Shown here one piece after another: positions 1-64,000 of a DNA stretch of 64,000 nucleotides (position 1 is its first letter; each line of letters begins with the position of its first letter). The notes under the pieces were generated by a model, which worked only from the letters and a program-made list of their open reading frames with translations, was not told where the DNA came from and made no database searches. The stretch is from Jiangella anatolica (GTDB lineage Bacteria > Actinomycetota > Actinomycetes > Jiangellales > Jiangellaceae): positions 62,001 to 126,000 of the forward strand of contig NZ_POTW01000002.1 of NCBI RefSeq assembly GCF_003236295.1. The letters are read 5' to 3'. A program made the translations under genes and the position numbers.

Positions 1-1476
1 GACGAGCACGGCGCCCTCGGCCCAGGCCGGCACCCGTATCGACAGCGTCCACGGCGACGACGACGTCTCGGTCACGCGCAGCACGACGGCGCCGTCGTCG
101 GGGTAGCCGGTGGACATGACGAACCCGGCCGGCCGCCCGTCCGGCAGCCGTGTCGACACCGTGGCGTCGGCGTACTGATGCACCTGCAGGCCGTCGTCGT
201 CGGCGGTGACGAGGTACGCGGCCAGGCTGGCGAACGTCCGGGCGAGGTTGTTCGGGCAGCAGGACACGTCGAACCACGGCGCACGGACGCCGGACTCCGC
301 GCGCGGGTGCGCCCGATCCGACGCGGGCAGCCCGCCGATCGCGCGCCGGTGCAGCGTGTTGACGTAGAAGAAGGAGCGCCCGTCGTCGGCCGGCGACGTG
401 GCGATGACGTTGTACAGCGTCCGCTCGGCCAGATCCGCGTACTTCGGCGAACCCGTCGCCAGCAGCAGCCGCCAGGCCAGCTGCACCGACGCGACGGCGG
501 CGCAGGTCTCCGAGTACGCCCGGTCCGGCGGCAGGAAGAAGTCGTCGCCGAACGCCTCGTCGGCGTGCCGCGCGCCCATGCCGCCGGTGAGGTACGTCCG
601 CCGCGCGACCGTGGCCGCCCACTGCCGCTCGATGGCGGCCAGCAGCGCGGTGTCGCCGGTCTCGACCGCGACGTCGACGGCGCCCGAGGCCAGGTACAGC
701 GCCCGGACGGCGTGCCCGTGGAACACCTCGGTGTCGCGCACCGGCACGTCGTCCTGGAAGTAGCCGCGGCCGAACTCCACGTCGGCCAGCACCCCGTTCC
801 CGCGCCGCGAGACGAACAGCGCGGCCTGGTCCAGGTAGCGCCGCTCGCCGGTGATCCGGTACAGCTCCACCAGCGCCATCTCGATGACGGGGTGCCCGCA
901 GTACCCCTGGTTGCCCGACGGCCCGAAGGTGTTGCACACGTGATCGGCGGCGCGCACCGCGACGTCGGCCAGCGGGCCGCCCACACCGGAGCGCAGCAGC
1001 GCGACGCCGGCCTGGATCAGGTGCCCGTAGCAGTACAGCTCGTGGCCCCACTCCAGGTCGGAGTAGCGCTCGGCCTGGCCGGGATGACCGAACGCGGTGT
1101 TGAGGTAGCCATCGGGCTCCTGTGCCCGCTCGATCACCTTGGCCAGCTCCTCGATCGACGCCACGGCGAACGCGTCGCCGGTGCGGGCGACCTCCCAGGC
1201 CATCGCCTCGATCAGCTTGTACACGTCGGAGTCGGAGAACTCCCGGCCGCGCCGGTCCCGGCCCACCCGGCCGTCGACGACCGCGGCGAAGTTGTCGATC
1301 CAGCCGACGCGGCGCTCCCAGCTCAGGTTGTGCTCCAGCGTGGCGGAGGCGTTGACGGACTGCCGGTCGCCCCAGAAGCCACCCGTGATGCGCACCTCAC
1401 GCAGGCCGAGCGGGCGCAGCCGCCCGGCGCTCGGCACCACGGGCCGGCCGGTCAGATCGTCGGGCACGATGGTCAT
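1..1476 (-). CDS. GH127 beta-L-arabinofuranosidase (partial, 3' end outside window)
   Basis: This reading frame gives 492 sense codons and runs off the left edge, so the C-terminus is missing. It matches the GH127 (formerly DUF1680) fold, an (alpha/alpha)6 barrel. The family zinc and nucleophile signatures are visible: SETCAA near residue 320 (Glu and Cys) and SCCPNNLA near residue 405 (the Cys pair, one of which is the nucleophile in HypBA1). No signal peptide is seen, so it should act in the cytoplasm on imported beta-L-arabinofuranosyl oligosaccharides. Its ATG overlaps the stop of the upstream permease (ATGA), so it is the last known gene of the ABC transporter operon. Linkage specificity cannot be read from the sequence. 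Confidence 0.93.
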   Translation of the reverse strand, partial: MTIVPDDLTGRPVVPSAGRLRPLGLREVRITGGFWGDRQSVNASATLEHNLSWERRVGWIDNFAAVVDGRVGRDRRGREFSDSDVYKLIEAMAWEVARTGDAFAVASIEELAKVIERAQEPDGYLNTAFGHPGQAERYSDLEWGHELYCYGHLIQAGVALLRSGVGGPLADVAVRAADHVCNTFGPSGNQGYCGHPVIEMALVELYRITGERRYLDQAALFVSRRGNGVLADVEFGRGYFQDDVPVRDTEVFHGHAVRALYLASGAVDVAVETGDTALLAAIERQWAATVARRTYLTGGMGARHADEAFGDDFFLPPDRAYSETCAAVASVQLAWRLLLATGSPKYADLAERTLYNVIATSPADDGRSFFYVNTLHRRAIGGLPASDRAHPRAESGVRAPWFDVSCCPNNLARTFASLAAYLVTADDDGLQVHQYADATVSTRLPDGRPAGFVMSTGYPDDGAVVLRVTETSSSPWTLSIRVPAWAEGAVLV

Positions 1477-2297
1477 CCCTTCAGGGCTCCGGACATGAAG
1501 CCGCGCACGTAGTGCCGTTGCAGCAGGACGAACAGGAGCAGGCAGGGCAGCGCCATGATCACGACGCCGGCCTGGGTGGCGCCGAAGTCGACGGCGCCCA
1601 TGGTCTGCTGCCGCAGCGTGGCGATCGCCAGCGACAGCGGGTAGCGCGAGCTGTCGTTGATCATGAACAGCGGCGCGATGAAGTCGTTCCAGGCGTGCAG
1701 GAACGCGAACAGCCCGACGGTGATCATGCCGGGCCAGACCGCGAACACCAGCACCCGGCGCAGCACGCCGAACGTGCCGCAGCCGTCGACTAGCGCGGAC
1801 TCCTCGATCTCACGGGGCACCGCCTCGAACGAGATCCGCATCATGAACATCGAGAACGGCAGCTGGTAGAGCGTCAGCACCAGCGCCAGTCCGAACAGCG
1901 AGTTGCGCAGCCCCAGCTCGCCGAGCAGCACCCACAGCGGCACCAGCAGCGTCGCGTACGGGACCATGAGGATCGCGATGATCAGCAGGAACAGCGCGTC
2001 GCGGCCGGGGAAGCGGAACCGGGCGAACGCGTAGCCGCCCAGCAGCGACAGCACCAGCGTGAAGATCACGGTGAGGACGGAGACGTAGGTGCTGTTCCAC
2101 AGGTACGTGGGCAGCCCGGCGTCGTACTCGGTCAGCGTGCGGTAGTTCGCGAAGCCGTAGCCCTCCTGCTGCGCCGTCGCGCCGTGCGGCGACACCGACG
2201 CGACCGCCGTCCAGATCAGCGGGATCAGGAACATGATCGCCAGCCCGCCGCCGAACACCCAGAACGACGTGTTGCCGATGGCTCGGTGCAGTCTCAT
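1473..2297 (-). CDS. Carbohydrate ABC transporter permease (MalG type)
   Basis: This 274-residue integral membrane protein has about six hydrophobic segments, the first at residues 13-35. The typical MalG-type permease loop around ESALVDGCGTFGVLRRVLVF matches the EAA motif that docks the ATPase. With the second permease and the binding lipoprotein upstream it forms a CUT1-type sugar importer. No ATPase gene is present, so a shared MsiK-like ATPase encoded elsewhere is the likely partner (inference). It starts 7 bp after the upstream permease and overlaps the GH127 gene by 4 bp, which indicates tight co-translation. The substrate is inferred from the neighbours to be an arabinose-containing oligosaccharide. 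Confidence 0.94.
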   Translation of the reverse strand: MRLHRAIGNTSFWVFGGGLAIMFLIPLIWTAVASVSPHGATAQQEGYGFANYRTLTEYDAGLPTYLWNSTYVSVLTVIFTLVLSLLGGYAFARFRFPGRDALFLLIIAILMVPYATLLVPLWVLLGELGLRNSLFGLALVLTLYQLPFSMFMMRISFEAVPREIEESALVDGCGTFGVLRRVLVFAVWPGMITVGLFAFLHAWNDFIAPLFMINDSSRYPLSLAIATLRQQTMGAVDFGATQAGVVIMALPCLLLFVLLQRHYVRGFMSGALKG

Positions 2298-2304
2298 CCC
2301 GGCC

Positions 2305-3246
2305 TCACTCGTCCGCGCCGCGGCGCAGGTAGCGGAACTGGGCGATGTTGATGACCAGGAGCACGAGCAGCACGACGACGGACAGCGCGGCCGCCGAACC
2401 GAGGTCGAACCGGCGGAACGCCTCCCGGTAGATCATCATCACCACGGTCGTGGTGGAGTTGTCCGGACCGCCGTTGGTCAGGATGAAGAACTGGTCGAAG
2501 GCCAGCAGCGACCCGGTGATCGAGATGATCAGGCACAGCGCGATCGACGGGCGCAGCAGCGGCAGCGTGATCCGGAAGAACGACTGCACCTTGCTGGCGC
2601 CGTCGACCCGGGCGGCCTCGTAGACCTCGTTCGGGATCGACTGCAACCCGACCATCAGGATCAGCATGAAGAACCCGGCGAACTTCCAGACCACCAGCAT
2701 GATCGACGAGAACAGCGCCAGGTTCGGCGTCCCGATCCAGCGGATCGGCTCGTCGGTGACGCCGAGCCACTGCAGGAACGGGTCGATCGGCCCGATCTGG
2801 GGGCTGTAGAAGCCCCAGAACAGCAGCGACGCCGACGCCAGCCCGAGCGAGACCGGCAGGAAGTAGGCCGTGCGCAGGAACCCGACGCCGCGGCGGCGCT
2901 CCTGCACCAGCAGCGCCATCCCCATCGCGAGGACCAGCAGCACCACCACGACGATGACGGTGTACTTCAGCGTGAACCCGACCGCCGGCCAGAACAGCCG
3001 GTCGTCGGCGATGCCGGTGTAGTTGTCCGGCAGGTTCAGGCCCTGGCCGCCCTTGAGCAGCGGCCACTCGCTGGCCGACATCTGGCCGACGAGCAGCAGC
3101 GGTACCACGAACAGCAGCAGCACGAAGATCGCGGCGGGTGCGGCGTACATCGCTCCCTGGAACGTCCGGGTGCGCCACCAGGCCCGGGAGCTGGGGGTCG
3201 GGGGCGTCGGCGGAGCCGCTGGCTCGCGCAGGACTTGGCTGGCCAA
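2305..3246 (-). CDS. Carbohydrate ABC transporter permease (MalF type)
   Basis: This is a MalF-type permease of 313 residues with a short cytoplasmic N-tail and about six transmembrane segments, the first around residues 23-45. The EAA loop (EVYEAARVDGASKVQSFFRI) lies in the C-terminal half. The open frame extends further upstream, but the TTG at 3246 is the best start: a strong GGAAGG sits 9 bases before it, and the extra residues upstream are arginine- and glycine-rich nonsense. It lies between the binding protein and the MalG-type permease in one operon. A stable hairpin just upstream probably lowers its expression relative to the binding protein. Confidence 0.93.
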   Translation of the reverse strand: MASQVLREPAAPPTPPTPSSRAWWRTRTFQGAMYAAPAAIFVLLLFVVPLLLVGQMSASEWPLLKGGQGLNLPDNYTGIADDRLFWPAVGFTLKYTVIVVVVLLVLAMGMALLVQERRRGVGFLRTAYFLPVSLGLASASLLFWGFYSPQIGPIDPFLQWLGVTDEPIRWIGTPNLALFSSIMLVVWKFAGFFMLILMVGLQSIPNEVYEAARVDGASKVQSFFRITLPLLRPSIALCLIISITGSLLAFDQFFILTNGGPDNSTTTVVMMIYREAFRRFDLGSAAALSVVVLLVLLVINIAQFRYLRRGADE

Positions 3247-3281
3247 GCGTCGGGTCCTTCCTCTGTGACGGCCTCCAGTGA

Positions 3282-3317
3282 CCGGTGGGGCCGCGCGGCC
3301 GGGCGCGACCCCACCGG
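3282..3317 (-). terminator. Intercistronic hairpin after the sugar-binding protein gene
   Basis: Perfect 9-bp arms, CCGGTGGGG and CCCCACCGG, enclose an 18-base loop. The hairpin lies 6 bases after the binding-protein stop and before the permease ribosome binding site. There is no T-tract, so it is more likely an mRNA-stabilising or partial terminator stem. Such stems commonly let binding proteins outnumber permeases. Confidence 0.55.
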
Positions 3318-3323
3318 AGCCGG

Positions 3324-4649
3324 TCAGCTCTGCAGCGAGGCGTCGACCGCCTCGTTGTCCTGCTCGAGCGTCGAGCCGTCGCCGAACACGTAGTTGCGCA
3401 CCAGCGGCAGCCACGGGCCCTGCGGGTCGTTGAACGTCTCGCCGAAGCGCATCGAGTACGGCGTGCGGCCGACGCCGGCGACCTCGTTGATGGTCACCAG
3501 CCGCGGGTCCTGGTCGGAGTACTCGTTCGACGCGAGGTCCGTGCGGGCGACGACGTCGCGGTTCTGCGCGACGACCTCGACCTGCGCCTCGTCGCCGAGC
3601 GTCCAGGCGATGAAGTTCCACGCGGCGTCCGGGATCTCGCTGTTGCTGGAGATGCCGATGGCGTCGCCGCCGACGAACGTCGACTCGCCGCCGCCGACAC
3701 CCGGGATCGGCGCGACGCCGGTCTCGAACGTGTCAGGCATCAGGCCGAGCGTCGTGGACGGCATCGGCATCACGCCGATGTTGCCCTCGGGGAACACGCC
3801 GGTCCAGGTCGGGCCGGCCTCGTCCTGGGTGCCGGGCGCGACGATGTCGTCGTCGACCAGGCCCTTCCAGATGTCGTAGACGGCCTGCGCCTCCGGCTCG
3901 GCCAGGAACGACTCGGTGCCGTCCTCGTTCATGACGTCGGCGCCGGACGCCCAGATGCTCGGCCACCAGGTGAACACGTAGCAGCCGCCGCAGTTGCCGC
4001 CGAAGAACGTGCCGCTGACATCGCCGCCGAGGGCGTCGATCGCCCGGGCGTGCTCGGCGAACTCCTCCATCGTGGTCGGCGGCGCCTCGGGGTCGAGGCC
4101 GGCCTGCTCGTAGAGGTTCTTGTTGTAGAAGAGCACCGACAGGTCCATCGTGTGCGGCACGACGTACTTGGCGTCGTCGAGGGTGCCGACCTCGATGTGC
4201 GACTGCGCGAGGTCGTCGGCGAACGGCAGCGCGTCGATGCGGTCGGTGATGTCGAGGTAGGCGCCGGCCGTGGTGAACTGCGGCACGAACACGACGTCGA
4301 GGCTGAGCACGTCGGGCAGCTCGCCGGCGCCCGCGGCGGTGCCCACCCGCGGCAGATAGTCGTCGGTCGGGATGACCGTCAGCTCGACCTGGTTCTCGTG
4401 GCTCTCGTTGTAGGCGTCGACGAGGCGCTGGGACTGCGCCTCGGTGGCCGCCCGTGTCCACATGGTGATGGTGCTGCCGTCGTCGACCCCCTCGGCCAGC
4501 GTCTCCTCACCGGAGCCGCCGTCGCCGGAGGCATCGCCGCCGCCCGCGGTCTCGTCGGGATCGTCGTCACCGCCGCAGGCGCTCATCACGAGCGCCAGCA
4601 CAGCTGCGGTCACGGCCGTCGTCGCCTGTGTCCTGGTACTCCGTCGCAT
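3324..4649 (-). CDS. Extracellular sugar-binding lipoprotein of ABC transporter
   Basis: This 441-residue solute-binding protein (SBP_bac_1 type) has a lipoprotein signal peptide ending in LVMSAC, with the lipidated cysteine at residue 25. An acidic, Gly/Ser-rich linker follows. The body shows family features such as the VELTVIP segment near residue 77, the LYNKN-type segment (VLFYNKNLYEQAG) near 170, and Trp-rich hinge regions. It would capture oligosaccharides outside the membrane for the two permeases encoded downstream. The start is supported by GGGGAGA 7 bases upstream. It is the first gene of the operon and diverges from the LacI gene, which probably controls it. Confidence 0.94.
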   Translation of the reverse strand: MRRSTRTQATTAVTAAVLALVMSACGGDDDPDETAGGGDASGDGGSGEETLAEGVDDGSTITMWTRAATEAQSQRLVDAYNESHENQVELTVIPTDDYLPRVGTAAGAGELPDVLSLDVVFVPQFTTAGAYLDITDRIDALPFADDLAQSHIEVGTLDDAKYVVPHTMDLSVLFYNKNLYEQAGLDPEAPPTTMEEFAEHARAIDALGGDVSGTFFGGNCGGCYVFTWWPSIWASGADVMNEDGTESFLAEPEAQAVYDIWKGLVDDDIVAPGTQDEAGPTWTGVFPEGNIGVMPMPSTTLGLMPDTFETGVAPIPGVGGGESTFVGGDAIGISSNSEIPDAAWNFIAWTLGDEAQVEVVAQNRDVVARTDLASNEYSDQDPRLVTINEVAGVGRTPYSMRFGETFNDPQGPWLPLVRNYVFGDGSTLEQDNEAVDASLQS

Positions 4650-4825
4650 CGTTCCGTCTCCCCGGTGAACGAAAGTGGCCGAAAAGGTTTTCTGCGACGG
4701 TAGGAGGTCGTCTGCACCGCGTCAAGCCTGTACAACGTAGGAATTCTCCGGACAGAGCAAGGGGTCGAAATCGATCACGAAAATCCGTCTACCCGTTTTC
4801 GGGCGGCTCGGGTACAGTCCACCGC
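4650..4825. promoter_or_regulatory. Divergent promoter region between ABC operon and lacI-type gene
   Basis: This 176-bp gap contains the 5' ends of two divergent transcription units. A short inverted repeat, GAAAA-GG-TTTTC, lies at 4681-4692. A half-site GTGAACG at 4665-4671 resembles half of the palindromes found at 5888 and 25900. Neither is a convincing full operator. No clear -35/-10 pair could be assigned. Confidence 0.4.
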
Positions 4826-5848
4826 ATGAACAACGCTGTGCCGCCGGCCGCGCGCAAGGTGACGTTGACCGACGTCGCCCGCCTGGCCGGGGTCTCGGTC
4901 GCCACCGCGTCCAAGGCACTCAACGGCCGCAAGCAGGTGCGCGCCGAGACCCGCGCGCGCGTCGTCGAGGCGGCCGAGCAGCTCTCGTTCTCGCCGAACG
5001 AGCTGGCCCGCAGCCTGCTGGCGGACCGTACCGGTACGGTCGGCCTGCTCACGAACGACCTCGAGGGCCGGTTCTCCATCCCGATCCTCATGGGCGCCGA
5101 GGACGCGTTCGGCGCCGACAGCGTCGCGGTGTTCCTGTGCGACGCCCGCGGCGACGCGATCCGCGAGAAGCACCACGTGCAGGCGCTGCTCAGCCGCCGG
5201 GTCGACGGTCTCATCGTGGTCGGCAGCCGCACCGACCCGCGGCCGTCGCTGGGCCGTGAGCTCCCGGTCCCGGTCGTCTACGCCTACGCGCCGTCGGAGG
5301 ACGCCGAGGACCTGTCCATCGTGGTCGACAACGTCGGCGCCGGCCGCAGCGCGATCGACCATCTCGTCTCGACCGGGCGGACCCGCATCGCCCACATCAC
5401 CGGCGACCCGACCTACGGCGCCTCGCAGGAACGCGCCCGGGGCGCACTCGCCGCGCTCGGCGACCACGGCCTGGAGCCCGCCGGCGAGGTCCGGTTCGGG
5501 TCGTGGACGGAGAGCTGGGGCCGGGCGGCGGCGGCCATGGTGCTCGGCCAGCACCCCGAGGTCGACGCGATCCTCTGCGGCAGCGACCAGGTCGCCCGTG
5601 GCGTCATGGACGCGTTGCGCGAGCACGGCCGCACCGTGCCCGACGACGTCGCGGTCATGGGCTTCGATAACTGGGAGATCTTCACCAACGGCGCTCGCCC
5701 GACCCTGACCAGCGTCGACATGAACTTCGAGCGGCTCGGCCGGGTGGCGGCGCACCGGCTGTTCGCCGCGATCGACGGCGAGCCGCGGTCCGGGATCGAG
5801 GCACTGGACACCCGGGTGGTGATCCGCGGCTCGACCGTCCCCGGGTGA
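4826..5848 (+). CDS. LacI-family transcriptional regulator
   Basis: This 340-residue regulator has an N-terminal LacI helix-turn-helix (TDVARLAGVSVATASKALNG, about residues 14-33) with the following hinge helix. A periplasmic-binding-protein-like effector domain follows (about 70-335). The ATG at 4826 sets the HTH at the usual distance from the N-terminus; the frame stays open upstream but that part is not conserved in character. It is divergent from the sugar transporter operon and 73 bp upstream of the WxL/DUF916/glycosidase operon, so it probably represses one or both until an arabinose-type ligand binds. This role is inferred from position. Confidence 0.92.
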   Translation: MNNAVPPAARKVTLTDVARLAGVSVATASKALNGRKQVRAETRARVVEAAEQLSFSPNELARSLLADRTGTVGLLTNDLEGRFSIPILMGAEDAFGADSVAVFLCDARGDAIREKHHVQALLSRRVDGLIVVGSRTDPRPSLGRELPVPVVYAYAPSEDAEDLSIVVDNVGAGRSAIDHLVSTGRTRIAHITGDPTYGASQERARGALAALGDHGLEPAGEVRFGSWTESWGRAAAAMVLGQHPEVDAILCGSDQVARGVMDALREHGRTVPDDVAVMGFDNWEIFTNGARPTLTSVDMNFERLGRVAAHRLFAAIDGEPRSGIEALDTRVVIRGSTVPG

Positions 5849-5887
5849 CGGCGCGAGCCGCACCCGGGTGCTCCATCCGGCGCAATA

Positions 5888-5903
5888 TGTGAACGCTAAC
5901 AAC
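5888..5903. promoter_or_regulatory. LacI-type operator TGTGAACGCTAACAAC
   Basis: This is a near-palindrome around a central CG. It matches 14 of 16 bases of the site in front of the araR-like gene at 25900-25915. It lies 18 bases before the ATG of the WxL-like gene and 39 bases after the lacI-type stop, where a bound repressor would block the secretion operon. Confidence 0.6.
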
Positions 5904-5921
5904 GACGGAGGAGAGGCACAG

Positions 5922-6542
5922 ATGAGCACACGTCACATCCGGCCGCGGCTGGTCCTGGCCGCACTCGGCCTGGTCGCCCTGGGCCTGGCCGGCTCGGCCA
6001 CGGCCGCGGTGGCCGACGAGGAGGAGGGGGTGGACCTGTCCGTCGTCATCGACGACATCACCCCGCCCGGCCAGCTCACCCTGACGGTCGCGCCGAACGA
6101 CGGCGTCGTCCTGACCGAGAACGGCTCCGACGACAACGCCCGGCAGTTCACCGGCACGCTTCCGACGGTGACGGTCAGCGACACCCGCACGCCCGAGGAG
6201 ATCCCGGACGGCGCGTTCTGGGCCGTCGTCGGACAGGCCGGCGACTTCGCCGGCGGCGACAACACCATCGGCGCGGAGCACCTCGGCTGGCGGCCGCGGC
6301 TGCTGACGCCGTCGCCGACCGGCAACGTCACCGAGGGCGAGCCGGTGTCCAGCGTCATCTCCGACGGCACCGGCGCGCCCGCGGTCGGCCTGGTCGGCCA
6401 GGAGCTGCTGATCTCCACGTTCAGCGCCGAGGAGGAGACCGGCAGCTGGAACGTCGACGCCGAACTGGCGCTGCGCACCCCGGCCGACGTCGAGCCCGGC
6501 GAGTACCACTCGGTGCTGACGCTGTCGCTGTTCGACCAGTGA
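5922..6542 (+). CDS. Secreted WxL-like surface protein
   Basis: This 206-residue protein has a signal peptide (about residues 1-29, ending SATAAVADE) and an all-beta mature part. The pattern resembles WxL cell-wall-binding domains: a TVSDTRTPEEIP segment near residue 88, then AFWAVVGQAGDF, then HLGWRPRLL near 124, and a terminal PGEYHSVLTLSLFDQ strand. WxL proteins of Firmicutes bind peptidoglycan and work with DUF916 partners, and the next gene looks like such a partner. The family call rests on motif pattern only. A GGAGGAGAG lies just upstream of the ATG, and the next gene starts 4 bp after the stop. Confidence 0.6.
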   Translation: MSTRHIRPRLVLAALGLVALGLAGSATAAVADEEEGVDLSVVIDDITPPGQLTLTVAPNDGVVLTENGSDDNARQFTGTLPTVTVSDTRTPEEIPDGAFWAVVGQAGDFAGGDNTIGAEHLGWRPRLLTPSPTGNVTEGEPVSSVISDGTGAPAVGLVGQELLISTFSAEEETGSWNVDAELALRTPADVEPGEYHSVLTLSLFDQ

Positions 6543-6546
6543 TCCC

Positions 6547-7554
6547 ATGATCGGCTTCCTCGGCGCGCTGCTCGTGGCCGTCGCCGCGGCCGGACCCGCG
6601 GCGGCGCCCGCCGACGCGCCGGTCACCTGGTCGGTGGCGCCGGCGGACGCGACCGGACCGGACGGCCGCCGGGTGATCGACGTCGTGCTGGAGCCGGGCG
6701 GCAGCGTCGTCGAGCACGTCGCCGTCACCAACCACTCGACGGCGCCGGTGACGTTCTCGATCACGGCGAACGACGGCTACCTCACCGAGCGCGGCACGTT
6801 CGACATGCTGCCGTCGGGCACGCCGCCGGTCGACGGCGGCGCCTGGCTCGGCGTGCCGGACGAGGCTGCCGTCGGCGCCGGCGAGACCGTCGTCGTACCG
6901 GTGGAGATCGAGGTGCCGGCGACCGCGGAGCCGGGCGACCACCCGGCCGGCATCGCCGCGTCGATCCTCTCCACCGGGTCCGAGGTGGCGGTCGAGAGCC
7001 GGGTCGGCGTGCGGGTGAACCTCACCGTCGCCGGGGAGGCCGTGGCCGGGCTGGACGGTCGGGTCGTCGACGTCTCCTACGAGCCGTCGTGGAACCCGTT
7101 CGCGCCCGGCGACCTGGTGGTCCGGTACGAGGTGGTCAACTCCGGCACGGTCGGCCTGGCCGCGGCGGGCAGCGCCGGCGCGAGCACGCTGCTCGGCGAC
7201 GTCGAGCCCGTCAGCGACGGGGAGCCGCGCGAGCTGCTGCCCGGCGGCCGGGTCGAGCGGGAGCTGCGGGTCACCGGCGTCTGGCCGCTCGGGCCGGTGG
7301 ACGCCCGGGTGGACGTCGAGCCGGTGCTGCGCGACGGCGCCGAGGTCGCGGCGCCGTCGACCGTCCACCTGACCGCGACCGCCTGGGCGCTGCCGCTCGC
7401 ACCCATCCTGCTGGCGCTGCTGCTCGTACTCCTGGTGCTCGTCGTGCGGAACCGGCTGCGGCGGATGCTCGCCGATGCCCGGGCCGAGGGCGCCGCCAGT
7501 GCTCACGCTCACAACCCAGTTCCACCCAGATCCCCGATGGAGAGGACACGGTGA
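6547..7554 (+). CDS. DUF916-like membrane-anchored surface protein
   Basis: This 335-residue protein has a signal peptide (about 1-21), two Ig-like beta domains (about 25-160 and 165-275) and one C-terminal transmembrane helix (about 281-303). A short basic cytoplasmic tail follows. The first domain carries features of the WxL-associated DUF916 family: GGSVVEHVAVTNHS near residue 48 and a PATAEPGDHPAGI segment near 130. In Firmicutes, DUF916 proteins pair with WxL proteins on the cell wall. Here the gene sits directly between a WxL-like gene (4 bp gap) and a giant glycosidase (1-base TGATG overlap), which suggests a surface complex or anchoring platform. Confidence 0.65.
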   Translation: MIGFLGALLVAVAAAGPAAAPADAPVTWSVAPADATGPDGRRVIDVVLEPGGSVVEHVAVTNHSTAPVTFSITANDGYLTERGTFDMLPSGTPPVDGGAWLGVPDEAAVGAGETVVVPVEIEVPATAEPGDHPAGIAASILSTGSEVAVESRVGVRVNLTVAGEAVAGLDGRVVDVSYEPSWNPFAPGDLVVRYEVVNSGTVGLAAAGSAGASTLLGDVEPVSDGEPRELLPGGRVERELRVTGVWPLGPVDARVDVEPVLRDGAEVAAPSTVHLTATAWALPLAPILLALLLVLLVLVVRNRLRRMLADARAEGAASAHAHNPVPPRSPMERTR

Positions 7555-10500
7555 TGTCGGGACGTAGTTTCAGGAGAGCCATCGCGACCGCGACCAGCGG
7601 CGTGGTGGCCTGCGGCGGCCTGGTGCTGTTACCGGGCTCCGCGCAGGCGGACGGCCACGTGCTGCCGGGCAACGAGAGCGACGTCGGGCTCTACACCGAC
7701 GGCCTGACCGACACGATGGACATCGGCGACCCCACGTACCTCAACGAGGCCGAGGTCGCGACGCTACTGGAGCCGGGGGTGCCGTACACCGCCGGCAGCA
7801 TGCACCAGTCCATCTTCGAGCGGGACCTGGCCGCCGGCGGGACCGACTACTACCTCGACCGCATCCTCGGCGTCCGCGGGACCGCCGGCAACAACGTCCT
7901 GCAGACCCGCGGCCGCACCCTGTACCTGCGCGGCGGCAGCAACTTCGGCGTCATGGGCTTCGCCGGCAGCGCGTTCGCCGGCGGGCCGAACAACCTGGGC
8001 AACCTCTACACCGTCACGCTGCCCGGGCAGACGGTCACCGAGGTCGGCGCCGAGCGGTTCAACGCGCCCAGCCACGCGCGCGGGCGCTACACCATCGGCA
8101 CGACCGGCGTGGTGGCCGAGCAGACCAAGGCGATCACCTACGACAACGTCGCCGTCACCGCGCTCAGGTTCAGCAACCCGGGCGCCGCGCCGGTGACGTT
8201 CACCGTCCGGGCGGCCTCGCCGCTGGCGACGACGTCCACCGATTCGCCGGACGAGCTGACCGGCACCCGCACGCTGACCAGCGGGTCGAACAACGGCCTG
8301 ATCGACACCGCGTGGTCGCGGGTCACGATCGGACTGCAGGCGGCCGGGTTCACCCGCGCCGGCACGAACCTGGACCGCGAGGTCACGGTGCCGGCGGGCG
8401 GCTCCGTCGACCTGTCCGTCGTCGGCGTGCTCTACTCGTCCGGCATGCCGGACTCGGCGGAGAGCTACCACGAGTACGCGGCGCTGGCGCCGGCCGAGGC
8501 CACGCGCACCGCGATCACCGAGTTCAACCGCCGCTGGGCGCAGGACATCCCCTACATCGACGTGCCCGACGCGGCCATCGAGAAGGCGATCGTCTACCGC
8601 TGGTGGGGCGAGCGCTACAACAGCCTCGACGCGAACGAGCCGGGCTACGTCTACCAGTACCCGACGACGATCGAGGGCGTGAACCTGTACCAGAACGCCG
8701 TCGCGCTGACCCAGCCGATGCACCTGCAGGACACCAAGTGGATCCGCAACCCGTACCTCGCCTACGGGCAGATCCTGAACATCGGCGAGCTGTCCGGGTC
8801 GTCGGCGTTCCTCGACAGCCCCGGGCACACCAGCTGGAACAACCACTACTCGCAGTACCTCGGCACCGCCGGCCTGGAGGCCTACAACGTGCACGGCGGC
8901 GGCCCGGCGGTGGCCGAGCGGTTCGCCCGCTACTTCGAGGGCGACGGCGTCGGCCAGCTGGAGCACTACGACGGCAACGACGACGGGCTGATCGCCTACG
9001 ACTCCAACTTCATGCCGGGCAACGACGCCGACGCGATCAGCTTCGGCTACCCGAAGGTGAACGCCGGCGCACCGGGCGCGCGGACGATCGAGCGGCCCGA
9101 GTCGGCGTACGTCTGGGGCGCGTTCGACGCGGCCCGCCAGCTCTACGCGCTGGCCGGCGCGGACCCGGCGAAGGTCACGGAGATGGGCGCCGAGGCGGAC
9201 CGGCTCCGCGAGGCGATCCTCGGCCGGCTGTGGAGCCAGGAGACGCGGATGTTCCTCGCCGGCACGTCGCACGGCGCGACCTCCGGCGGCACGCAGAACC
9301 CGCTCAGCGAGGCCGAGCGGGATCTCATCCCGGCCAAGGAGTCGAACCTCTACGACGTCTATGCGCAGAACCTCATCCCGTTCGAGGACGCCGACACCTA
9401 CGTCGACGGCTTCCGGTTCCTGCGCTACGGCGACAACTTCCCGATCTTCCCGTTCTACACGGCCAACCAGTGGGACCGGACGAAGTACGGGATCGGCGGG
9501 TCGAACAACTTCTCCAACATCAACTTCACCGTGCAGTACCGCGCCGTCCGCTCGGCGCTGCGCCACTACGACCCCCAGCAGAAGTACGTCACGCCCGAGT
9601 ACGCCGCGCGGCTGCTCGACTGGATGGCGTGGAGCATCTACCCCGGCGGCGACACGCGCGTGGCCAACCAGGCCGAGTACTACTCGAACTGGAACCCGAC
9701 GACACGCACCTACAACCGCAACAACCCGAACCACGTGATGCTCGGCAACATGAACTACATCTACGTCGAGGACATGGGCGGCATCCAGCCGCGCTCCGAC
9801 GACGTGATCGAGCTGTCGCCGATCGACCTCGGCTACGACCACTTCATGGTCAACAACCTGCGCTACCACGGCCAGGACGTGACGATCGTGTGGGACGAGG
9901 ACGGCACGCACTACGGCCTCGGCGCCGGCTACAGCCTGTTCGTCGGCGGCGAGAAGAAGGCCACCGCCGACACGCTCGGCCGGTTCGTCTACGACCCGAG
10001 CACCAACGAGATCGTCGAGGCCGACGACGGCCTGACGGTCACCGTCGCCTCCGCCGAGGGCGCCGAGCTGCCGGACGCCGTCGACACCCCGATCGAGGAC
10101 GCGCGGGTCGCGTCGTACCTGCGCACCGCCGGCATCGACCTCGGCGAGGACGCGCCGAACCTCGCGCAGGGCGCCGAGCTGTCGTCGTCGTTCACCCAGC
10201 AGGGCCCCCGCCCGACGCCGTGGCGCCAGTTCCACACGCCGGGCTTGAGCACGAGTACGCCGAACCACACGCCGGGTGCGATCAAGGAGACCGAGCGCCC
10301 GGTCTCGCTCGACGCCGTGACCGACAACGTCACGATCAACGAGCCGTACTGGGGCAACTACGGCACTACCGAGCCCGGCGGCTACGTCGAGCTGAACTTC
10401 GGCGAGCCGGTCCGGTTCGACAACGTCAAGGTGTGGTTCGTCAGCGACCGCCAGACGGGCGGCTACCGCGAGCCGCAGCGGTACACGATCCAGATCCCGG

Positions 10501-12263
10501 ACGGGAACGGCGGCTGGACGACGATCCCGGACACGTTCAAGTCGCCGAAGGTCCCGGGCGCGAAGTTCAACGAGGCGCTGTTCGACGCCGTCACGGCCGA
10601 CCGGGTGCGGGTGGCGTTCACCAACACCCCGACGTTCGCCACGGCGATCTCGGAGATCCAGGTGTTCGACTCCGGGCGTGAGGTCCCCGAGGTCGTCAAC
10701 GACCCGCCGACGGTGACGGTCACCGTCGACCGGTCCCGCGACGGCAACCTGTCCACGACGCTGACGTCGACCATCACCGACGACGGCATCCCGGACACCG
10801 GTGAGCTGACGCACGAGTGGAGCACGGTGTCCACGCCGGCCGGCGCCGGGGTGATCTTCGGCGACGCGAGCGCGCTGACGTCCACCGTCACCGGCACCGT
10901 CGCGGGGACGTACGTGTTCCGGCTGACGGCGTCCGACGGAGAGCTGACGACGCAGCGCGACGTCGAGGTGGCGCTGACGGAGAAGGTGACGTCGGAGGAG
11001 TTCGGCTCGATCGCGTCGATCACGACCAGCGGCAGCGCGCCGTGGGAGAACCCGCTGCGCGTCAACGAGTCCACGACGCCGGCCAGCTCCAATCCCGGCG
11101 CCGGGAACGGCTGGGGCTCGTGGGGGCAGCCGAACAACGGCACCACCCCGGCGACCGCGGCCTGGCTGCGGTACTCGTGGGACTCGCCGGTGCTGATCCG
11201 GTCGACGGACATCTACTGGTACGACGACAACGGCGGCACCCGGATGCCCCGGCCGGACACGTACGTCGTCGAGCAGTCGAACGACGGGCAGACGTGGACG
11301 CCGGTCACGCTGACGGGCACGTCGACGTACGCGGGCGCGCTCACCCGCAACGCGTACAACCACCTCGAGTTCGAGCCGATCACGACCAGCCACCTGCGCA
11401 TCCGCATCTTCGGCGTGCAGGGCTCCGGCGCCGGCACGGGTGTGCTGCGGTGGCGGGTCAACGGCGACACCGTCAGCGCGGTGGACGCTCCGGTGCTGCT
11501 GCGGACGGTGGTCGGTGAGGTGCCGACGCTGCCGGCCGAGCTGGACGTCGAGTTCGCCAGCGGTCCGCGTGGCTCGCTGCCGTTCACGTGGCAGCCGATC
11601 ACGCCGGAGATGGTGGCCGAGACCAACGTCGAGCCGTTCGTCGTCTTCGGCACGAACACGACGTACGGGCTGATCGCCGAGGCACGGGTCTACGTCCGGC
11701 CGGAGAACTCGCCGGGAGGCATCTCGATCCAGGGTGCGGAACAGTTCGAGCAGGCCGTCGACGTGGGCGAGCTGCCGGTGCTGCCGACCAAGGTCGAGGT
11801 GTCGTACAACGACGGCTCGCGCGACAACCAGGCGATCGGCGTGGACTGGAACTTCAACCCGGCGATCGTCAACACGCCCGGCATCTACACGATCACCGGT
11901 GACCTGGTCCTGCCGGACTACGTCAGCGAAGTGGGCACGACGTCCACGACGCTGCGGCTGACCGTCGGTGACGGTGGCACGCCGCCGGAGGTGTCGGTCA
12001 CGGCGGAGGTGCGCTGCCTCGGCCGCCGGGCCTTCGTCGCCGTCCGGGCGACCAACGACGATGCCGTGAAGCTCGACATCACGTTGGAGACGGCGTACGG
12101 CGAGCGGGCGCTGACCGGCATCGAGCCGGGCGCGTCGGCGTACCAGATGTTCGCCACCCGGCTGGCGAGCATCCCGGCCGGCGCGGCGACGGTCATCGCC
12201 GTCGCCGCCAACGGCCAGACGGCGGAGGTGACGGCGCAGTACCCGGCGATCAGCTGCGGGTAG
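7554..12263 (+). CDS. Large secreted multidomain glycoside hydrolase, (alpha/alpha)6-barrel type
   Basis: This 1,569-residue protein starts at the ATG overlapping the DUF916-like stop. It has a signal peptide (about 1-34) and a beta-sandwich domain (about 40-310). A helical-barrel catalytic domain follows (about 325-760) with many Trp/Tyr motifs such as YRWWGERYNSL near 338, like MGH1/GH63-type enzymes. Next come a discoidin (F5/8 C) domain (about 865-1040), a PKD/Ig domain (1045-1142), a second discoidin domain (1162-1305) and two Big_4-like domains (1309-1472). A C-terminal module (1476-1569) is shared with the next gene. The context suggests action on arabinose-containing plant polymers. 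The exact CAZy family and catalytic acids are not assigned. Confidence 0.82.
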   Translation: MSGRSFRRAIATATSGVVACGGLVLLPGSAQADGHVLPGNESDVGLYTDGLTDTMDIGDPTYLNEAEVATLLEPGVPYTAGSMHQSIFERDLAAGGTDYYLDRILGVRGTAGNNVLQTRGRTLYLRGGSNFGVMGFAGSAFAGGPNNLGNLYTVTLPGQTVTEVGAERFNAPSHARGRYTIGTTGVVAEQTKAITYDNVAVTALRFSNPGAAPVTFTVRAASPLATTSTDSPDELTGTRTLTSGSNNGLIDTAWSRVTIGLQAAGFTRAGTNLDREVTVPAGGSVDLSVVGVLYSSGMPDSAESYHEYAALAPAEATRTAITEFNRRWAQDIPYIDVPDAAIEKAIVYRWWGERYNSLDANEPGYVYQYPTTIEGVNLYQNAVALTQPMHLQDTKWIRNPYLAYGQILNIGELSGSSAFLDSPGHTSWNNHYSQYLGTAGLEAYNVHGGGPAVAERFARYFEGDGVGQLEHYDGNDDGLIAYDSNFMPGNDADAISFGYPKVNAGAPGARTIERPESAYVWGAFDAARQLYALAGADPAKVTEMGAEADRLREAILGRLWSQETRMFLAGTSHGATSGGTQNPLSEAERDLIPAKESNLYDVYAQNLIPFEDADTYVDGFRFLRYGDNFPIFPFYTANQWDRTKYGIGGSNNFSNINFTVQYRAVRSALRHYDPQQKYVTPEYAARLLDWMAWSIYPGGDTRVANQAEYYSNWNPTTRTYNRNNPNHVMLGNMNYIYVEDMGGIQPRSDDVIELSPIDLGYDHFMVNNLRYHGQDVTIVWDEDGTHYGLGAGYSLFVGGEKKATADTLGRFVYDPSTNEIVEADDGLTVTVASAEGAELPDAVDTPIEDARVASYLRTAGIDLGEDAPNLAQGAELSSSFTQQGPRPTPWRQFHTPGLSTSTPNHTPGAIKETERPVSLDAVTDNVTINEPYWGNYGTTEPGGYVELNFGEPVRFDNVKVWFVSDRQTGGYREPQRYTIQIPDGNGGWTTIPDTFKSPKVPGAKFNEALFDAVTADRVRVAFTNTPTFATAISEIQVFDSGREVPEVVNDPPTVTVTVDRSRDGNLSTTLTSTITDDGIPDTGELTHEWSTVSTPAGAGVIFGDASALTSTVTGTVAGTYVFRLTASDGELTTQRDVEVALTEKVTSEEFGSIASITTSGSAPWENPLRVNESTTPASSNPGAGNGWGSWGQPNNGTTPATAAWLRYSWDSPVLIRSTDIYWYDDNGGTRMPRPDTYVVEQSNDGQTWTPVTLTGTSTYAGALTRNAYNHLEFEPITTSHLRIRIFGVQGSGAGTGVLRWRVNGDTVSAVDAPVLLRTVVGEVPTLPAELDVEFASGPRGSLPFTWQPITPEMVAETNVEPFVVFGTNTTYGLIAEARVYVRPENSPGGISIQGAEQFEQAVDVGELPVLPTKVEVSYNDGSRDNQAIGVDWNFNPAIVNTPGIYTITGDLVLPDYVSEVGTTSTTLRLTVGDGGTPPEVSVTAEVRCLGRRAFVAVRATNDDAVKLDITLETAYGERALTGIEPGASAYQMFATRLASIPAGAATVIAVAANGQTAEVTAQYPAISCG

Positions 12264-12274
12264 CGCGCCCATCT

Positions 12275-12308
12275 GCCCGCGGGGCGCAGGACACTGCGCC
12301 CCGCGGGC
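12275..12308 (+). terminator. Hairpin terminator after the large glycosidase
   Basis: Perfect 15-bp arms (GCCCGCGGGGCGCAG and its complement) with a GACA loop lie 11 bases after the stop. There is no strong T-run, as is usual in actinobacteria. It separates the WxL/DUF916/glycosidase operon from the GH43 gene or allows partial read-through. Confidence 0.8.
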
Positions 12309-12345
12309 CCCTGAACCCTCATCGTGCAGGACGTCAGGAGACCCC

Positions 12346-15300
12346 ATGACCCCCATCAGACGCGGCGGGCCGCTGGCCGTCGCCGCCGTGCTGGCCGCGA
12401 GCCTGCTCGGTCCGGTCGCACCGGCGGCCGCCGCGGACCCCGTCACGTTCACGAACACCGAGAACCCGATCCTCGGCGACGGCAGCTACTACTCCGCCGA
12501 CCCCGCGCCGCTCGTCGTCCCGGCCGGCGCGCCGGGCAACTCCACCGGCGCCGACCAGCTCTACATCTACACCGGCCACGACGAGGCCGGCCCGACCCGC
12601 AACGACTTCATCATGAACGAGTGGGGCGCGTTCGTGACGTCCGACGTCGACGCCGGCGAGTGGACCCACCACCCGTCGCTGATGCGCCCGGAGCAGGTGT
12701 TCACCTGGGCGACGCCGGGACGCGCCTACGCCGGCCAGGTGGTGCGCGGCGTCGACGGCCGGTACTACTGGTACGTCCCGGTGAACGAGGCGGCCAGCCC
12801 CGCCAGCGACAAGTTCGGCATCGGCGTCGCCGTCTCGGACTCGCCGACCGGGCCGTGGACCGACCACGCCGGCGCGCCGATCATCTCCCAGCGCGTGCCC
12901 ACGCCGAACACGATCCACAACATCGACCCGACCATCCTCATCGACGACGGGCGCGTCTACATCTACTGGGGCAGCTTCGGCAACCTGCGCATGCTGGAGC
13001 TCGCGCAGGACATGAAGACCCCGATCGGCTCGGTCCGCACCGTCACCGGGCTGACCGGCTTCTTCGAGGCGGCCTGGATCTTCGAGCGCAACGGGACCTA
13101 CTACCTGGCCTACGCCGGCAACAACGCCGGCCCGACCTCGCCCTGCACGCCGGCGAACTACCACGCGTGCATCGCCTACGGCACCGCGACGTCGCCGGCC
13201 GGGCCGTGGACGTACCGTGGCACGATCCTGCCGCCGGTGTCGTCGACGACCAGCCACCCCGGCATCGTCGAGTTCGACGGGGAGTGGTGGCTGGCCTACC
13301 ACACGGCCGACGCGGTGGGCGGCAACCACTTCCGCCGCTCGGTGGCGATCGACCGGCTCGAGTGGGACGACACGCAGTCGCCGCCGCGGATCAAGCCGGT
13401 CGTGACGACGCCGCCGAAGGTGAAGGACGTGACGCCGCGGGCCAATGTCGCCCAGGAGGCGACCGTCACGGTGTCGAACACGCCGGTGCCGACCCAGTAC
13501 TGGGTGAAGGCGCTCAACGACGAGATCGTCCGGCCGAACCCGCTGCCGCCGGACATGTGGGGCACCTGGACCGGCAACAACCCGCCGCAGCAGTGGGTCC
13601 AGTACACCTGGGCGCAGCCGATGCGGCTGTCCGGCTCGCAGATCGAGTTCTGGAACGACCAGCCGCAGGGCACCGGCGTCGGTGTCGCGGCGCCGGCGGC
13701 GTGGCGGATCCAGTACTGGGACGGGGCCGGCTGGCGTGACGTGCCGAACCCGAGCGGCTACGGCACCGCCACGGCCGGCTTCCAGGACACGACGTTCGAC
13801 CCGGTCACGACCACGCAGGTGCGGGCGGTGTTCGACGCGTCGACGAACGGCAGCACGTACTCCGCCGTCGCGGTGGAGGAGTGGAAGGTGCTGGCCGAGC
13901 AGCCGGCGTCGGTCGCGCCGCCGTCGCTGGTCGTCGAGGTCGGCGAGACGGAGCTGCCCGGCACGGTGCCGGTGACGTTCCCGTCGTCGGGCGAGACGCT
14001 GCAGATCCCGGCGTTCTGGGACGCGCTGTCGCCGGAGGACGTCGCCGCGCCCGGGACGCTCACCGTCGAGGGCTCGGTGCTCGGCTTCGCCTTCGGCCGG
14101 GTGACGGCGACCGTCACCGTGATCGACCCCGGCGACACCGAGGGCGACGAGACCGCGCCGGTCGTCACGCTGACGCCCAGCGGCAGCGCGGGCAGCGCCG
14201 GCTGGTACCGGTCCGACGTCCGGGTCCGGGCCGCAGGCGTCGACGACAGCGGCGGCCGGGTCCGGATCTCGTCCGCGGTTGACGGTGGCGCGCCGGTCCT
14301 CTCCGATTTCGTCCGGTACACCGACGTCGTCGTGACCGGCGACGGCCAGCACACCGTCGTCGCGCGGGCCACCGACCGGGCCGGCAACACCTCCGCCGAT
14401 GCGAGCCTCGCGGTCCGGATCGACCGGGTCGCGCCGGTCAGCGCCGGGACGGTCGACGAGGCGGCCAGGTCGGTCGCCGTTGCCGCCACCGACGCCACGT
14501 CCGGCGTCGCGCGGATCGAGTACGCGCTCGGCGCGGGCGGGGCGTGGCAGCAGTACACGGGCCCGGTCGTGGCGCCGGACGCGCAGCGGCTGCAGGTGTT
14601 CTTCCGGGCCACCGACGCCGCCGGCAACGTCGAGACGGCGAAGTCGGCGGTCATCCCTGCGGACATCTCCGGGCCGCTGACCGGCAACGTCGCCCCGCTC
14701 GGCACCGTCACCGCGTCGTTCACCGCCGGCTGGAACGCCGTCACCGCGCTCAACGACGGCCTGGACCCGGCCAACCCGAGCCAGGCGCAGATCTGGGGCA
14801 CCTGGTCCGGCACCCGGCCGGCCACTCAGTGGGCGCAGTACACCTGGTCGCGGCCGATCCGGCTGACCGGCGCGGAGATCAAGTTCTGGCGCGACCAGCC
14901 GCAGGGGACCGGCGAGGGCGTCGCCGAGCCGCAGACCTGGGTGCTGCAGTACTGGGACGGCACGGACTGGCGCGACGTCGAGAACCCGTCGGCGTACGGG
15001 ACCAGCTCGACGGCGTTCAACACCGTCACGTTCACCCCGGTCACCACGGACCGGCTGCGAGCGATGATCTCGGCGAACGGCAACGGCACGACGTTCTCCG
15101 CCGTCGCGGCGACGGAGTGGCGCGTGTTCGCCGACGACCCGGGCGTGCGGCCGCGGATCCCGGTCACCGTCGAGGCCGAGTCCCGCTGCATCGGGCGGAT
15201 GGCGTTCGTGTCGGTGCGCGCGACGAACGACCACGACGGCCCCGTCGACGTCGTCATCGAGACGCCCTACGGCGCCCGCACCGTCGAGGACGTCGCACCC

Positions 15301-15444
15301 GGCCGAGCGGCCTACCAGTCCTTCGCGACGCGGCTGGCGCAGGTCCCCGCGGGCGAGGTGACCGTCCAGGCCACCGGCACCGTCGACGACGAGGAGGTGA
15401 TCACCGAGGTCGATGCCACCTACGCCGCCACCACGTGCGGCTGA
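12346..15444 (+). CDS. Secreted GH43-family arabinanase/arabinofuranosidase-type enzyme
   Basis: This 1,032-residue protein has a Sec signal peptide (about 1-31) and a five-bladed GH43 catalytic domain (about 32-355). Likely catalytic acids are Asp in YYSADPAP (near 52), Asp in NIDPTILID (near 194) and Glu in GFFEAAWIFER (near 239). A discoidin-like module (366-515), a Big_4 domain (524-596) and an OmpL47/Ig-like stretch (604-775) follow. A second, very similar discoidin-like module (782-932) comes next. The C-terminal module (940-1032) resembles the one in the preceding glycosidase. GH43 enzymes remove alpha-L-arabinofuranose or xylose; the subfamily is not determined. It is likely controlled with the arabinose locus. 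Confidence 0.88.
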   Translation: MTPIRRGGPLAVAAVLAASLLGPVAPAAAADPVTFTNTENPILGDGSYYSADPAPLVVPAGAPGNSTGADQLYIYTGHDEAGPTRNDFIMNEWGAFVTSDVDAGEWTHHPSLMRPEQVFTWATPGRAYAGQVVRGVDGRYYWYVPVNEAASPASDKFGIGVAVSDSPTGPWTDHAGAPIISQRVPTPNTIHNIDPTILIDDGRVYIYWGSFGNLRMLELAQDMKTPIGSVRTVTGLTGFFEAAWIFERNGTYYLAYAGNNAGPTSPCTPANYHACIAYGTATSPAGPWTYRGTILPPVSSTTSHPGIVEFDGEWWLAYHTADAVGGNHFRRSVAIDRLEWDDTQSPPRIKPVVTTPPKVKDVTPRANVAQEATVTVSNTPVPTQYWVKALNDEIVRPNPLPPDMWGTWTGNNPPQQWVQYTWAQPMRLSGSQIEFWNDQPQGTGVGVAAPAAWRIQYWDGAGWRDVPNPSGYGTATAGFQDTTFDPVTTTQVRAVFDASTNGSTYSAVAVEEWKVLAEQPASVAPPSLVVEVGETELPGTVPVTFPSSGETLQIPAFWDALSPEDVAAPGTLTVEGSVLGFAFGRVTATVTVIDPGDTEGDETAPVVTLTPSGSAGSAGWYRSDVRVRAAGVDDSGGRVRISSAVDGGAPVLSDFVRYTDVVVTGDGQHTVVARATDRAGNTSADASLAVRIDRVAPVSAGTVDEAARSVAVAATDATSGVARIEYALGAGGAWQQYTGPVVAPDAQRLQVFFRATDAAGNVETAKSAVIPADISGPLTGNVAPLGTVTASFTAGWNAVTALNDGLDPANPSQAQIWGTWSGTRPATQWAQYTWSRPIRLTGAEIKFWRDQPQGTGEGVAEPQTWVLQYWDGTDWRDVENPSAYGTSSTAFNTVTFTPVTTDRLRAMISANGNGTTFSAVAATEWRVFADDPGVRPRIPVTVEAESRCIGRMAFVSVRATNDHDGPVDVVIETPYGARTVEDVAPGRAAYQSFATRLAQVPAGEVTVQATGTVDDEEVITEVDATYAATTCG

Positions 15445-15456
15445 TATCCCACACCG

Positions 15457-15495
15457 GTCGGGCCGGTTCCGTCAGCAGGACGGAACCGGCCCGAC
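15457..15495. terminator. Bidirectional terminator hairpin between GH43 and hepT
   Basis: Perfect 17-bp arms (first arm GTCGGGCCGGTTCCGTC) flank a 5-base loop. It starts 12 bases after the GH43 stop and its last base is the first base of the convergent hepT stop codon, so it can end transcription from both sides. Confidence 0.82.
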
Positions 15496-15860
15496 TAGGG
15501 CGCGTCCTCGATGCCGAGTCGCCGGATCAGTTCCGGAATCCGGACCGCGAGCGCGGAGAACACGAGACGATCGTCGACCTTGTCGTAGTGATGGGCGATC
15601 AGGTTGCGCATGCGAGCGATCGCCACCCACTCGATGTCGTCGTGGACGTCCTTGAACGAGTCCGGCAGCTTCTCGACCACGGTGGCGACCTGGATCAGGA
15701 TGTGCCGGCCGTTGTTGCGCAGCACGCGCCCCTGAGGGCTGTCGTCCAGGTACGCCTCGATGCCCAGGCTCACCGTGTACGCCGCGTCGGCGCCCATGCC
15801 GGCAAGGTCCTGGAGCCGGCGGCCGACTCGCCCGGACTCCGCGTCATCGCCAGCCGTCAC
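15495..15860 (-). CDS. hepT: HepT-like ribonuclease/AMP-acceptor toxin (DUF86)
   Basis: This 121-residue, mostly helical protein carries the HepT signature R-x4-H-x-Y as RNLIAHHY near residues 85-92. In characterised MNT/HepT systems the HepT protein is a HEPN toxin, and the partner nucleotidyltransferase AMPylates the tyrosine of this motif. The GTG start overlaps the stop of the upstream MNT antitoxin gene by 4 bp (GTGA), so the two are translationally coupled. The family's Arg and Tyr are present, so it looks intact. Confidence 0.9.
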   Translation of the reverse strand: MTAGDDAESGRVGRRLQDLAGMGADAAYTVSLGIEAYLDDSPQGRVLRNNGRHILIQVATVVEKLPDSFKDVHDDIEWVAIARMRNLIAHHYDKVDDRLVFSALAVRIPELIRRLGIEDAP

Positions 15861-16315
15861 AGCTGGACGGCCTCCGCGCGCGCGTGTTCGGTCACCCGGC
15901 CGTCCGCACGCGCGTCCACGACGTCCACGCCGACGGTCAGCAGCTCCTCGAGATCGTGCTCCAGCGTGAGCAGATCGACGATGTCGTGCCGATCGGTGAA
16001 CTCGACGATCAGATCCAGATCGGACGATGTTTCGTCGTCACCACGCGCCACCGAACCGAAGACCCGTGGCTGCGGCAGACCGGCCCGGACGAACAGCTCT
16101 CGGACCTGCTCGCGGCGAGCCGCCAGCGCCGTCGACGGCCGGATCGCCAAGGCCCGGTCCAAGGCGGCGCGAGCGGCGTCCGACGGCTGGCGCCGGCCGC
16201 TTTCGATCGCCGCGATGAGCGGCTGCTTCACGCCCGTCCGCTCGGCGAGCTCACGCTGGGAGAGCCGCAGGAGGCTCCGGCGAGTCCGGACGAAGTCACC
16301 GTATGCTGTCGCCAC
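15857..16315 (-). CDS. mntA: XRE-MNT fusion antitoxin (HTH plus nucleotidyltransferase)
   Basis: This 152-residue fusion has an N-terminal XRE-type helix-turn-helix (about residues 10-60, with LSQRELAERTGVKQPLIAAI). A minimal nucleotidyltransferase domain follows (about 70-150) with the active-site motif GSVARGDDETSSDLDL near 86-101. In type VII MNT/HepT systems the nucleotidyltransferase neutralises HepT by AMPylation. Here an attached DNA-binding domain suggests the antitoxin also represses its own promoter. The GTG start lies 7 bases after a perfect inverted repeat, and a -10-like TATCGT overlaps that repeat, consistent with a leaderless, autoregulated transcript. Confidence 0.9.
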   Translation of the reverse strand: MATAYGDFVRTRRSLLRLSQRELAERTGVKQPLIAAIESGRRQPSDAARAALDRALAIRPSTALAARREQVRELFVRAGLPQPRVFGSVARGDDETSSDLDLIVEFTDRHDIVDLLTLEHDLEELLTVGVDVVDARADGRVTEHARAEAVQL

Positions 16316-16322
16316 ACCATCA

Positions 16323-16343
16323 CGATAACAAGCTTTGTTATCG
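16323..16343 (-). promoter_or_regulatory. Operator/promoter of the XRE-MNT/HepT operon
   Basis: Perfect 9-bp arms, CGATAACAA and TTGTTATCG, with a GCT spacer lie 7 bases upstream of the antitoxin start. On the minus strand the distal arm forms a TATCGT -10-like box close enough to the GTG for a leaderless mRNA. The fused XRE domain is the obvious candidate ligand. Confidence 0.75.
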
Positions 16344-16357
16344 GCGACCAGGCGGAG

Positions 16358-17551
16358 TCACGTGCGCCCGATCTGCAGCGGCAGGGCGCCGCCGTGGTGG
16401 AGGCGTACGTCGTCCACTTCCGCGGTGAGCTCCAGGCCGGGGAGCTCGCGGGCCACGGCCTCCAGCATCAGCCGGGCCTCCAGCCGGCCGAGCGAGGCGC
16501 CCAGGCAGAAGTGCGTCCCGTAGCCGAACGCGATGTGACCGGCGACGTCGGCGCGGTGGAGGTCGAACATGTCCGGGCTGGAGAAGACCTCCGGATCGCG
16601 GTTCGCGCCCCACAGCGACAGCCCGACCCGCTCGAACGCCGGGATCGTGCCGCCGGCGAGGTCCAGCTCGCGGAACGCGAACCGCGGCGGGACGATCTCG
16701 ACCGGGCCGCGGAAGCGCAGCGTCTCCTCGACGGCCGCGCCGGCCAGCGCCGGGTCGGCGAGCAGGTCGTGCCACTGCTCCGGATGCGTGAGCAGCAGCC
16801 GCAGAGAGTTCGCGATCACGTCGACGGTGGTCTCCTGGCCGGCGATCAGCAGCAGCTGCACCATCGCGACCAGCTCGTCGCGGTCCAGCGCGTCGCCCTG
16901 GGCCTCCTGCGCGACCAGCGCCGAGATCAGGTCGTCGCGCGGGTCGGCCCGGCGCCGCGCGGCCAGCTCGTCGACGTAGTCGGCGAAGGCCAGCGTGGCC
17001 GCTCCGTCGTAGTCGGACGCGGAGACGATCGTCGCCGACCAGTCCCGGAACCGGGCCCGGTCCTCGTCCGGCACGCCGACCAGCTGGGCGATGACGTTGA
17101 CGGGCAGCGGGTCGGCCAGGTCGGTGACGGCGTCGAACCGGCCCAGCGCGCGCACGTGCGTGACCAGCTCGGCGGCGACGCCGGCGATCCAGTCCTCCAG
17201 CCGGGCCACCGTCCGCGCGGTGAACGCGGTGCTGACCAGCCGCCGCAGCCGGGTGTGGTCGGGCGGGTCCAGCGCGATCAGCTGCCGCGACGAGATCCGC
17301 TCGGTCTCGCTCGGCGGGTACGCCGACGGCGACAGGTCCGGCTCGACGTGACGGTGCAGCTCGTGCCCGATCTCCGGGTGCTGCAGCCCTTCCAGCACGT
17401 CGGCATGCCGGGCGACGATCCAGAACCGGTTGCCGGCCGGGTCGTACTGCGGCACCGGACGGCCGGCCGCGCGGACCCGGGCGTAGAACGCGTGCGGGTC
17501 GCGCCGGGTCGCCGGTTCCCACAGCTCCGTCGGCCCGAAGTCGTCGATCAC
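16358..17551 (-). CDS. Cytochrome P450 (class I bacterial type)
   Basis: This 397-residue P450 has all hallmark motifs: the I-helix oxygen-binding AGQETT near residue 238, the K-helix ExxR as EETLR near 280, and the heme-cysteine loop FGYGTHFCLG near 340-349. The GTG at 17551 gives a normal P450 length; earlier codons in the frame have no start. It needs ferredoxin and reductase partners not encoded nearby. Its place between the toxin-antitoxin pair and an arabinosidase gene is unexplained. The substrate cannot be predicted. Confidence 0.92.
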   Translation of the reverse strand: MIDDFGPTELWEPATRRDPHAFYARVRAAGRPVPQYDPAGNRFWIVARHADVLEGLQHPEIGHELHRHVEPDLSPSAYPPSETERISSRQLIALDPPDHTRLRRLVSTAFTARTVARLEDWIAGVAAELVTHVRALGRFDAVTDLADPLPVNVIAQLVGVPDEDRARFRDWSATIVSASDYDGAATLAFADYVDELAARRRADPRDDLISALVAQEAQGDALDRDELVAMVQLLLIAGQETTVDVIANSLRLLLTHPEQWHDLLADPALAGAAVEETLRFRGPVEIVPPRFAFRELDLAGGTIPAFERVGLSLWGANRDPEVFSSPDMFDLHRADVAGHIAFGYGTHFCLGASLGRLEARLMLEAVARELPGLELTAEVDDVRLHHGGALPLQIGRT

Positions 17552-17580
17552 TGTCCCACCCTGCCTCGCGAACCGGATGA

Positions 17581-17613
17581 CCCGCCGGCCGGTCTCGCGG
17601 ACCGGCCGGCGGG
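17581..17613 (-). terminator. Terminator hairpin after GH127/GH146-like gene
   Basis: Perfect 14-bp arms, CCCGCCGGCCGGTC and its complement, with a TCGCG loop lie 12 bases beyond the glycosidase stop and before the P450 start. It suggests the P450 is not simply co-transcribed. Confidence 0.8.
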
Positions 17614-17625
17614 CCACGTCGTGCG

Positions 17626-20600
17626 TCAGACCGCCAGCTCGGTCCGGGCGTTCGCCGCGGCCGAGACCACGGTGTCCTTCTGGTCGTCGGTCAGCAACCC
17701 GGCGGCGACGAACTCCGCCGCCGTTCGGGCCACCGCCGCCACGAACGCGCCGTGGTTCGCGAACGGCGCCTGGTCCCAGACGACGTCCAGGAACGTCAGG
17801 CCGTCGTCGCCCGGCGACGTGATGCCGGTGACCGGCACGTCGTAGTTCGGCAGGTCGTCGTCGCGCTTCACGTTCGGCACGCCGGTGTCGATGCTGCCGA
17901 ACACGATCGACGGCTCCACCCGCCGGAAGTACGCCGAGTGCGCCTGGGTGTCGCCGACGTACCACGGCCGCAGGGTGAACCCGTGCGTCGTGAACAGCGC
18001 GTCGCCCGCGGGGCTGGTCCCGGCCGCCGTGATCGCCGAGCGCGAGTAGTCGCCGTCCAGCTTCAGGTGCCGGTACAGCGTCAGCTCCCGGTAGGTCCCG
18101 CCGCCGGGGTTGCCGAGGATCGGCAGCAGCAGCGGGCCGTACATGATCGACTGGGTGTCCGGCCGGTCGATGGCCCGCTCGATCCGGATGCCGAACGGCA
18201 TCGACACGTCGATGACGTCGCCGGAGCGCCAGGTCCGCCGCAGCGTCGCGTACGTCCCCGGCACCGGCGCCTGCATGGGCGCCGGCCGCCCGTTGACCCG
18301 CACCGTGAACCCGTTCGTCGCCCACGCCGGGACCCGCAGCCGCACGTCGAACAGCCCGCCGGTGCCCTCGAGGGTGATCCGGGTGCTCTGCTGGCGCGGG
18401 AAGCTCGTCTCCTGGGTGACGACGAGGCCGCGCTCGGCCCAGGTCAGCGTCGACGGCACGAACAGGTTGATCCACAGCGCCGAGCCGTCGGCGGACTTGA
18501 AGAACACCGTGTCCTGGTACTTCGTGTGGTTCTCCAGGCCGGTGCCGCCGCAACAGGTGCCGGTGTTGCCGTAGGACCGGTTCGCGCCCGGCGTCAGCGG
18601 CTGGAAGTAGGTCACCTGCGGGTTGCTGGTCGACGTCGTGTCCGCCCGCGAGCCGGCGATCTGGTTGAAGATCGCCCGCTCGTAGTAGTCCATGTAGGCC
18701 GGGTCCTGCGTGTGGAAGAACAGGTTCCGGGCCAGCTTGGAGACGTTGTAGATCGAGCACGTCTCCGCACCGCCCTGGGCGATCGCGTTGGCGATGTTGT
18801 CCCGGTTCTGGAACATCTCGATGTTGTTGTTCGAGCCGGGGAAGTTGCCGCCGGTGCCGCCGTGGCTGAACATCCGGTGCGGGACGATCCAGGTGAAGAA
18901 GTGCTTCGCCGCGTCGAAGTAGTCCTGCTCGCCGGTCTGCTCGAAGATGCGCAGGTAGCCGGTGAAGTTCGGCACGTGCATGTTGACGTGCAGCCGGGCC
19001 GGCCGGCGGCGCCCGATCTCGCTCGGGTTCGTCACCACGAGGAGGTCGCGGTCCTCGACCGCCGCGTCGAACAGCGACTCGCGGTTGTCGAACAGCTTCG
19101 CGGTCTCGAGGTGCTGCTCGTCGCCGGTGAGCGCGTAGAGCTCCGGGAAGATCTCGTTCGCGCCGCCGAGCTCGCCGGCGATGTAGGTGTCCCACATGTA
19201 GTTGAGGTCGCTGCGGGTGATCGGCCCGGTGTACTGCGGGTGGTTCTTGTCGCCGACGGTGAGCGCGAGGTGCGCCCAGTTCGCCATCTTCGTGACGACG
19301 TCCAGCGCGGTCTGGTTGCCCGCGAGGTAGTAGGCGTCGAGCAGGCCACGCATGATCTTGTGCTGCGTGTACCAGGGCGCCCAGACGTTCGTGCCCAGGT
19401 TGCCGCCGTAGACGGCGAACCGCGGCGGCGCCAGCCGGATCACCGCGTCCTCCGGGATCGCGCCCAGGTAGCCGGGGTACACCGGCGTCCACAGCGGCTC
19501 GTTCCCGCTGGGCACCGGCACGATGCCGGCCGACCGGCCGTTCGGCGACGCGTCCTGCAGCGTCGCGCCGTCGGTCTCGTCGCAGCGGTACCAGGCGATG
19601 TTGCCGCCGCCGGTGCTGCCGGCCGCGGAGGTCTGCAGCGACTGGACCTCGGCCGCGCTCAGCGCCCGGTCGAAGATGTGGAACTCGTCGATCGTCGCGT
19701 TGAGCATTGGGTCGCCGTACTGCGACCGGCCGATCCAGACGTTGCCCGGGACGCCGAGGTTGGTCGGGTTGAGCGTCATGCTCGGGTTGGTGCCGGCCAC
19801 CGCGCCGTTGACGTACAGCGTGCCGACGCCGCCGTCGAGCGTGACGGCGAAGTGCACCCACTCGCCGATCGGCACCGCCGCAGTGCCGTTGATCCGCTGC
19901 TCGCCGCCACTGCCCGTGGTGGTGATCGCGAACCGGGGGACGTTGCCGGTGACGCCGGCCCTGGCGGTCAGGAACATGTTGACCGCGGTGCCGGTGCCGA
20001 AGTCGAAGACCCGGCTCCAGTTCTGCGCCGCGGCGAGGTTGACCCAGGTCGCGACCGTGAAGTTGGTCAGCTGCGACACCGCCTCCTGCGGCAGCCGCAC
20101 GTGCTGGGCGTTGCTGTCGCCGTTGAGTCGCAGGGCGTTGCCGAACCGGCCCGGCACCCGGCCGATGACCGGCTCCTCGGGCTCCTCCGGCTCCTCGTCC
20201 GGGTCCTCCATGCGCGCGGTGATCGCGGCCTGGCAGGCGGCCAGCTCGGTCACCATCCAGTCCAGCTTGGTCTTGAAGACCTGCTCGCCCTGATCGGCGT
20301 AGGCCTGCGCGAGCGCGCTCAGATAGTGGCCGGCCCAGTGCCCGCTGAGCAGCCCGCCGTCCTCCCAGCCGCCGGGCACCGCCACCCCGGGCGGGTTCGG
20401 CCGGCCGGCCTGGTTGTTGAACAGCACGAGGAAGCGGCGCTCGTCGAACGTCTGCAGGAACGCCTTCATCCGGTCCCGCTTCTCCTGCAGCAGGCCCGGA
20501 CCCAAGCGGACCTCGGCCGGCCAGAACGGCCGCACCGGTGTGTTGCTGCCCGCGCCGACGTACGGGACGCCGGACGTCGCGTCGGCCGTCGCGCCGATGC

Positions 20601-20715
20601 TCTGCGCAGCGGCGGCGGCAGCGGGGAGGGCGGTCGGCGCGGCGACCATGGCGGCGCCGATGGCGGACGCACGCACGAACGTGCGGCGGCTCAGGCCCGG
20701 CTTCTCGATTGTCAT
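17626..20715 (-). CDS. Tat-exported GH127/GH146-type beta-L-arabinofuranosidase with LamG insertion
   Basis: This 1,029-residue protein starts at ATG 20715 with a Tat signal (SRRTFVRAS, cleavage near residue 35). The catalytic (alpha/alpha)6 domain begins at about 60-165, with GHWAGHYLSALAQAYADQG. It is interrupted by a LamG/concanavalin-like domain (about 180-365) and resumes at about 408 with YPGYLGAIPE and VWAPWYTQHKIMRGLLDAYY. The family Cys signatures are ETCSIYN near 650 and CCGGTGLENH near 722, the latter more like GH146 than HypBA1. It would release beta-L-arabinofuranose outside the cell. A possible LacI-type operator lies 67 bp upstream. The GH127-versus-GH146 assignment is by motif only. 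Confidence 0.88.
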   Translation of the reverse strand: MTIEKPGLSRRTFVRASAIGAAMVAAPTALPAAAAAAQSIGATADATSGVPYVGAGSNTPVRPFWPAEVRLGPGLLQEKRDRMKAFLQTFDERRFLVLFNNQAGRPNPPGVAVPGGWEDGGLLSGHWAGHYLSALAQAYADQGEQVFKTKLDWMVTELAACQAAITARMEDPDEEPEEPEEPVIGRVPGRFGNALRLNGDSNAQHVRLPQEAVSQLTNFTVATWVNLAAAQNWSRVFDFGTGTAVNMFLTARAGVTGNVPRFAITTTGSGGEQRINGTAAVPIGEWVHFAVTLDGGVGTLYVNGAVAGTNPSMTLNPTNLGVPGNVWIGRSQYGDPMLNATIDEFHIFDRALSAAEVQSLQTSAAGSTGGGNIAWYRCDETDGATLQDASPNGRSAGIVPVPSGNEPLWTPVYPGYLGAIPEDAVIRLAPPRFAVYGGNLGTNVWAPWYTQHKIMRGLLDAYYLAGNQTALDVVTKMANWAHLALTVGDKNHPQYTGPITRSDLNYMWDTYIAGELGGANEIFPELYALTGDEQHLETAKLFDNRESLFDAAVEDRDLLVVTNPSEIGRRRPARLHVNMHVPNFTGYLRIFEQTGEQDYFDAAKHFFTWIVPHRMFSHGGTGGNFPGSNNNIEMFQNRDNIANAIAQGGAETCSIYNVSKLARNLFFHTQDPAYMDYYERAIFNQIAGSRADTTSTSNPQVTYFQPLTPGANRSYGNTGTCCGGTGLENHTKYQDTVFFKSADGSALWINLFVPSTLTWAERGLVVTQETSFPRQQSTRITLEGTGGLFDVRLRVPAWATNGFTVRVNGRPAPMQAPVPGTYATLRRTWRSGDVIDVSMPFGIRIERAIDRPDTQSIMYGPLLLPILGNPGGGTYRELTLYRHLKLDGDYSRSAITAAGTSPAGDALFTTHGFTLRPWYVGDTQAHSAYFRRVEPSIVFGSIDTGVPNVKRDDDLPNYDVPVTGITSPGDDGLTFLDVVWDQAPFANHGAFVAAVARTAAEFVAAGLLTDDQKDTVVSAAANARTELAV

Positions 20716-20781
20716 GCTCCGTCTTCCCTTCGTTGCGAGGTCGGATGCGTGCGAACGCCCTGGTCCCAGGATGTCCGCGAG

Positions 20782-20795
20782 TGTTCCCGGTAACA
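20782..20795. promoter_or_regulatory. LacI-type operator-like palindrome TGTTCCCGGTAACA
   Basis: This 14-bp imperfect palindrome (one mismatched pair) is centred on CCGG, 67 bases upstream of the Tat-exported arabinosidase start. It resembles LacI-family sites and the arabinose-locus palindromes at 5888 and 25900, though the centre differs. Confidence 0.45.
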
Positions 20796-20914
20796 ATGTG
20801 CGATGGTCTACGCCCTCCTCTCGCACCGCTGGACCGGGTGCGGCGGCCGATGTGTGTGGGTGCCCGGACGCGACGGCCTCTGCGGGTGGGCGTCGGCAGG
20901 TCCATGAGTACTAT

Positions 20915-20938
20915 GCCACATTTGACATCAAATGTGGC
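20915..20938. promoter_or_regulatory. Perfect 24-bp inverted repeat between araA and the arabinosidase gene
   Basis: Two perfect 11-bp arms, GCCACATTTGA and TCAAATGTGGC, are separated by CA. It is AT-rich for this genome and lies 200 bp upstream of the arabinosidase gene and beyond the araA terminator. It looks like a regulator binding site rather than a terminator. The cognate regulator is unknown. Confidence 0.6.
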
Positions 20939-20947
20939 GGGCGTCTC

Positions 20948-20978
20948 ATGGGGAGATCGGGCAGCCCGATCTCCCCAT
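20948..20978 (-). terminator. Terminator of the araR-araB-araD-araA operon
   Basis: Perfect 15-bp arms starting ATGGGGAGATCGGGC surround a single central base (effective loop of a few bases). It begins 10 bases after the araA stop. Confidence 0.82.
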
Positions 20979-20988
20979 GATCGAAGGG

Positions 20989-22497
20989 TCAGAGGCCCTG
21001 GGCCAGGCGGTGGTAGGCCTGGTTCCAGCGCAGCTCCTTGGCGAACTGGCGGGTCGTCGTGTCCGCGTCGATGACCAGCAGCTCGGTGCGCACCATGTCC
21101 GCGAACAGACTGAGCACGTCCGGCCCGACGGCCTGCGAGAGGACGGTGTGGTGCGGTCCGCCGGCGGTCAGCCAGGCCTCGGCCGAGGTCGACAGGCTCG
21201 GCCGCGGCTTCCAGACCGCCCGCGCGACCGGCAGGTTCGGCAGCGGCTCGTCCGGCGGCACGACGTCGATCTCGTTGGCGACCAGCCGGAACCGGTCGCC
21301 TATGTCGGCCAGGCCCATGACCACGGCCGGGCCGGGGGCGGCGTCGAACACCAGCCGGACCGGGTCCTCCCGGCCGCCGATCCCCAGCGGGTGGATCTGC
21401 GCCGACGGCGTCGCCGCCGCGATCGACGGGCAGACCTCCAGCATGTGCGCGCCGAGGATCTTCGGCTCGCCGGGGCCGAAGTGGTACGTGTAGTCCTCCA
21501 TGAACGACGTGCCGCCGGGCAGCCCGGCCGCCATCGTCTTCACGGTCCGGACCAGCACCGACGTCTTCCAGTCGCCCTCGCCGCCGAAGCCGTAGCCGTC
21601 GGCCATCAGCCGCTGGACGGCCAGGCCCGGCAGCTGCCGCAGCCCGCCGAGGTCCTCGAAGTTCGTGGTGAACGCGCGGAACCCGCCGTCGGTGAGGAAC
21701 GTGCGCAGGCCGGCCTCGATCCGCGCGGCGTAGCGCAGCGACTCGTGCCGATCGCCGTCCTTGCGCAGCTCCGGCACCAGGTCGTACACGTCGTCGTACT
21801 CGGCCACCAGCGCGTCGACGTCGGCGTCCGTGGCGGCGTCGACGACCGCGACCAGATCGTTGACGCCGTAGGTGTTGACCGAGACGCCCAGCCGCAGCTG
21901 CGCCTCGACCTTGTCGCCCTCGGTGACGGCGACGTCGCGCATGTTGTCGCCGAACCGGGCCAGCCGCAGCGAGTGCACCTCGGCGTAGCCGATCGCCGCG
22001 CGGACCCAGTCGGCCACGCGGCGCACGACGGAGGGGTCGCTGACGTGCCCGGCGACGGTCGAGCGGGTGACGCCGAGCCGCGACTGGATGTAGCCGAACT
22101 CGCGATCGCCGTGGGCGGCCTGGTTCAGGTTCATGAAGTCCATGTCCAGCTCGGCCCACGGCAGCGACCGGTTGGCCTGCGTGTGCAGGTGCAGCAGCGG
22201 CGTGCGCAGCGCGTCCAGCCCGGCGATCCACATCTTCGCCGGCGAGAACGTGTGCATCCACGCGATCAGGCCCACGCAGGAGTCGTCGGCGTTCGCCTCG
22301 AGCGCGACCCTGCGGATCGCGTCGGCCGACGTCAGCACCGGCTTCCACACCACCCGCACCGGGATGTCGGCGGCCTGGTCCAGCGCGCCGGCGACCTCCT
22401 GGGACTGCTCGGCGACCTGCCGCAGCGCGTCGTCGCCGTACAGCCCCTGGCTCCCGGTCAGGAACCAGACCTCGCGCTGCCCGAACACGTCGTCCAT
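20989..22497 (-). CDS. araA: L-arabinose isomerase
   Basis: AraA (502 residues) converts L-arabinose to L-ribulose in the cytoplasm using Mn2+. The N-terminal [15 protein letters not shown] and internal [12 protein letters not shown] are strongly typical of the family, and the length is normal. Two in-frame ATGs are possible. The GAGGAG Shine-Dalgarno abuts the first (22503) but is 6 bases from the second (22497), so the second is chosen. It is the last gene of the araB-araD-araA operon, 13 bp after araD, and is followed by a strong terminator. Confidence 0.97.
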
Positions 22498-22510
22498 CGT
22501 CATCTCCTCG

Positions 22511-23164
22511 TCACTGGCCGTAGACGTTCTGGTACCGGTCGTAGAGCCGGTCGATGTCGGCCGCCGGTATCGGCAGCGGCTCGCCGAGCTGGCGGGACAC
22601 GTGCACCGTCCGGGCGACGTCCTCGCACATCACGGCGGCCTTGACGGCGGCGCGGGCGTCCTTGCCGATGGTGAACACGCCGTGGTTCTGCATCAGCACG
22701 GCCCGCGAGCGGTGCCCCTTCAGCGTCTCGACGATGCCGCGGCCGATGGAGTCGTCGCCGATCAGGGCGAACGGCCCGACCGGGATCTCGCCGCCGAACT
22801 CGTCGGCCATCGCCGTCAGCACGCACGGGATCGGCTCGGCGCGAGCGGCCCACGCCGTCGCGTACGTCGAGTGCGTGTGCACGACGCCGCCGACCTCGGG
22901 CAGGTTCCGGTAGACGTAGGCGTGCGCGTCGGTGTCGCTGGACGGCGACAGGTCGCCCTCGACGACCCGGCCGTGGAGGTCGCAGACGACGATCGACTCC
23001 GGCGTGAGGTCGTCGTAGGAGACACCGGACGGCTTGATCACGAACAGGTCCTCGCCCGGCACCCGGCCGGACACGTTGCCTGCCGTCCACGTCACCAGGT
23101 TGTTCCTGGTCAGCTCCGTGTGCAGGTCGCAGACCGTGCGACGCAGCTCGGCATACGCGGTCAT
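22511..23164 (-). CDS. araD: L-ribulose-5-phosphate 4-epimerase
   Basis: This class II aldolase/epimerase of 217 residues converts L-ribulose-5-phosphate to D-xylulose-5-phosphate. Its zinc ligands are visible as HTHS near residue 95-98 and the later His in QNHG near 162. [10 protein letters not shown] near residue 25-34 and [10 protein letters not shown] near 45 form the phosphate-binding region. Its ATG overlaps the araB stop (ATGA), so the two are translationally coupled. It links arabinose catabolism to the pentose phosphate pathway. Confidence 0.96.
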
Positions 23165-24828
23165 CGGGCCACCGCCGCGCGCTTGATCGCCCGCAGGCGG
23201 TGCATGACGTCGTTACCGCCGCGGCCGAAGTGGTCGTGCAGCGTGACGTACTCGGCGTAGAGCGCGTCGTAGGCCTTCGCGTCGTCCGGGTCCGGCTGGT
23301 AGACGCCGCGCTCGACGTTGCCCATCGACGCCGCGGCGGCCCGCACGTCGGGGTAGGCGCCGGCGGCGACCGCGGCATGGATGGCCGAGCCGAGCGCCGG
23401 GCCCTGCTCGGACCCGATCACGCTCAGCGGCAGCCCGGTGACGTCGGCGTAGATCTGCATGATCAGCCGGTTCTTCAGCAGGCCGCCGGCGATGATCAGC
23501 TCGGTCACCGGGACGCCGGAGGCGTTGAACGTCTCGATGATGGTGCGGGTGCCGAACGCCGTCGCCTCGATCAGCGCGCGGTAGACGTCCTCGGGCCTGG
23601 TCGCGAGCGTCTGGCCGACGACGACGCCGGACAGCTCGTGGTCGACCAGGACCGAGCGGTTGCCGCTGTGCCAGTCCAGCGCGATCAGCCCATGCTCGCC
23701 GACCCGCTGCGCGGCGGCCAGCTCGGTCAGGTACTCGTGGACGCTCTGGTTGCGCTGGGCGGCCGCGGCGGCGTAGCTCGCGGGGACCGACGAGTCGACG
23801 AACCAGCCGAAGATGTCGCCGACGCCGCTCTGCCCGGCCTCGTAGCCCTGCAGGCCGGCGATGATGCCGCCGTCGACGACGCCGCACATGCCCGGCACCT
23901 CGCGCAGCACGTCGCCGTTCATGACGTGGCAGGTGGACGTGCCCATGATCGCGACCATCTGGCCCGGCTCGACGGCCTGCGCCGCCGGCGCCGTCACGTG
24001 CGCGTCGACGTTGCCGACGGCGACGGCGATGCCCTCGGGCAGCCCGGTCCAGGCCGCCGCCTGCGCCGTCAGGCCGCCGGCGCGGTCGCCGAGCTGGCCG
24101 ATCGGCTGGTCCAGCTTGTCCTCGACGAAGCCGGCGAACTCCGGGTTCAGCGCGGCCAGGAACTCCCGCGACGGGTACCCGCCGTCCTGGCGGATGCCCT
24201 TGTAGCCGGCGGTGCAGGCGTTGCGGACGTAGCTGCCGCAGAGCTGCCAGACGATCCAGTCCGCCGCCTCGACCCAGCGCTCCGTCGCCGCGTACAGCTC
24301 CGGATCCTCCTCCAGCAGCTGCAGGCCCTTCGCGAACTCCCACTCCGACGAGATCAGCCCGCCATAGCGCGGCAGCCACGGCTCGCCGCGCTCGGCGGCG
24401 AGGGTGTTGATGCGGTCGGCGTGCGGCTGGGCGGCATGGTGCTTCCACAGCTTGACGTAGGCGTGCTTGCGCCCGGCGAACTGCGGCAGCTCGTTCAGCG
24501 GCGTGCCGTCGGCCAGCGTCGGGACCATCGTGCAGGCGGTGAAGTCGGTGGCGATGCCGATGACGTTCTGCGGGTCGACGCCGGCCTCGGTGAGCGCCTG
24601 CGGCACCGCGCTCCTCAGCACGTCGACGTAGTCCGACGGCACCTGCAGCGCCCAGTCCGGCGGCAGCTTCTCGCCCGTGCCGGGCAGCGTGTCGTCGACG
24701 ACGCCGTGGGTGTACGCGTGCACCGCGCTGCCGAGCTCGGCGCCGTCGGAGACACGGACCACGACGGCCCGGCCGGACAGCGTTCCGTAGTCGACACCGA
24801 CGACGACCGCGTCGTTGTTATCGCTCAC
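23161..24828 (-). CDS. araB: L-ribulokinase
   Basis: This FGGY-family kinase of 555 residues phosphorylates L-ribulose with ATP. The N-terminal VVGVDYGTLSGRAVVV is the first phosphate-binding segment. GTSTCHVMNG near 300 and the C-terminal IIAGGLLKNRLIMQIYADV are characteristic of AraB. The GTG at 24828 is chosen because AGGGAG lies 6 bases upstream and the length fits AraB exactly; the frame stays open further upstream into the regulator gene. It follows the regulator by 44 bp and overlaps araD by 4 bp. Confidence 0.96.
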   Translation of the reverse strand: MSDNNDAVVVGVDYGTLSGRAVVVRVSDGAELGSAVHAYTHGVVDDTLPGTGEKLPPDWALQVPSDYVDVLRSAVPQALTEAGVDPQNVIGIATDFTACTMVPTLADGTPLNELPQFAGRKHAYVKLWKHHAAQPHADRINTLAAERGEPWLPRYGGLISSEWEFAKGLQLLEEDPELYAATERWVEAADWIVWQLCGSYVRNACTAGYKGIRQDGGYPSREFLAALNPEFAGFVEDKLDQPIGQLGDRAGGLTAQAAAWTGLPEGIAVAVGNVDAHVTAPAAQAVEPGQMVAIMGTSTCHVMNGDVLREVPGMCGVVDGGIIAGLQGYEAGQSGVGDIFGWFVDSSVPASYAAAAAQRNQSVHEYLTELAAAQRVGEHGLIALDWHSGNRSVLVDHELSGVVVGQTLATRPEDVYRALIEATAFGTRTIIETFNASGVPVTELIIAGGLLKNRLIMQIYADVTGLPLSVIGSEQGPALGSAIHAAVAAGAYPDVRAAAASMGNVERGVYQPDPDDAKAYDALYAEYVTLHDHFGRGGNDVMHRLRAIKRAAVAR

Positions 24829-24872
24829 AAGTGACTCCCTGGTGCGGTTCCGGTCCTGGGTGGCTGTGTTGT

Positions 24873-25898
24873 CTAGGTCGCTCTCGGCGGGGCGGTGCTC
24901 GCGCGGATCACGAAGGCGGGTGGGACGACGACGCGGCCGGGCTCGGCCTGCGGCCCGGCCTCGATCAGGTCGAGCAGCAGCGCGATGCTCTTGCGGCCGA
25001 CCTCGGCGAAGTCCTGGCGGACGGTGGTCAGCGGCGGGGTCAGGAACTCCGCCTCCGGGATGTCGTCGAAGCCGACGATGCTGACGTCCTGCGGCACCCG
25101 GACGCCGGCCTCGTCCAGGGCGCGCAGCAGGCCGAGCGCCATCTGGTCGTTGGCGACGAAGACCGCGCTCGCCCGGCCGGCCCGGGCCTCGTCGGCGATG
25201 CGCCGCCCGGCCGTGTAGCCCGCGCGCGGGCTCCAGTCGCCCTCGACGACCGGTGGCGCGTCGATCCGCGCCTCGGCGAGGACGTTGCGCCAGCCGCGAC
25301 GGCGGCCCTCGGCCTCCAGCCAGTCGGCCGGCCCGGCGACGTGCCAGACCGTGCGGTGCCCGAGGTCGAGCAGATGCCGGGTGGCCAGCTCGGCGCCGCG
25401 CACCTGGTCGACGGCGACGACCGGCATGCCGTCGGCCTCGCCGCCCTCGACCGCCACGACCGGGACGTTGCCCCGCAGCGCGGACACGGCGGCCGCGGCC
25501 TCGACCTGCGGCGCGATCGCGATCAGCCCGTCGACCGCCTGCGCGGCCAGGTAGTCCAGCGCCTCGCCGACGGTCTTCCGGTTGATCGTCTTGAGGCTGA
25601 CGATGCTGATGAAGTACCCGGCGTCGCGGGCGGCCTGCTCCAGTCCGAACAGCGTGCTGGCCGGCCCGTACAGCGTCGTGTCGAACGCGACGACGCCGAG
25701 CGTGTTCGTGCGCCGGGTGACCAGCGCCCGGGCGGAGAGGTTGCGCCGGTAGCCGAGCTCCTCGATCGCGGCGAGGACGCGGTCGCGGGTGGCGGGCCGC
25801 ACGTTCGGGTGGTGGTTCAGCACCCGGGACACGGTCTGGTGCGAGACGCCCGCGATCCGCGCGACGTCTGCCATGACCGGCATCCGCTCCGGGCTCAT
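24873..25898 (-). CDS. LacI-family regulator of arabinose catabolism (AraR-like)
   Basis: This 341-residue regulator has a LacI HTH (ADVARIAGVSHQTVSRVLNH, residues 10-29) and a sugar-binding effector domain. It is the first gene of the araBDA transcription unit. The palindrome at 25900-25915 sits immediately upstream of its start codon, which suggests autorepression of the whole operon and relief by arabinose or a derivative. It is only distantly similar to the other LacI protein at 4826. A second ATG two to eight codons downstream cannot be excluded as the start. Confidence 0.93.
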   Translation of the reverse strand: MSPERMPVMADVARIAGVSHQTVSRVLNHHPNVRPATRDRVLAAIEELGYRRNLSARALVTRRTNTLGVVAFDTTLYGPASTLFGLEQAARDAGYFISIVSLKTINRKTVGEALDYLAAQAVDGLIAIAPQVEAAAAVSALRGNVPVVAVEGGEADGMPVVAVDQVRGAELATRHLLDLGHRTVWHVAGPADWLEAEGRRRGWRNVLAEARIDAPPVVEGDWSPRAGYTAGRRIADEARAGRASAVFVANDQMALGLLRALDEAGVRVPQDVSIVGFDDIPEAEFLTPPLTTVRQDFAEVGRKSIALLLDLIEAGPQAEPGRVVVPPAFVIRASTAPPRAT

Positions 25899-25899
25899 G

Positions 25900-25915
25900 T
25901 GTGAACGTTAACAAA
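25900..25915. promoter_or_regulatory. LacI-type operator TGTGAACGTTAACAAA
   Basis: This is a classic CG-centred LacI-family palindrome directly before the araR-like start codon. It replaces a Shine-Dalgarno, so the promoter and operator probably overlap and the transcript may be leaderless. Confidence 0.75.
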
Positions 25916-25941
25916 CCGGGGTCGAGTCGCGCCAGATGCGC

Positions 25942-26040
25942 CTTGGCACGCTGGAGCGTCGTGCTTGGCACGCTGGCAGTGACCTATCGAGACCGAAATG
26001 CCGCGTTTGTGGAGCGCTCCGGCGTGCCAAGCTCCGGCGC
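25942..26040. repeat. 99-bp repeat element, copy 1
   Basis: This copy is 96/99 identical to the one at 26127-26225. Its ends are imperfect inverted arms of 17 bp (25942-25958 and 26015-26031, one mismatch) with the core CTTGGCACG...CGTGCCAAG. The first 13 bases of the arm recur internally after 22 bases. The copies are in the same orientation, 86 bp apart. It looks like a REP/MITE-type element. No coding capacity is seen. Confidence 0.8.
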
Positions 26041-26126
26041 TACCCGGCGCGGGATCGCAACGCCGGAAGCCTGCCCTGCCCATCCCCTGACAGCCGCCCG
26101 TCCATGCACCACGGCCCAGAGCGGCG

Positions 26127-26225
26127 CTTGGCACGCTGGAGCGTCGTGCTTGGCACGCTGGCGGTGACCTATCGTGACCGAAATGCCGCGTTTGTGGAGC
26201 GCTCCGGCGTGCCAAGCCCCGGCGC
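26127..26225. repeat. 99-bp repeat element, copy 2, overlapping tetR 3' end
   Basis: This is the second direct copy, with three substitutions relative to copy 1. Its right half encodes the last 16 residues and stop of the neighbouring TetR gene on the minus strand, so it has probably inserted at the gene's 3' end and supplied a new C-terminus. Confidence 0.8.
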
Positions 26226-26861
26226 CCCACACACCGCGACGTGGGCGACGGCGTGGGCGGCGGCCCGGGCGCGGGCGGGGCCGAGCTCCGCGACGACGGC
26301 GCGCAGGTGCTCGGCGGCCAGCGGCGCCAGGACGGCGTGCGCCAGCGCCTCCGCGTCGGCGTCCGGCTGGGCGGCCGCCAGCAGCAGCGCGACGTGGCGA
26401 TGCCAGAACCGGTACGCCCCGATCCGGTACCGCGCCCCCGGCGACGCCGTCTCCGACATCCGCAGCAGGTCGACGTGGTCCAGCGCATAGTCCAGGTAGG
26501 CGTCGACGAACGCCGTCAGCCGCTCGCCCGGCGCGACGCCGTCGGCCGGCCCGGGGCCGAGGGGCGCGGGGCCGAACAGGATCGCCTCCTGCAGCTCCCG
26601 TTCCCGCTCGTCCAGCAGCGCGACCGCCAGTCCGGCCTTGTCGCCGAATCGCCGGAACACCGTCCCCTTGCCGACGCCGGCCGCCGCCGCGACCGCGTCC
26701 ATCGTCACTGCGTCGACGCCGCGCGCCGCGAACAGCCGGGCGGCCGCGTCGAGCACAGCGACCCGGTTGCGGGCCGCGTCGGCGCGCTCCCGCGGCTGCG
26801 CCGGCCGGAGTTCGAGCAGCCCGGAATAAACGGACTGTGGTCCGTTCTTGTCACTGGACAC
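26169..26861 (-). CDS. TetR-family regulator with repeat-derived C-terminus
   Basis: This 230-residue regulator has an N-terminal TetR HTH (MDAVAAAAGVGKGTVFRRFG, about residues 42-61) and a helical ligand-binding domain. It is divergent from an azoreductase gene, and twin operator-like sites lie across its start region, so it likely represses both genes until a quinone- or electrophile-like ligand appears (inference). The GTG at 26861 is the only reasonable start. The final residues GLGTPERSTNAAFRSR are encoded by the 99-bp repeat and are not typical of the family. Confidence 0.85.
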   Translation of the reverse strand: MSSDKNGPQSVYSGLLELRPAQPRERADAARNRVAVLDAAARLFAARGVDAVTMDAVAAAAGVGKGTVFRRFGDKAGLAVALLDERERELQEAILFGPAPLGPGPADGVAPGERLTAFVDAYLDYALDHVDLLRMSETASPGARYRIGAYRFWHRHVALLLAAAQPDADAEALAHAVLAPLAAEHLRAVVAELGPARARAAAHAVAHVAVCGAPGLGTPERSTNAAFRSR

Positions 26862-26877
26862 AACCGGACTGTAGTCC
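26831..26877. promoter_or_regulatory. Twin TetR-type operators between tetR and azoreductase
   Basis: Two related palindromes, CGGACTGTGGTCCG at 26831-26844 and GGACTGTAGTCC at 26866-26877, are centred 34 bp apart. The first lies inside the tetR 5' coding region and the second lies 15 bp before the azoreductase ATG. Confidence 0.7.
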
Positions 26878-26891
26878 AGAAAGGACCCGTC

Positions 26892-27518
26892 ATGCCGACC
26901 CTGCTGCACCTCTCCGCCTCGCCGCGCGGCGCCTCGTCCGAGTCCCTGCTGCTCGCCGAGGAGTTCCTCGCCGCTTATCGAGCCGCCCACCCGGACCACG
27001 AGATCACCACCTGGGACCTGTGGGACGGCACCCTGCCGGCGTTCGGCCCGACGGCGGCGCACGCCAAGATGGCGGTCTTCGCCGGCCAAGACCTCGATGC
27101 CGCGCAGCGCGACGTGTGGCGCGACGTCACCGCCGCGTTCGCCCGCTTCGACGCCGCCGACCACTACCTGTTCAGCGTGCCGATGTGGAACCACGGCGTC
27201 CCGTACGTGCTCAAGCAGTTCATCGACGTGGTGAGCCAGCCGGGCCTGGTGTTCGCGTTCGACCCGGCCACCGGCTACCGCGGGTTGCTGCGCGGGAAGA
27301 AGGCGGCCGTCGTCTACTCCAGCGCCGTCTACGCGCCCGGCCGCGGCCCCGCGTTCGGCGCGGACTTCCAGACGTCGTACCTGGAGGGCTGGCTGCGCTG
27401 GGCCGGCGTGGCCGACGTCGAGACGATCGCGCTGCGCCCCGACGCGGCCACCGGCGACGTCGCCGCCGGCCGGGCCACCGCCCAGGCGAACGCGCGCGCC
27501 GTCGCCGCCGGGTTCTGA
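26892..27518 (+). CDS. azoR: FMN-dependent NADH-azoreductase / quinone reductase
   Basis: This 208-residue flavodoxin-fold enzyme has LHLSASPRGASSES near residues 5-18 for FMN phosphate binding and the AzoR hallmark PMWNHGVPYVLKQFID near 97-112. AzoR enzymes reduce quinones and azo dyes with NAD(P)H. AAAGGA lies 7 bases before the ATG. It is divergently paired with the TetR gene, a common arrangement for electrophile-responsive azoreductases. Its 3' end meets the DNA glycosylase gene 4 bp away in the opposite direction. Confidence 0.94.
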   Translation: MPTLLHLSASPRGASSESLLLAEEFLAAYRAAHPDHEITTWDLWDGTLPAFGPTAAHAKMAVFAGQDLDAAQRDVWRDVTAAFARFDAADHYLFSVPMWNHGVPYVLKQFIDVVSQPGLVFAFDPATGYRGLLRGKKAAVVYSSAVYAPGRGPAFGADFQTSYLEGWLRWAGVADVETIALRPDAATGDVAAGRATAQANARAVAAGF

Positions 27519-27522
27519 CGAC

Positions 27523-28386
27523 CTACTTGAGCAGCTTGGACATGCGCCGGTCGGCGAGGATCTTGCCGCCGGTCTGGCAGGTGGCGCAGTACTGCAGCGA
27601 GGAGTCGGCGAACGACACCTCGCGCACGACGTCCCCGCAGACCGGGCACGTCTCGCCGGTCCGGCCGTGCACCCGCATGTTGGTGCGCTTGCTGTCCTTG
27701 AGGTCCTTCGCCGCCAGCCCCGCGGCCCGCTTCAGCGCCGTCGCCAGCTCGTCGACGATGACGGCGTGCAGGCCGGCCACGCCGTCGGCGTCGAGCGTCG
27801 ACGAGGGCTGGAACGGCGACAGCTTGGCCGCGTGCAGCACCTCGTCGGAGTAGGCGTTGCCGATGCCGGCGATGACCGCCTGGTCGCGCAGCACGCCCTT
27901 GATCTGCGCCCGGCCGGCGTCAGTGAGGATCTGCTGCAGCCGCTCGACGGTGAACTCGTCGGACAGCGGGTCGACGCCGAGCCGGGCGATGCCGGGCACG
28001 TCGGCGGGGTCGCGGACGACGTAGACCGCGAGCCGCTTGCGGGTGCCGGCCTCGGTGAGGTCGAAGCCGGACTCGTCGTTCAGGTGCACCCGCAGCGCCA
28101 GCGGGCCGCTGCCCGGCTTCGGCGGCTTCGGCGACAGCGCGTCGCTCCAGCGCAGCCAGCCGGCCCGGGCCAGATGGATGACGAGGTGGACGCCGTCGCA
28201 GTCGAGGTCGACGAACTTGCCGTGCCGGCCGACGCCGGTGACGGTGAGCCCGCCGAGCGCGGTGAGGGGCGGGTCGAACGTCTTCAGCACGCTGATCGCG
28301 GCGACGTCGACACGGGCGACGACCTTGCCCACGGCCTTCTCCCGCAGGAAGGCCGCGAGCGCTTCGACCTCGGGCAGCTCGGGCAT
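27523..28386 (-). CDS. Fpg/Nei-family DNA glycosylase
   Basis: This 287-residue base-excision repair enzyme begins PELPEVE, with the catalytic N-terminal proline and Glu of Fpg proteins. KGVLRDQAVIAGIGNAYSDEVL near 168-190 is the helix-two-turn-helix. The C-terminal zinc finger has four cysteines (CPVCG near 251 and CATCQ near 273). It differs from the canonical MutM in its N-terminal domain and resembles an actinobacterial Fpg/Nei branch of uncertain substrate. It follows aat by 4 bp in the same orientation. Confidence 0.93.
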   Translation of the reverse strand: MPELPEVEALAAFLREKAVGKVVARVDVAAISVLKTFDPPLTALGGLTVTGVGRHGKFVDLDCDGVHLVIHLARAGWLRWSDALSPKPPKPGSGPLALRVHLNDESGFDLTEAGTRKRLAVYVVRDPADVPGIARLGVDPLSDEFTVERLQQILTDAGRAQIKGVLRDQAVIAGIGNAYSDEVLHAAKLSPFQPSSTLDADGVAGLHAVIVDELATALKRAAGLAAKDLKDSKRTNMRVHGRTGETCPVCGDVVREVSFADSSLQYCATCQTGGKILADRRMSKLLK

Positions 28387-28390
28387 GCCC

Positions 28391-29104
28391 TCATTTTGCC
28401 TTGTGAGCGGCGTGTCCGGCGAACGCCGGCGGCAGTGGCAGCTCCAGTGCGCGGCGCAGCCGGCTCAGGTACTCCGGCCGGGGGATCTCGACGACGCCGA
28501 GGCTGGCCAGGTGCCGGGTGCCCCACTGCACGTCGAGCAGCCGGCCGACCGGGTGCTCGGCGCGCAGCATCTCGACCAGCGCGACGAGCGCGACCTTGGA
28601 CGCGTCGCGGCCCCACCGCTGCCGGGCGTGGAACATCGACTCGCCGGCGAACAGCCCGCCGATCGCGACGCCGTACAGCCCGCCGGCCAGCCGTCCGTCC
28701 GGCGTCCACGCCTCGATCGAGTGCGCCCAGCCCAGCCGATGCAGCCGCTCGTAGGCGCGCCGGATGTCGGTGCTGATCCAGGCGCCGGGCCGGGACGGGT
28801 CGGCGCACGCGTCGATGACGTCGGCGAACGCCGAGTCGACCCGGATCTCGAACCTGCGCGTCGACTGCCGCAGCGACCGCGACACCTTCAGCCCGCCGAG
28901 CGGCAGCACGCCGCGCGGGTTGGGCGACCACCATGCCAGGTCCGTGGCCCGGCCGAGCAACTGGTCGATCGGCATCGGGAACAGCCCGTTGCGGTACGCG
29001 GCCAGCAGCGTCCCCGGCTCGAGGTCGGCGCCGAACGCGACGAGGTCGTCGTCGCCGGACGTGCTCGGCAGCTCCCATCGGGTCGGGGGTGGCTCGACCG
29101 GCAC
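28391..29104 (-). CDS. aat: Leucyl/phenylalanyl-tRNA--protein transferase
   Basis: Aat (237 residues) adds Leu or Phe to N-terminal Lys/Arg of proteins to mark them for Clp degradation (N-end rule). Typical motifs are FGADLEPGTLLAAYRNGLFPM near 24-44, WWSPNPRGVLP near 57, GLYGVAIGGLFAGESMFH near 146 and LLDVQWGTRHLASLG near 193. The GTG start is preceded by GGGAGG. It may be co-transcribed with the downstream glycosylase gene. Confidence 0.95.
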   Translation of the reverse strand: MPVEPPPTRWELPSTSGDDDLVAFGADLEPGTLLAAYRNGLFPMPIDQLLGRATDLAWWSPNPRGVLPLGGLKVSRSLRQSTRRFEIRVDSAFADVIDACADPSRPGAWISTDIRRAYERLHRLGWAHSIEAWTPDGRLAGGLYGVAIGGLFAGESMFHARQRWGRDASKVALVALVEMLRAEHPVGRLLDVQWGTRHLASLGVVEIPRPEYLSRLRRALELPLPPAFAGHAAHKAK

Positions 29105-29184
29105 GTGGCCTCCCTCTAGGTGTTGGGCTCCTCCGTCAGGGTAATCCGCTGGGCCTGCTCCGCACGTACAGTGGAGGCATGGGT

Positions 29185-29871
29185 GTGCGACGGACCATCG
29201 GTACGTGGGCGGGCACGACGGCGGCGCGCCGGGCCGCGCCGCTGGTGGCCGCCCGCGGCGCCAACCAGTTCATGGCCAAGGCCATCGAGGGCTTCCCCGG
29301 CTTCCCGGGCGCCCGCGAGGTGGCGCGCCGTCATCTCGACAAGCGCGGCGACGTCGACCGCGCCCTCCGTGACCTCATCGAGCAGCACGTCCGGCTGGCC
29401 GGCGTGCAGGGCTTCGTCACGAACATCGGCGGCATCGTCACCATGCCGGTGACCATCCCGGCCAACATCGCCGGGATCGCCGTCCTGCACCTGCGCATGG
29501 CCGCGGCCATCGCCCATCTGCGCGGCTACGACCTCGCCGACCCGCGGGTCCGCACGGCCGCGCTCGTGACGCTGCTCGGCCGCGACGGCGTCGAGGAGGC
29601 GCTGCGCGGCCGCGACCTGCCGGGCCGTCCGTTCGACATCGCGACGGGACTGAACGAGCCCGACCCGGCGGTCGTCGAGCGCGCCGTCGCCGCCGTCACG
29701 TCCCAGCTGGTGGCGCGTATCGGCGGCAAGCACGCGACGCTGGCGATCGTGCGCCGGGTGCCGCTGGTCGGCGGCGCCGTCAGCGCCGGCATCGACGCGT
29801 TCTCGACCTACGCGATCGGCAAGTTCGCCGACCGCGAGTTCCCCTCCAACGTCACCGTCGAGCGGGTCTGA
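29185..29871 (+). CDS. EcsC-like protein
   Basis: This protein of about 228 residues has the EcsC-family pattern: a central hydrophobic segment (FVTNIGGIVTMPVTIPANIAG), then LHLRMAAAIAHLRGYD, and a late PLVGGAVSAGIDAFSTYAIG. EcsC influences ABC exporter and secretion functions in Bacillus, but its biochemical role is unknown. GGAGG at 29173-29177 is only 1 base from the ATG at 29179 but 7 from the GTG at 29185, so the GTG is preferred; ATG remains possible and adds two residues. It is divergent from aat. Confidence 0.8.
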   Translation: MRRTIGTWAGTTAARRAAPLVAARGANQFMAKAIEGFPGFPGAREVARRHLDKRGDVDRALRDLIEQHVRLAGVQGFVTNIGGIVTMPVTIPANIAGIAVLHLRMAAAIAHLRGYDLADPRVRTAALVTLLGRDGVEEALRGRDLPGRPFDIATGLNEPDPAVVERAVAAVTSQLVARIGGKHATLAIVRRVPLVGGAVSAGIDAFSTYAIGKFADREFPSNVTVERV

Positions 29872-29872
29872 C

Positions 29873-30451
29873 CTAGCCGGACTCGACGATCTCCACCTCG
29901 CACTCGGGTGGGGTGACGGGCTCGGCCTCGCCCATCGGCGCGGTGCACAGCGAGATGGCGAACGGCCGGACCACGGTCAGCGACTCGCCGCCGGATTCGT
30001 AGGTCACCCGGAACCCCCTCGCCGTGCCGGCGTCGGGGGCGGAGTAGGCGACCTCGATGCCCAGGTTGAAGGCCGTGCCGCCCTCGCCGGTCCGGTCGTC
30101 CGGGCAGACGCCGTCGACGACCATCGGGCCGTCCGCCGGATACCCGCCGGCCGCCAGGCGCTCGGTCGGTTCGGCCAGGTAGTTCCGGCTGTCGCCCTGG
30201 TTGGGCGGCTGGACGGAGAAGTCGAGCACCTCGAACCCGCCGGCGGGCTCGATCGGCGCGACGTCCGTGATCACCGCCGACCCGGGCTCGTCCAGGCAGA
30301 GCGTCATCTCCTCGAACGCGTACGGCTGGCCGGGCCGGGTGTCGAAGATGCCCCGGGCGGAGCCGGCGTCCCACTCCGACAGCCGCGGCGGTTCGTCGGC
30401 GCAGGCGGCGACCAGCATCAGGACGGCGGCGATCGCCGCGAGTCGCTTCAC
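29873..30451 (-). CDS. Putative lipoprotein of unknown function
   Basis: This 192-residue protein has a lipoprotein signal peptide (KRLAAIAAVLMLVAACADEP, lipid cysteine near residue 17) and a secreted beta-rich body containing a few cysteines. No known domain is recognised. The GTG at 30451 places the basic n-region correctly; an upstream in-frame TTG at 30469 would add six residues. It converges with the EcsC-like gene, with 1 bp between their stops, and lies just downstream of nei. Confidence 0.75.
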   Translation of the reverse strand: MKRLAAIAAVLMLVAACADEPPRLSEWDAGSARGIFDTRPGQPYAFEEMTLCLDEPGSAVITDVAPIEPAGGFEVLDFSVQPPNQGDSRNYLAEPTERLAAGGYPADGPMVVDGVCPDDRTGEGGTAFNLGIEVAYSAPDAGTARGFRVTYESGGESLTVVRPFAISLCTAPMGEAEPVTPPECEVEIVESG

Positions 30452-30469
30452 GGGCGTACATTGACACAA

Positions 30470-31261
30470 TCATGCCGGTTTCGGCTGGCAGCGCGGGCAC
30501 CAGAACGTGACCCGGTCCTGCGGCGCGGCGCCGATCGAGCCGGTGCGGATCGGCGTGCCGCAGCGCCAGCACGGACGGCGGGTGCGGCGGTAGACCCAGT
30601 GCTGCCGCCCCGGACGCGGGTCGCCGGTGGTGACCTGGCGGCCGGTCTCGATGCCCAGGTGCAGCAGCCGGTGCGCCTCGTCGACCAGCCCGGTCAGGTC
30701 CGGCACGGCGGTGACCGGCGCGTACGGGGACACGTCGGCGATGAAGCACAGCTCGGCCATGTACACGTTGCCGATCCCGGCCAGCACCCGCTGGTCCAGC
30801 AGCGCCTCGCCGATCGGCCGCGACGGGTCGCGGGTGAGCCGCTCGACGGCGGCCGGCGCCGACCAGTCGGCGCCGAGGAGGTCCGGGCCCAGGTGTCCGA
30901 CGACGGTGTCCTCGTCGCTCGTCCGGACCAGCTCCACGACGGGCAGCCGGTAGCCGACCGCCTCCGCCCGGGCCGTCGCCAGTACGACCCGGATCTGGAA
31001 CGCCGGACCGCCACGCCACGGCTGACCGGCCGCGAACACCCGCCAGGCGCCGTCCATCCGCAGGTGCGTGTGCAGCGTCAGCCCGCCGTCGACGCGGGTG
31101 AGCAGGTGCTTGCCGCGCGACACCGACTCGACCACCGTCCGCCCGGACAGGTCGGTCGTCGCCAGTCGCGGCACCCGGAAGTCGGTGCGCACCAGCAGGT
31201 CGCCGGCCAGCGCGTCGTGCAGGCGCCGGGTGGCCAGCCAGACGGTGTCGCCTTCGGGCAT
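30470..31261 (-). CDS. nei: Endonuclease VIII-like DNA glycosylase (Nei2 type)
   Basis: This 263-residue glycosylase/AP lyase begins PEGDTVW, the Nei signature with catalytic Pro and Glu. SRGKHLLTRVDGGLTLHTHLRMDG near 48-71 and LDQRVLAGIGNVYMAELCF near 155-173 are highly typical. The C-terminal zinc finger is CWRCG near 229 and CPRC near 254. It removes oxidised pyrimidines. It resembles mycobacterial Nei2. It is the second Fpg/Nei protein within 4 kb. Confidence 0.94.
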   Translation of the reverse strand: MPEGDTVWLATRRLHDALAGDLLVRTDFRVPRLATTDLSGRTVVESVSRGKHLLTRVDGGLTLHTHLRMDGAWRVFAAGQPWRGGPAFQIRVVLATARAEAVGYRLPVVELVRTSDEDTVVGHLGPDLLGADWSAPAAVERLTRDPSRPIGEALLDQRVLAGIGNVYMAELCFIADVSPYAPVTAVPDLTGLVDEAHRLLHLGIETGRQVTTGDPRPGRQHWVYRRTRRPCWRCGTPIRTGSIGAAPQDRVTFWCPRCQPKPA

Positions 31262-31341
31262 GCCTCACCTTCGCACAACGCCGCCGAAACACTCTCGTCA
31301 ACCACCTCCGGGCTGGCTACGATGCTGGTCAGGAGCCCACG

Positions 31342-31665
31342 ATGGAATCGCCGTTCCACGATCTCGGCCGGGCACTGCGCCGACGCTGGCCCGGTAACAG
31401 GGCCACGCCCTGCGCAGTCGCCGATCCGTTCGCGACGCTGACCGTGCAGTTGCGCCTCACGCGCGTCGTCGGCGAGATCCGGCGGCTGGAGTGCGACCAG
31501 GGCCGCTGGGCCCGCGCCCACCACCTCGCCGCGGCCACCCGCGCCTACGACGACCTGCTGCTCGACGCCGCGCGGCTGGCCGGGCTGCCGGTGCCGGACG
31601 CGCAACCGGCGATCCGGCGGGTGATGATCGAGAGCGCGCTGCGCCACGACGGCTGGAGCTGGTGA
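31342..31665 (+). CDS. Small conserved-type hypothetical protein
   Basis: This 107-residue, helix-rich, Arg/Ala-rich protein is not recognised as any named family. The ATG has AGGAG 6 bases upstream, and a TACGAT -10-like box lies near 31319, so it appears to be a real gene. The stop codon directly abuts a 36-bp perfect inverted repeat that may be its terminator or the operator of the next gene. Confidence 0.7.
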   Translation: MESPFHDLGRALRRRWPGNRATPCAVADPFATLTVQLRLTRVVGEIRRLECDQGRWARAHHLAAATRAYDDLLLDAARLAGLPVPDAQPAIRRVMIESALRHDGWSW

Positions 31666-31701
31666 GTGTTCGGTGTTCGGTATTGACCGAACACCGAACA
31701 C
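31666..31701. promoter_or_regulatory. Perfect 36-bp inverted repeat before the AbiEi-like gene
   Basis: The 16-bp arms (GTGTTCGGTGTTCGGT and its exact complement) are separated by ATTG. Each arm has two tandem copies of GTTCGGT, giving four half-sites. A TATTGA -10-like box spans the spacer. AbiEi antitoxins repress their own promoter through inverted repeats, so this is the likely operator. It could also stop transcription of the preceding 107-residue gene. Confidence 0.75.
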
Positions 31702-31718
31702 CTGTGACCATCGAATCC

Positions 31719-32729
31719 ATGGACGCCGTGGAATTGGTGGTCGATGCGTTCGCGCAGTTGGGCATCGACGCCAGGCCGGATGACGCCGATCGCGGTGTCG
31801 ACCTGTTGCTCGATCCCGACGGCATCGCGATCGCGGTCGAGGTCGAACGCCGCTCGCTGGTGACCGAGGACGTGGCCAGGCAGTTCCTCGCGATGACCCG
31901 ACCAGCCGGGTCCGTTCTCCTGGTCGTCTCCGACCGCGTCACCGGAGCGGCTGGTGACCTCCTCACCTCGAATCGTTGCGGTTATCTCGATCTCCGCGGA
32001 CGCCTGGCACTTCGCGCGGGCGGACTCGTGATCGACGCTCGGGTCGAGCCGGTCAAGGGACGTGCGGAGCGTTCCGGGGCGCTCAGCGGGAGTGCAGGGC
32101 TCGAGGTCGCGACGGCGCTATTGATGCGGCCAGAGCGACCGGTCGCGGTGCGGGAGCTGGCGCGGGAGCTGGGGCGCTCACCCAGCACCGTGTCGGAGAT
32201 CCTGGCCGCGCTCCGGCGGGACGGGCTGACCGACGCTGTGAACGCCGTGGACGGCACCGACCTGTTCTGGCGCGTTGCGGATCGTTGGCCAGCCCGGCGC
32301 ACGTTCCTCGGGAGCCTGCCGGCGATCAACGATGCCCGCCGGTTCGATCCGCTTCGACTCGGTCTCCACGAGGTCGGGCGCGAGCCGGGATGGGCGCTGA
32401 CCGACTCGGCCGCGGCCGCCGCCTACGGCGCGCCATTGGCCTTCCGGTCCGGCCAGGTCCTCGACTTCTTCGTGCCCGGGCAGTCGATCATCCGGCGAGC
32501 GACGACACTGCTGGGGGCCGTGGCGTCCGCGGCGCAGGCGCGCCTGACCGTGCGACGCGCGCCCGTGTCAGCAGTCGTCCGACAGCGGATCGACGTCGAG
32601 AGCAACCCCACCGAGTGGCCGCTCGCGCACCCCCTGTTCGTCGCATTGGATCTGGCCCAGGACGTTGGCCGGGGACGCGAGATCCTCGATTCGTGGACGC
32701 CCGGTGAACGCTGGACCCGTGTCTGGTAG
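31719..32729 (+). CDS. AbiEi-like type IV antitoxin / winged-helix regulator
   Basis: This protein of 336 residues has an N-terminal nuclease-fold-like domain (about 1-95, EVERRSLVTEDVARQFLAM near 38). A helix-turn-helix follows (about 130-165, VRELARELGRSPSTVSEILAALRRDGL), then an AbiEi-type C-terminal domain. AbiEi proteins repress their operon and antagonise an AbiEii nucleotidyltransferase toxin, and such a toxin gene, frameshifted, follows. No Shine-Dalgarno marks the start; ATG 31719 is used, with in-frame GTG 31704 possible. The huge palindrome just upstream fits autoregulation. Confidence 0.72.
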   Translation: MDAVELVVDAFAQLGIDARPDDADRGVDLLLDPDGIAIAVEVERRSLVTEDVARQFLAMTRPAGSVLLVVSDRVTGAAGDLLTSNRCGYLDLRGRLALRAGGLVIDARVEPVKGRAERSGALSGSAGLEVATALLMRPERPVAVRELARELGRSPSTVSEILAALRRDGLTDAVNAVDGTDLFWRVADRWPARRTFLGSLPAINDARRFDPLRLGLHEVGREPGWALTDSAAAAAYGAPLAFRSGQVLDFFVPGQSIIRRATTLLGAVASAAQARLTVRRAPVSAVVRQRIDVESNPTEWPLAHPLFVALDLAQDVGRGREILDSWTPGERWTRVW

Positions 32730-32754
32730 CCGTGTCACTTTCGTCGGGGACGCC

Positions 32755-33478
32755 ATGGCATCAGTGGTGCAGGGGGTCGCCGAGGTCGGCCGGCTCATCG
32801 GCCGGCCGCCGGTCATCGTGGGCGGACTGGCCGTGCTGTCACGGCTGTCCAGCCCGTATCGCGCCACAGTGCCTGGACGTCGTGGACCGGCTACTCGGTG
32901 AGGTGCCGCAACTGGAGGTGCTCCGTGCGGCGGATGGGGCCGAACCGGTGGAGCCGTCCGCGGTCCTCCTACCTACGGCCTTCGGCCCGGTCAAGGTCGA
33001 TGTGCTCGAGGTCAGGCAGGTGGAGATCGACCGGCCCAGTGACGATCCCGGCGACCGTCTGCATGCCACGGCGCATGCGTGGGCTAACGACACGGCGACC
33101 GATCTGACGATCGAGGCGCTCAGCGCGAGCGGATCGCACGTCGAGGTGACCACGCCGATGGCGGAGCCCGGTCCGCTGATCGCAATGAAGCTGCAGGCGG
33201 TGATGAACCGCTCCGCCGAGAAGCAGGGCACCGACCTCCTCGACATCGTCCGCCTCGCGTTCGACGCGGCCACCGGGCCGGTCGCGCTGGCGCAGCTCGG
33301 AGAGGTCGACGCCGTTATCGCGCATGACATCGCCCTCCACGTCGAGCTCTGGTTCGTGGAACGGCGACAGCAGTCGCTGCGGCGGATTCTTGCCGCCGGC
33401 GGAGCCGACGTCGCCGCCGACGATCTCGACCTCGTGGCGGAGTTGCTGGCCGACGCCGCGCACCGCGAGGACGGCTAG
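32755..33478 (+). pseudogene. AbiEii-like nucleotidyltransferase toxin gene, frameshifted
   Basis: The 5' part encodes VIVGGLAVLSRLSSPYRATV, the GG-type nucleotidyltransferase start of AbiEii/AbiGii proteins, but this frame stops at 32901. The natural continuation, LDVVDRLLGEVPQLEVL and then KVDVLEVRQVEI and LIAMKLQAVMNRSAEKQGTDLLDIVRL, is in the +2-shifted frame through 33478. The break lies at about 32866-32874, inside the catalytic RaT-DlD motif, equal to one extra or two missing bases. No slippery heptamer is seen. It is decay or a sequence error. The 3' end overlaps the convergent ogt stop. Confidence 0.75.
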
Positions 33479-33942
33479 GACGCCTCGAGGTCGAGCAGGG
33501 CCCGCTTGCGCTCCAGCCCCCAGGCGTACCCCGTCAGCACGCCGGAGGTGCCGATGACGCGGTGGCAGGGGACGACGACGGAGATGGGGTTGCGGCCGTT
33601 CGCGGCGCCCACCGCGCGCGACGCCGTCGGCCGGCCGAGTTGCTCGGCGATCTCGCGGTAGCTGCGGGTCTCGCCGTACGGGATCGCCAGCAGCGCGTCC
33701 CACACCTGCCGCTGGAACGGCGTCCCGACGGGACTCAGCGGCAGCGAGAACCGCCGCAGCTCGCCGGCGAAGTACGCGGCCAGCTGCTCGCGGACCAGCG
33801 CGAACGACGTGTCGTCCTCGATCCAGCCAGGCCCGTCGAGCGCGGCGGGGCGCTCCATGTAGAGGCCGGTCAGCGCCGTGCCGTCGCCCGTCGCCCAGAA
33901 CGTGCCGAGCGGGCTGTCGATGGTGGTCCAGTACAGGGACAT
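33475..33942 (-). CDS. ogt: Methylated-DNA--protein-cysteine methyltransferase
   Basis: This 155-residue suicide enzyme repairs O6-methylguanine. The acceptor motif PCHRVIGTSG lies near 124-133. The DNA-binding helix (RSYREIAEQLGRPTASRAVGAANGRNP) precedes it, and the usual GTPFQRQVWDALLAIPYGET segment lies near 73-92. The ATG at 33942 follows the Ada-AlkA stop by 11 bp, so both alkylation-repair genes likely share one transcript. Confidence 0.96.
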   Translation of the reverse strand: MSLYWTTIDSPLGTFWATGDGTALTGLYMERPAALDGPGWIEDDTSFALVREQLAAYFAGELRRFSLPLSPVGTPFQRQVWDALLAIPYGETRSYREIAEQLGRPTASRAVGAANGRNPISVVVPCHRVIGTSGVLTGYAWGLERKRALLDLEAS

Positions 33943-33953
33943 GACTCTGCCTT

Positions 33954-35393
33954 TCAGAGGGTCGACCAGACGCGCAGCAGCGCGTACGAACGCCACGGCC
34001 GCCAGTTCTCGGCCAGCTCGGCCACCGCCCGCGGCTCGGACGGCAGCCCGAGCGCGGCCAGCGCGTGCTTGACGCCGAGGTCGGTCGGGAGGAACACGTC
34101 GGGGTCGGCGAGCGCGCGCATCCGCACGTACGCCGCCGTCCAAGGGCCGATGCCGGGCACGTCCAGCAGCCGCCGCTCCGCCTCGTCGCGGTCGACGCCG
34201 GTGTCGAGGCACAGGGTTCCGTCGGCGAGCCGGCTGGTCAGCTCGTGCAGCGTGCGCTGCCGGCTGCGCGGCATCGGGAACGTCGAGGGATCGACGGAGG
34301 CCAGCACGGACGCCGTCGGGAACGCGTGCGTGACGGCGCCCACCGGCGCGTCCAGCGGCTTGCCGTGCTCGGCGACCAGGCGTCCGGCGACGGTGCGCGC
34401 CGCCAGGACGGAGATCTGCTGGCCCAGGACCCCGCGGACCGCGAGCTCGTCGCCGTCGACGGTCCCCGGCACCCGGACGCCGGGACGGGCCGCCACCAGC
34501 GGGCCCAGCGCCGCATCGTCGCCGAGCAGGTCGTCCACCGCCTGCGGGTCGGCGTCGAGGTCGAGCACCCGACGGCACCGGGCGACGGCCGCCGTCAGGT
34601 CGCGCGGGTCGGCCAGCCGCAGCGTCGCCTGCACCCAGCCGTCGCGCGGCGTCAGCTCCGCGACACCGGTGCCGTGCGGCAGCGTGAGGCTGCGCCGGTA
34701 CGTGTCGCCGTCGACCTCCTCGATGCCGGGAACGGCCCGCAGCGCCAGGAAGTCCAGCACGCCGCGCAGGTCCGCGGGCTGCCGGTAGGCCAGCCGCAGG
34801 TCGATCGTGCCGGCGGTCGTCGCCCGGCCGCGGCGGCGCGCCTTGCCGCGCAGCTCGGACGGTGTCAGCGCGTAGACCTCGCGGATCGTGTCGTTGAACT
34901 GGCGGATGCTGGCGAACCCGGCCGCGAACGCGATCTCGGTGACCGGCAGCTCCGTCGTCTCCAGCAGCGTCCGCGCCGAGTGCGCCCGCTGCGACCTGGC
35001 CAGCCGCAGCGGGCCGGCGCCGACCTCCTCGACCAGCGTCCGGTGCACCTGCCGCTCGCTGTAGCCGAGCCGGCCGGCCAGACCGGCGACGCCGTCGCGG
35101 TCGACGACGCCGTCAGCGATCAGGCGCATGGCCCGGCCGACCATGTCGGCGCGGACATTCCACTCCGCCGAGCCCGGCGTCGCGTCCGGACGGCAGCGTC
35201 GGCAGGCCCGGAAGCCGGCCGTGTTCGCCTCGGCCGCGGTGCGGTAGAAGCGCACGTTCTGCCGCTTCGGCGTCATGGCCGGGCAGCTGGGACGGCAGTA
35301 GATGCCGGTCGACGTGACGCCGATGTAGAAGACGCCGTCGAACCGGGCGTCCCGGCCCTGAACTGCGCGGTAGCACGCTTCTTCGTCCAACAT
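33954..35393 (-). CDS. alkA: Ada-AlkA fusion: methyl-sensing regulator and 3-methyladenine glycosylase
   Basis: This 479-residue fusion has an Ada-type zinc-binding methylphosphotriester domain (about 1-80; cysteines in YCRPSCPAM and FRACRRCRPD). An AraC-type HTH follows (about 85-185, LGYSERQVHRTLVEEVG and FNDTIREVYALTPSELR). The C-terminal AlkA glycosylase domain (about 200-475) has the helix-hairpin-helix VPGIGPWTAAYVRMRAL with its catalytic Asp in FLPTDLG near 450. It senses alkylation damage, activates transcription and excises alkylated bases. Ogt follows in the same unit. Confidence 0.95.
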   Translation of the reverse strand: MLDEEACYRAVQGRDARFDGVFYIGVTSTGIYCRPSCPAMTPKRQNVRFYRTAAEANTAGFRACRRCRPDATPGSAEWNVRADMVGRAMRLIADGVVDRDGVAGLAGRLGYSERQVHRTLVEEVGAGPLRLARSQRAHSARTLLETTELPVTEIAFAAGFASIRQFNDTIREVYALTPSELRGKARRRGRATTAGTIDLRLAYRQPADLRGVLDFLALRAVPGIEEVDGDTYRRSLTLPHGTGVAELTPRDGWVQATLRLADPRDLTAAVARCRRVLDLDADPQAVDDLLGDDAALGPLVAARPGVRVPGTVDGDELAVRGVLGQQISVLAARTVAGRLVAEHGKPLDAPVGAVTHAFPTASVLASVDPSTFPMPRSRQRTLHELTSRLADGTLCLDTGVDRDEAERRLLDVPGIGPWTAAYVRMRALADPDVFLPTDLGVKHALAALGLPSEPRAVAELAENWRPWRSYALLRVWSTL

Positions 35394-35743
35394 GCCTACA
35401 GTCTCGCCCGCCGCCGGCATCGTTACTAGCGGGAATCGGACGGGACCGTGCGGCCGGGGCCAGGGGCGTGACGGCGCCCTGGCCCCGCGCGGCGCCGCGC
35501 CGAGGATGTGCGACCAGCCAGGCGAACGAGTCCTCGACTTCGATGGCTCCGGCCGGCGCACCTTGCCGTTCCGAGGTGCACAGTCCAGGCGGGCCAGATG
35601 TGGGTGAGTCCCGCCCTGGGCCTGTCGAGCCACCGTGCAGGCCGCGTCCTCACCCATCCCCCGTGGATGGGGTGAGGCAGCACGCACGTGGGGGTAGGTA
35701 TGCCCGCTCCCCGGGCTGTGACACCCGAATCGGAAGAATTTCC
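35394..35743. other. 350-bp intergenic region with several hairpins
   Basis: No open frame here looks genuine. It holds the promoter of the Ada-AlkA gene and the 3' region of the XRE-MurA gene. Three imperfect hairpins are visible at about 35456-35486, 35590-35624 and 35650-35678. The first has arms GGGGCCAGGGGCG and CGCCCTGGCCCC and may be the terminator for XRE-MurA. No known RNA family is recognised. Confidence 0.5.
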
Positions 35744-37273
35744 CTAAATGTCGCGGAACGCCTCGATGCGGGCGCCGAGGACGGACAGCCGCGCGGCCAG
35801 GTCCTCGTAGCCGCGGTTGATCACGTACACGTTGCGCAGCACGGACGTGCCCTTCGCGGCCATCATCGCCAGCAGCACGACGACGGCCGGCCGCAGCGCC
35901 GGCGGGCAGATGATCTCCGTGCCGGACCACCGCGTCGGCCCCTCGACCAGCACGCGGTGCGGGTCCAGCAGCGTCACGTTGCCGCCGAGCTTCGTCAGCT
36001 CGGTCAGGTAGATCGCGCGGTTCTCGTACACCCAGTCGTGGATCATCGTCTGGCCGTTCGCGGTGGCCGCGATCAGCGCGAAGAACGGCAGGTTGTCGAT
36101 GTTCAGGCCGGGGAACGGCATCGGGTGGATCTTGTCGTGCGGCGCCTGCAGCTGCGACGGCCGCACCGTGAGGTCGACCAGCCGGGTCTCGCCGTTCGCC
36201 GCGACGTACTCGCCGCTGCGGTCGTAGTCGAGGCCCATCTCCTCCAGCAGCGTGAGCTCGATCTCGAGGAACTCGATCGGCGCCCGCCGGATCGTGATCT
36301 CCGACCCGGTGACGATCGCGGCGGCCAGCAGGCTCATCGCCTCGATCGGGTCCTCCGACGGCGCGTAGTCGACGTCGACGTCGATGTCGGGCACGCCGTG
36401 CACCGTCAGCGTCGTCGTGCCGACGCCGTCGATGCGCACGCCCAGCCGGGTCAGGAAGAAGCAGAGATCCTGGACCATGTAGTTGGAGCTGGCGTTGCGG
36501 ATCACCGTCACGCCGTCGTTGCGGGCGGCCGCCATCAGCGCGTTCTCGGTGACGGTGTCGCCGCGCTCGATCAGCACGATCGGCCGGTCGGGCGACATCG
36601 AGCGGTCGACCTCGACGTGGTAGTAGCCGCCGGTCGCCTTCAGTTCCAGGCCGAACGGGCGCAGCGCGGCGTTGTGCGGCTCGACGGTGCGGGTGCCGAG
36701 GTTGCAGCCGCCGGCGTACGGGAGCTTGAAGCGGACCTCGCGGTGCAGCAGCGGGCCGAGGAACATGATCACGCTGCGGGTGCGCCGGGCCGCCTCGACG
36801 TCCATGCTGTCCAGGTCCAGCCGCTCCGGCGGCGTGATCTCCAGGTCGCGCCCCTCGCCCAGCCAGCGGGTGCCGATGCCGATGCTCTCCAGCACCTCGA
36901 TGATCCGGTTGACCTCCTCGATGCGCGCGATGCCGCGCAGCGTGGTCTTCCCCTTGTTCAGCAGGCTGGCGCACAGCAGCGCGACGCTGGCGTTCTTGCT
37001 GGACCGCACCGCGATCTCGCCGGACAGCCGCTGGCCGCCGCTGACCCGCAGATGCACCGGACCCTGCGGCGCCAGCGACACGATCTGCTTGTCCAGCGCC
37101 TCGCCGATCCGGGCGATCATCTCGAGGCTGAGGTTCTGCTGCCCGTGCTCGATCCGGTGGATCGCGCTCTGGCTGCTGCCGAGCGCGTCGGCGAGCTGGC
37201 TCTGCGTCCAGCCGCGGTGCTGGCGGGAGTCGCGGATCAGCCGGCCGATCTGGCCCCGGTAGTCGTCTGCCAC
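35744..37273 (-). CDS. XRE helix-turn-helix fused to a MurA-type enolpyruvyl transferase
   Basis: This 509-residue protein starts with an XRE HTH (about residues 8-62, TQSQLADALGSSQSAIHRIEHG). A complete UDP-GlcNAc 1-carboxyvinyltransferase domain follows (about 72-509). MurA catalytic residues appear conserved: SSKNAS (Lys/Asn near 91), the fosfomycin-site cysteine in AGGCNLGTR near 167, Asp in FPGLNIDNLP, and Arg in VINRGYE near 490. MurA adds enolpyruvate to UDP-GlcNAc in the first peptidoglycan step. The HTH suggests DNA binding coupled to enzyme state (inference). It starts with GTG and has no cell-wall neighbours. Confidence 0.9.
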   Translation of the reverse strand: MADDYRGQIGRLIRDSRQHRGWTQSQLADALGSSQSAIHRIEHGQQNLSLEMIARIGEALDKQIVSLAPQGPVHLRVSGGQRLSGEIAVRSSKNASVALLCASLLNKGKTTLRGIARIEEVNRIIEVLESIGIGTRWLGEGRDLEITPPERLDLDSMDVEAARRTRSVIMFLGPLLHREVRFKLPYAGGCNLGTRTVEPHNAALRPFGLELKATGGYYHVEVDRSMSPDRPIVLIERGDTVTENALMAAARNDGVTVIRNASSNYMVQDLCFFLTRLGVRIDGVGTTTLTVHGVPDIDVDVDYAPSEDPIEAMSLLAAAIVTGSEITIRRAPIEFLEIELTLLEEMGLDYDRSGEYVAANGETRLVDLTVRPSQLQAPHDKIHPMPFPGLNIDNLPFFALIAATANGQTMIHDWVYENRAIYLTELTKLGGNVTLLDPHRVLVEGPTRWSGTEIICPPALRPAVVVLLAMMAAKGTSVLRNVYVINRGYEDLAARLSVLGARIEAFRDI

Positions 37274-37464
37274 GAGCGGAACGATATCTCAGCCATGAGT
37301 TAACGGCCGCCACATTCGTCACATTGGTACTCACATGTTGCGACGTGAGCGAGCTCTCATTCGCGTCATGAGGTCAGGCGCAGCGTTCGCAGCCGCCGCG
37401 GAGCCTAGCCGAGTCCGCGGGCGCCGTCGTCCCGAGTGCACACGAATCAGACGTTCGGACGGGG

Positions 37465-38505
37465 TCAGAGGTCGAACGCGTAGCGGCAGAACGCCTTGCG
37501 CACGTCGAGGATCGGATGGCTGTCGCGCGTGTAGTGGAGCTTGTTCGTCAGCAGCACGGCCCAGCGCCGCCGCCGGACCGACACCCACATCGCGGTCCCG
37601 GTGAACCCGAAGTGCGCCCACACATCGCGCCCGCCCACGCCGTCGGGCGTCGGCGCGGGATGCCAGAACAGCCCGCGCGCCGGATGCAGCGCGCCGGTCT
37701 GCACCTTCAGCGACTCCTTGATCCAGGCCGGCCCGAAGCCGGGTCGTCGCGGCGCCTGGTCCGGCGCGAGCAGGTAGCGCAGGAACGCGCCGAGGTCCGC
37801 GACGACGGAGAACACACCGGCGCTGCCGCAGACGCCGAGCAGCCGGGCGGAGTAGTCGTGCGGCGTCCCGCGCAGGTGCCGCCCGGTGTCCTCGTCGAGC
37901 TCGGTCGGCGCGCACCGCGCGACGTCGGCGCCGTCGACGGGCCCGAACCGGGTCGACGTCATGTGCAGCGCGTCCCAGGCGCAGGCCCGGCTCAGCTCGT
38001 CCAGCCGCAGCCCGGTGAGCCGCTCGGCGACGAGGCCGAGGATCAGCGCCGCCCGGTCGGTGTACTCGACCACCTGGCCCGGCCGGTGGGCGAGCCGTTC
38101 GTGCAGGATCCCGCGCTCGACGGCGCTGCGGTCGGTGCCGTAGAGCGCCTTGAGGTTGGCCCGCGCCGGCACGCCGGCGGTGTGCGTGAGCAGGTGCTGG
38201 GCGGTGACGCTCGCGAGGTCGTGGCCGTCGAGGTCGGGCAGGTAGTCGACGAGCGGACGGTCGAGGTTGAGCGTGCCGTCCTCCCAGAGCGTGCCGATGC
38301 CGGCCCAGACCGTGACGATCTTGGTGAGGCTGGCGAGGTCGAAGAGCGTGTCCGAGCGCATCGGGTCGTCCGGCGTGGACGGGTCGAGCAGCCCGCGGGC
38401 GCCCTGGTCGCGGATGCCGTCGGGATCGCCGACGGCCCACACCGCGCCGGGAAAGACCGCCGTGTCCACGGCGCGCGTCAGCAACTGGTCGATGGCTTTC
38501 GTCAT
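37465..38505 (-). CDS. Serine hydrolase of the beta-lactamase (class C/EstB) family
   Basis: This 346-residue protein has the SxxK nucleophile motif as SLTK near residues 59-62, a YxN-like YTD near 148 and an HFGFTGT motif near 299 replacing KTG. No signal peptide is visible, which argues for a cytoplasmic esterase or peptidase rather than a secreted beta-lactamase. The substrate is unknown. It is divergent from the FTCD_C-folD gene pair across a 187-bp gap that holds both promoters. Confidence 0.88.
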   Translation of the reverse strand: MTKAIDQLLTRAVDTAVFPGAVWAVGDPDGIRDQGARGLLDPSTPDDPMRSDTLFDLASLTKIVTVWAGIGTLWEDGTLNLDRPLVDYLPDLDGHDLASVTAQHLLTHTAGVPARANLKALYGTDRSAVERGILHERLAHRPGQVVEYTDRAALILGLVAERLTGLRLDELSRACAWDALHMTSTRFGPVDGADVARCAPTELDEDTGRHLRGTPHDYSARLLGVCGSAGVFSVVADLGAFLRYLLAPDQAPRRPGFGPAWIKESLKVQTGALHPARGLFWHPAPTPDGVGGRDVWAHFGFTGTAMWVSVRRRRWAVLLTNKLHYTRDSHPILDVRKAFCRYAFDL

Positions 38506-38692
38506 CGTCGCCGCCTATTCGATTGTGGTGGCGCCCGGGGTCGCGCCACTGTCTTCATGATCGGGCGGAACCGGTCTGTTCCGGGATACTCGTCTCATCT
38601 GGTGAACACGGTGAGACGGCACCTGGGGTGCGTCCTGCGGCGCCGCACGGGAGACTGGGTGCGGCGATCGTCAGCCGAACCGAGGAGATCCC

Positions 38693-39313
38693 GTGCGCGA
38701 CGAGACCATCGGCGCCTTCCTGGACAGCCTGGCCGCCCGGGTGCCGGCCCCCGGCGGCGGCGCCGTCGCGGCCCTGCACGCCGCCCAGTCGGCCGCGCTG
38801 CTGGGCATGGTGGCCCGCTACAGCACCGGCCCCAAGTACGAGGAGCACGCCGACGTCGTCGAGCGGGTGCTGGTGAAGGCCGACGCGCTGCGCACCGACG
38901 CGCTGGAGCTGGCCGAGGACGACGCCGAGGCGTTCTTCGCCGTCACCGAGACCTACCAGCTGCCGCAGGACACCGACGAGGAGAAGGCGGCCCGCTCCGA
39001 CGCGATCGCGACGGCGCTGGCGGCCGCCGCCGAGCCGCCGGCCGCGGTCATCATCGCCGCGACGCACCTGGTCGCGATGGCCGAGGAGCTGCTGCCGGTC
39101 GGCAACCCGAACGTCGCCACCGACATCGCGGCCGCCGCCGAGGCCGCCCGCGCCGCCGCCACGACGGCCCGGCTGAACGTCGAGATCAACCTCGCCGGCG
39201 TCACCGACCAGGCGGTCCGCGACCGGCTGACCGCGACGACCGGCGAGGTGGACGACCTCGCGACCCGGGCCGACCAGGTCACCGCCGCGGTGCGCCGGCA
39301 GGTCGGCGCGTGA
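38693..39313 (+). CDS. FTCD_C-type cyclodeaminase/cyclohydrolase (FchA-like)
   Basis: This 206-residue helical protein has the family signature VPAPGGGAVAALHAAQSAALLGMVARYS near 17-44. The GNPNVATDIAAAAEAARAAATTARLNVEINL segment near 142-172 is diagnostic. Relatives are formimidoyl-THF cyclodeaminase and methenyl-THF cyclohydrolase (FchA). The GTG start has GAGGAG 5 bases upstream. It overlaps the folD start by 4 bp (GTGA), so the two act in one-carbon folate metabolism, and it may supply the cyclohydrolase step that FolD here seems to lack. Confidence 0.92.
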   Translation: MRDETIGAFLDSLAARVPAPGGGAVAALHAAQSAALLGMVARYSTGPKYEEHADVVERVLVKADALRTDALELAEDDAEAFFAVTETYQLPQDTDEEKAARSDAIATALAAAAEPPAAVIIAATHLVAMAEELLPVGNPNVATDIAAAAEAARAAATTARLNVEINLAGVTDQAVRDRLTATTGEVDDLATRADQVTAAVRRQVGA

Positions 39314-40137
39314 CGGCGCGCGAGCTCGCCGGCAAGGAGCTCGCCGCCCGGATCCGGGCCGACGTCGCCCAGCGGGCCGCCGCCCGGCGTGCGGAGGGAC
39401 GGCCGGCCCGGCTGGTCATCGTCACCGCGACCGACGACGAGGCCAGCGCCTGGTACGTCCGCTCGATCGCGTCGGCCGCCGCGAAGACCGGCATCGACTG
39501 CGACGTCGACGACCTCGGCCCGGCGGCCACCGCGGCCGGCATCGCCGACCGGCTCATGGCGCTGAGCGGCGACGCGAGCGTCGACGGCGTCATGCTGCAG
39601 ACGCCTCTGCCGCCCGGCGTCGCGCTCGCCGACGTGTCCGGCGCGATCGACCCGGCCAAGGACGTCGACGGCGCCAACCCGCTGTCGCTGGGGCGGCTCG
39701 CCGCCGGCCTGCCCGCATACGCGCCGGCCACCGCGGCCGCCGTCGTCGCGCTGCTGGACGAGCACGACCTCGAGGCGGCCGGCGCCCGTGCGGTGATCGT
39801 GGGCCGGTCCGCCGTCGTCGGCAAGCCGCTGGCGCACCTGCTGCTGGACCGCGACGCGACGGTGACGGTGTGCCACTCGCGCACCCGCGACCTCGCCGCC
39901 GTCACCTCGACGGCGGACGTGCTGGTCGCCGCCGTCGGCCGGACGCACCTGATCACGCCGGCGCACGTCCGTCCCGGAGTCGTCGTCGTCGACGTCGGCA
40001 CGAACCCGACACCCGACGGCGGGCTGGCCGGCGACGTCGACCCGGCGGTCGCCGGCGTCGCGGGCGCACTGACCCCCGTGCCCGGCGGCGTCGGGCCGGT
40101 GACGACGGCGCTGCTGCTCCAGCATGTACTTGACTGA
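39310..40137 (+). CDS. folD: FolD-family methylene-THF dehydrogenase lacking the catalytic lysine
   Basis: This 275-residue FolD homolog has the NADP-binding Rossmann motif VIVGRSAVVGKPLAHLLL near 161-178 and KDVDGANPLSLGRLAAG near 117. VGPVTTALLLQH is at the C-terminus. In E. coli FolD the folate-site motif is Y-V-x-S-K; here it reads YVRSIASAAAKTG (Tyr near residue 51), so the lysine needed for cyclohydrolase chemistry is Ile. The enzyme may be dehydrogenase-only, with the overlapping FTCD_C protein providing cyclohydrolase activity. The GTG start is translationally coupled to the upstream gene. Confidence 0.92.
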   Translation: MTARELAGKELAARIRADVAQRAAARRAEGRPARLVIVTATDDEASAWYVRSIASAAAKTGIDCDVDDLGPAATAAGIADRLMALSGDASVDGVMLQTPLPPGVALADVSGAIDPAKDVDGANPLSLGRLAAGLPAYAPATAAAVVALLDEHDLEAAGARAVIVGRSAVVGKPLAHLLLDRDATVTVCHSRTRDLAAVTSTADVLVAAVGRTHLITPAHVRPGVVVVDVGTNPTPDGGLAGDVDPAVAGVAGALTPVPGGVGPVTTALLLQHVLD

Positions 40138-40163
40138 GTCAACGGATTCCTTGATACAGTCAA
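40130..40163. promoter_or_regulatory. Tandem MarR-type operators TTGACTGAGTCAA and TTGATACAGTCAA
   Basis: Two 13-bp TTGA-N5-TCAA palindromes, the first perfect, are centred 21 bp apart (two helical turns). They lie between the folD stop and the MarR-GNAT start. They fit autoregulation by the downstream MarR domain. Confidence 0.8.
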
Positions 40164-40167
40164 CGGC

Positions 40168-41091
40168 ATGACCGAGGTGCAGCGCGACCAGACGGCCGCA
40201 GTCCGGCAGTTCAACCGCTTCTACACGCGCGTCATGGGCTTCCTCGACCAGGAGCTGCTGCGGTCGGGCTACTCGCTCACAGAGGGGCGCATCATCTTCG
40301 AGCTGGGCCAGCGCGACGTCACCGAGGTCGGCGAGCTGCGCGAGACTCTCGGCATCGACGCCGCCCAGCTCAGCCGCACGCTGGCCCGGTTCGAGGCAGC
40401 CGGCCTGATCGAGCGCACGAAGTCCGCCGCCGACGGCCGCAAGCTGTTGGCCGCGCTCACCGAGGCCGGCCGCGCTGCCTGCGACGACCTGCAGAGCCGG
40501 TCCGAGCGGCAGGCCCAGCAGCTGCTCGCGGCGCTGCCCGAGGCCGACCGCGCCCGGCTGGTGGCCGACCTCGACTCCGTCCGCCGGCTGCTGGGCGAGT
40601 CGACGCGGCCGCACACGGTCGTCGTCCGCACGCTGCGCCCCGGCGACCTGGGCTGGGTGGTGCAGCGCAACGCCATCCTCTACACCCAGGAGTACGGCTG
40701 GGACCGCAGCTACGAGGCGCTGGTCGCACGCATCGTCGCCGACTACGCCGAGAACTTCGACCCGTCCGGCGAGAACGCCTGGGTCGCCGAGCTCGACGGA
40801 CGGCCCGTCGGCGCGGTGTTCTGCGTGCGCAAGGACGAGACGACGGCGCAGCTGCGGCTGCTGCTCGTCGACCCCGAGGCTCGCGGCGCCGGCATCGGCA
40901 CCCGGCTGGTCGCCGAGTGCGTCGAGTTCGCCCGGTCGGCCGGCTACACGTCGATCGTGCTGTGGACCAACGACGTGCTCGCGGCCGCCCGGCGCATCTA
41001 CCAGAAGGCCGGCTTCGAGCTGGTCGAGGAGAACCGGCACCACAGCTTCGGCCACGACCTCGTCGGCCAGATCTGGCGGCTCCGGCTCTGA
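40168..41091 (+). CDS. MarR regulator fused to a GNAT acetyltransferase
   Basis: This 307-residue fusion has an N-terminal MarR winged helix (about 1-145; VGELRETLGIDAAQLSRTLARFEAAGLIERTKSAADGR). A C-terminal GNAT domain follows (about 150-307) with acetyl-CoA motif VDPEARGAGIGTRLVAECVEFA near 232-253. Such MarR-GNAT fusions are known in several phyla, but their acetylation substrates are mostly unknown. Paired operator-like palindromes just upstream support autoregulation. It converges with the response-regulator gene, 3 bp away. Confidence 0.94.
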   Translation: MTEVQRDQTAAVRQFNRFYTRVMGFLDQELLRSGYSLTEGRIIFELGQRDVTEVGELRETLGIDAAQLSRTLARFEAAGLIERTKSAADGRKLLAALTEAGRAACDDLQSRSERQAQQLLAALPEADRARLVADLDSVRRLLGESTRPHTVVVRTLRPGDLGWVVQRNAILYTQEYGWDRSYEALVARIVADYAENFDPSGENAWVAELDGRPVGAVFCVRKDETTAQLRLLLVDPEARGAGIGTRLVAECVEFARSAGYTSIVLWTNDVLAAARRIYQKAGFELVEENRHHSFGHDLVGQIWRLRL

Positions 41092-41094
41092 GCA

Positions 41095-41763
41095 TCACGG
41101 CCGCTTCGGCGTGACCAGCCCGTGGTCGAACGCGAAGACGGCGGCGTGGACGCGGTCGCGCAGTCCGAGCTTGTCCAGCACGCGGGTCACGTGCGTCTTC
41201 ACCGTCGCGGCGCCGATGTGCAGACGGTCGGCGATCTCCGCGTTCGACAGGCCGCGGCCGAGCAGCAGCAGCACGTCATGCTCCCGCTCGGTGAGCTGGG
41301 CCAGCCGGCGGGCGGTCGCCGGATCGGGCGGGACCGGCGCGGAGCGGGCGAACTCCGCGAGCAGGCGGCGGGTGACGGACGGGCCGAGCAGCGCCTCGCC
41401 GGCGGCGACGGTCCGGATGCCGTCGATGAGCGTCTCGGGTGGGCTGCGCTTGAGCAGGAACCCGGCGGCGCCCGCGCGGATGGCGGCGAACACGTACTCG
41501 TCCAGCTCGAACGTGGTGAGGACCAGCACGCGCGGCGCGCCGGGCCCGGCCGCGGCGATCGCCCGGGTGGCGGCCACGCCGTCCTGTACCGGCATCCGGA
41601 TGTCCATCAGCACGACGTCGGGGGTCGCGGTGGTGGCCAGCCGGACGGCCTCACGTCCGTCGGATGCCTCGCCGACGACGACGAGGTCCGGCTGGGTCTG
41701 CAGCATCATCCGCAGCCCCGCCCGCATCAGCTCCTCGTCGTCGGCGAGCAGCACCCGGATCAC
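41095..41763 (-). CDS. NarL/LuxR-type response regulator
   Basis: This 222-residue regulator has a receiver domain (about 1-118) with DDEE acidic pocket near 9-12, phospho-Asp in VLMDIRMP near 54, the Thr/Lys switch residues in LTTFELDEY and LLKRSPP, and a LuxR-type HTH (about 155-215; LTEREHDVLLLLGRGLSNAEIADRL). The GTG overlaps the histidine kinase stop by 4 bp. With that kinase it should control the divergent membrane hydrolase gene or others. Confidence 0.95.
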   Translation of the reverse strand: MIRVLLADDEELMRAGLRMMLQTQPDLVVVGEASDGREAVRLATTATPDVVLMDIRMPVQDGVAATRAIAAAGPGAPRVLVLTTFELDEYVFAAIRAGAAGFLLKRSPPETLIDGIRTVAAGEALLGPSVTRRLLAEFARSAPVPPDPATARRLAQLTEREHDVLLLLGRGLSNAEIADRLHIGAATVKTHVTRVLDKLGLRDRVHAAVFAFDHGLVTPKRP

Positions 41764-42860
41764 GGCGCCTCCTCCATCGGCAGGGTGGCGGCGACCCGCC
41801 AGCCGCCCCCATCGGCCGGGCCGGCGTCGAGGCTGCCGCCGAGCCCGGCGACCCGCTCCTTCATGCCGGCCAGGCCGCGGCCGCTGTCGGGCCACCGGGT
41901 GGTCGTTCCGGCGCCGTCGTCGGTGATCGAGACGGTGAGGTCGCCGCCGGTGACGGTCACGGCCACGACCGCGTGGGCCGGCCCGGCGTGGCGGACGACG
42001 TTGGTCAGCGACTCCTGGACCACCCGGCCGACCGTCTGCGCCGTCCGCGGCGGGAGCCGGCGCAGCACGTCGGCCGGCGGGAGCCGGAGCTCCGCCGTGA
42101 CGCTGCCGGGCAGCCCGGCCACGAGGGCCCGCAGCGCCGCCTCGACGTCGTAGGAGTCGGTGAGCAGCCCCAGGATCCGGTCCAGGTCGCTCATCGCGCC
42201 GCGGCCGACGTCCTCGATCCGGGCCAGCGCCTCCTGCACCGGTGGCGCTCCCTCGCCGAGGACCAGCCGGGCCGCGCCGGCGTGCGTGACCATCACCGTC
42301 ACCGCGTGCCCGACCGCGTCGTGCAGCTCCGCGGCCACCCGGGCCCGCTCGGCCGCGACGGCGCGCTCGTTCTCACGGACGCGCATCGCGTCGGCGGCCT
42401 CCTGCCGGGTCCGGCCGGCCCAGCCGACCAGCCAGGCGACCGCGTGGACGGCGCCGGCCAGCACGACGGCGTCCGTGTCGCCGGCCAATGCCACCAGCGT
42501 CGCCACGACCGGCAGCGCGGCGAGCTCGGCCGCACGCCGGGGCGGCCGGGTCCGGGCCACCAGCGTGACCGCGAGCGCCGTCGCCAGCGAGACGTTCGTG
42601 ACCTCCGCGCCGGACGCCACCGCGGCGACCGTCGCGGCTGCCGCCGCCCAGAGCGCCGACGCCGGCGCGAACCGCCGCCCCGCGATCGCCGCGAACCACA
42701 CCACCGCGCAGACCCGCTCGACCGCCGAGCCGCTGAGCACCGACGCCGTGTGGTCCGACGGGCCGATGGCGATCACCGCGGACAGGTAGGCGACGACGAC
42801 GTCGAGCGCGACCCACACCGGGCCGCGCTCCACACGTCGATCCGGCCACCAGCGCCTCAC
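41760..42860 (-). CDS. Two-component sensor histidine kinase (HisKA_3 type)
   Basis: This 366-residue kinase has several N-terminal transmembrane helices (about 15-140). A HisKA_3 dimerisation segment carries the phospho-accepting His in ELHDAVGHAVTVMVTH near 178. A HATPase_c domain follows with VVQESLTNVVRHA near 258 and DDGAG near 296. The short extracytoplasmic loops suggest sensing within or near the membrane. It is co-transcribed with the response regulator and divergent from the membrane alpha/beta hydrolase. The GTG start has no clear ribosome binding site, so the exact start is uncertain. Confidence 0.93.
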   Translation of the reverse strand: MRRWWPDRRVERGPVWVALDVVVAYLSAVIAIGPSDHTASVLSGSAVERVCAVVWFAAIAGRRFAPASALWAAAAATVAAVASGAEVTNVSLATALAVTLVARTRPPRRAAELAALPVVATLVALAGDTDAVVLAGAVHAVAWLVGWAGRTRQEAADAMRVRENERAVAAERARVAAELHDAVGHAVTVMVTHAGAARLVLGEGAPPVQEALARIEDVGRGAMSDLDRILGLLTDSYDVEAALRALVAGLPGSVTAELRLPPADVLRRLPPRTAQTVGRVVQESLTNVVRHAGPAHAVVAVTVTGGDLTVSITDDGAGTTTRWPDSGRGLAGMKERVAGLGGSLDAGPADGGGWRVAATLPMEEAP

Positions 42861-42992
42861 GAGGGACAGGCTACGGCCGCGCCGTGTCGCCCACGTCCCC
42901 CTCGGGGGTGACACCGGGTCCACCCGCGAGCGGACGAACTCGGCGCGCGCCGGCGGACGCGCGGGCCGGCCCGGCGCGCACACGATCGCACC

Positions 42993-44267
42993 ATGACACA
43001 GCAGCTCAGCCCGGATGTCACCCCGACAACCACGACCCACCGCGCGCGCCGCGTGCTCGGCCACGCCGGCCGCGCCCTGCTGGTCCTGCTCGGTGTGCTC
43101 GTCGCGCCCGTCGCCGGCGCCGCCGCGCTGTGGGTGGCGGCGAACCTCACCGACGAGCTCGCCCTGATCGCCGCCGCCGGCCTCGTCATTCTGACGGCGA
43201 CCTGCGCGCTGCTGGTGTACGCCGGCGTGCGGCGGCGCATGCTCACCGCGGTCGGCACGGCCGTAGTGGTCGTCGCGACCGTCGCGCTCGCCTCGGTCAC
43301 CGTCCTGCTGCCCATGGACGAAGCGCCGCCCAGCCCACGGTCGCAGCCGACCGGCTACTGGACGCTGCCGACCGGGTCGCGGCTGGCCTACACCCAGGTG
43401 CCGGCCGAGGGAGAGCCGCGCCCGACGCCGGTCATCATGCTGCACGGCGGGCCGGGAACGCCCGGCGACGGCCCCGACGCGGTGGACCGGCTGCTCGCGG
43501 CGCAGGGCTACGACGTCTACCTCTACGACCAGCTCGGCTCCGGCCGCTCGGACCGGCTCGACGACCCCACCGGCTACACCGTCGCCCGGCAGGTCGCCGA
43601 TCTCGAGGCGGTCCGCGACACGATCGGCGCCGACCGCGTCGTGCTCATGGGCGCCTCCTGGGGCGCGACGCTGGCCGCCGAGTACACAGCCGCGCATCCC
43701 GAGCACGTCGCCGGCCTCGTCCTCACCTCGCCCGGCGTGCTGTGGGCGCCGGCCTGGGCGGACCGCGAGGAGGGCGACATCTGGGACCGGCTCACCCCGG
43801 AGCAGGAGCGGCGGATCGACGAGCTGGAGGCGAGCCCGCGACTGCTGGCCTGGTCGTTGCTGCTGGAGACGAACCCGCGGGCCGCGCACGCCCTGGTCGG
43901 CGACGCCGAGATCGACGCCGTCTTCGCCGAGCTGCTGGCGATCGCGGCGCCGGCGGCGAGCTGCCACCCGGACCGGCCGCTGGAGGAGATCCCGCAGTCC
44001 GTGCCCGGCTTCTACGCCAACCAGCTCACCACGGCCGACCAGCTGACCGTGCCCGACCCGCGGCCCGCGCTGCGCGACGTGCGGGTGCCGGCGATCGTGC
44101 TGCGCGGCGACTGCGACTACAAGGACCCGGGCATCGCGCGCGAGTACGAGGAGGTGCTGCCCGGCGCGACGCTCGTGACGGTGCCCGGCGCCGGTCACCT
44201 GATCGACGCCGAGCAGCCCGACACCTACCGTCGCGCCGTGCTGGAGTTCCTCGACGGTATCGGCTAG
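42993..44267 (+). CDS. Membrane-anchored alpha/beta hydrolase (peptidase S33-like)
   Basis: This 424-residue protein begins with three predicted transmembrane helices (about 25-50, 54-78 and 83-106). An alpha/beta hydrolase domain follows. The oxyanion motif HGGPG near 150, nucleophile elbow GASWG near 220-224 (Ser 222), a likely Asp in LRGDCD and His in GAGH near 402 give a full triad. HGGPG is typical of proline iminopeptidase-like S33 enzymes. It is divergent from a two-component system that probably regulates it. The 3' end overlaps the E2 gene by 4 bp in convergent orientation. Confidence 0.9.
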   Translation: MTQQLSPDVTPTTTTHRARRVLGHAGRALLVLLGVLVAPVAGAAALWVAANLTDELALIAAAGLVILTATCALLVYAGVRRRMLTAVGTAVVVVATVALASVTVLLPMDEAPPSPRSQPTGYWTLPTGSRLAYTQVPAEGEPRPTPVIMLHGGPGTPGDGPDAVDRLLAAQGYDVYLYDQLGSGRSDRLDDPTGYTVARQVADLEAVRDTIGADRVVLMGASWGATLAAEYTAAHPEHVAGLVLTSPGVLWAPAWADREEGDIWDRLTPEQERRIDELEASPRLLAWSLLLETNPRAAHALVGDAEIDAVFAELLAIAAPAASCHPDRPLEEIPQSVPGFYANQLTTADQLTVPDPRPALRDVRVPAIVLRGDCDYKDPGIAREYEEVLPGATLVTVPGAGHLIDAEQPDTYRRAVLEFLDGIG

Positions 44268-45517
44268 GCGATCGCCAGCCAGGGGTCCTCGAGCACGGTG
44301 GCCAGGTCGCGGACGAACTCCGCGGCCTGGGCGCCGTCGATGACCCGGTGGTCCGACGACAGCGTCATCGTCATCTTCTGCACGACCGCCAGCTCGCCGT
44401 CCTTCACCCCGGCCTCGGACCGCACCGCGCCGACCGCAAGGATCGCCGCCTCCGGCGGGTTGATCACGGCGGTGAAGTGGTCGATGCCGTACATGCCGAG
44501 GTTGCTGACGGTGAACGTGCCGCCGGTCATCTCGTCCAGGCCGAGCTTGCGGTCGCGGGCCTTGCCGGCCAGCGCCCGGGTCTCGGCGGAGATGCTGGTC
44601 AGGCTCTTCGTGTCCGCGTCGCGGATCACCGGCACGACGAGCCCGGTCTCCGTCGCCACCGCGATGCCGACGTGGACGCGCCCGTGCCGCACGATCGCCT
44701 CGGGCGTGAACGACGAGTTCACCACCGGGTGGTCGCGCAGCACGACGGCGACGGCGCGCACGATGATGTCGTTGACGCTGACCTTCTTCTTGTCCGCCGC
44801 GACGAGCCGCTCGTTCAGCTGCGCCCGCAGCTGCGACAGCGGGCCGGCGTCGATCGTCTTCGTCACGTAGAAGTGCGGCGACGACTGCATGCTCTCGGTC
44901 AGCCGGCGGGCGATCGTCTTGCGGATCGAGCTGAGCGGGATCAGCTCGTCGGTCTCCGCCACCTCGGGCGCGACGGCGGCAGCGGCGGGCTGCGCCGGGG
45001 TGCTCACGGGGGCCGCCGGAGCCGCGGACGCCGCCTTGGCGACGTCGGCCCGGATGATCCGCCCGCCGGGGCCGGAGCCGGCCACCGTCGCCAGGTCGAT
45101 GCCCTGCTCGCGGGCGTCGCGCCGGGCCAGCGGCGAGGACAGGATGCGGCCGCCGTCCGGCCGGGTGACCGGCGCCGGGGCCGGAGCCGCGGCGGGTGCG
45201 GGCGCCGCCGGGGCGGGCTCGGCCTTCGCCGGCTCGGCGACGGGAGCGGGCGCGGCGGGGGCAGCGGCCGGTGTGGGCTCGCCGGCGACGGCGAGCCGGG
45301 CGATCGGCGCGCCGATCGGCGCCGTGTCGCCCTCCTTCACCAGGATCTCGGCCAGGACGCCGTCCTCGTAGGCCTCGTGCTCCATGACGGCCTTGTCGGT
45401 CTCGATCTCGACCAGTACGTCGCCGGGGTGGATCTCGTCGCCGACCTGCTTGCGCCAGGCGGCGACGACGCCCTCCTCCATCGTGTCGGAGAGCCGGGGC
45501 ATCAGGATGTCGGTCAT
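44264..45517 (-). CDS. pdhC: Dihydrolipoamide acyltransferase (E2) of 2-oxoacid dehydrogenase
   Basis: This 417-residue E2 subunit has one lipoyl domain (about 1-78; lipoyl-lysine in ETDKAVMEHE near 42). An Ala/Pro-rich linker follows, then a peripheral-subunit-binding domain (about 125-165, SPLARRDAREQGIDLATVAGSGPGGRI). The catalytic core carries the DHRVIDGAQAAEF active-site motif near 390. It transfers the acyl group to CoA. It is third in the E1alpha-E1beta-E2 operon. No E3 gene is in the window. Pyruvate is the likeliest substrate; branched-chain or acetoin use is possible. Confidence 0.95.
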   Translation of the reverse strand: MTDILMPRLSDTMEEGVVAAWRKQVGDEIHPGDVLVEIETDKAVMEHEAYEDGVLAEILVKEGDTAPIGAPIARLAVAGEPTPAAAPAAPAPVAEPAKAEPAPAAPAPAAAPAPAPVTRPDGGRILSSPLARRDAREQGIDLATVAGSGPGGRIIRADVAKAASAAPAAPVSTPAQPAAAAVAPEVAETDELIPLSSIRKTIARRLTESMQSSPHFYVTKTIDAGPLSQLRAQLNERLVAADKKKVSVNDIIVRAVAVVLRDHPVVNSSFTPEAIVRHGRVHVGIAVATETGLVVPVIRDADTKSLTSISAETRALAGKARDRKLGLDEMTGGTFTVSNLGMYGIDHFTAVINPPEAAILAVGAVRSEAGVKDGELAVVQKMTMTLSSDHRVIDGAQAAEFVRDLATVLEDPWLAIA

Positions 45518-45528
45518 CGCGGGTCTCC

Positions 45529-46536
45529 TCAGTGCGCGCCGACGGACCGGCGGCCGACGGCGTCGAGGGTCTGGTGTACGACCGTGACGACGTCGTTCGC
45601 CGACGGCAGCGCGGCCAGCTCCAGCGGCTTGGCGTAGGGCAGCGGCACCTCGGCCATCGCCACCCGCCGCACCGGCGCGTCGAGGTAGTCGAACGCGCCG
45701 TCGGAGATCGACGCGGCGACCTCGGCGCCGATGCCGTACGTCAGCCAGTCGTCCTCGAGCACCACGGCGCAGGACGTCTTCTTCACCGACTCGATGATCG
45801 TCGGCCGGTCCAGCGGGCGCAGGCTGCGCAGGTCGACCACCTCGGCCGAGATGCCCTCGTCCGCCGCCAGCTTCTCCGCGACCTGCAGCGCGACGTGCGC
45901 CATGCGCGAGTACGCGACCAGCGTGATGTCGGTGCCCTCGCGGGTCACCGCCGCACGCCCGATCTCGGCCGGCTCGTCGCCGTCGGGCACCTCGCCCTTC
46001 GTGTTGTAGAGCGCGAGGTTCTCCAGGAACAGCACCGGGTCGTTGTCGCGGATGGACGCGATCAGCAGCGCCTTCGCGTCGGCCGGCGACGACGGCGCCA
46101 CGACCTTGAGGCCGGGCGTGAACGCGTAGAACAGCTCGACGTTCTGCGAGTGCGTCGCCGCGAGCTGCTGGCCGCCGCCACCGGGCGTGCGGATCACCAT
46201 CGGCACCGAGCGCTGGCCGCCGAACATGCCGTAGATCTTCGCGGCGTGGTTGACGATCTGGTCCAGCGCGAGCAGCGAGAAGTTGATCGTCATGATCTCG
46301 ACGACCGGGCGCAGGCCGAGCATCGCCGCGCCGACGGCCGCGCCGGTGAAGCCCTCCTCGGCGATCGGGGTGTCGCGCACGCGCTTCGGCCCGAACTCGT
46401 CGAGCAGGCCGGCGGTGATCTTGTACGACCCCTCGAACCGGCCGATCTCCTCGCCCATCAGGAAGACGTCCGGGTCGCGGAGCATCTCGGCGCGCAGCGT
46501 GTCGTGCAGCGCCTGGCGGTAACTCATGACGGCCAT
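45529..46536 (-). CDS. pdhB: 2-oxoacid (pyruvate) dehydrogenase E1 beta subunit
   Basis: This 335-residue transketolase-like subunit has SYRQALHDTLRAEMLRDPDVF near residues 5-25, GEEIGRFEGSYKITAGLLDEFG near 28-49, and DTPIAEEGFTGAAVGAAMLGLRPVVEIM near 55-82 for cofactor and subunit contacts. It partners the E1 alpha chain to bind thiamine diphosphate. AGGAG lies 6 bases before the ATG, inside the 3' end of the E1 alpha gene, and only 1 base separates the two genes. Confidence 0.95.
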   Translation of the reverse strand: MAVMSYRQALHDTLRAEMLRDPDVFLMGEEIGRFEGSYKITAGLLDEFGPKRVRDTPIAEEGFTGAAVGAAMLGLRPVVEIMTINFSLLALDQIVNHAAKIYGMFGGQRSVPMVIRTPGGGGQQLAATHSQNVELFYAFTPGLKVVAPSSPADAKALLIASIRDNDPVLFLENLALYNTKGEVPDGDEPAEIGRAAVTREGTDITLVAYSRMAHVALQVAEKLAADEGISAEVVDLRSLRPLDRPTIIESVKKTSCAVVLEDDWLTYGIGAEVAASISDGAFDYLDAPVRRVAMAEVPLPYAKPLELAALPSANDVVTVVHQTLDAVGRRSVGAH

Positions 46537-46537
46537 G

Positions 46538-47590
46538 TCAAGCTCCTACCGGGAACAGCGGGTCTGCGGGGAGGCGGCGCGAGTCGTTCGGCACCGGCGA
46601 CGCGTACGTGTAGTCGAACAGCGAGGACACCTCGGGCGCCGGGCTCTTCTCGGCGAACTCGACGGCGGCCTTGACGATGCGGTGGACGTCGGCGTCGATC
46701 TCGGCCAGGCCCTCGGCCGTGGCGGCGCCGTCGGCGACGAGCCGGTCGTGCAGCCCGGCGACGGGGTCCTGGGCGCGGACCTCGTCGACCTCCTCCTTGC
46801 TGCGGTACGCGGCGGGGTCGACGACGGAGTGCCCGCGCAGCCGGCCGCTCACGGTCTCGAGCAGGTACGGCCGCTGCTCCTCGCGGGCCCGCTCGACGGC
46901 GACCTTCGCGGCGTCGCGGACGGCGATGACGTCGTTGCCGTCGACCCGCGCGGACTCCATGCGATACGACGACGCGCGCTTGTACAGCTCCGGCTCGGCC
47001 GACGACATCTCGACCGTCGTGCCCATGCCCAGGCGGTTGTTGACGACGACGAACACGATCGGCAGGTCCCAGAGCGTCGCGATGTTCAGCGTCTCGTGGA
47101 ACGCGCCGATGTTCGTCGTGCCGTCGCCCATCTGGCACATGACGACCTCGTCGCCGTCGCGGTACGAGACCGCGAGCGCGGCGCCGGCCGCCAGCGGCAG
47201 CTGCCCGCCGACGATCCCGTAGCCGCCGAGCTGGCGCACGTCGGTGTCGAACAGGTGCATCGAGCCGCCCCAGCCCTTGCTGACGCCGTCCTGCCGGCCG
47301 TACAGCTCGGCCATGACGCGGCCCGGGTCCATGCCGCGGATCAGCGCGTAGCCGTGATCGCGGTAGTTGGTGAAGAGGTAGTCGCGCTCCTCGATCGCGG
47401 CCATCAGGCCGACGACGGTGGCCTCTTCGCCGAGGTTGAGGTGGCAGTAGCCGCCGATCTTCGCCTCGGTGTACGCCTGCGCGGTGCGTTCCTCGAACCG
47501 GCGCACCAGGAGCATCTGCCGGTAGTAGCCGAGCAGTTCCTCGGCGTTCTTCGCCGAGCGCGCCGGGCGCTTGCGACTGGTGGTCGCCAC
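46538..47590 (-). CDS. pdhA: 2-oxoacid (pyruvate) dehydrogenase E1 alpha subunit
   Basis: This subunit of about 350 residues contains the thiamine diphosphate motif GDGTTNIGAFHETLN near 155-169 and YRDHGYALIRGMDP near 77. The phosphorylation-loop-like YRMESARVDGNDV lies near 209. It decarboxylates the 2-oxoacid and acylates E2. GTG 47590 is preferred because GGGCGGG lies 6 bases upstream; in-frame GTG 47614 and TTG 47620 are closer to the operator and less likely. It heads the operon and is divergent from a TetR gene. Confidence 0.95.
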   Translation of the reverse strand: MATTSRKRPARSAKNAEELLGYYRQMLLVRRFEERTAQAYTEAKIGGYCHLNLGEEATVVGLMAAIEERDYLFTNYRDHGYALIRGMDPGRVMAELYGRQDGVSKGWGGSMHLFDTDVRQLGGYGIVGGQLPLAAGAALAVSYRDGDEVVMCQMGDGTTNIGAFHETLNIATLWDLPIVFVVVNNRLGMGTTVEMSSAEPELYKRASSYRMESARVDGNDVIAVRDAAKVAVERAREEQRPYLLETVSGRLRGHSVVDPAAYRSKEEVDEVRAQDPVAGLHDRLVADGAATAEGLAEIDADVHRIVKAAVEFAEKSPAPEVSSLFDYTYASPVPNDSRRLPADPLFPVGA

Positions 47591-47621
47591 TTCGTTCCCG
47601 CCCTTCGTTGTCACGGGCAAA

Positions 47622-47645
47622 CAATGAAACGTTAGCGTTTCATTG
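47622..47645. promoter_or_regulatory. 24-bp perfect palindromic operator between pdhA and tetR
   Basis: Perfect 10-bp arms, CAATGAAACG and CGTTTCATTG, with a TTAG spacer lie between two divergent genes. The AT-rich composition against the GC-rich background and the TetR neighbour make this a likely TetR operator controlling both directions. Confidence 0.85.
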
Positions 47646-47678
47646 CATCCAAGCGTACCTCCGCGCGAGGATGACGAT

Positions 47679-48302
47679 GTGACTGCACGGGCGGCGAAGG
47701 CGGCGCCACGTGGCCGGCCGCGCGACGCCGACCGCGCGGCCCGGCGCGACGCGCTGCTCGAGACCGCGATGCGGCTGTTCCTCGCCCACGGCTACGGCGG
47801 CACGACCATCGAGGTCATCGCGGCCGAGGCCAGGGTGGCCAAGCGCACCGTGTACACGACCGTCGGCGACAAGGCCGACCTGTTCGTGGCCGTCGTCCGC
47901 CGGCTCGGCGACCGGGTCGTGAACGCCGTCGACGCCGGCGACCCGGTCACCGACCTGCACGCGTTCGGCGTCCGGCTGGTCCGGCTGATGCTGTCCGACG
48001 AGGCGATCGGGCTGCACCGGCTGGTCACCGGCGAGGCGGCGAAGTTCCCCGACCTCGCCGCCCGGCACTACGCGAACGGGCCGCGCCGCTACATCGGCGT
48101 GCTGTCCGGCCTGCTCGCGACGCTGCCGCCGGACCGGCTCGCCGTCCGCTGCGACGACTCCGACCGGCTGGCCGAGCAGCTGTTCACGCTGCTGATGGGC
48201 GAACCGCACCGGCGGCGGATGTTCGGCCTGGACCCGGCGCCGACGGCGGCGCAGGCCGGCGCGCACGTCGCCCGGACGCTGGAGCTGATCCTCGCGCCGT
48301 GA
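47679..48302 (+). CDS. TetR-family regulator, divergent from PDH operon
   Basis: This 207-residue regulator has a TetR HTH (about 24-70; TTIEVIAAEARVAKRTVYTTVGDKADLFVAVV) and a C-terminal TetR_C domain. It probably represses itself and the E1-E2 operon through the 24-bp palindrome, possibly sensing an acyl-CoA or oxoacid-linked ligand (inference). The GTG at 47679 has a weak GAGG about 8 bases upstream. Upstream codons in the frame reach into the operator and are rejected as start sites. Confidence 0.92.
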   Translation: MTARAAKAAPRGRPRDADRAARRDALLETAMRLFLAHGYGGTTIEVIAAEARVAKRTVYTTVGDKADLFVAVVRRLGDRVVNAVDAGDPVTDLHAFGVRLVRLMLSDEAIGLHRLVTGEAAKFPDLAARHYANGPRRYIGVLSGLLATLPPDRLAVRCDDSDRLAEQLFTLLMGEPHRRRMFGLDPAPTAAQAGAHVARTLELILAP

Positions 48303-48481
48303 CGGCGGATGTCTGATCTGGCAAGAGATGCCCCTTCTGAGTAGCTTGCCTGCCTTGACCAGAACCGCTGAGTAACGGCAAACCCGCAGGCAGTGGGCTC
48401 GGGGCGCGGTTGACTGTGCGATCTCCTTGCAGTCACCGGTACGGTTGCCCCTGGCGCAGGGGGACAGGAGGGTGAGAGCTG

Positions 48482-51376
48482 GTGGGCCGGGCGCGGCTTG
48501 AGGTCGCACTTCTGGGTCCGGTCGAGGTGCACCGCGACGGGGTCACGATCTCGGTGCCGCCCGGCCGGCCTACCGTCATACTCGCGGCGCTCGCGGCGCG
48601 CCCCGGCGCCGTGGTCCCCATCGACGCGCTGGCCAGCTGGCTGTGGCCCGACGACGAGCCGGTGCATCCGCGCGCGGCCATCCAGACCCACGTCGCCCGG
48701 CTGCGCGCCGCGCTCGGCGACGGCTTCGTCCAGGCCGCCGGCGACGGCTACCGGCTGGACCTGCCGCCCGACGCCGTCGACGTCAGCCGGTTCCGCGAGC
48801 TGGTCGCCGCCGCCCGCGACGCCGAGCCGGCCACCGAGCTGACGCTGCTGCGCGAGGCGCTGGCGCTGTGGCGCGGCGACCCGCTGGCCGGGCTCAACCC
48901 CGACGACCTGGAGAAGGCGACCGCGCCGCTGCTGGTCGAGGAGCTGCTGTCGGCCACCGAGCGGCTGAACGAGCTGCGGCTGCGGCTGGACCGCACCGAC
49001 GAGGAGTTCGTGCCGTCGCTGCGCCGGCTGGTCGCCGCGCACCCGTGGCGGGAGCGGCTGTGGGCGCAGCTGATGCTCGCGCTGTACCGCCAGGGCCGGC
49101 AGGGCGACGCGCTCGCGGCCTACCACGAGGTCGTGACGGTGCTGCGCGACGAGCTCGGCATCGACCCGGGCCCGGAGCTGACCGGCCTGCACCGGCGCAT
49201 CCTCGACACCGACCCGGCGCTGCTGGCGGCCGAGCCCGGCACCGACGCGGGTCGGACGAACGGCGCGGCGGCGGGCTCGGTGGCGACGGTGGTGCGGGCG
49301 CCGGTGCAGCTGCCCCGCTCGACGGCCCGGTTCGTCGGCCGGGAGCACGAGATCGACCTGCTCACGGCCACGTTGTCCGAGGCGCGGTCGTGGGCCCGGC
49401 TCGGCCTGATCAGCGGGCCCGGCGGATCGGGGAAGACCACGCTCGCGCTGCACGTCGGGCACGCGCTGCGCGACGCGCACCCCGACGGCCAGCTGTTCGC
49501 GGAGCTGCGCGGGTCGACCGTCCCGGCCGACCCGGGTGATGTGCTGGCGGAGTTCCTGCGCGCGCTGGCGACACCGGAGGAGGACATCCCGGCGACGCTG
49601 GACGAGCGGGCCGCGCTGTTCCGGTCCGCCTGCGCGCACCGCCGGCTGCTGGTGGTGCTCGACGACGCCAGCGACGCCGCGCAGCTGACCCCGTTGCTGC
49701 CCGGCGCGGGCGGCTGCAGCGTGCTGGTGACCAGCCGGCCGCAGCTGAGCATGATCCCCGCCGATGTGCAGATCGACCTCGCGCTGTTCTCCGACGAGGA
49801 CGCCTACGAGCTGCTGGAGTCGATGGTCGGCGCCGACCGGCTGGCGGCCGAGCCGGACGCGACCGCGCTGCTCATCAACGCCTGCAAGGGCTCGCCGCTG
49901 GCGCTGCGGATCGCCGGCGGGCGGCTGGTGACCCGGCCGTCCTGGCCGATCGACCACTTCGCCGAGCGGCTGCTCACCAGCCGGCTGGACGAGCTGGAGA
50001 TGGGCGACCTCAGCGTGCGCTCCATGCTGACCGCGTCGGTGCAGGGCCTGGACCCGGCGATCGCGTTCCGGTTCCGGCTGCTGGCCGCCGTGCCCGGTCC
50101 CGCCGTGGACGTCGAGACCGCGGCCGCCGCGTGGGACGTCGGCGCCGACGACGCTCGAGGCGTGCTGGAGCACCTCGTCGACGTGCGGCTGATCGACTCC
50201 GCCGCGCCCGACGAGTACCGCTGGCACGACCTCGTCGACGACCACCTGCGCGCCGTCGCCGACACCCACCGCGTCGTCGCGGCCCGGCGCCGGCTGGTCC
50301 GGTACTACCTGCGCTGCCTGCACAACCTGTGGCCGGTGCTGCGGCCCGGCGGCACCGCCGCCGAGTCCGGCGCCTGGTTCCCCCACGAGGTCGCCGGGCG
50401 ATCGTTCGCCGACCGCGCCGAGGTGCATGGCTGGCTGCACCCGCACGCCGCGCTCATGACCTCGCTCGGCCTGGCCGGCCTGCACAGCGACCAGCAGGAC
50501 ATCGTCGACGAGTCCGCCGCGCTGCTGCTGGCGCTGGCCCGGGCCCGGTACGAGTGCTGCCGCGAGGCGCACACCGAGGACCTGTCCCGGGCGGTGCTCG
50601 ACATCCCGGCCAAGCTCGGCGACCCGGCGCTGACCGCGCGGGCCTGGCACTCGCTGGCGCTGTCGCTGGGCGCGCAGAGCCGGCGCGAGGAGGCGCTGGA
50701 GGCCGGCGCCCGGGGCCTCGCCGCCCGCCGCGAACTGGGCGACCGGTACGGCGAAGTGATCATGCTGCACAACATGGCGGTCTGGTACGAGCTGGACGGC
50801 CGGTACGAGGAGGCGGCGGCGCTGTTCGAGCGCTGCGCCGACGCCGACGACGTCCTCGCGCCGGAGGTCCGGCGACGCTGCCGGCGCAACCTCGCCGACG
50901 TGCAGGTCAGCCTCGGGCTGTTCGACGAGGCCCGGCGCAACCTGGCGCTCACCGGCGAAGGCCTCGGCGACGAGCCCGGCGTCGAGCTGTTCGACCAGCT
51001 GCTGGCCGACGGGCACCTGGCGCTGGAGACCGGCGCCGCCGACGACGCCGTCGCCGGGTTCGCCCGCGCGGTGGCCGTCGCCGCCGAGCTGGGTTCGCTG
51101 CCGCTGCAGGCCGCCGGGCTGGTCAAGGAGGCCAACGCGCTGCGCCGGGCCGGTCGCGACGGTGGCCCGCCGGCCGCGCGGGCGGCGGCTCTGGCCCGCG
51201 AGGGCCACCTCATCGACGTCGAGGCCGAGGCGCTGGCCGAGCTCGGCCACAGCCGGGCCCGCGACGGCGACGGCGAGACCGCGCGCAAGCACTGGACCGC
51301 GGCGCTGCGCATCTTCGAGTCGCTCGGCTCGCCGCGCGCCGACGAGCTGCGCGAGCTGGTGGCGGAGCGGCCGTGA
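48482..51376 (+). CDS. SARP/AfsR-type regulator 1 (winged helix, BTAD, NB-ARC, TPR)
   Basis: This 964-residue regulator has an OmpR-like winged helix (about 6-85), a bacterial transcriptional activation domain (about 90-235) and an NB-ARC ATPase. The P-loop is GPGGSGKTTLAL near 312 and the Walker B segment is RLLVVLDDA near 385. TPR-like helices fill about 620-950. AfsR relatives activate secondary metabolism or morphological genes through 11-bp direct repeats. A GTG start has GGAGGG upstream. It overlaps a second SARP gene by 4 bp. The roughly 180-bp region before it should hold the promoter. Confidence 0.94.
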   Translation: MGRARLEVALLGPVEVHRDGVTISVPPGRPTVILAALAARPGAVVPIDALASWLWPDDEPVHPRAAIQTHVARLRAALGDGFVQAAGDGYRLDLPPDAVDVSRFRELVAAARDAEPATELTLLREALALWRGDPLAGLNPDDLEKATAPLLVEELLSATERLNELRLRLDRTDEEFVPSLRRLVAAHPWRERLWAQLMLALYRQGRQGDALAAYHEVVTVLRDELGIDPGPELTGLHRRILDTDPALLAAEPGTDAGRTNGAAAGSVATVVRAPVQLPRSTARFVGREHEIDLLTATLSEARSWARLGLISGPGGSGKTTLALHVGHALRDAHPDGQLFAELRGSTVPADPGDVLAEFLRALATPEEDIPATLDERAALFRSACAHRRLLVVLDDASDAAQLTPLLPGAGGCSVLVTSRPQLSMIPADVQIDLALFSDEDAYELLESMVGADRLAAEPDATALLINACKGSPLALRIAGGRLVTRPSWPIDHFAERLLTSRLDELEMGDLSVRSMLTASVQGLDPAIAFRFRLLAAVPGPAVDVETAAAAWDVGADDARGVLEHLVDVRLIDSAAPDEYRWHDLVDDHLRAVADTHRVVAARRRLVRYYLRCLHNLWPVLRPGGTAAESGAWFPHEVAGRSFADRAEVHGWLHPHAALMTSLGLAGLHSDQQDIVDESAALLLALARARYECCREAHTEDLSRAVLDIPAKLGDPALTARAWHSLALSLGAQSRREEALEAGARGLAARRELGDRYGEVIMLHNMAVWYELDGRYEEAAALFERCADADDVLAPEVRRRCRRNLADVQVSLGLFDEARRNLALTGEGLGDEPGVELFDQLLADGHLALETGAADDAVAGFARAVAVAAELGSLPLQAAGLVKEANALRRAGRDGGPPAARAAALAREGHLIDVEAEALAELGHSRARDGDGETARKHWTAALRIFESLGSPRADELRELVAERP

Positions 51377-54237
51377 CCAGCGCTCCGGACCTCGATCCCG
51401 GCCGGCCGCTCGGCCCGCCCGGGCCCGAGGCCGGCGCGGACACCACCGTCGACATCCGGCTGCTCGGCCCGGTCGAGGTCCGTCGCGACGGCGTGCCGGT
51501 GCCGGTCCCGTCCGGCCGGCCGGCGGTGATCCTCGCCGCGCTGGCGCTGCGGACCGGCGGCGTCGTCTCGCAGGGCACGCTGGCCCGGCTGCTGTGGCCC
51601 GACGTCCAGCCGGAGCATCCACGTGCGGCGCTGCAGACGCACGTGGCCCGGGTCCGCGCCGTGCTCGGCCGGAGCGCGATCGAGTCCACCGGCGACGGCT
51701 ACCGGCTGGTGCTCCCGCCCGAGTCGGTCGACGTCGGGCGGCTGCGGGCGCTGTCCGCCGCCGCGCGCACCGTCGAGGAGCTGCCGGAGCGGCTGGCGCT
51801 GCTGGACCGGGCGCTGGCGCTGTGGCGGGGCAACCCGCTGACCGGTCTCTGGCCCGACGTGCTGACGCGGCAGAGCGGACCCGCCGTGCTGGACGAGATC
51901 CTCGGCGTCGCCGAGCGTGCCCACGAGCTGCGGCTGCTGCTGCACGGACCCGACGACGGCGTGATCCGCGAGCTGCGCGAGCTGGTGACGGCGCACCCGG
52001 AGCGCGAGGGCGCCGCCGCCCAGCTGATGGCGGCGCTGTACCGCGAGGGCCGCCAGGGCGACGCGCTCGGCGTCTTCAACGACACCGTCCGCGCGCTGCG
52101 GGCGGCCGGTCGCCGTCCGGGCCCGGAGCTGGCCGCGCTGCACACCAGGATCCTCGCCGTCGCGCCCGACGCTCCGGAGGTCGCCGGCGCGCCGGTCGAG
52201 GACGCCGGGCACGCGGCCGCCCCGTCCGGCGCGCCGTCCCGGCCCGGGCAGCCGCGACCGGCCCAGCTGCCGTCGCGGCCCCGGTCCTTCGTCGGCCGCG
52301 CCGGCGAGATCGCCGTACTCACCGCCGCGCTCCGATCCGGCTCCGCCCCCGAGGGGCGCTGCCGGACCGTCGTCATCTCCGGCCCCGGCGGCACCGGCAA
52401 GACGACGCTGGCGCTGCGGGTGGCGCACGAGGTCCGTGACCACTACCCCGACGGCCAGCTCTTCGCCGACCTGCGGACCAGCAGCGACGCGGCGGCGCTC
52501 GGCACCGACGCGCTGGCCGGGCTGCTGCGGGCGCTCGGCGTCGGCGGCCCGGACCTGCCGCCGTGCCCGCAGGAGCGGGCCGAGCTGTTCCGCCGGCTGT
52601 GCGCCGGCCGGCGGCTGCTGGTGCTGATGGACGACGCCGACCCGGAGGCGGCCGCGTCGCTGCTGCCGGCCGAGCCGGGCTGCGCCGTCATCGTCACCAG
52701 CCGGCGCCGGGTCCCGGAGCTGCCCGCCGACGCGCGGGTCGATCTCGGCATGTTCACCGAGCCGGAGGCGCGCGAGCTGCTGGCCTCCGTCGTCGGCGCG
52801 GAGCGGCTGGCGGCCGAGCCCGACGCGACCGCCGCCGTCCTGGACCGGTGCGCTGGGTCGCCGCTGGCGGTGCGGATCGCCGCGGGCCGGCTGGCCAGCC
52901 GCCCGGCCTGGCCGATCGAGCACTTCGCCGGCCGGCTGCGCGGCGACGACCGGCTGGGCGAGCTGCGGGCCGGCGGGCTGGCGGTGCGCGCCGCGCTGGA
53001 CGCCACCTACGTGAGCCTGCAGCCGGTCCAGGCGCAGCGGTACCGGCTGCTCGCGGCGCTGACCGGCGCCGCCGTCGACGCTGAGACGGCGGCCGTCGTC
53101 TGGGAGGTCGACGCCGGAGAGGCGCGCCGGGTGCTGGACCGGCTGGCCGGCATCCGGCTGGTCGAGCCGGCCGGCGACGGCTACCGCTGGCACGACCTCG
53201 TCGACGACCACATCCGCGCGGTCACCGACCCGCAGGCGGCCCGGGCGGCCCGCCGGCGGCTGCTCCTCCACCTGTTGCTGACGCTGCGCAACGCCCGGCT
53301 GCGGCTGCGCCCGCACGACGCCGTCCCCGGCCTGCCCGGCGCGCGCGACGACCTCGCCGGCGGGCGGCCGTTCGCCGACCGGTGCGAGATCCACGCCTGG
53401 CTGCATCCGCGGCGGACCCAGCTGGTCGCGCTGGCCCGGACCGAGCTGGCCGGCGGTGAGCAACCGGCCGTCGACCACGCTGCGGCGCTGCTGGTCCTGC
53501 TCGACGCCGTCGCCCGCGAGTGCTGCGACAGCGGCGACGACGAGGAGACGGCGCGGACGGTGCTGCGCGCGGCCACGCCGCCGTCGGACCCGGCGATCAC
53601 CGCGGCCGCGTGGACCAACCTCACGCTGACGCTGGCCGCGCAGCACCGGCTGGACGAGGCGCTGGCCGCGGCGGAGCGCGCCGTCGAGCTGCGCCGCGAG
53701 CTCGGCGACCGGTACGGCGAGCTGATCATGTTCGAGAACCAGGCCTGCATCCACATCGAGGCGGGCCGGTACGAGGACGCCCTCGCCGTCATCGCGGCCT
53801 GCGTGGACGACCGCGAGTTCCTGTCCGCGCAGATCCGGGCCCGCAGCCTGCGCACGCGGGCCCGGGCACACGCCGGGCTGGGCCGGTGCGCCGACGCCCG
53901 CGCCGACCTCGCCGCCGCGAGCGCCGTCGAGGAGCCGGCGCCGGTGTCCTACGACGCGCACTACGAGGCGGCCGTGACGGCGGCCGTGCACCGGGCGGCT
54001 GGCGACCGGGCCGAGGCGCTGCGGGCCTGCTGGCGCGCCGTCGACCTCGCCGTCGCGCTCGGCTCCACGTGGATGCACGCGCTGTCGCTGCTCGACACCG
54101 CGCGGACGCTGCGGCACTTCGGCGCCGACGGCCGCGCGCCCGCCGCGGACGCCGTCGCCGTCGCCGTCGAGAACCGGCACGTACGGCTGGCCGCGGAGGC
54201 CCGTGCGGAGCTGACCCTCGCCGGCGCCGGTCGCTGA
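51373..54237 (+). CDS. SARP/AfsR-type regulator 2 (winged helix, BTAD, NB-ARC, TPR)
   Basis: This 954-residue paralog of the preceding regulator has a winged helix (about 28-108), BTAD (about 113-255), NB-ARC with P-loop GPGGTGKTTLAL near 337, and TPR helices (about 720-940). Matching motifs such as YRWHDLVDDHIRAVTD and AWLHPRR occur in both proteins, which indicates tandem duplication. The GTG start overlaps the first gene's stop (GTGA), so the two are made together and could form heteromers. No target genes are named; a candidate binding box lies 2.5 kb downstream. Confidence 0.94.
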   Translation: MTSAPDLDPGRPLGPPGPEAGADTTVDIRLLGPVEVRRDGVPVPVPSGRPAVILAALALRTGGVVSQGTLARLLWPDVQPEHPRAALQTHVARVRAVLGRSAIESTGDGYRLVLPPESVDVGRLRALSAAARTVEELPERLALLDRALALWRGNPLTGLWPDVLTRQSGPAVLDEILGVAERAHELRLLLHGPDDGVIRELRELVTAHPEREGAAAQLMAALYREGRQGDALGVFNDTVRALRAAGRRPGPELAALHTRILAVAPDAPEVAGAPVEDAGHAAAPSGAPSRPGQPRPAQLPSRPRSFVGRAGEIAVLTAALRSGSAPEGRCRTVVISGPGGTGKTTLALRVAHEVRDHYPDGQLFADLRTSSDAAALGTDALAGLLRALGVGGPDLPPCPQERAELFRRLCAGRRLLVLMDDADPEAAASLLPAEPGCAVIVTSRRRVPELPADARVDLGMFTEPEARELLASVVGAERLAAEPDATAAVLDRCAGSPLAVRIAAGRLASRPAWPIEHFAGRLRGDDRLGELRAGGLAVRAALDATYVSLQPVQAQRYRLLAALTGAAVDAETAAVVWEVDAGEARRVLDRLAGIRLVEPAGDGYRWHDLVDDHIRAVTDPQAARAARRRLLLHLLLTLRNARLRLRPHDAVPGLPGARDDLAGGRPFADRCEIHAWLHPRRTQLVALARTELAGGEQPAVDHAAALLVLLDAVARECCDSGDDEETARTVLRAATPPSDPAITAAAWTNLTLTLAAQHRLDEALAAAERAVELRRELGDRYGELIMFENQACIHIEAGRYEDALAVIAACVDDREFLSAQIRARSLRTRARAHAGLGRCADARADLAAASAVEEPAPVSYDAHYEAAVTAAVHRAAGDRAEALRACWRAVDLAVALGSTWMHALSLLDTARTLRHFGADGRAPAADAVAVAVENRHVRLAAEARAELTLAGAGR

Positions 54238-54448
54238 GCCCGATTCTTTGTCCGCATTGCCGGACCGGTGATATCTCGGGAGAAATGTTCTGCGGAATTC
54301 GGTGTGACCACTTGGTGATGCAGCTGTCATGTGCCGATCGACTTGTGTAGCGTGATCTCGCCCCGGTTTCCGCACGTCAGCGGCCGTATTCCGGCCGAAC
54401 GGGCGAATCCGGGCAACGCCATGTCAAGTGGAGTATTTGGAGAATTTT

Positions 54449-56662
54449 GTGAGCGCAATGCTGCCGCGACGGCGGAATGCGGCACGGATCGCCGGGGTGC
54501 TCGTCGCCTCGGCCGTGGTGAGCGGCGGCATCTTCGCCGCCAGCACCGCGGCCCAGGCTGACGAGCAGATCCCGGTCACCGTGCCGACCTTCGCCGCCGA
54601 CGACTTCATCGAGCTGGCGGCGCAGCTGCCGGCCACTCTCCGAGCGGCGATCGAGCGCGATCTCGGCGTCGCCCCCGAGCAGTACCTGGCCAACGCGGAG
54701 CGGGCTCGTGCCGCCTCCGACGCGGCCACCGTGCTGCGCGACCGGGGCGTCGGCGTGCTCGGCGTGTCCATCGACGGCCAGGACGTCACCATCAACGTCG
54801 AGAGCGAGTCCGACGCCTCGACCGTCGAAGCCAGCGGCGCACGTGTCGTCGTCGGCCCGATGGACTCGCTGCGCACCGAGCGCGAGGTCCAGCCGGCCCG
54901 CGACCACAAGGGCGGCTACGGCTACGCCTACCAGATCAGCGAGCCGGACGAGACCGGCGCGTTCGACCTGAGCCGCTGCTCCGTCGGGTTCAGCGGGTAC
55001 GACCCCGACGGCGACTCGCGGTTCCTGACCGCCGGGCACTGCGGCGTCGACGAGACCGGCACGCAGTACACCTACCCGGTGCACCACATCGAGCTCGACG
55101 CCCCGATCTGGGCGACCGAGGAGTGGGCGGCGGAGTTCCCCGGCGAGGACCTCGGCGAGTTCGTGCCGGGCACGTTCACCTACGGCAACGAGCACGACGG
55201 CGGCCTGGTCGACGTCACCGGCGCCGACTGGGAGTCGGTGCCGCAGGTGGCCGGCTGGGGCGGCGGCGCGGGCGCGCCCGACGACGCCTCCGTCACGATC
55301 CGCGGTCCGATCACGGCCGTCGCCGGCGCCCAGGCCTGCAAGTCCGGCGCCACGTCCGGCTGGACCTGCGGCGAGGTGCTGGTCCCGGCGCAGAGCACGG
55401 CGGTCGGTGAGCAGAACGTCACCGGCTTCATCTTCAACGCCTGCATGCTCGGTGGTGACAGCGGCGGCTCGATCGTCGTGGGCAACTACGCGCTGGGCGT
55501 GAACTCCGGCTCCACGCACGACGGCCGGACCGACTGCGACAGCTGGGTCCCGGCGCAGTCGCCCGACACCGGCGACGCCGACTTCAGCATCGGCTACTCG
55601 CTGGCGACCGGCGAGTACAACGCGCTGAACCTGCTCGGCAACCAGTGGGAGCTGGCCGTCGCCGTCAGCACCCCGGTCGTCACCTCGCCCGAGGACGGCG
55701 GCGAGACCGGCCCGCGGCCGACGTTCACCGGCACCGTCGAGGCGGCCCGGTCGACGCACAAGGTCCAGGTCGTCATCGACGGCGAGCACACCTACGAGGG
55801 CGACGTCACCGACGAGGGCACGTTCTCCGTCCCCGTCACCGACGAGCTGGTCCCGGGCGAGCACACGTACGAGGTCACCGCGTCGTACGGCAACTTCTCG
55901 CGCTCCGAGGTGGCCGAGGGCAGCTTCACCTCGACCGAGCAGCAGGTCGAGCAGCTCACGGTCGCCTCGCCGAGCGAGGGCCAGACCACCGGCAACGCCC
56001 GGCCCAGCTTCACCGGCACCGGCCAGCCCGGCGCGACGGTGACGCTGTCGGTCGGCGACACGGTGTACGGCGAGGCCACCGTCGGCGACGACGGCAGCTG
56101 GACCATCGCCCCGTCGGCGGACCTGCCGGTCGGCGAGCGGTTCGACGCCGCCGTCACGCAGTCCTTCGAGGGCGACACCCAGTCCGTCACCGTGGCCGGC
56201 CTCGGCATCACGGCGCCGGCGGTCACCATCGACGAGCCGGCCGACGGCTCGACCGTCGAGGGTGACGTCGTGTTCAGCGGCACCGCCTACCCGGGCGCCT
56301 CGCTGACGCTGGCGATCGAGGGCACCATCACCGAGGCGTCGGAGCGGGTCCAGGCGGCCGCCGACGAGTGGGCCGGCGACCTGGAGATCGGCGAGGACGG
56401 CACCTGGACGTTCACCCCCGACGAGGCGCTGAAGGACGGCGAGTACACGCTCACCGCCACCGCGTCCGTCGAGGGCGGCGACCCGGAGCTGACCTCGTCG
56501 GAGGCGTCGGTGTCGTTCACCGTCGCCGCGGGCTCCGACGACGACGAGCTGCCCGACACGGGCTCGTCGAACCTCTGGATGCTCGTGGTCGGCGTCGCGC
56601 TGCTCGCCGCGGGCGGTGTCGCGATCGCGATCCGCGCCCGGCGGGGCGGCTCGACGGCCTGA
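54449..56662 (+). CDS. Secreted, sortase-anchored chymotrypsin-fold serine protease
   Basis: This 737-residue protein has a signal peptide (about 1-40) and a propeptide-like region (about 45-160). An S1-type protease domain follows with His in FLTAGHC near 197, Asp in EHDGGLVDV near 252 and Ser in GGDSGGS near 338. Three Ig-like repeats (about 407-690) lead to an LPDTG sortase motif near 701, a transmembrane helix and the basic tail RARRGG. It should be covalently linked to the cell wall. The GTG at 54449 is chosen because GGAGA precedes it; a GTG 21 bases upstream is also in frame. A strong terminator follows. Confidence 0.92.
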   Translation: MSAMLPRRRNAARIAGVLVASAVVSGGIFAASTAAQADEQIPVTVPTFAADDFIELAAQLPATLRAAIERDLGVAPEQYLANAERARAASDAATVLRDRGVGVLGVSIDGQDVTINVESESDASTVEASGARVVVGPMDSLRTEREVQPARDHKGGYGYAYQISEPDETGAFDLSRCSVGFSGYDPDGDSRFLTAGHCGVDETGTQYTYPVHHIELDAPIWATEEWAAEFPGEDLGEFVPGTFTYGNEHDGGLVDVTGADWESVPQVAGWGGGAGAPDDASVTIRGPITAVAGAQACKSGATSGWTCGEVLVPAQSTAVGEQNVTGFIFNACMLGGDSGGSIVVGNYALGVNSGSTHDGRTDCDSWVPAQSPDTGDADFSIGYSLATGEYNALNLLGNQWELAVAVSTPVVTSPEDGGETGPRPTFTGTVEAARSTHKVQVVIDGEHTYEGDVTDEGTFSVPVTDELVPGEHTYEVTASYGNFSRSEVAEGSFTSTEQQVEQLTVASPSEGQTTGNARPSFTGTGQPGATVTLSVGDTVYGEATVGDDGSWTIAPSADLPVGERFDAAVTQSFEGDTQSVTVAGLGITAPAVTIDEPADGSTVEGDVVFSGTAYPGASLTLAIEGTITEASERVQAAADEWAGDLEIGEDGTWTFTPDEALKDGEYTLTATASVEGGDPELTSSEASVSFTVAAGSDDDELPDTGSSNLWMLVVGVALLAAGGVAIAIRARRGGSTA

Positions 56663-56689
56663 CTGACGCCGTAGTCCGCGTTTCGTACC

Positions 56690-56728
56690 GGCGGCCCCGG
56701 TCCCGCAGCCAGCGGGACCGGGGCCGCC
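56690..56728 (+). terminator. Terminator of the protease gene
   Basis: Perfect 17-bp GC-rich arms (first arm GGCGGCCCCGGTCCCGC) enclose a 5-base loop, 27 bases after the protease stop. Confidence 0.88.
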
Positions 56729-56745
56729 GTCCGCGTTGACCTGCG

Positions 56746-56789
56746 TGAATGTGCGATGAAAGCGATCTGAAAGCGGGCCTGCCTAGGGT
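56746..56789 (+). promoter_or_regulatory. Three 11-bp-spaced heptamers and -10 box (SARP/OmpR-type promoter)
   Basis: Heptamers TGAATGT (56746), TGAAAGC (56757) and TGAAAGC (56768) recur at exact 11-bp steps. The last ends 9 bases before a TAGGGT -10-like box (56784-56789), and no -35 consensus is present. This layout matches sites bound by SARP or OmpR/PhoP-type activators, which occupy direct repeats in place of a -35. The binding protein is inferred to be one of the two nearby AfsR-like regulators. Confidence 0.65.
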
Positions 56790-56795
56790 TTGAGT

Positions 56796-56920
56796 CAGCG
56801 CGGGACAGAGGAAGTCCTCCACCGCCTCGGTCCGGCGCTCGCCCACGGGCGCTTCCACGGGGGAGCTGTCCCGGATATAGACCGGCCCCGCAGGTCCGTG
56901 CCCGGCCTGCGGGGCCGCCC
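56796..56920 (+). ncRNA. Candidate structured small RNA
   Basis: The segment begins about 7 bases after the -10 box. It has a closing stem, CGGGACAG (56801-56808) with CTGTCCCG (56866-56873), enclosing two small hairpins. It ends in a terminator-like hairpin with arms GGCCCCGCAGG (56884-56894) and CCTGCGGGGCC (56906-56916). No convincing coding frame or Shine-Dalgarno is seen, and the next gene is on the other strand, so it is not a leader. No known RNA family is recognised. Confidence 0.5.
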
Positions 56921-56948
56921 TATGTCCGCCCGGTCTCCGCGGGTGCGG

Positions 56949-57671
56949 TCACTCCGCCCGCTTGGCCGCCTTCTTGGCCTGCTTGAGCGGCAGGTCCTTC
57001 GTCTCCTCCGGCAGCCGCCACACGTCGATGCCGCCCATGAGGTTGTACGCGAGGATCCGGATCCGCGGCGCGCCCGCCCGGGCTGGTCGCCGGCTGCCCC
57101 GCTCACCGGTGCCGCCCATCAGCGAGAACCCGCCGACCTCGACGTCGATGGTGTCAGGCACGTAGATGTCCATGCCGCCCATGATCGTGATCGCGACGAT
57201 CGTGGTCTCGTCCGAGTCGAGCTCGGCGTGCCGCAGGTCGATGTCGTGGCCGCCCATGACGGCGACCGCGTTGATCCGCTCCGCCGCCCGCCAGCGGCCG
57301 CGCTTCTCCGTCCCGCCCATGAACGCGACGATCCACCTGGTGGCCGACCGGCGCGGCGCGTCGCCGCGGAACACGGGGCTCGTTGCGGCCGCCGGCGCCA
57401 GGCCGCCGGGGCCGGGCAGGTCCGCCGTCAGCTGGGCCAGGTCGTCGCGGGTGACGGCCCGATAGGCCAGGCCGATCCGCTCCTCCAGCTCGGCCAGCGT
57501 GAGCCGGCCGGTGGTGGCGTGCTCCGACAGCGCCTGGACGACCTGCTCCCGCTCGTCGTCGGAGGCGCGCACGCCGGGGACGACCTGCGGCTCGCGGGGG
57601 ACGATCGGCTCGCCGGGCCGGCTCGGTTCGGGCCGGTCGGGCGCGTCGGCGGGTTCGGGCGGGGTGGTCAT
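56949..57671 (-). CDS. DUF1707 / LiaF-C-like protein
   Basis: This 240-residue protein has a Pro/Glu-rich N-terminus and a DUF1707 domain (about 35-90; RASDDEREQVVQALSEHATTGRLTLAELEERI). A C-terminal repeated beta region has MGG turns (FMGGTEKRG, VMGGHDIDLR, IMGGMDIYVP, LMGGTGERG) like the cell-wall-active LiaF C-terminal domain (DUF2154). No membrane helix is evident, so it is probably cytoplasmic or loosely membrane-bound. Its function is unknown; LiaF-like proteins act in envelope-stress signalling. Confidence 0.85.
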   Translation of the reverse strand: MTTPPEPADAPDRPEPSRPGEPIVPREPQVVPGVRASDDEREQVVQALSEHATTGRLTLAELEERIGLAYRAVTRDDLAQLTADLPGPGGLAPAAATSPVFRGDAPRRSATRWIVAFMGGTEKRGRWRAAERINAVAVMGGHDIDLRHAELDSDETTIVAITIMGGMDIYVPDTIDVEVGGFSLMGGTGERGSRRPARAGAPRIRILAYNLMGGIDVWRLPEETKDLPLKQAKKAAKRAE

Positions 57672-57733
57672 ACCCGCCAGGCTAGTGCCGGCCGGCGCGG
57701 GCGTCGTCCACCGCTCAGTGGACACCTCGGGGG

Positions 57734-58186
57734 TCAGGCCCGGGCGGACGGGCAGCGCTCGAGCAGCGCCTCGACCACGGCGACGTCGGCCGGCAGCCAC
57801 GGCACGCCGGCCCACTCGCCGGGACCCAGCCAGCGCAGCTCGTCGTGGTCCTCCAGCGGCGCCGGCACACCCTCCTTCACCACCGCCAGCCACAGCCGCA
57901 TCGACAGGCCGGCGCCGAGCGCCCATCGGCCGTCGTACGGTCCGGGGACCTCCGGGCCGACCTCGACGGCGATGCCGAGCTCCTCGCGCAGCTCGCGGTG
58001 GAGTGCGGCCAGCGGTCGCTCGCCCGGCTCGACCTTGCCGCCGGGGAACTCCCAGCCGCCGGCGAGCTCCGGCGGCTCGCTGCGCCGGGCCGCCAGCAGC
58101 CGGGCCGGCCGGACGAGGTCGTCGACGATCGCGGCGGCGACGACGAGCCGTTCCGGCGTCGTCTGCTGTTCGCTCATGCGGGACAT
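57734..58186 (-). CDS. NUDIX hydrolase (MutT-like, 8-oxo-dGTP type)
   Basis: This 150-residue protein has a full Nudix box (near 46-70: GGKVEPGE and RELREELGI) and the MutT-like start VVAAAIVDDLVRPARLLAARR. The GGWEFPGGK motif is typical of MutT enzymes that hydrolyse oxidised nucleotides. ATG 58186 and ATG 58177 are both possible starts. It lies upstream of, and in the same direction as, the DUF1707 gene, 62 bp away. Confidence 0.92.
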   Translation of the reverse strand: MSRMSEQQTTPERLVVAAAIVDDLVRPARLLAARRSEPPELAGGWEFPGGKVEPGERPLAALHRELREELGIAVEVGPEVPGPYDGRWALGAGLSMRLWLAVVKEGVPAPLEDHDELRWLGPGEWAGVPWLPADVAVVEALLERCPSARA

Positions 58187-58367
58187 CTTCGCCGACGACG
58201 GTGGCCGGTGAGTTCTCTGGCTCTGTGTTCAGTGTTCACATTGGCATTTCTTGATCAATGTTTGAGATGTGAGGTTCCTGGACAAAACTGCCCGATGGCT
58301 GTGAAATGTCGGTTCTGATCTAAATCCGGTGCGGTGCCGCCGAACCGGGTGGAAGGGGTCTATCCCG

Positions 58368-59306
58368 GTGAGCGCGAACCAGCCGCGATTCGGACAACGG
58401 CGCGTTCGTGGCGTGCCCCTGGTGGTCAGGGCCGGCCTTGTGGTGCTCGTCGGCCTCCTGGCGATCGCGGGGGTGGTCATGGCGATCACCGACGGTCCGC
58501 CCGTCCTGCACGCGCGTGCGGAGGGTGGGTCGGGCGAGCCCGACTTCACGACCGGGGAGCCGACGCCCGAGCCGGGAGACTCGCCGTCGGGCAGTCCCAG
58601 CGATCCGGGGGAGACGCCGTCGCCGTCGGACTCCGGTTCCGGCGACCCGTCCGAGGACTCGTCCGACGGTCCGGGTGGCTCCGGTGACTCCGGTGACGGG
58701 TCCGACGACGTGCCGGGCGACGAGTACGTCGCGACGACGCCGCCGCGGGATCCGGACTCGCCGGACCCGTCGGAGCCGTCCGAGCCCACCGAGGAGCCGT
58801 CGGAGGATCCGTCGGACGAGCCGTCGCCGGAGCCGTCCGAGCCCACCGACCGGCCGACGACCGAGCCGTCGGAGCCGTCCGAGCCGACCGACGACCCCAC
58901 ATCGGGCTTCCCCGACCTGCCGATCATCGAGCTGTCGTCGTCGGAGGAGAAGCTGCTGGACTCCGCGGAGGAGGCCCGGTCCGAGGCCGGCTGCCCCGCC
59001 CTGCGCGTCGACCCGCGGCTCACCACCGCCGCCCGCGAGCACAGCGAGGACATGCGCGAGCGGCTCTACTTCTCCCACGTGAGCCCGGACGGCCTGACGC
59101 CGGAGGACCGCGCCGCCGCCGAGGGGTACACCGCGCCGGTCGGCGAGAACCTGTCGTACGGGCTGCACAGTGCTCAGCAGGTGGTCCGCGACTGGGAGGG
59201 CGAGGAGCGCGACCGCCTGCTCGACTGCTCCTACACGTCCGTCGGCATCGGAGTGGAGCGTGGCCTGCTCAGCGCCTGGTGGACGCTGATGCTCGGCACC
59301 GACTGA
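58368..59306 (+). CDS. Secreted CAP-domain (SCP/PR-1) protein with acidic Ser/Pro/Asp linker
   Basis: This 312-residue protein has an N-terminal signal-anchor (about 17-40). A low-complexity linker of about 140 residues follows, rich in S, P, E, D and G with SEPSEPT-type repeats. A C-terminal CAP domain (about 190-312) has HSEDMRERLYFSHVSPDG near 225 with the family His/Glu residues and GYTAPVGENLSYG near 255. CAP proteins are common secreted proteins; their bacterial role is unclear. GTG 58368 is preferred, with GGAAGGGG 8 bases upstream. Confidence 0.9.
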   Translation: MSANQPRFGQRRVRGVPLVVRAGLVVLVGLLAIAGVVMAITDGPPVLHARAEGGSGEPDFTTGEPTPEPGDSPSGSPSDPGETPSPSDSGSGDPSEDSSDGPGGSGDSGDGSDDVPGDEYVATTPPRDPDSPDPSEPSEPTEEPSEDPSDEPSPEPSEPTDRPTTEPSEPSEPTDDPTSGFPDLPIIELSSSEEKLLDSAEEARSEAGCPALRVDPRLTTAAREHSEDMRERLYFSHVSPDGLTPEDRAAAEGYTAPVGENLSYGLHSAQQVVRDWEGEERDRLLDCSYTSVGIGVERGLLSAWWTLMLGTD

Positions 59307-59421
59307 CCCGCGGCGGGGGATCGAGGGGGTCGACGGAGTTCGCGGCGGGTGCCGGTGACGTGCCTGGCGGGGCCGGAAATTCGCTCGCGGCAGGGTGCGA
59401 CAGGCCCGTACGGTGTCCACC

Positions 59422-60465
59422 GTGAGCACCGTCGACCTCGAGCCCCTGGCCGTCCGTGCCGCCGCACCGGCCGAGTTGCCGCCGCTCCCCGCCGACGTCG
59501 GTCTCACCTGGCGGCCCCTGACGCCCGATGACGTGCCGGCCTGGTTCGCGTTGTGCGAAGTCGTCGACGATCACGACGACGCGAACGAGCGGGTGGCGAA
59601 ATCCGAGCTGATCGACCGGTTCAAGGGCAGCTGGCACGACCCCGCCCGCGACAGCGTCGCCGGCTTCGACGCCGACGGGAACGTCCGGGCCTATGCATGG
59701 TCGGTGTACCGGCAGGTCACCGAGGGCACGCAGGCGCCGGTGCTGTTCGGCGCGGTGCATCCCGGCCATCGGCGCCGCGGCATCGGGCGGGCGTTGCTCG
59801 CGTGGTCCGAGGCACGGGCACGGCAGCAACTGGCCGCGGCCACGGTGAACCTGCCCGCGCGGATCCGCGTCTACCTCGACGAGTCGCACGCCGAGGCGCG
59901 CCGGCTGGCTGAGGCGGCCGGCTTCACGCCCATCCGCTGGTACGTCGTCATGCGGCGGGATCTTGCGGTCGCGCTGCCGTCCGGCGACGTGCCCGATGGC
60001 CTGCGGCTGGTGCCGTACTCCAAGGAGCGCGACGAGGACATCCGCGTCACGCACAACGAGTCGTTCGCCCGCGACCACTGGGGTTCCAGCCCGATCGACG
60101 CCGAGGCCTGGTCCATCGACGTCGTCGGCGGCGAGAAGTTCCGCCCCGACTGGAGCTTCGTCGCCGTCGAGGAGGCCACCGGGCGGGTCGTCGGGTACTT
60201 GCTCTCCGGCGCCTACGACCAGGACTGGGGGCCGCAGGGCTTCACCGAGGGCTGGACCGACCTCGTCTCCGTCCGGCGGGAGTGGCGCGGCCGCGGGGTG
60301 GCCGGTGCGCTGCTCACGGCCGCCATGCGGGCCTACGCCGGCGGCGGCATGCAGTACGCCGGCCTCGACGTCGACACCGACAACCCGAGCGGCGCCCTCG
60401 GCACCTACACCCGCCTCGGTTACGAGCGCCAGCAGGGCAGTGTGCTGCTGACGAAGGAGATCTGA
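59422..60465 (+). CDS. Two-domain GNAT acetyltransferase
   Basis: This protein of 347 residues has two tandem GNAT folds. The first carries VHPGHRRRGIGRALLAWSEARA near 111-132 and the second SVRREWRGRGVAGALLTAAMRAY near 282-304, both acetyl-CoA-binding. The architecture recalls mycothiol synthase, but the residues do not clearly identify it. The GTG at 59422 is used because a TACGGT -10-like box lies 8 bases before it, fitting a leaderless mRNA; an in-frame GTG at 59395 is possible. Confidence 0.85.
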   Translation: MSTVDLEPLAVRAAAPAELPPLPADVGLTWRPLTPDDVPAWFALCEVVDDHDDANERVAKSELIDRFKGSWHDPARDSVAGFDADGNVRAYAWSVYRQVTEGTQAPVLFGAVHPGHRRRGIGRALLAWSEARARQQLAAATVNLPARIRVYLDESHAEARRLAEAAGFTPIRWYVVMRRDLAVALPSGDVPDGLRLVPYSKERDEDIRVTHNESFARDHWGSSPIDAEAWSIDVVGGEKFRPDWSFVAVEEATGRVVGYLLSGAYDQDWGPQGFTEGWTDLVSVRREWRGRGVAGALLTAAMRAYAGGGMQYAGLDVDTDNPSGALGTYTRLGYERQQGSVLLTKEI

Positions 60466-60533
60466 GCTTCCGGTCCACCGGGAACTGCGAGCTACTCTCA
60501 GTTGACCGTGATTCGGCGCTACTATCGGCGCTG

Positions 60534-61145
60534 ATGACCGAACAGACGACTCAGCGCCCGCCGGGCCTGCGCGAGCGCAAGAAGCTCAAGGCGATGCGCC
60601 ACATCCAGCAGGTGGCGCTGGACCTGTTCGACCGCGACGGGTACGCGCACGTCACGATCGAGCGGATGGCCGCCGAGGCCGAGGTGTCGCCGAGCTCGAT
60701 CTACCGCTACTTCGGCACCAAGGAGATGGTCGTCCTCTGGGACGAGTACGACCCGATCATGCTGCAGGCCTTCGACGACCGGCTGCGGGCGAAGGACCCG
60801 ATCTCGGCGCTGCGCGACGTGCTCACCGAGGTCGTCACGACCGCGATGTTCGAGCAGGACGAGGAGTTCCTGCGGCGGCGCATGTCGTACGCGATGGAGG
60901 AGCCGTCCATCCGGGCCGCGATGAGCAGGCAGGCCGACGAGACGGCCGTCGACCTGCGGCGCACGATCGCGAAGCACACCGGCCGCGACCCCGATGGCCT
61001 GGAGCTGCGGGTCGTGACGGTCGCGCTGATCGCCGCGTTCATGGAGGCGATCGCCTACTGGCACGAAACCGGGTTCCGCGATCCGCTCCAGGACATCGTC
61101 GCCGGCGCTCTGGACGTCATCGAGCGCGGCCTGCGCGTGAGCTGA
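60534..61145 (+). CDS. TetR-family regulator
   Basis: This 203-residue regulator has a TetR HTH (about 25-70; VTIERMAAEAEVSPSSIYRYFGTKEMVVL) and a helical effector domain of the AcrR/TetR_C type. A TACTAT -10-like box lies 8 bases before the ATG, and no Shine-Dalgarno is seen, so a leaderless transcript is likely. It converges with the alpha/beta hydrolase gene. Its target and ligand are unknown. Confidence 0.92.
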   Translation: MTEQTTQRPPGLRERKKLKAMRHIQQVALDLFDRDGYAHVTIERMAAEAEVSPSSIYRYFGTKEMVVLWDEYDPIMLQAFDDRLRAKDPISALRDVLTEVVTTAMFEQDEEFLRRRMSYAMEEPSIRAAMSRQADETAVDLRRTIAKHTGRDPDGLELRVVTVALIAAFMEAIAYWHETGFRDPLQDIVAGALDVIERGLRVS

Positions 61146-61159
61146 GCCTCCGGCGTTTT

Positions 61160-61975
61160 CTAGCGGGCCAGCCGGGCGCGCTCGAGGAAGGTGAGCACGG
61201 CGGCGTTGAAGGCGGCCGGTTGCTCCATGGCCAGCGTGTGCCCCGTCCCCGGGACGACGGCGCTGGCGGCGAACTGCGCCTCGGCCTCGATCCGGCCCGC
61301 GACCGCGTGGATGTCGCTGGAGTCGAGGTCGCCGACCAGCACCAGCAGCGGCGTCGTCAACTCGCTGAGCCGATCCAGCGCCCCCAGCTCGCGCAGCGCC
61401 CCCGACCCCGCCGAGTGCGCGTCGATGACGGCTCGCGCCATCTGCCGGCAGCGCTCGCGCAGCCGCGGGTCGACCGCGTCGGCGCCGCGCTGTGGCCCGT
61501 CGACCCAGGCGCGCAGGAAGTACTCCACGTACCCGTCGACGTCGCGGGCCTGGGCGGCCTCTGCCTGCTGCCGCATGAGCGCGAGGATGGCCGGGTCGGT
61601 GAACTGCATGCCGCTCACGCCGGGACTGGCGAGCACCATCATCTCGACGGTGTTCGGGTACGCGAGGGCGAAGTCGATCGCCGTCCGCGCGCCGTACGAC
61701 AGGCCGACGAGCGAGGCGCGGGAGATGTCCAGTGCGGCGAGCAGCTCACGGAGGTCCTCGTAGGCCGCGAAGTCCGACTTCGGCGTCGTCGACTGGCCGT
61801 GCCCGCGGGCGTCGTAGCGGATGACCCGATACCCGGCGCGGACGAACGGCCCGACCTGGTCGTCCCACATCCGGTGGTCGAGCGAGCCGCTGTGCAGCAG
61901 GATCAGCGGATGCCCCGCGCCCCGCTCGTCGAAGTACAGCTCGCCGTCGCGGACCGGGACTCGGCCACTGGACAT
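61160..61975 (-). CDS. Alpha/beta hydrolase
   Basis: This 271-residue enzyme has the HSGS oxyanion region near 29, YDARGHGQS near 57, the nucleophile elbow GLSYGA near 94-99 (Ser), a likely Asp in LVGDLDSSD near 216 and His in GTGH near 244. It is of the 3-oxoadipate enol-lactonase/chloroperoxidase type; the substrate is unknown. GGGAG directly abuts ATG 61984 but is 9 bases from ATG 61975, so the latter is used. Confidence 0.93.
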   Translation of the reverse strand: MSSGRVPVRDGELYFDERGAGHPLILLHSGSLDHRMWDDQVGPFVRAGYRVIRYDARGHGQSTTPKSDFAAYEDLRELLAALDISRASLVGLSYGARTAIDFALAYPNTVEMMVLASPGVSGMQFTDPAILALMRQQAEAAQARDVDGYVEYFLRAWVDGPQRGADAVDPRLRERCRQMARAVIDAHSAGSGALRELGALDRLSELTTPLLVLVGDLDSSDIHAVAGRIEAEAQFAASAVVPGTGHTLAMEQPAAFNAAVLTFLERARLAR

Positions 61976-62182
61976 CGCACGCATCTCCCGTTCGGTCGTC
62001 GTGAACAAGGCGACCCTGTCGCAAGGTATGACACGACAAGACGACCTCGGTAGCGTCGTCCATCTCGTGGGCACCCGCGGCTGCGGCCGGGCTTGCAACG
62101 ACAACTGTGTCGGACCGAGCGGCGATGATGGGCCGGAATGCTCGGTTCGGGTGATCTTTTTTGGATTGGCGAGAGGTGATCG

Positions 62183-63598
62183 GTGCTCCCCCACGACGGT
62201 GACCGGTTGCGTTCGGGCGGTGACCGGCCGCGTTCGGTGACGGTCCAGGTCGTGGCCGAGTGGCTGCCTGCCCTCGCTGCCGACGGTCTGCGACGCGGAC
62301 CCGCCGCGCTGGCCGACGGCGTACGCATGGTCTCGTCCGCCGCGCCGCCCCGGGTGGTCGACACGGCGGTCGTTCAGGTGCTCCGCGCCCAGGTCGACCG
62401 TCTCTGGACCGCCGGCTGGCTCCCCGTGGATCTCTACGAGGTGACGCGGCGGCAAGGCTCTGCACTGGCTGCCCTTGTCGCTGTCGACGCCATGGCCGAC
62501 GCCGCGGCGCAGTATCCCGTCGCGACGACGCATCCGCGCTGGCTGGCGCAGTTGGATGAGGTCGGTGCGGAGCGTTGGTGGGATCCCGCCGTGCCGTATC
62601 CGGCCCAGTGGACCACGCGTCACGACGCCGATCGGGACGCGCTGCTCGCGGCGGCGCTCGAGCTGATCGGCCTGACGCTGCGGCTGCCGGCGCTGCAGAC
62701 GATCGTGCCGCCGCCCGGCCAGGCGACCAGCCCTCCCCGTCAACACGCCGCGGGTACGGATCGCGAGCCGTCCGATCCACGTGCCCGCAGCGCCCGCCCA
62801 GCCGCTGACCCTACTGACGCCCGGCCGCCCGCCGACAGCGCTGGTACAGGTGGACCGGCCGCCGGTGGCGCGAGTGGTTCCCGTCGTCCGCATTCGTCGC
62901 CGGAGAAGGTGCTCGGCCGAGTGCGCGCGCTGCTGGCCAAGGCCGAATCGACGCCCTATCCGGAGGAGGCGGAGGCGCTGTCGGCGAAGGCGCAGGAACT
63001 GATGAGCCGCTACTCCATCGAGCAGGCCCTCGCCGACGCCCTCACCCCGGAACGTCGCACCACCGTCGCCGCGGCCCGGCGCATCTGGCTCGACGCGCCG
63101 TATCTCGGCCCGAAGACCCTGCTGGTCGCGGAGGTCGGGTCGGCCAACCACTGCCGCACCGTCTCCAGCGAGAAGCTCGGCTTCGTGACCGTCCTGGGCA
63201 CCGAGCTCGACCTCGACGTCGTCGAAGTGCTGTCCACGTCGCTGCTGGTCCAGGCCGCCCGCGCCATGCTGGCCAGCGGCTCTCACCCCAGCCGCCTCGG
63301 CACGTCACGCATTCGCTCGTTCCGGCATTCCTTTCTGCTGTCGTACGCCACGCGCATCGGCGAACGGCTCCGCGACACCGCCGCCCAGACCGCCGCGGCC
63401 GCCGGGACCGACCTCGTCCCCGTCTTCGCGGACCGCTCCCTCGCCGTCGACACCCTCTTCGACTCCCTGTTCACCACCACCGTCCGTCGCTCGTTCTCGG
63501 CCGGCAACGCCGCTGGATGGGGAGCCGGCCGCAGCGCCGCCGATCGTGCGGTGCTGACGACCGAGCGGCGTGCGGTTCGCCGATCACCCGGGCGCTGA
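62183..63598 (+). CDS. DUF2786-domain protein
   Basis: This 471-residue protein has an N-terminal helical domain (about 10-175). A Pro/Ala/Ser-rich linker follows (about 176-232). The DUF2786 motif lies at about 236-275: VLGRVRALLAKAESTPYPEE then AEALSAKAQELMSRYSIE. A C-terminal predicted globular domain follows. DUF2786 proteins are found near phage and restriction genes but have no known function. The GTG start has GAGAGGTGAT upstream. It is divergent from the alpha/beta hydrolase across about 207 bp that hold both promoters. Confidence 0.85.
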   Translation: MLPHDGDRLRSGGDRPRSVTVQVVAEWLPALAADGLRRGPAALADGVRMVSSAAPPRVVDTAVVQVLRAQVDRLWTAGWLPVDLYEVTRRQGSALAALVAVDAMADAAAQYPVATTHPRWLAQLDEVGAERWWDPAVPYPAQWTTRHDADRDALLAAALELIGLTLRLPALQTIVPPPGQATSPPRQHAAGTDREPSDPRARSARPAADPTDARPPADSAGTGGPAAGGASGSRRPHSSPEKVLGRVRALLAKAESTPYPEEAEALSAKAQELMSRYSIEQALADALTPERRTTVAAARRIWLDAPYLGPKTLLVAEVGSANHCRTVSSEKLGFVTVLGTELDLDVVEVLSTSLLVQAARAMLASGSHPSRLGTSRIRSFRHSFLLSYATRIGERLRDTAAQTAAAAGTDLVPVFADRSLAVDTLFDSLFTTTVRRSFSAGNAAGWGAGRSAADRAVLTTERRAVRRSPGR

Positions 63599-63626
63599 GC
63601 GCTGCCCGAGCACAAGCGCTCACCCA

Positions 63627-63703
63627 CCGGCAGAGAGACCGCGTGTGCGGACCGCCGACATCGCGGCACCCGGTCCATGCGCCGGCGGAGGGACCGTGTG
63701 CGC
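63627..63703. repeat. Two imperfect direct repeats in the intergenic region
   Basis: A segment of about 22 bases starting CCGGCAGAGAGACCG at 63627 recurs at 63682 as CCGGCGGAGGGACCG with a GTGTGCG end. It is in the gap downstream of the DUF2786 gene. The significance is unclear. Confidence 0.35.
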
Positions 63704-63768
63704 AGGGCGCAGCCACACCGCGACACCGGGGCTCAGGTAGCCGTCTCCTTCGTAGTCGCCCGAAGCCA

Positions 63769-64000
63769 TCACCTCGTTCCCGTGGTGTCGGCGAGCTCGA
63801 CCCGGGCCACGAGCCAGCTACCCGCTGCGGCGCGGTAGCTCAGGCCGACCCGCAGCACCATGCCGGTGTCGTAGGTCAGCGTGCCGCGAGTGTGCGCCGT
63901 CGCGCCCGGCTCGGAGACGTCAGCTCTCAGCAGCCGGCCGCCCGGGATCGCCTCGACGGGCACGTCGCGGTACGCGGCAGCCTGCTCCGGCGTGAGCCAC
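63769..64000 (-). CDS. Hypothetical protein, C-terminal fragment
   Basis: An open frame enters from the right edge and ends at 63769, giving 77 residues. It begins WLTPEQAAAYRDVPVEAIPGG and ends in a beta-rich stretch (TLTYDTGMVLRVGLSYRAA). The family is not recognised. The rest of the gene is outside the window. Confidence 0.55.
   Translation of the reverse strand, partial: WLTPEQAAAYRDVPVEAIPGGRLLRADVSEPGATAHTRGTLTYDTGMVLRVGLSYRAAAGSWLVARVELADTTGTR

Follow-up and report, generated by a model that had tools for sequence, protein, structure and literature searches.

The segment at positions 56746–56920 of the stretch of Jiangella DNA analysed here (64 kb, hereafter the window, from a genome of 7.0 Mb) has, by its sequence, the appearance of a gene whose product is a folded regulatory RNA and not a protein. 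Its assignment as the gene of a small non-coding RNA is well supported. The suggestion of an earlier, sequence-only reading that the output of this unit may be an RNA has gained good support from (i) conservation of a non-coding kind, (ii) the absence of a common reading frame, (iii) the predicted fold, and (iv) an arm-swap test on its first hairpin. Overall, we consider it probable that the unit is a self-contained small RNA gene belonging to the Jiangella lineage, which would be driven by an activator, fold into three hairpins (HP1, HP2 and HP3), and repress its targets by pairing through a loop. As that reading had described, the unit sits between the terminator of a protease gene and a minus-strand gene, here assigned as DUF1707/LiaF-like and of an envelope-stress type (Table 1).

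Table 1. Features of the small RNA locus and its surroundings (positions in the window).
Feature	Position	Strand	Remarks
SARP1, AfsR-like (BTAD + NB-ARC + TPR)	48482–51376	+	Candidate activator
SARP2, second AfsR-like regulator	about 51439–54237	+	Start approximate
Secreted protease, Ig-like domains, LPXTG anchor	54449–56662	+	Serine-protease motifs, enzyme class by reading; likely start GTG 54449 (by reading), listed ORF start 54428; stop 56662, upstream of the unit
Protease terminator hairpin	56689–56729		Upstream of the unit
Operator, three TGAA heptamers	56746–56774	+	Activator-type, from sequence; kept in 12/12 Jiangella genomes
Heptamer 1, TGAATGT	56746–56752	+	
Heptamer 2, TGAAAGC	56757–56763	+	
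Heptamer 3, TGAAAGC	56768–56774	+	
−10-like box, TAGGGT	56784–56789	+	9 nt beyond the last heptamer
Predicted non-coding RNA, ~125 nt	56796–56920	+	Start placed from the −10 box
HP1, hairpin with variable stem	56797–56839	+	12/12 sequences fold as a single hairpin
Invariant GUCCUCCACCGCC, within the HP1 loop and adjoining it	56814–56826	+	Anti-Shine-Dalgarno-like; putative pairing seed
HP2, hairpin	56846–56873	+	Core GCUUCCACGGGGGAGC invariant across 12 Jiangella genomes
Linker GATATAGACC	56874–56883	+	Invariant across 12 Jiangella genomes
HP3, terminal hairpin	56883–56917	+	33-mer 56884–56916 identical in 14/14 genomes
DUF1707/LiaF-like gene, convergent with the RNA	56949–57662	−	Start chosen by reading; 3′ end 56949

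All 12 Jiangella genomes examined carry the unit, in one copy each. Its conservation was expressed as the mean pairwise identity over these genomes in a MAFFT alignment, with gaps counted as mismatches. By this measure, the promoter is 0.897 identical, HP1 0.859, the HP1 loop 0.959, HP2 0.933, the linker 1.0, and HP3 0.981. The corresponding control values are 0.742 at codon positions 1 and 2 and 0.659 at position 3 of the protease gene, 0.721 and 0.599 at the same positions of the DUF1707 gene, 0.746 in the protease terminator, and 0.395 in the 28 bases past HP3. From this profile of parts and controls it follows that a conserved block runs from the promoter to HP3. The block is more conserved than neutral sites and has no shared plus-strand frame with a ribosome site, as is expected of a small RNA gene. 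Among plus-strand frames of at least 12 codons that start inside the RNA, we found none with a ribosome site that is common to the 12 Jiangella genomes, and just one start, in G003, was flagged with a ribosome-site-like stretch. The initial impression that no coding frame with a ribosome site is present holds for this class of frames in the 12 genomes compared, and a plus-strand coding reading was rejected on this ground.

A short protein or peptide gene is accordingly very improbable, even though several frames can be drawn through the locus. A long TTG-started frame spans it in the window, a TTG or GTG immediately behind the −10 box opens a frame in nine of the 12 genomes, and a GTG within HP3 opens a frame of at least 20 codons in all 12, the latter because HP3 is identical in them. 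However, neither of these two starts was flagged with a ribosome site, and the frames vary in length from 20 to more than 160 codons, with sequences that diverge at indels in the RNA and entirely past HP3. Also improbable, although less so, is an antisense RNA directed by this promoter against the 3′ end of the DUF1707 gene. The unit and this gene are convergent, and HP3 could serve both transcripts, but conservation ends at HP3 and the next 28 bases are just 0.40 identical.

The small RNA reading is further supported by the predicted fold. HP1 consists of 12–17 pairs around GUCCUCCACC in each of the 12 sequences; in G003 and G006 its stem is quite unlike that of the others while its loop is unchanged. 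We exchanged the arms of HP1 among 10 distinct arm pairs and found a mean folding energy of −21.7 kcal/mol for the native hairpins versus −19.1 kcal/mol for the chimeras, with 64 of 20000 permutations being as good as the native set, although the sequences are related and hence not independent. On the alignment, 96.8% of the paired cells are retained as pairs (4 of 500 shuffles are as high) and the covariation score is equalled by 50 of 500 shuffles, whereas one of 43 pairs has changed on both sides, which 317 of 500 shuffles reach. Pair-by-pair covariation is thin. The arm swap supports HP1, but the changes on both sides of individual pairs do not exceed those of shuffles.

The seven sequences that were folded with HP3 included, two of which are identical, gave z-scores of −3.8 to −6.1. 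When HP3 was left out, five sequences scored between −1.7 and −3.7 for the plus strand and between −1.1 and −5.1 for the minus strand. The strand of the RNA can thus not be told by folding energy alone and is instead given by the promoter. The sequence-only reading had drawn the RNA as a segment closed by an 8-bp stem (56801–56808 with 56866–56873). We rejected this stem, as it is complete (8/8 pairs) in the window's species only, retains 3–6 of the 8 pairs in the other 11 species, and costs 3.6–23.4 kcal/mol when forced. The three hairpins describe the fold better than the closed segment.

The terminator hairpin that had been proposed for the 3′ end is present as a G+C-rich terminal hairpin, HP3, but lacks the T-run (U-run in the RNA) that follows the G+C-rich stem of an intrinsic terminator, and the rule of the terminator tool yields no terminator-like site there. 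Terminators without a U-run are common in high-GC actinobacteria. HP3 is probably shared, as a terminal hairpin, with the convergent DUF1707 gene.

The 33-mer of HP3 is identical in all 14 genomes of Jiangella and a sister genus, and a search of 393 genomes of the class with up to three mismatches returned exactly these 14, the 33-mer being absent from the other 379. A contig scan for the exact 33-mer gave eight records, which belong to six Jiangella species, Haloactinopolyspora alba, and one actinomycete MAG. The covariance model of the RNA matches 14 of the 22 genomes of the order, including the two of the sister genus, G012 (E 7.0e-9, 49 bits) and G013 (E 3.7e-10, 54 bits); these two scores owe a good part to HP3, whose reverse strand alone scores 23–29 bits. 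Both sister-genus genomes keep the TANNNT box and its 9-nt distance; three heptamers precede it in G013, and in G012 two are clear. The middle of the RNA, in contrast, is largely different in G012 and nearly all different in G013. In G012, a hairpin CCGCCACGGGGGCGG occupies the place of the Jiangella CUUCCACGGGGGAG, which reads as a putative set of paired changes. Taken as a whole, however, the G012 middle has no folding advantage over shuffles (z −0.44, 67/200); that of G013 does somewhat better (z −1.97). None of the eight remaining genomes of the order (G014–G021) has HP3 at up to three mismatches, a covariance-model match, or the full promoter pattern. The DNA downstream of DUF1707 orthologues, inspected by eye at four of the six loci of G016–G021 (L101, L102, L104, L107), contains neither the promoter nor HP3. 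At one of these loci, L102 in G016, visual inspection also showed an inverted repeat around AAATGATCATGTAAACCATG that is long and near-perfect.

The 33-mer of HP3, frozen in 14 genomes against an identity of 0.75 in the protease terminator, shows selection on this hairpin. It is conceivable, but in our view unlikely, that HP3 and the promoter are the main selected elements, with HP3 acting as a two-way terminator or a protein-binding site and the RNA body being of minor importance. The sister genus, which retains promoter and HP3 around a different middle, and the position of HP3 next to the DUF1707 stop are in line with this alternative. It sits poorly with the Jiangella HP1 loop and HP2, which are 0.93–0.96 identical and thus far above the neighbouring codon positions, and with the low identity of the adjoining protease terminator.

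The promoter that would direct this small RNA was confirmed in all the elements first described for it: three TGAA-core heptamers, their exact 11-bp pitch, and the TAGGGT box behind them. In the other 11 Jiangella genomes the −10 box reads TAGTGT (nine genomes) or TACTGT (two). The two-heptamer core has a single match in the 64-kb window with up to three mismatches allowed, and no match occurred in any of 100 shuffles. The pattern of three heptamers plus TANNNT matches 19 times in 12 of the 22 genomes of the order, while its reversed form has no match in the same 22 genomes. Twelve of the 19 matches are the RNA locus, one per Jiangella genome, and seven lie at other places in Jiangella. Promoters activated by SARP regulators are described as carrying direct repeats with a pitch of 11 or 22 bp, the 3′ repeat being 8 bp from the −10 element (accessible text of PMC10936776). 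With repeats at 11 bp and a distance of 9 nt, the predicted promoter geometry fits this published rule within one base.

The two AfsR-like regulators that had been placed just upstream of the unit both exist upstream, but a 2.2-kb protease gene intervenes. SARP1 matches AfsR structures (E 1.8e-36) and, by a residue count made by hand, has T and R at the positions of AfsR T88 and R92, which contact bases according to the accessible text of PMC10936776. The presence of an AfsR-like gene upstream that retains two base-contacting residues makes SARP control plausible, and we put the chance that SARP1 is the activator of the RNA promoter at only slightly less than even. SARP1 lies upstream of the protease on one contig, followed by SARP2 where the latter is present, in 12 of the 14 genomes, being complete in 10 and cut by the contig start in two (G004, G011). 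In G009 it is found on another contig, and in G013 a 52% SARP1 relative lies ~8 kb upstream with a TetR gene between. SARP2 was not found at the equivalent place in G003, G006, G012 and G013.

The same RNA gene may instead answer to an activator other than the neighbouring SARP, one that rules a small TGAA-heptamer regulon in Jiangella, such as an OmpR/PhoP-type response regulator acting on 11-bp direct repeats or a SARP encoded elsewhere; we regard this as a serious possibility, although one short of even. The seven other three-heptamer promoters, a possible lineage-specific regulon, are found in G001, G008, G010 and G011 (near position 1501 of L055, L063, L065, L066, L068, L071 and L073) and precede, by reading, four genes of secreted proteins and three of MFS-type transporters. 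None of the seven has a SARP gene in the stretch examined, which extended ~10 kb to each side, with one side limited to 6 kb in L205 and to 4 kb in L209. A strict form of the pattern (TGAAR three times plus TANNNT), which the window's own promoter falls outside with its first heptamer TGAAT, occurs 11 times in eight of the 393 class genomes, ten times in Jiangella and once in G157, and its reversed control never in the 393. Two of the ten Jiangella matches are the RNA locus in G003 and G006; no SARP match was found within 1.5 kb of the strict-form places in G157 and G005. Furthermore, G017 encodes a 60% relative of SARP1, but the 20 kb surrounding that gene contain no promoter of this form, and the RNA is absent from this genome by the covariance model and by HP3 at up to three mismatches. 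On the other side, SARP1 keeps its place in the neighbourhood, on one contig with the unit, in 12 of the 14 genomes, and G021 has a promoter (L157:10342) of similar form, with two heptamers, that points away from the start of a SARP1-like gene and into a secreted-protein gene.

The locus resembles the AfsR–afsS system of Streptomyces coelicolor, in which a large SARP with BTAD, NB-ARC and TPR parts likewise has a small unit nearby and 11-bp direct repeats occupy the −35 region of a weak promoter (accessible parts of PMC10972967 and PMC10936776). The two systems differ in the repeat, which is CGTT(T/C)ATCGNN for AfsR (PMC10972967, accessible part) and TGAAAGC-N4 here, in the product, as afsS encodes a small protein in these partial sources whereas the Jiangella unit has no common plus-strand frame with a ribosome site, and in the protease gene that separates regulators and unit in Jiangella. 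The analogy to AfsR-type repeats that was drawn at the outset therefore extends to the geometry, within one base of the SARP rule, but not to the heptamer. The operator of PimR-type SARPs, as far as the text of PMC5930380 is accessible, also has three heptamers with 4-nt spacers, but its heptamer is CGGCAAG, it drives a protein gene, and it does not overlap the −35 region. In the accessible parts of PMC10936776, PMC5930380 and PMC10972967, the SARP targets are protein genes. Our literature search, in which subscription journals were thinly covered and several sources were accessible in part, found neither a SARP-driven small RNA nor such a Jiangella unit. Within the limits of these searches, the unit represents a small RNA family that is new and belongs to a narrow lineage.

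If proved, the SARP link would make this locus a variant of the AfsR–afsS scheme, and with SARP1 driving the RNA, an AfsR-type regulator would have an RNA effector that carries a visible candidate seed. A bolder version, which we consider doubtful, is that a SARP, here an AfsR-like sensor-activator, directly outputs a structured anti-Shine-Dalgarno RNA in the place of AfsS, and that the unit is modular, its promoter and frozen HP3 being kept while the body is exchanged between genera. Were this the case, the frozen HP3 would have a role beyond termination, for example as a protein-binding or pairing site.

We propose the following scheme for the small RNA. An activator, for which the AfsR-like SARP1 from the upstream gene is the likeliest candidate, would bind the TGAA heptamers, all three or at least two of them, across the −35 region and bring RNA polymerase to the weak −10 box. 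The predicted transcript of ~125 nt would fold into the three hairpins and end at HP3, which would also terminate the convergent DUF1707 gene. The CCUCC-bearing invariant loop of HP1 would then most likely pair with the Shine-Dalgarno regions of target mRNAs and thereby repress them. As would be expected of a seed, this loop is better conserved than any other part of HP1, whose stem drifts. Pairing of the RNA with ribosome sites is a tentative element of the scheme, to which we give somewhat less than an even chance.

In regulatory RNAs such as 6C RNA and S. aureus RNAIII, a stable hairpin exposes a CCUCC or C-rich loop, and the HP1 loop is of this type. Unlike these C-rich-loop RNAs, the unit has no Rfam match at the gathering score and only weak sub-threshold ones. 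There is no match at the gathering score in the whole window, and the best relaxed match is to a microRNA model (E 0.0031, 27.6 bits versus a cut-off of 97). Identity with a known Rfam family was rejected, as none reaches its cut-off. Ms1 RNA is another actinobacterial small RNA that is reported for Jiangella too, but its neighbours are a HAD hydrolase and an oxidoreductase (accessible text of PMC9130861), whereas here they are the protease and DUF1707 genes.

Candidate targets were sought in the 12 Jiangella genomes with a pattern in which a start codon follows the loop's reverse complement. It matched 41 times (1–8 per genome), compared to 14 times for the reversed pattern; seven of the 41 matches are the opposite strand of the RNA gene itself, and 11 of the loci were inspected, where several matches turned out to be intragenic. 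These searches yielded no target whose complementarity to the loop is kept across species. The best candidate is a gene that by reading is ECF-sigma-like and has a ribosome site, CGGTGGAGGAY, that is complementary to the HP1 loop, with 11 consecutive pairs in six of 10 orthologues (L190, L191, L193, L195, L196, L198) and no orthologue at E 1e-40 in two of the 12 genomes. It was not accepted as a target, as the pairing is confined to these six orthologues and is absent in the window's own species. Within the window, the leader of SARP1 is predicted to pair with the RNA at −21.4 kcal/mol, a value past the 5% tail of random windows but short of the 1% tail. It was not accepted either, as the complementary GGGGGAC is kept in some species only, in a comparison that covers Jiangella and sister-genus species other than the window's own and G012. 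The start regions of the protease and DUF1707 genes gave background-level pairing energies. Separately from the question of pairing, the ~110 bases before SARP1 (L127–L133) form, by eye, a well-conserved untranslated stretch, possibly a leader.
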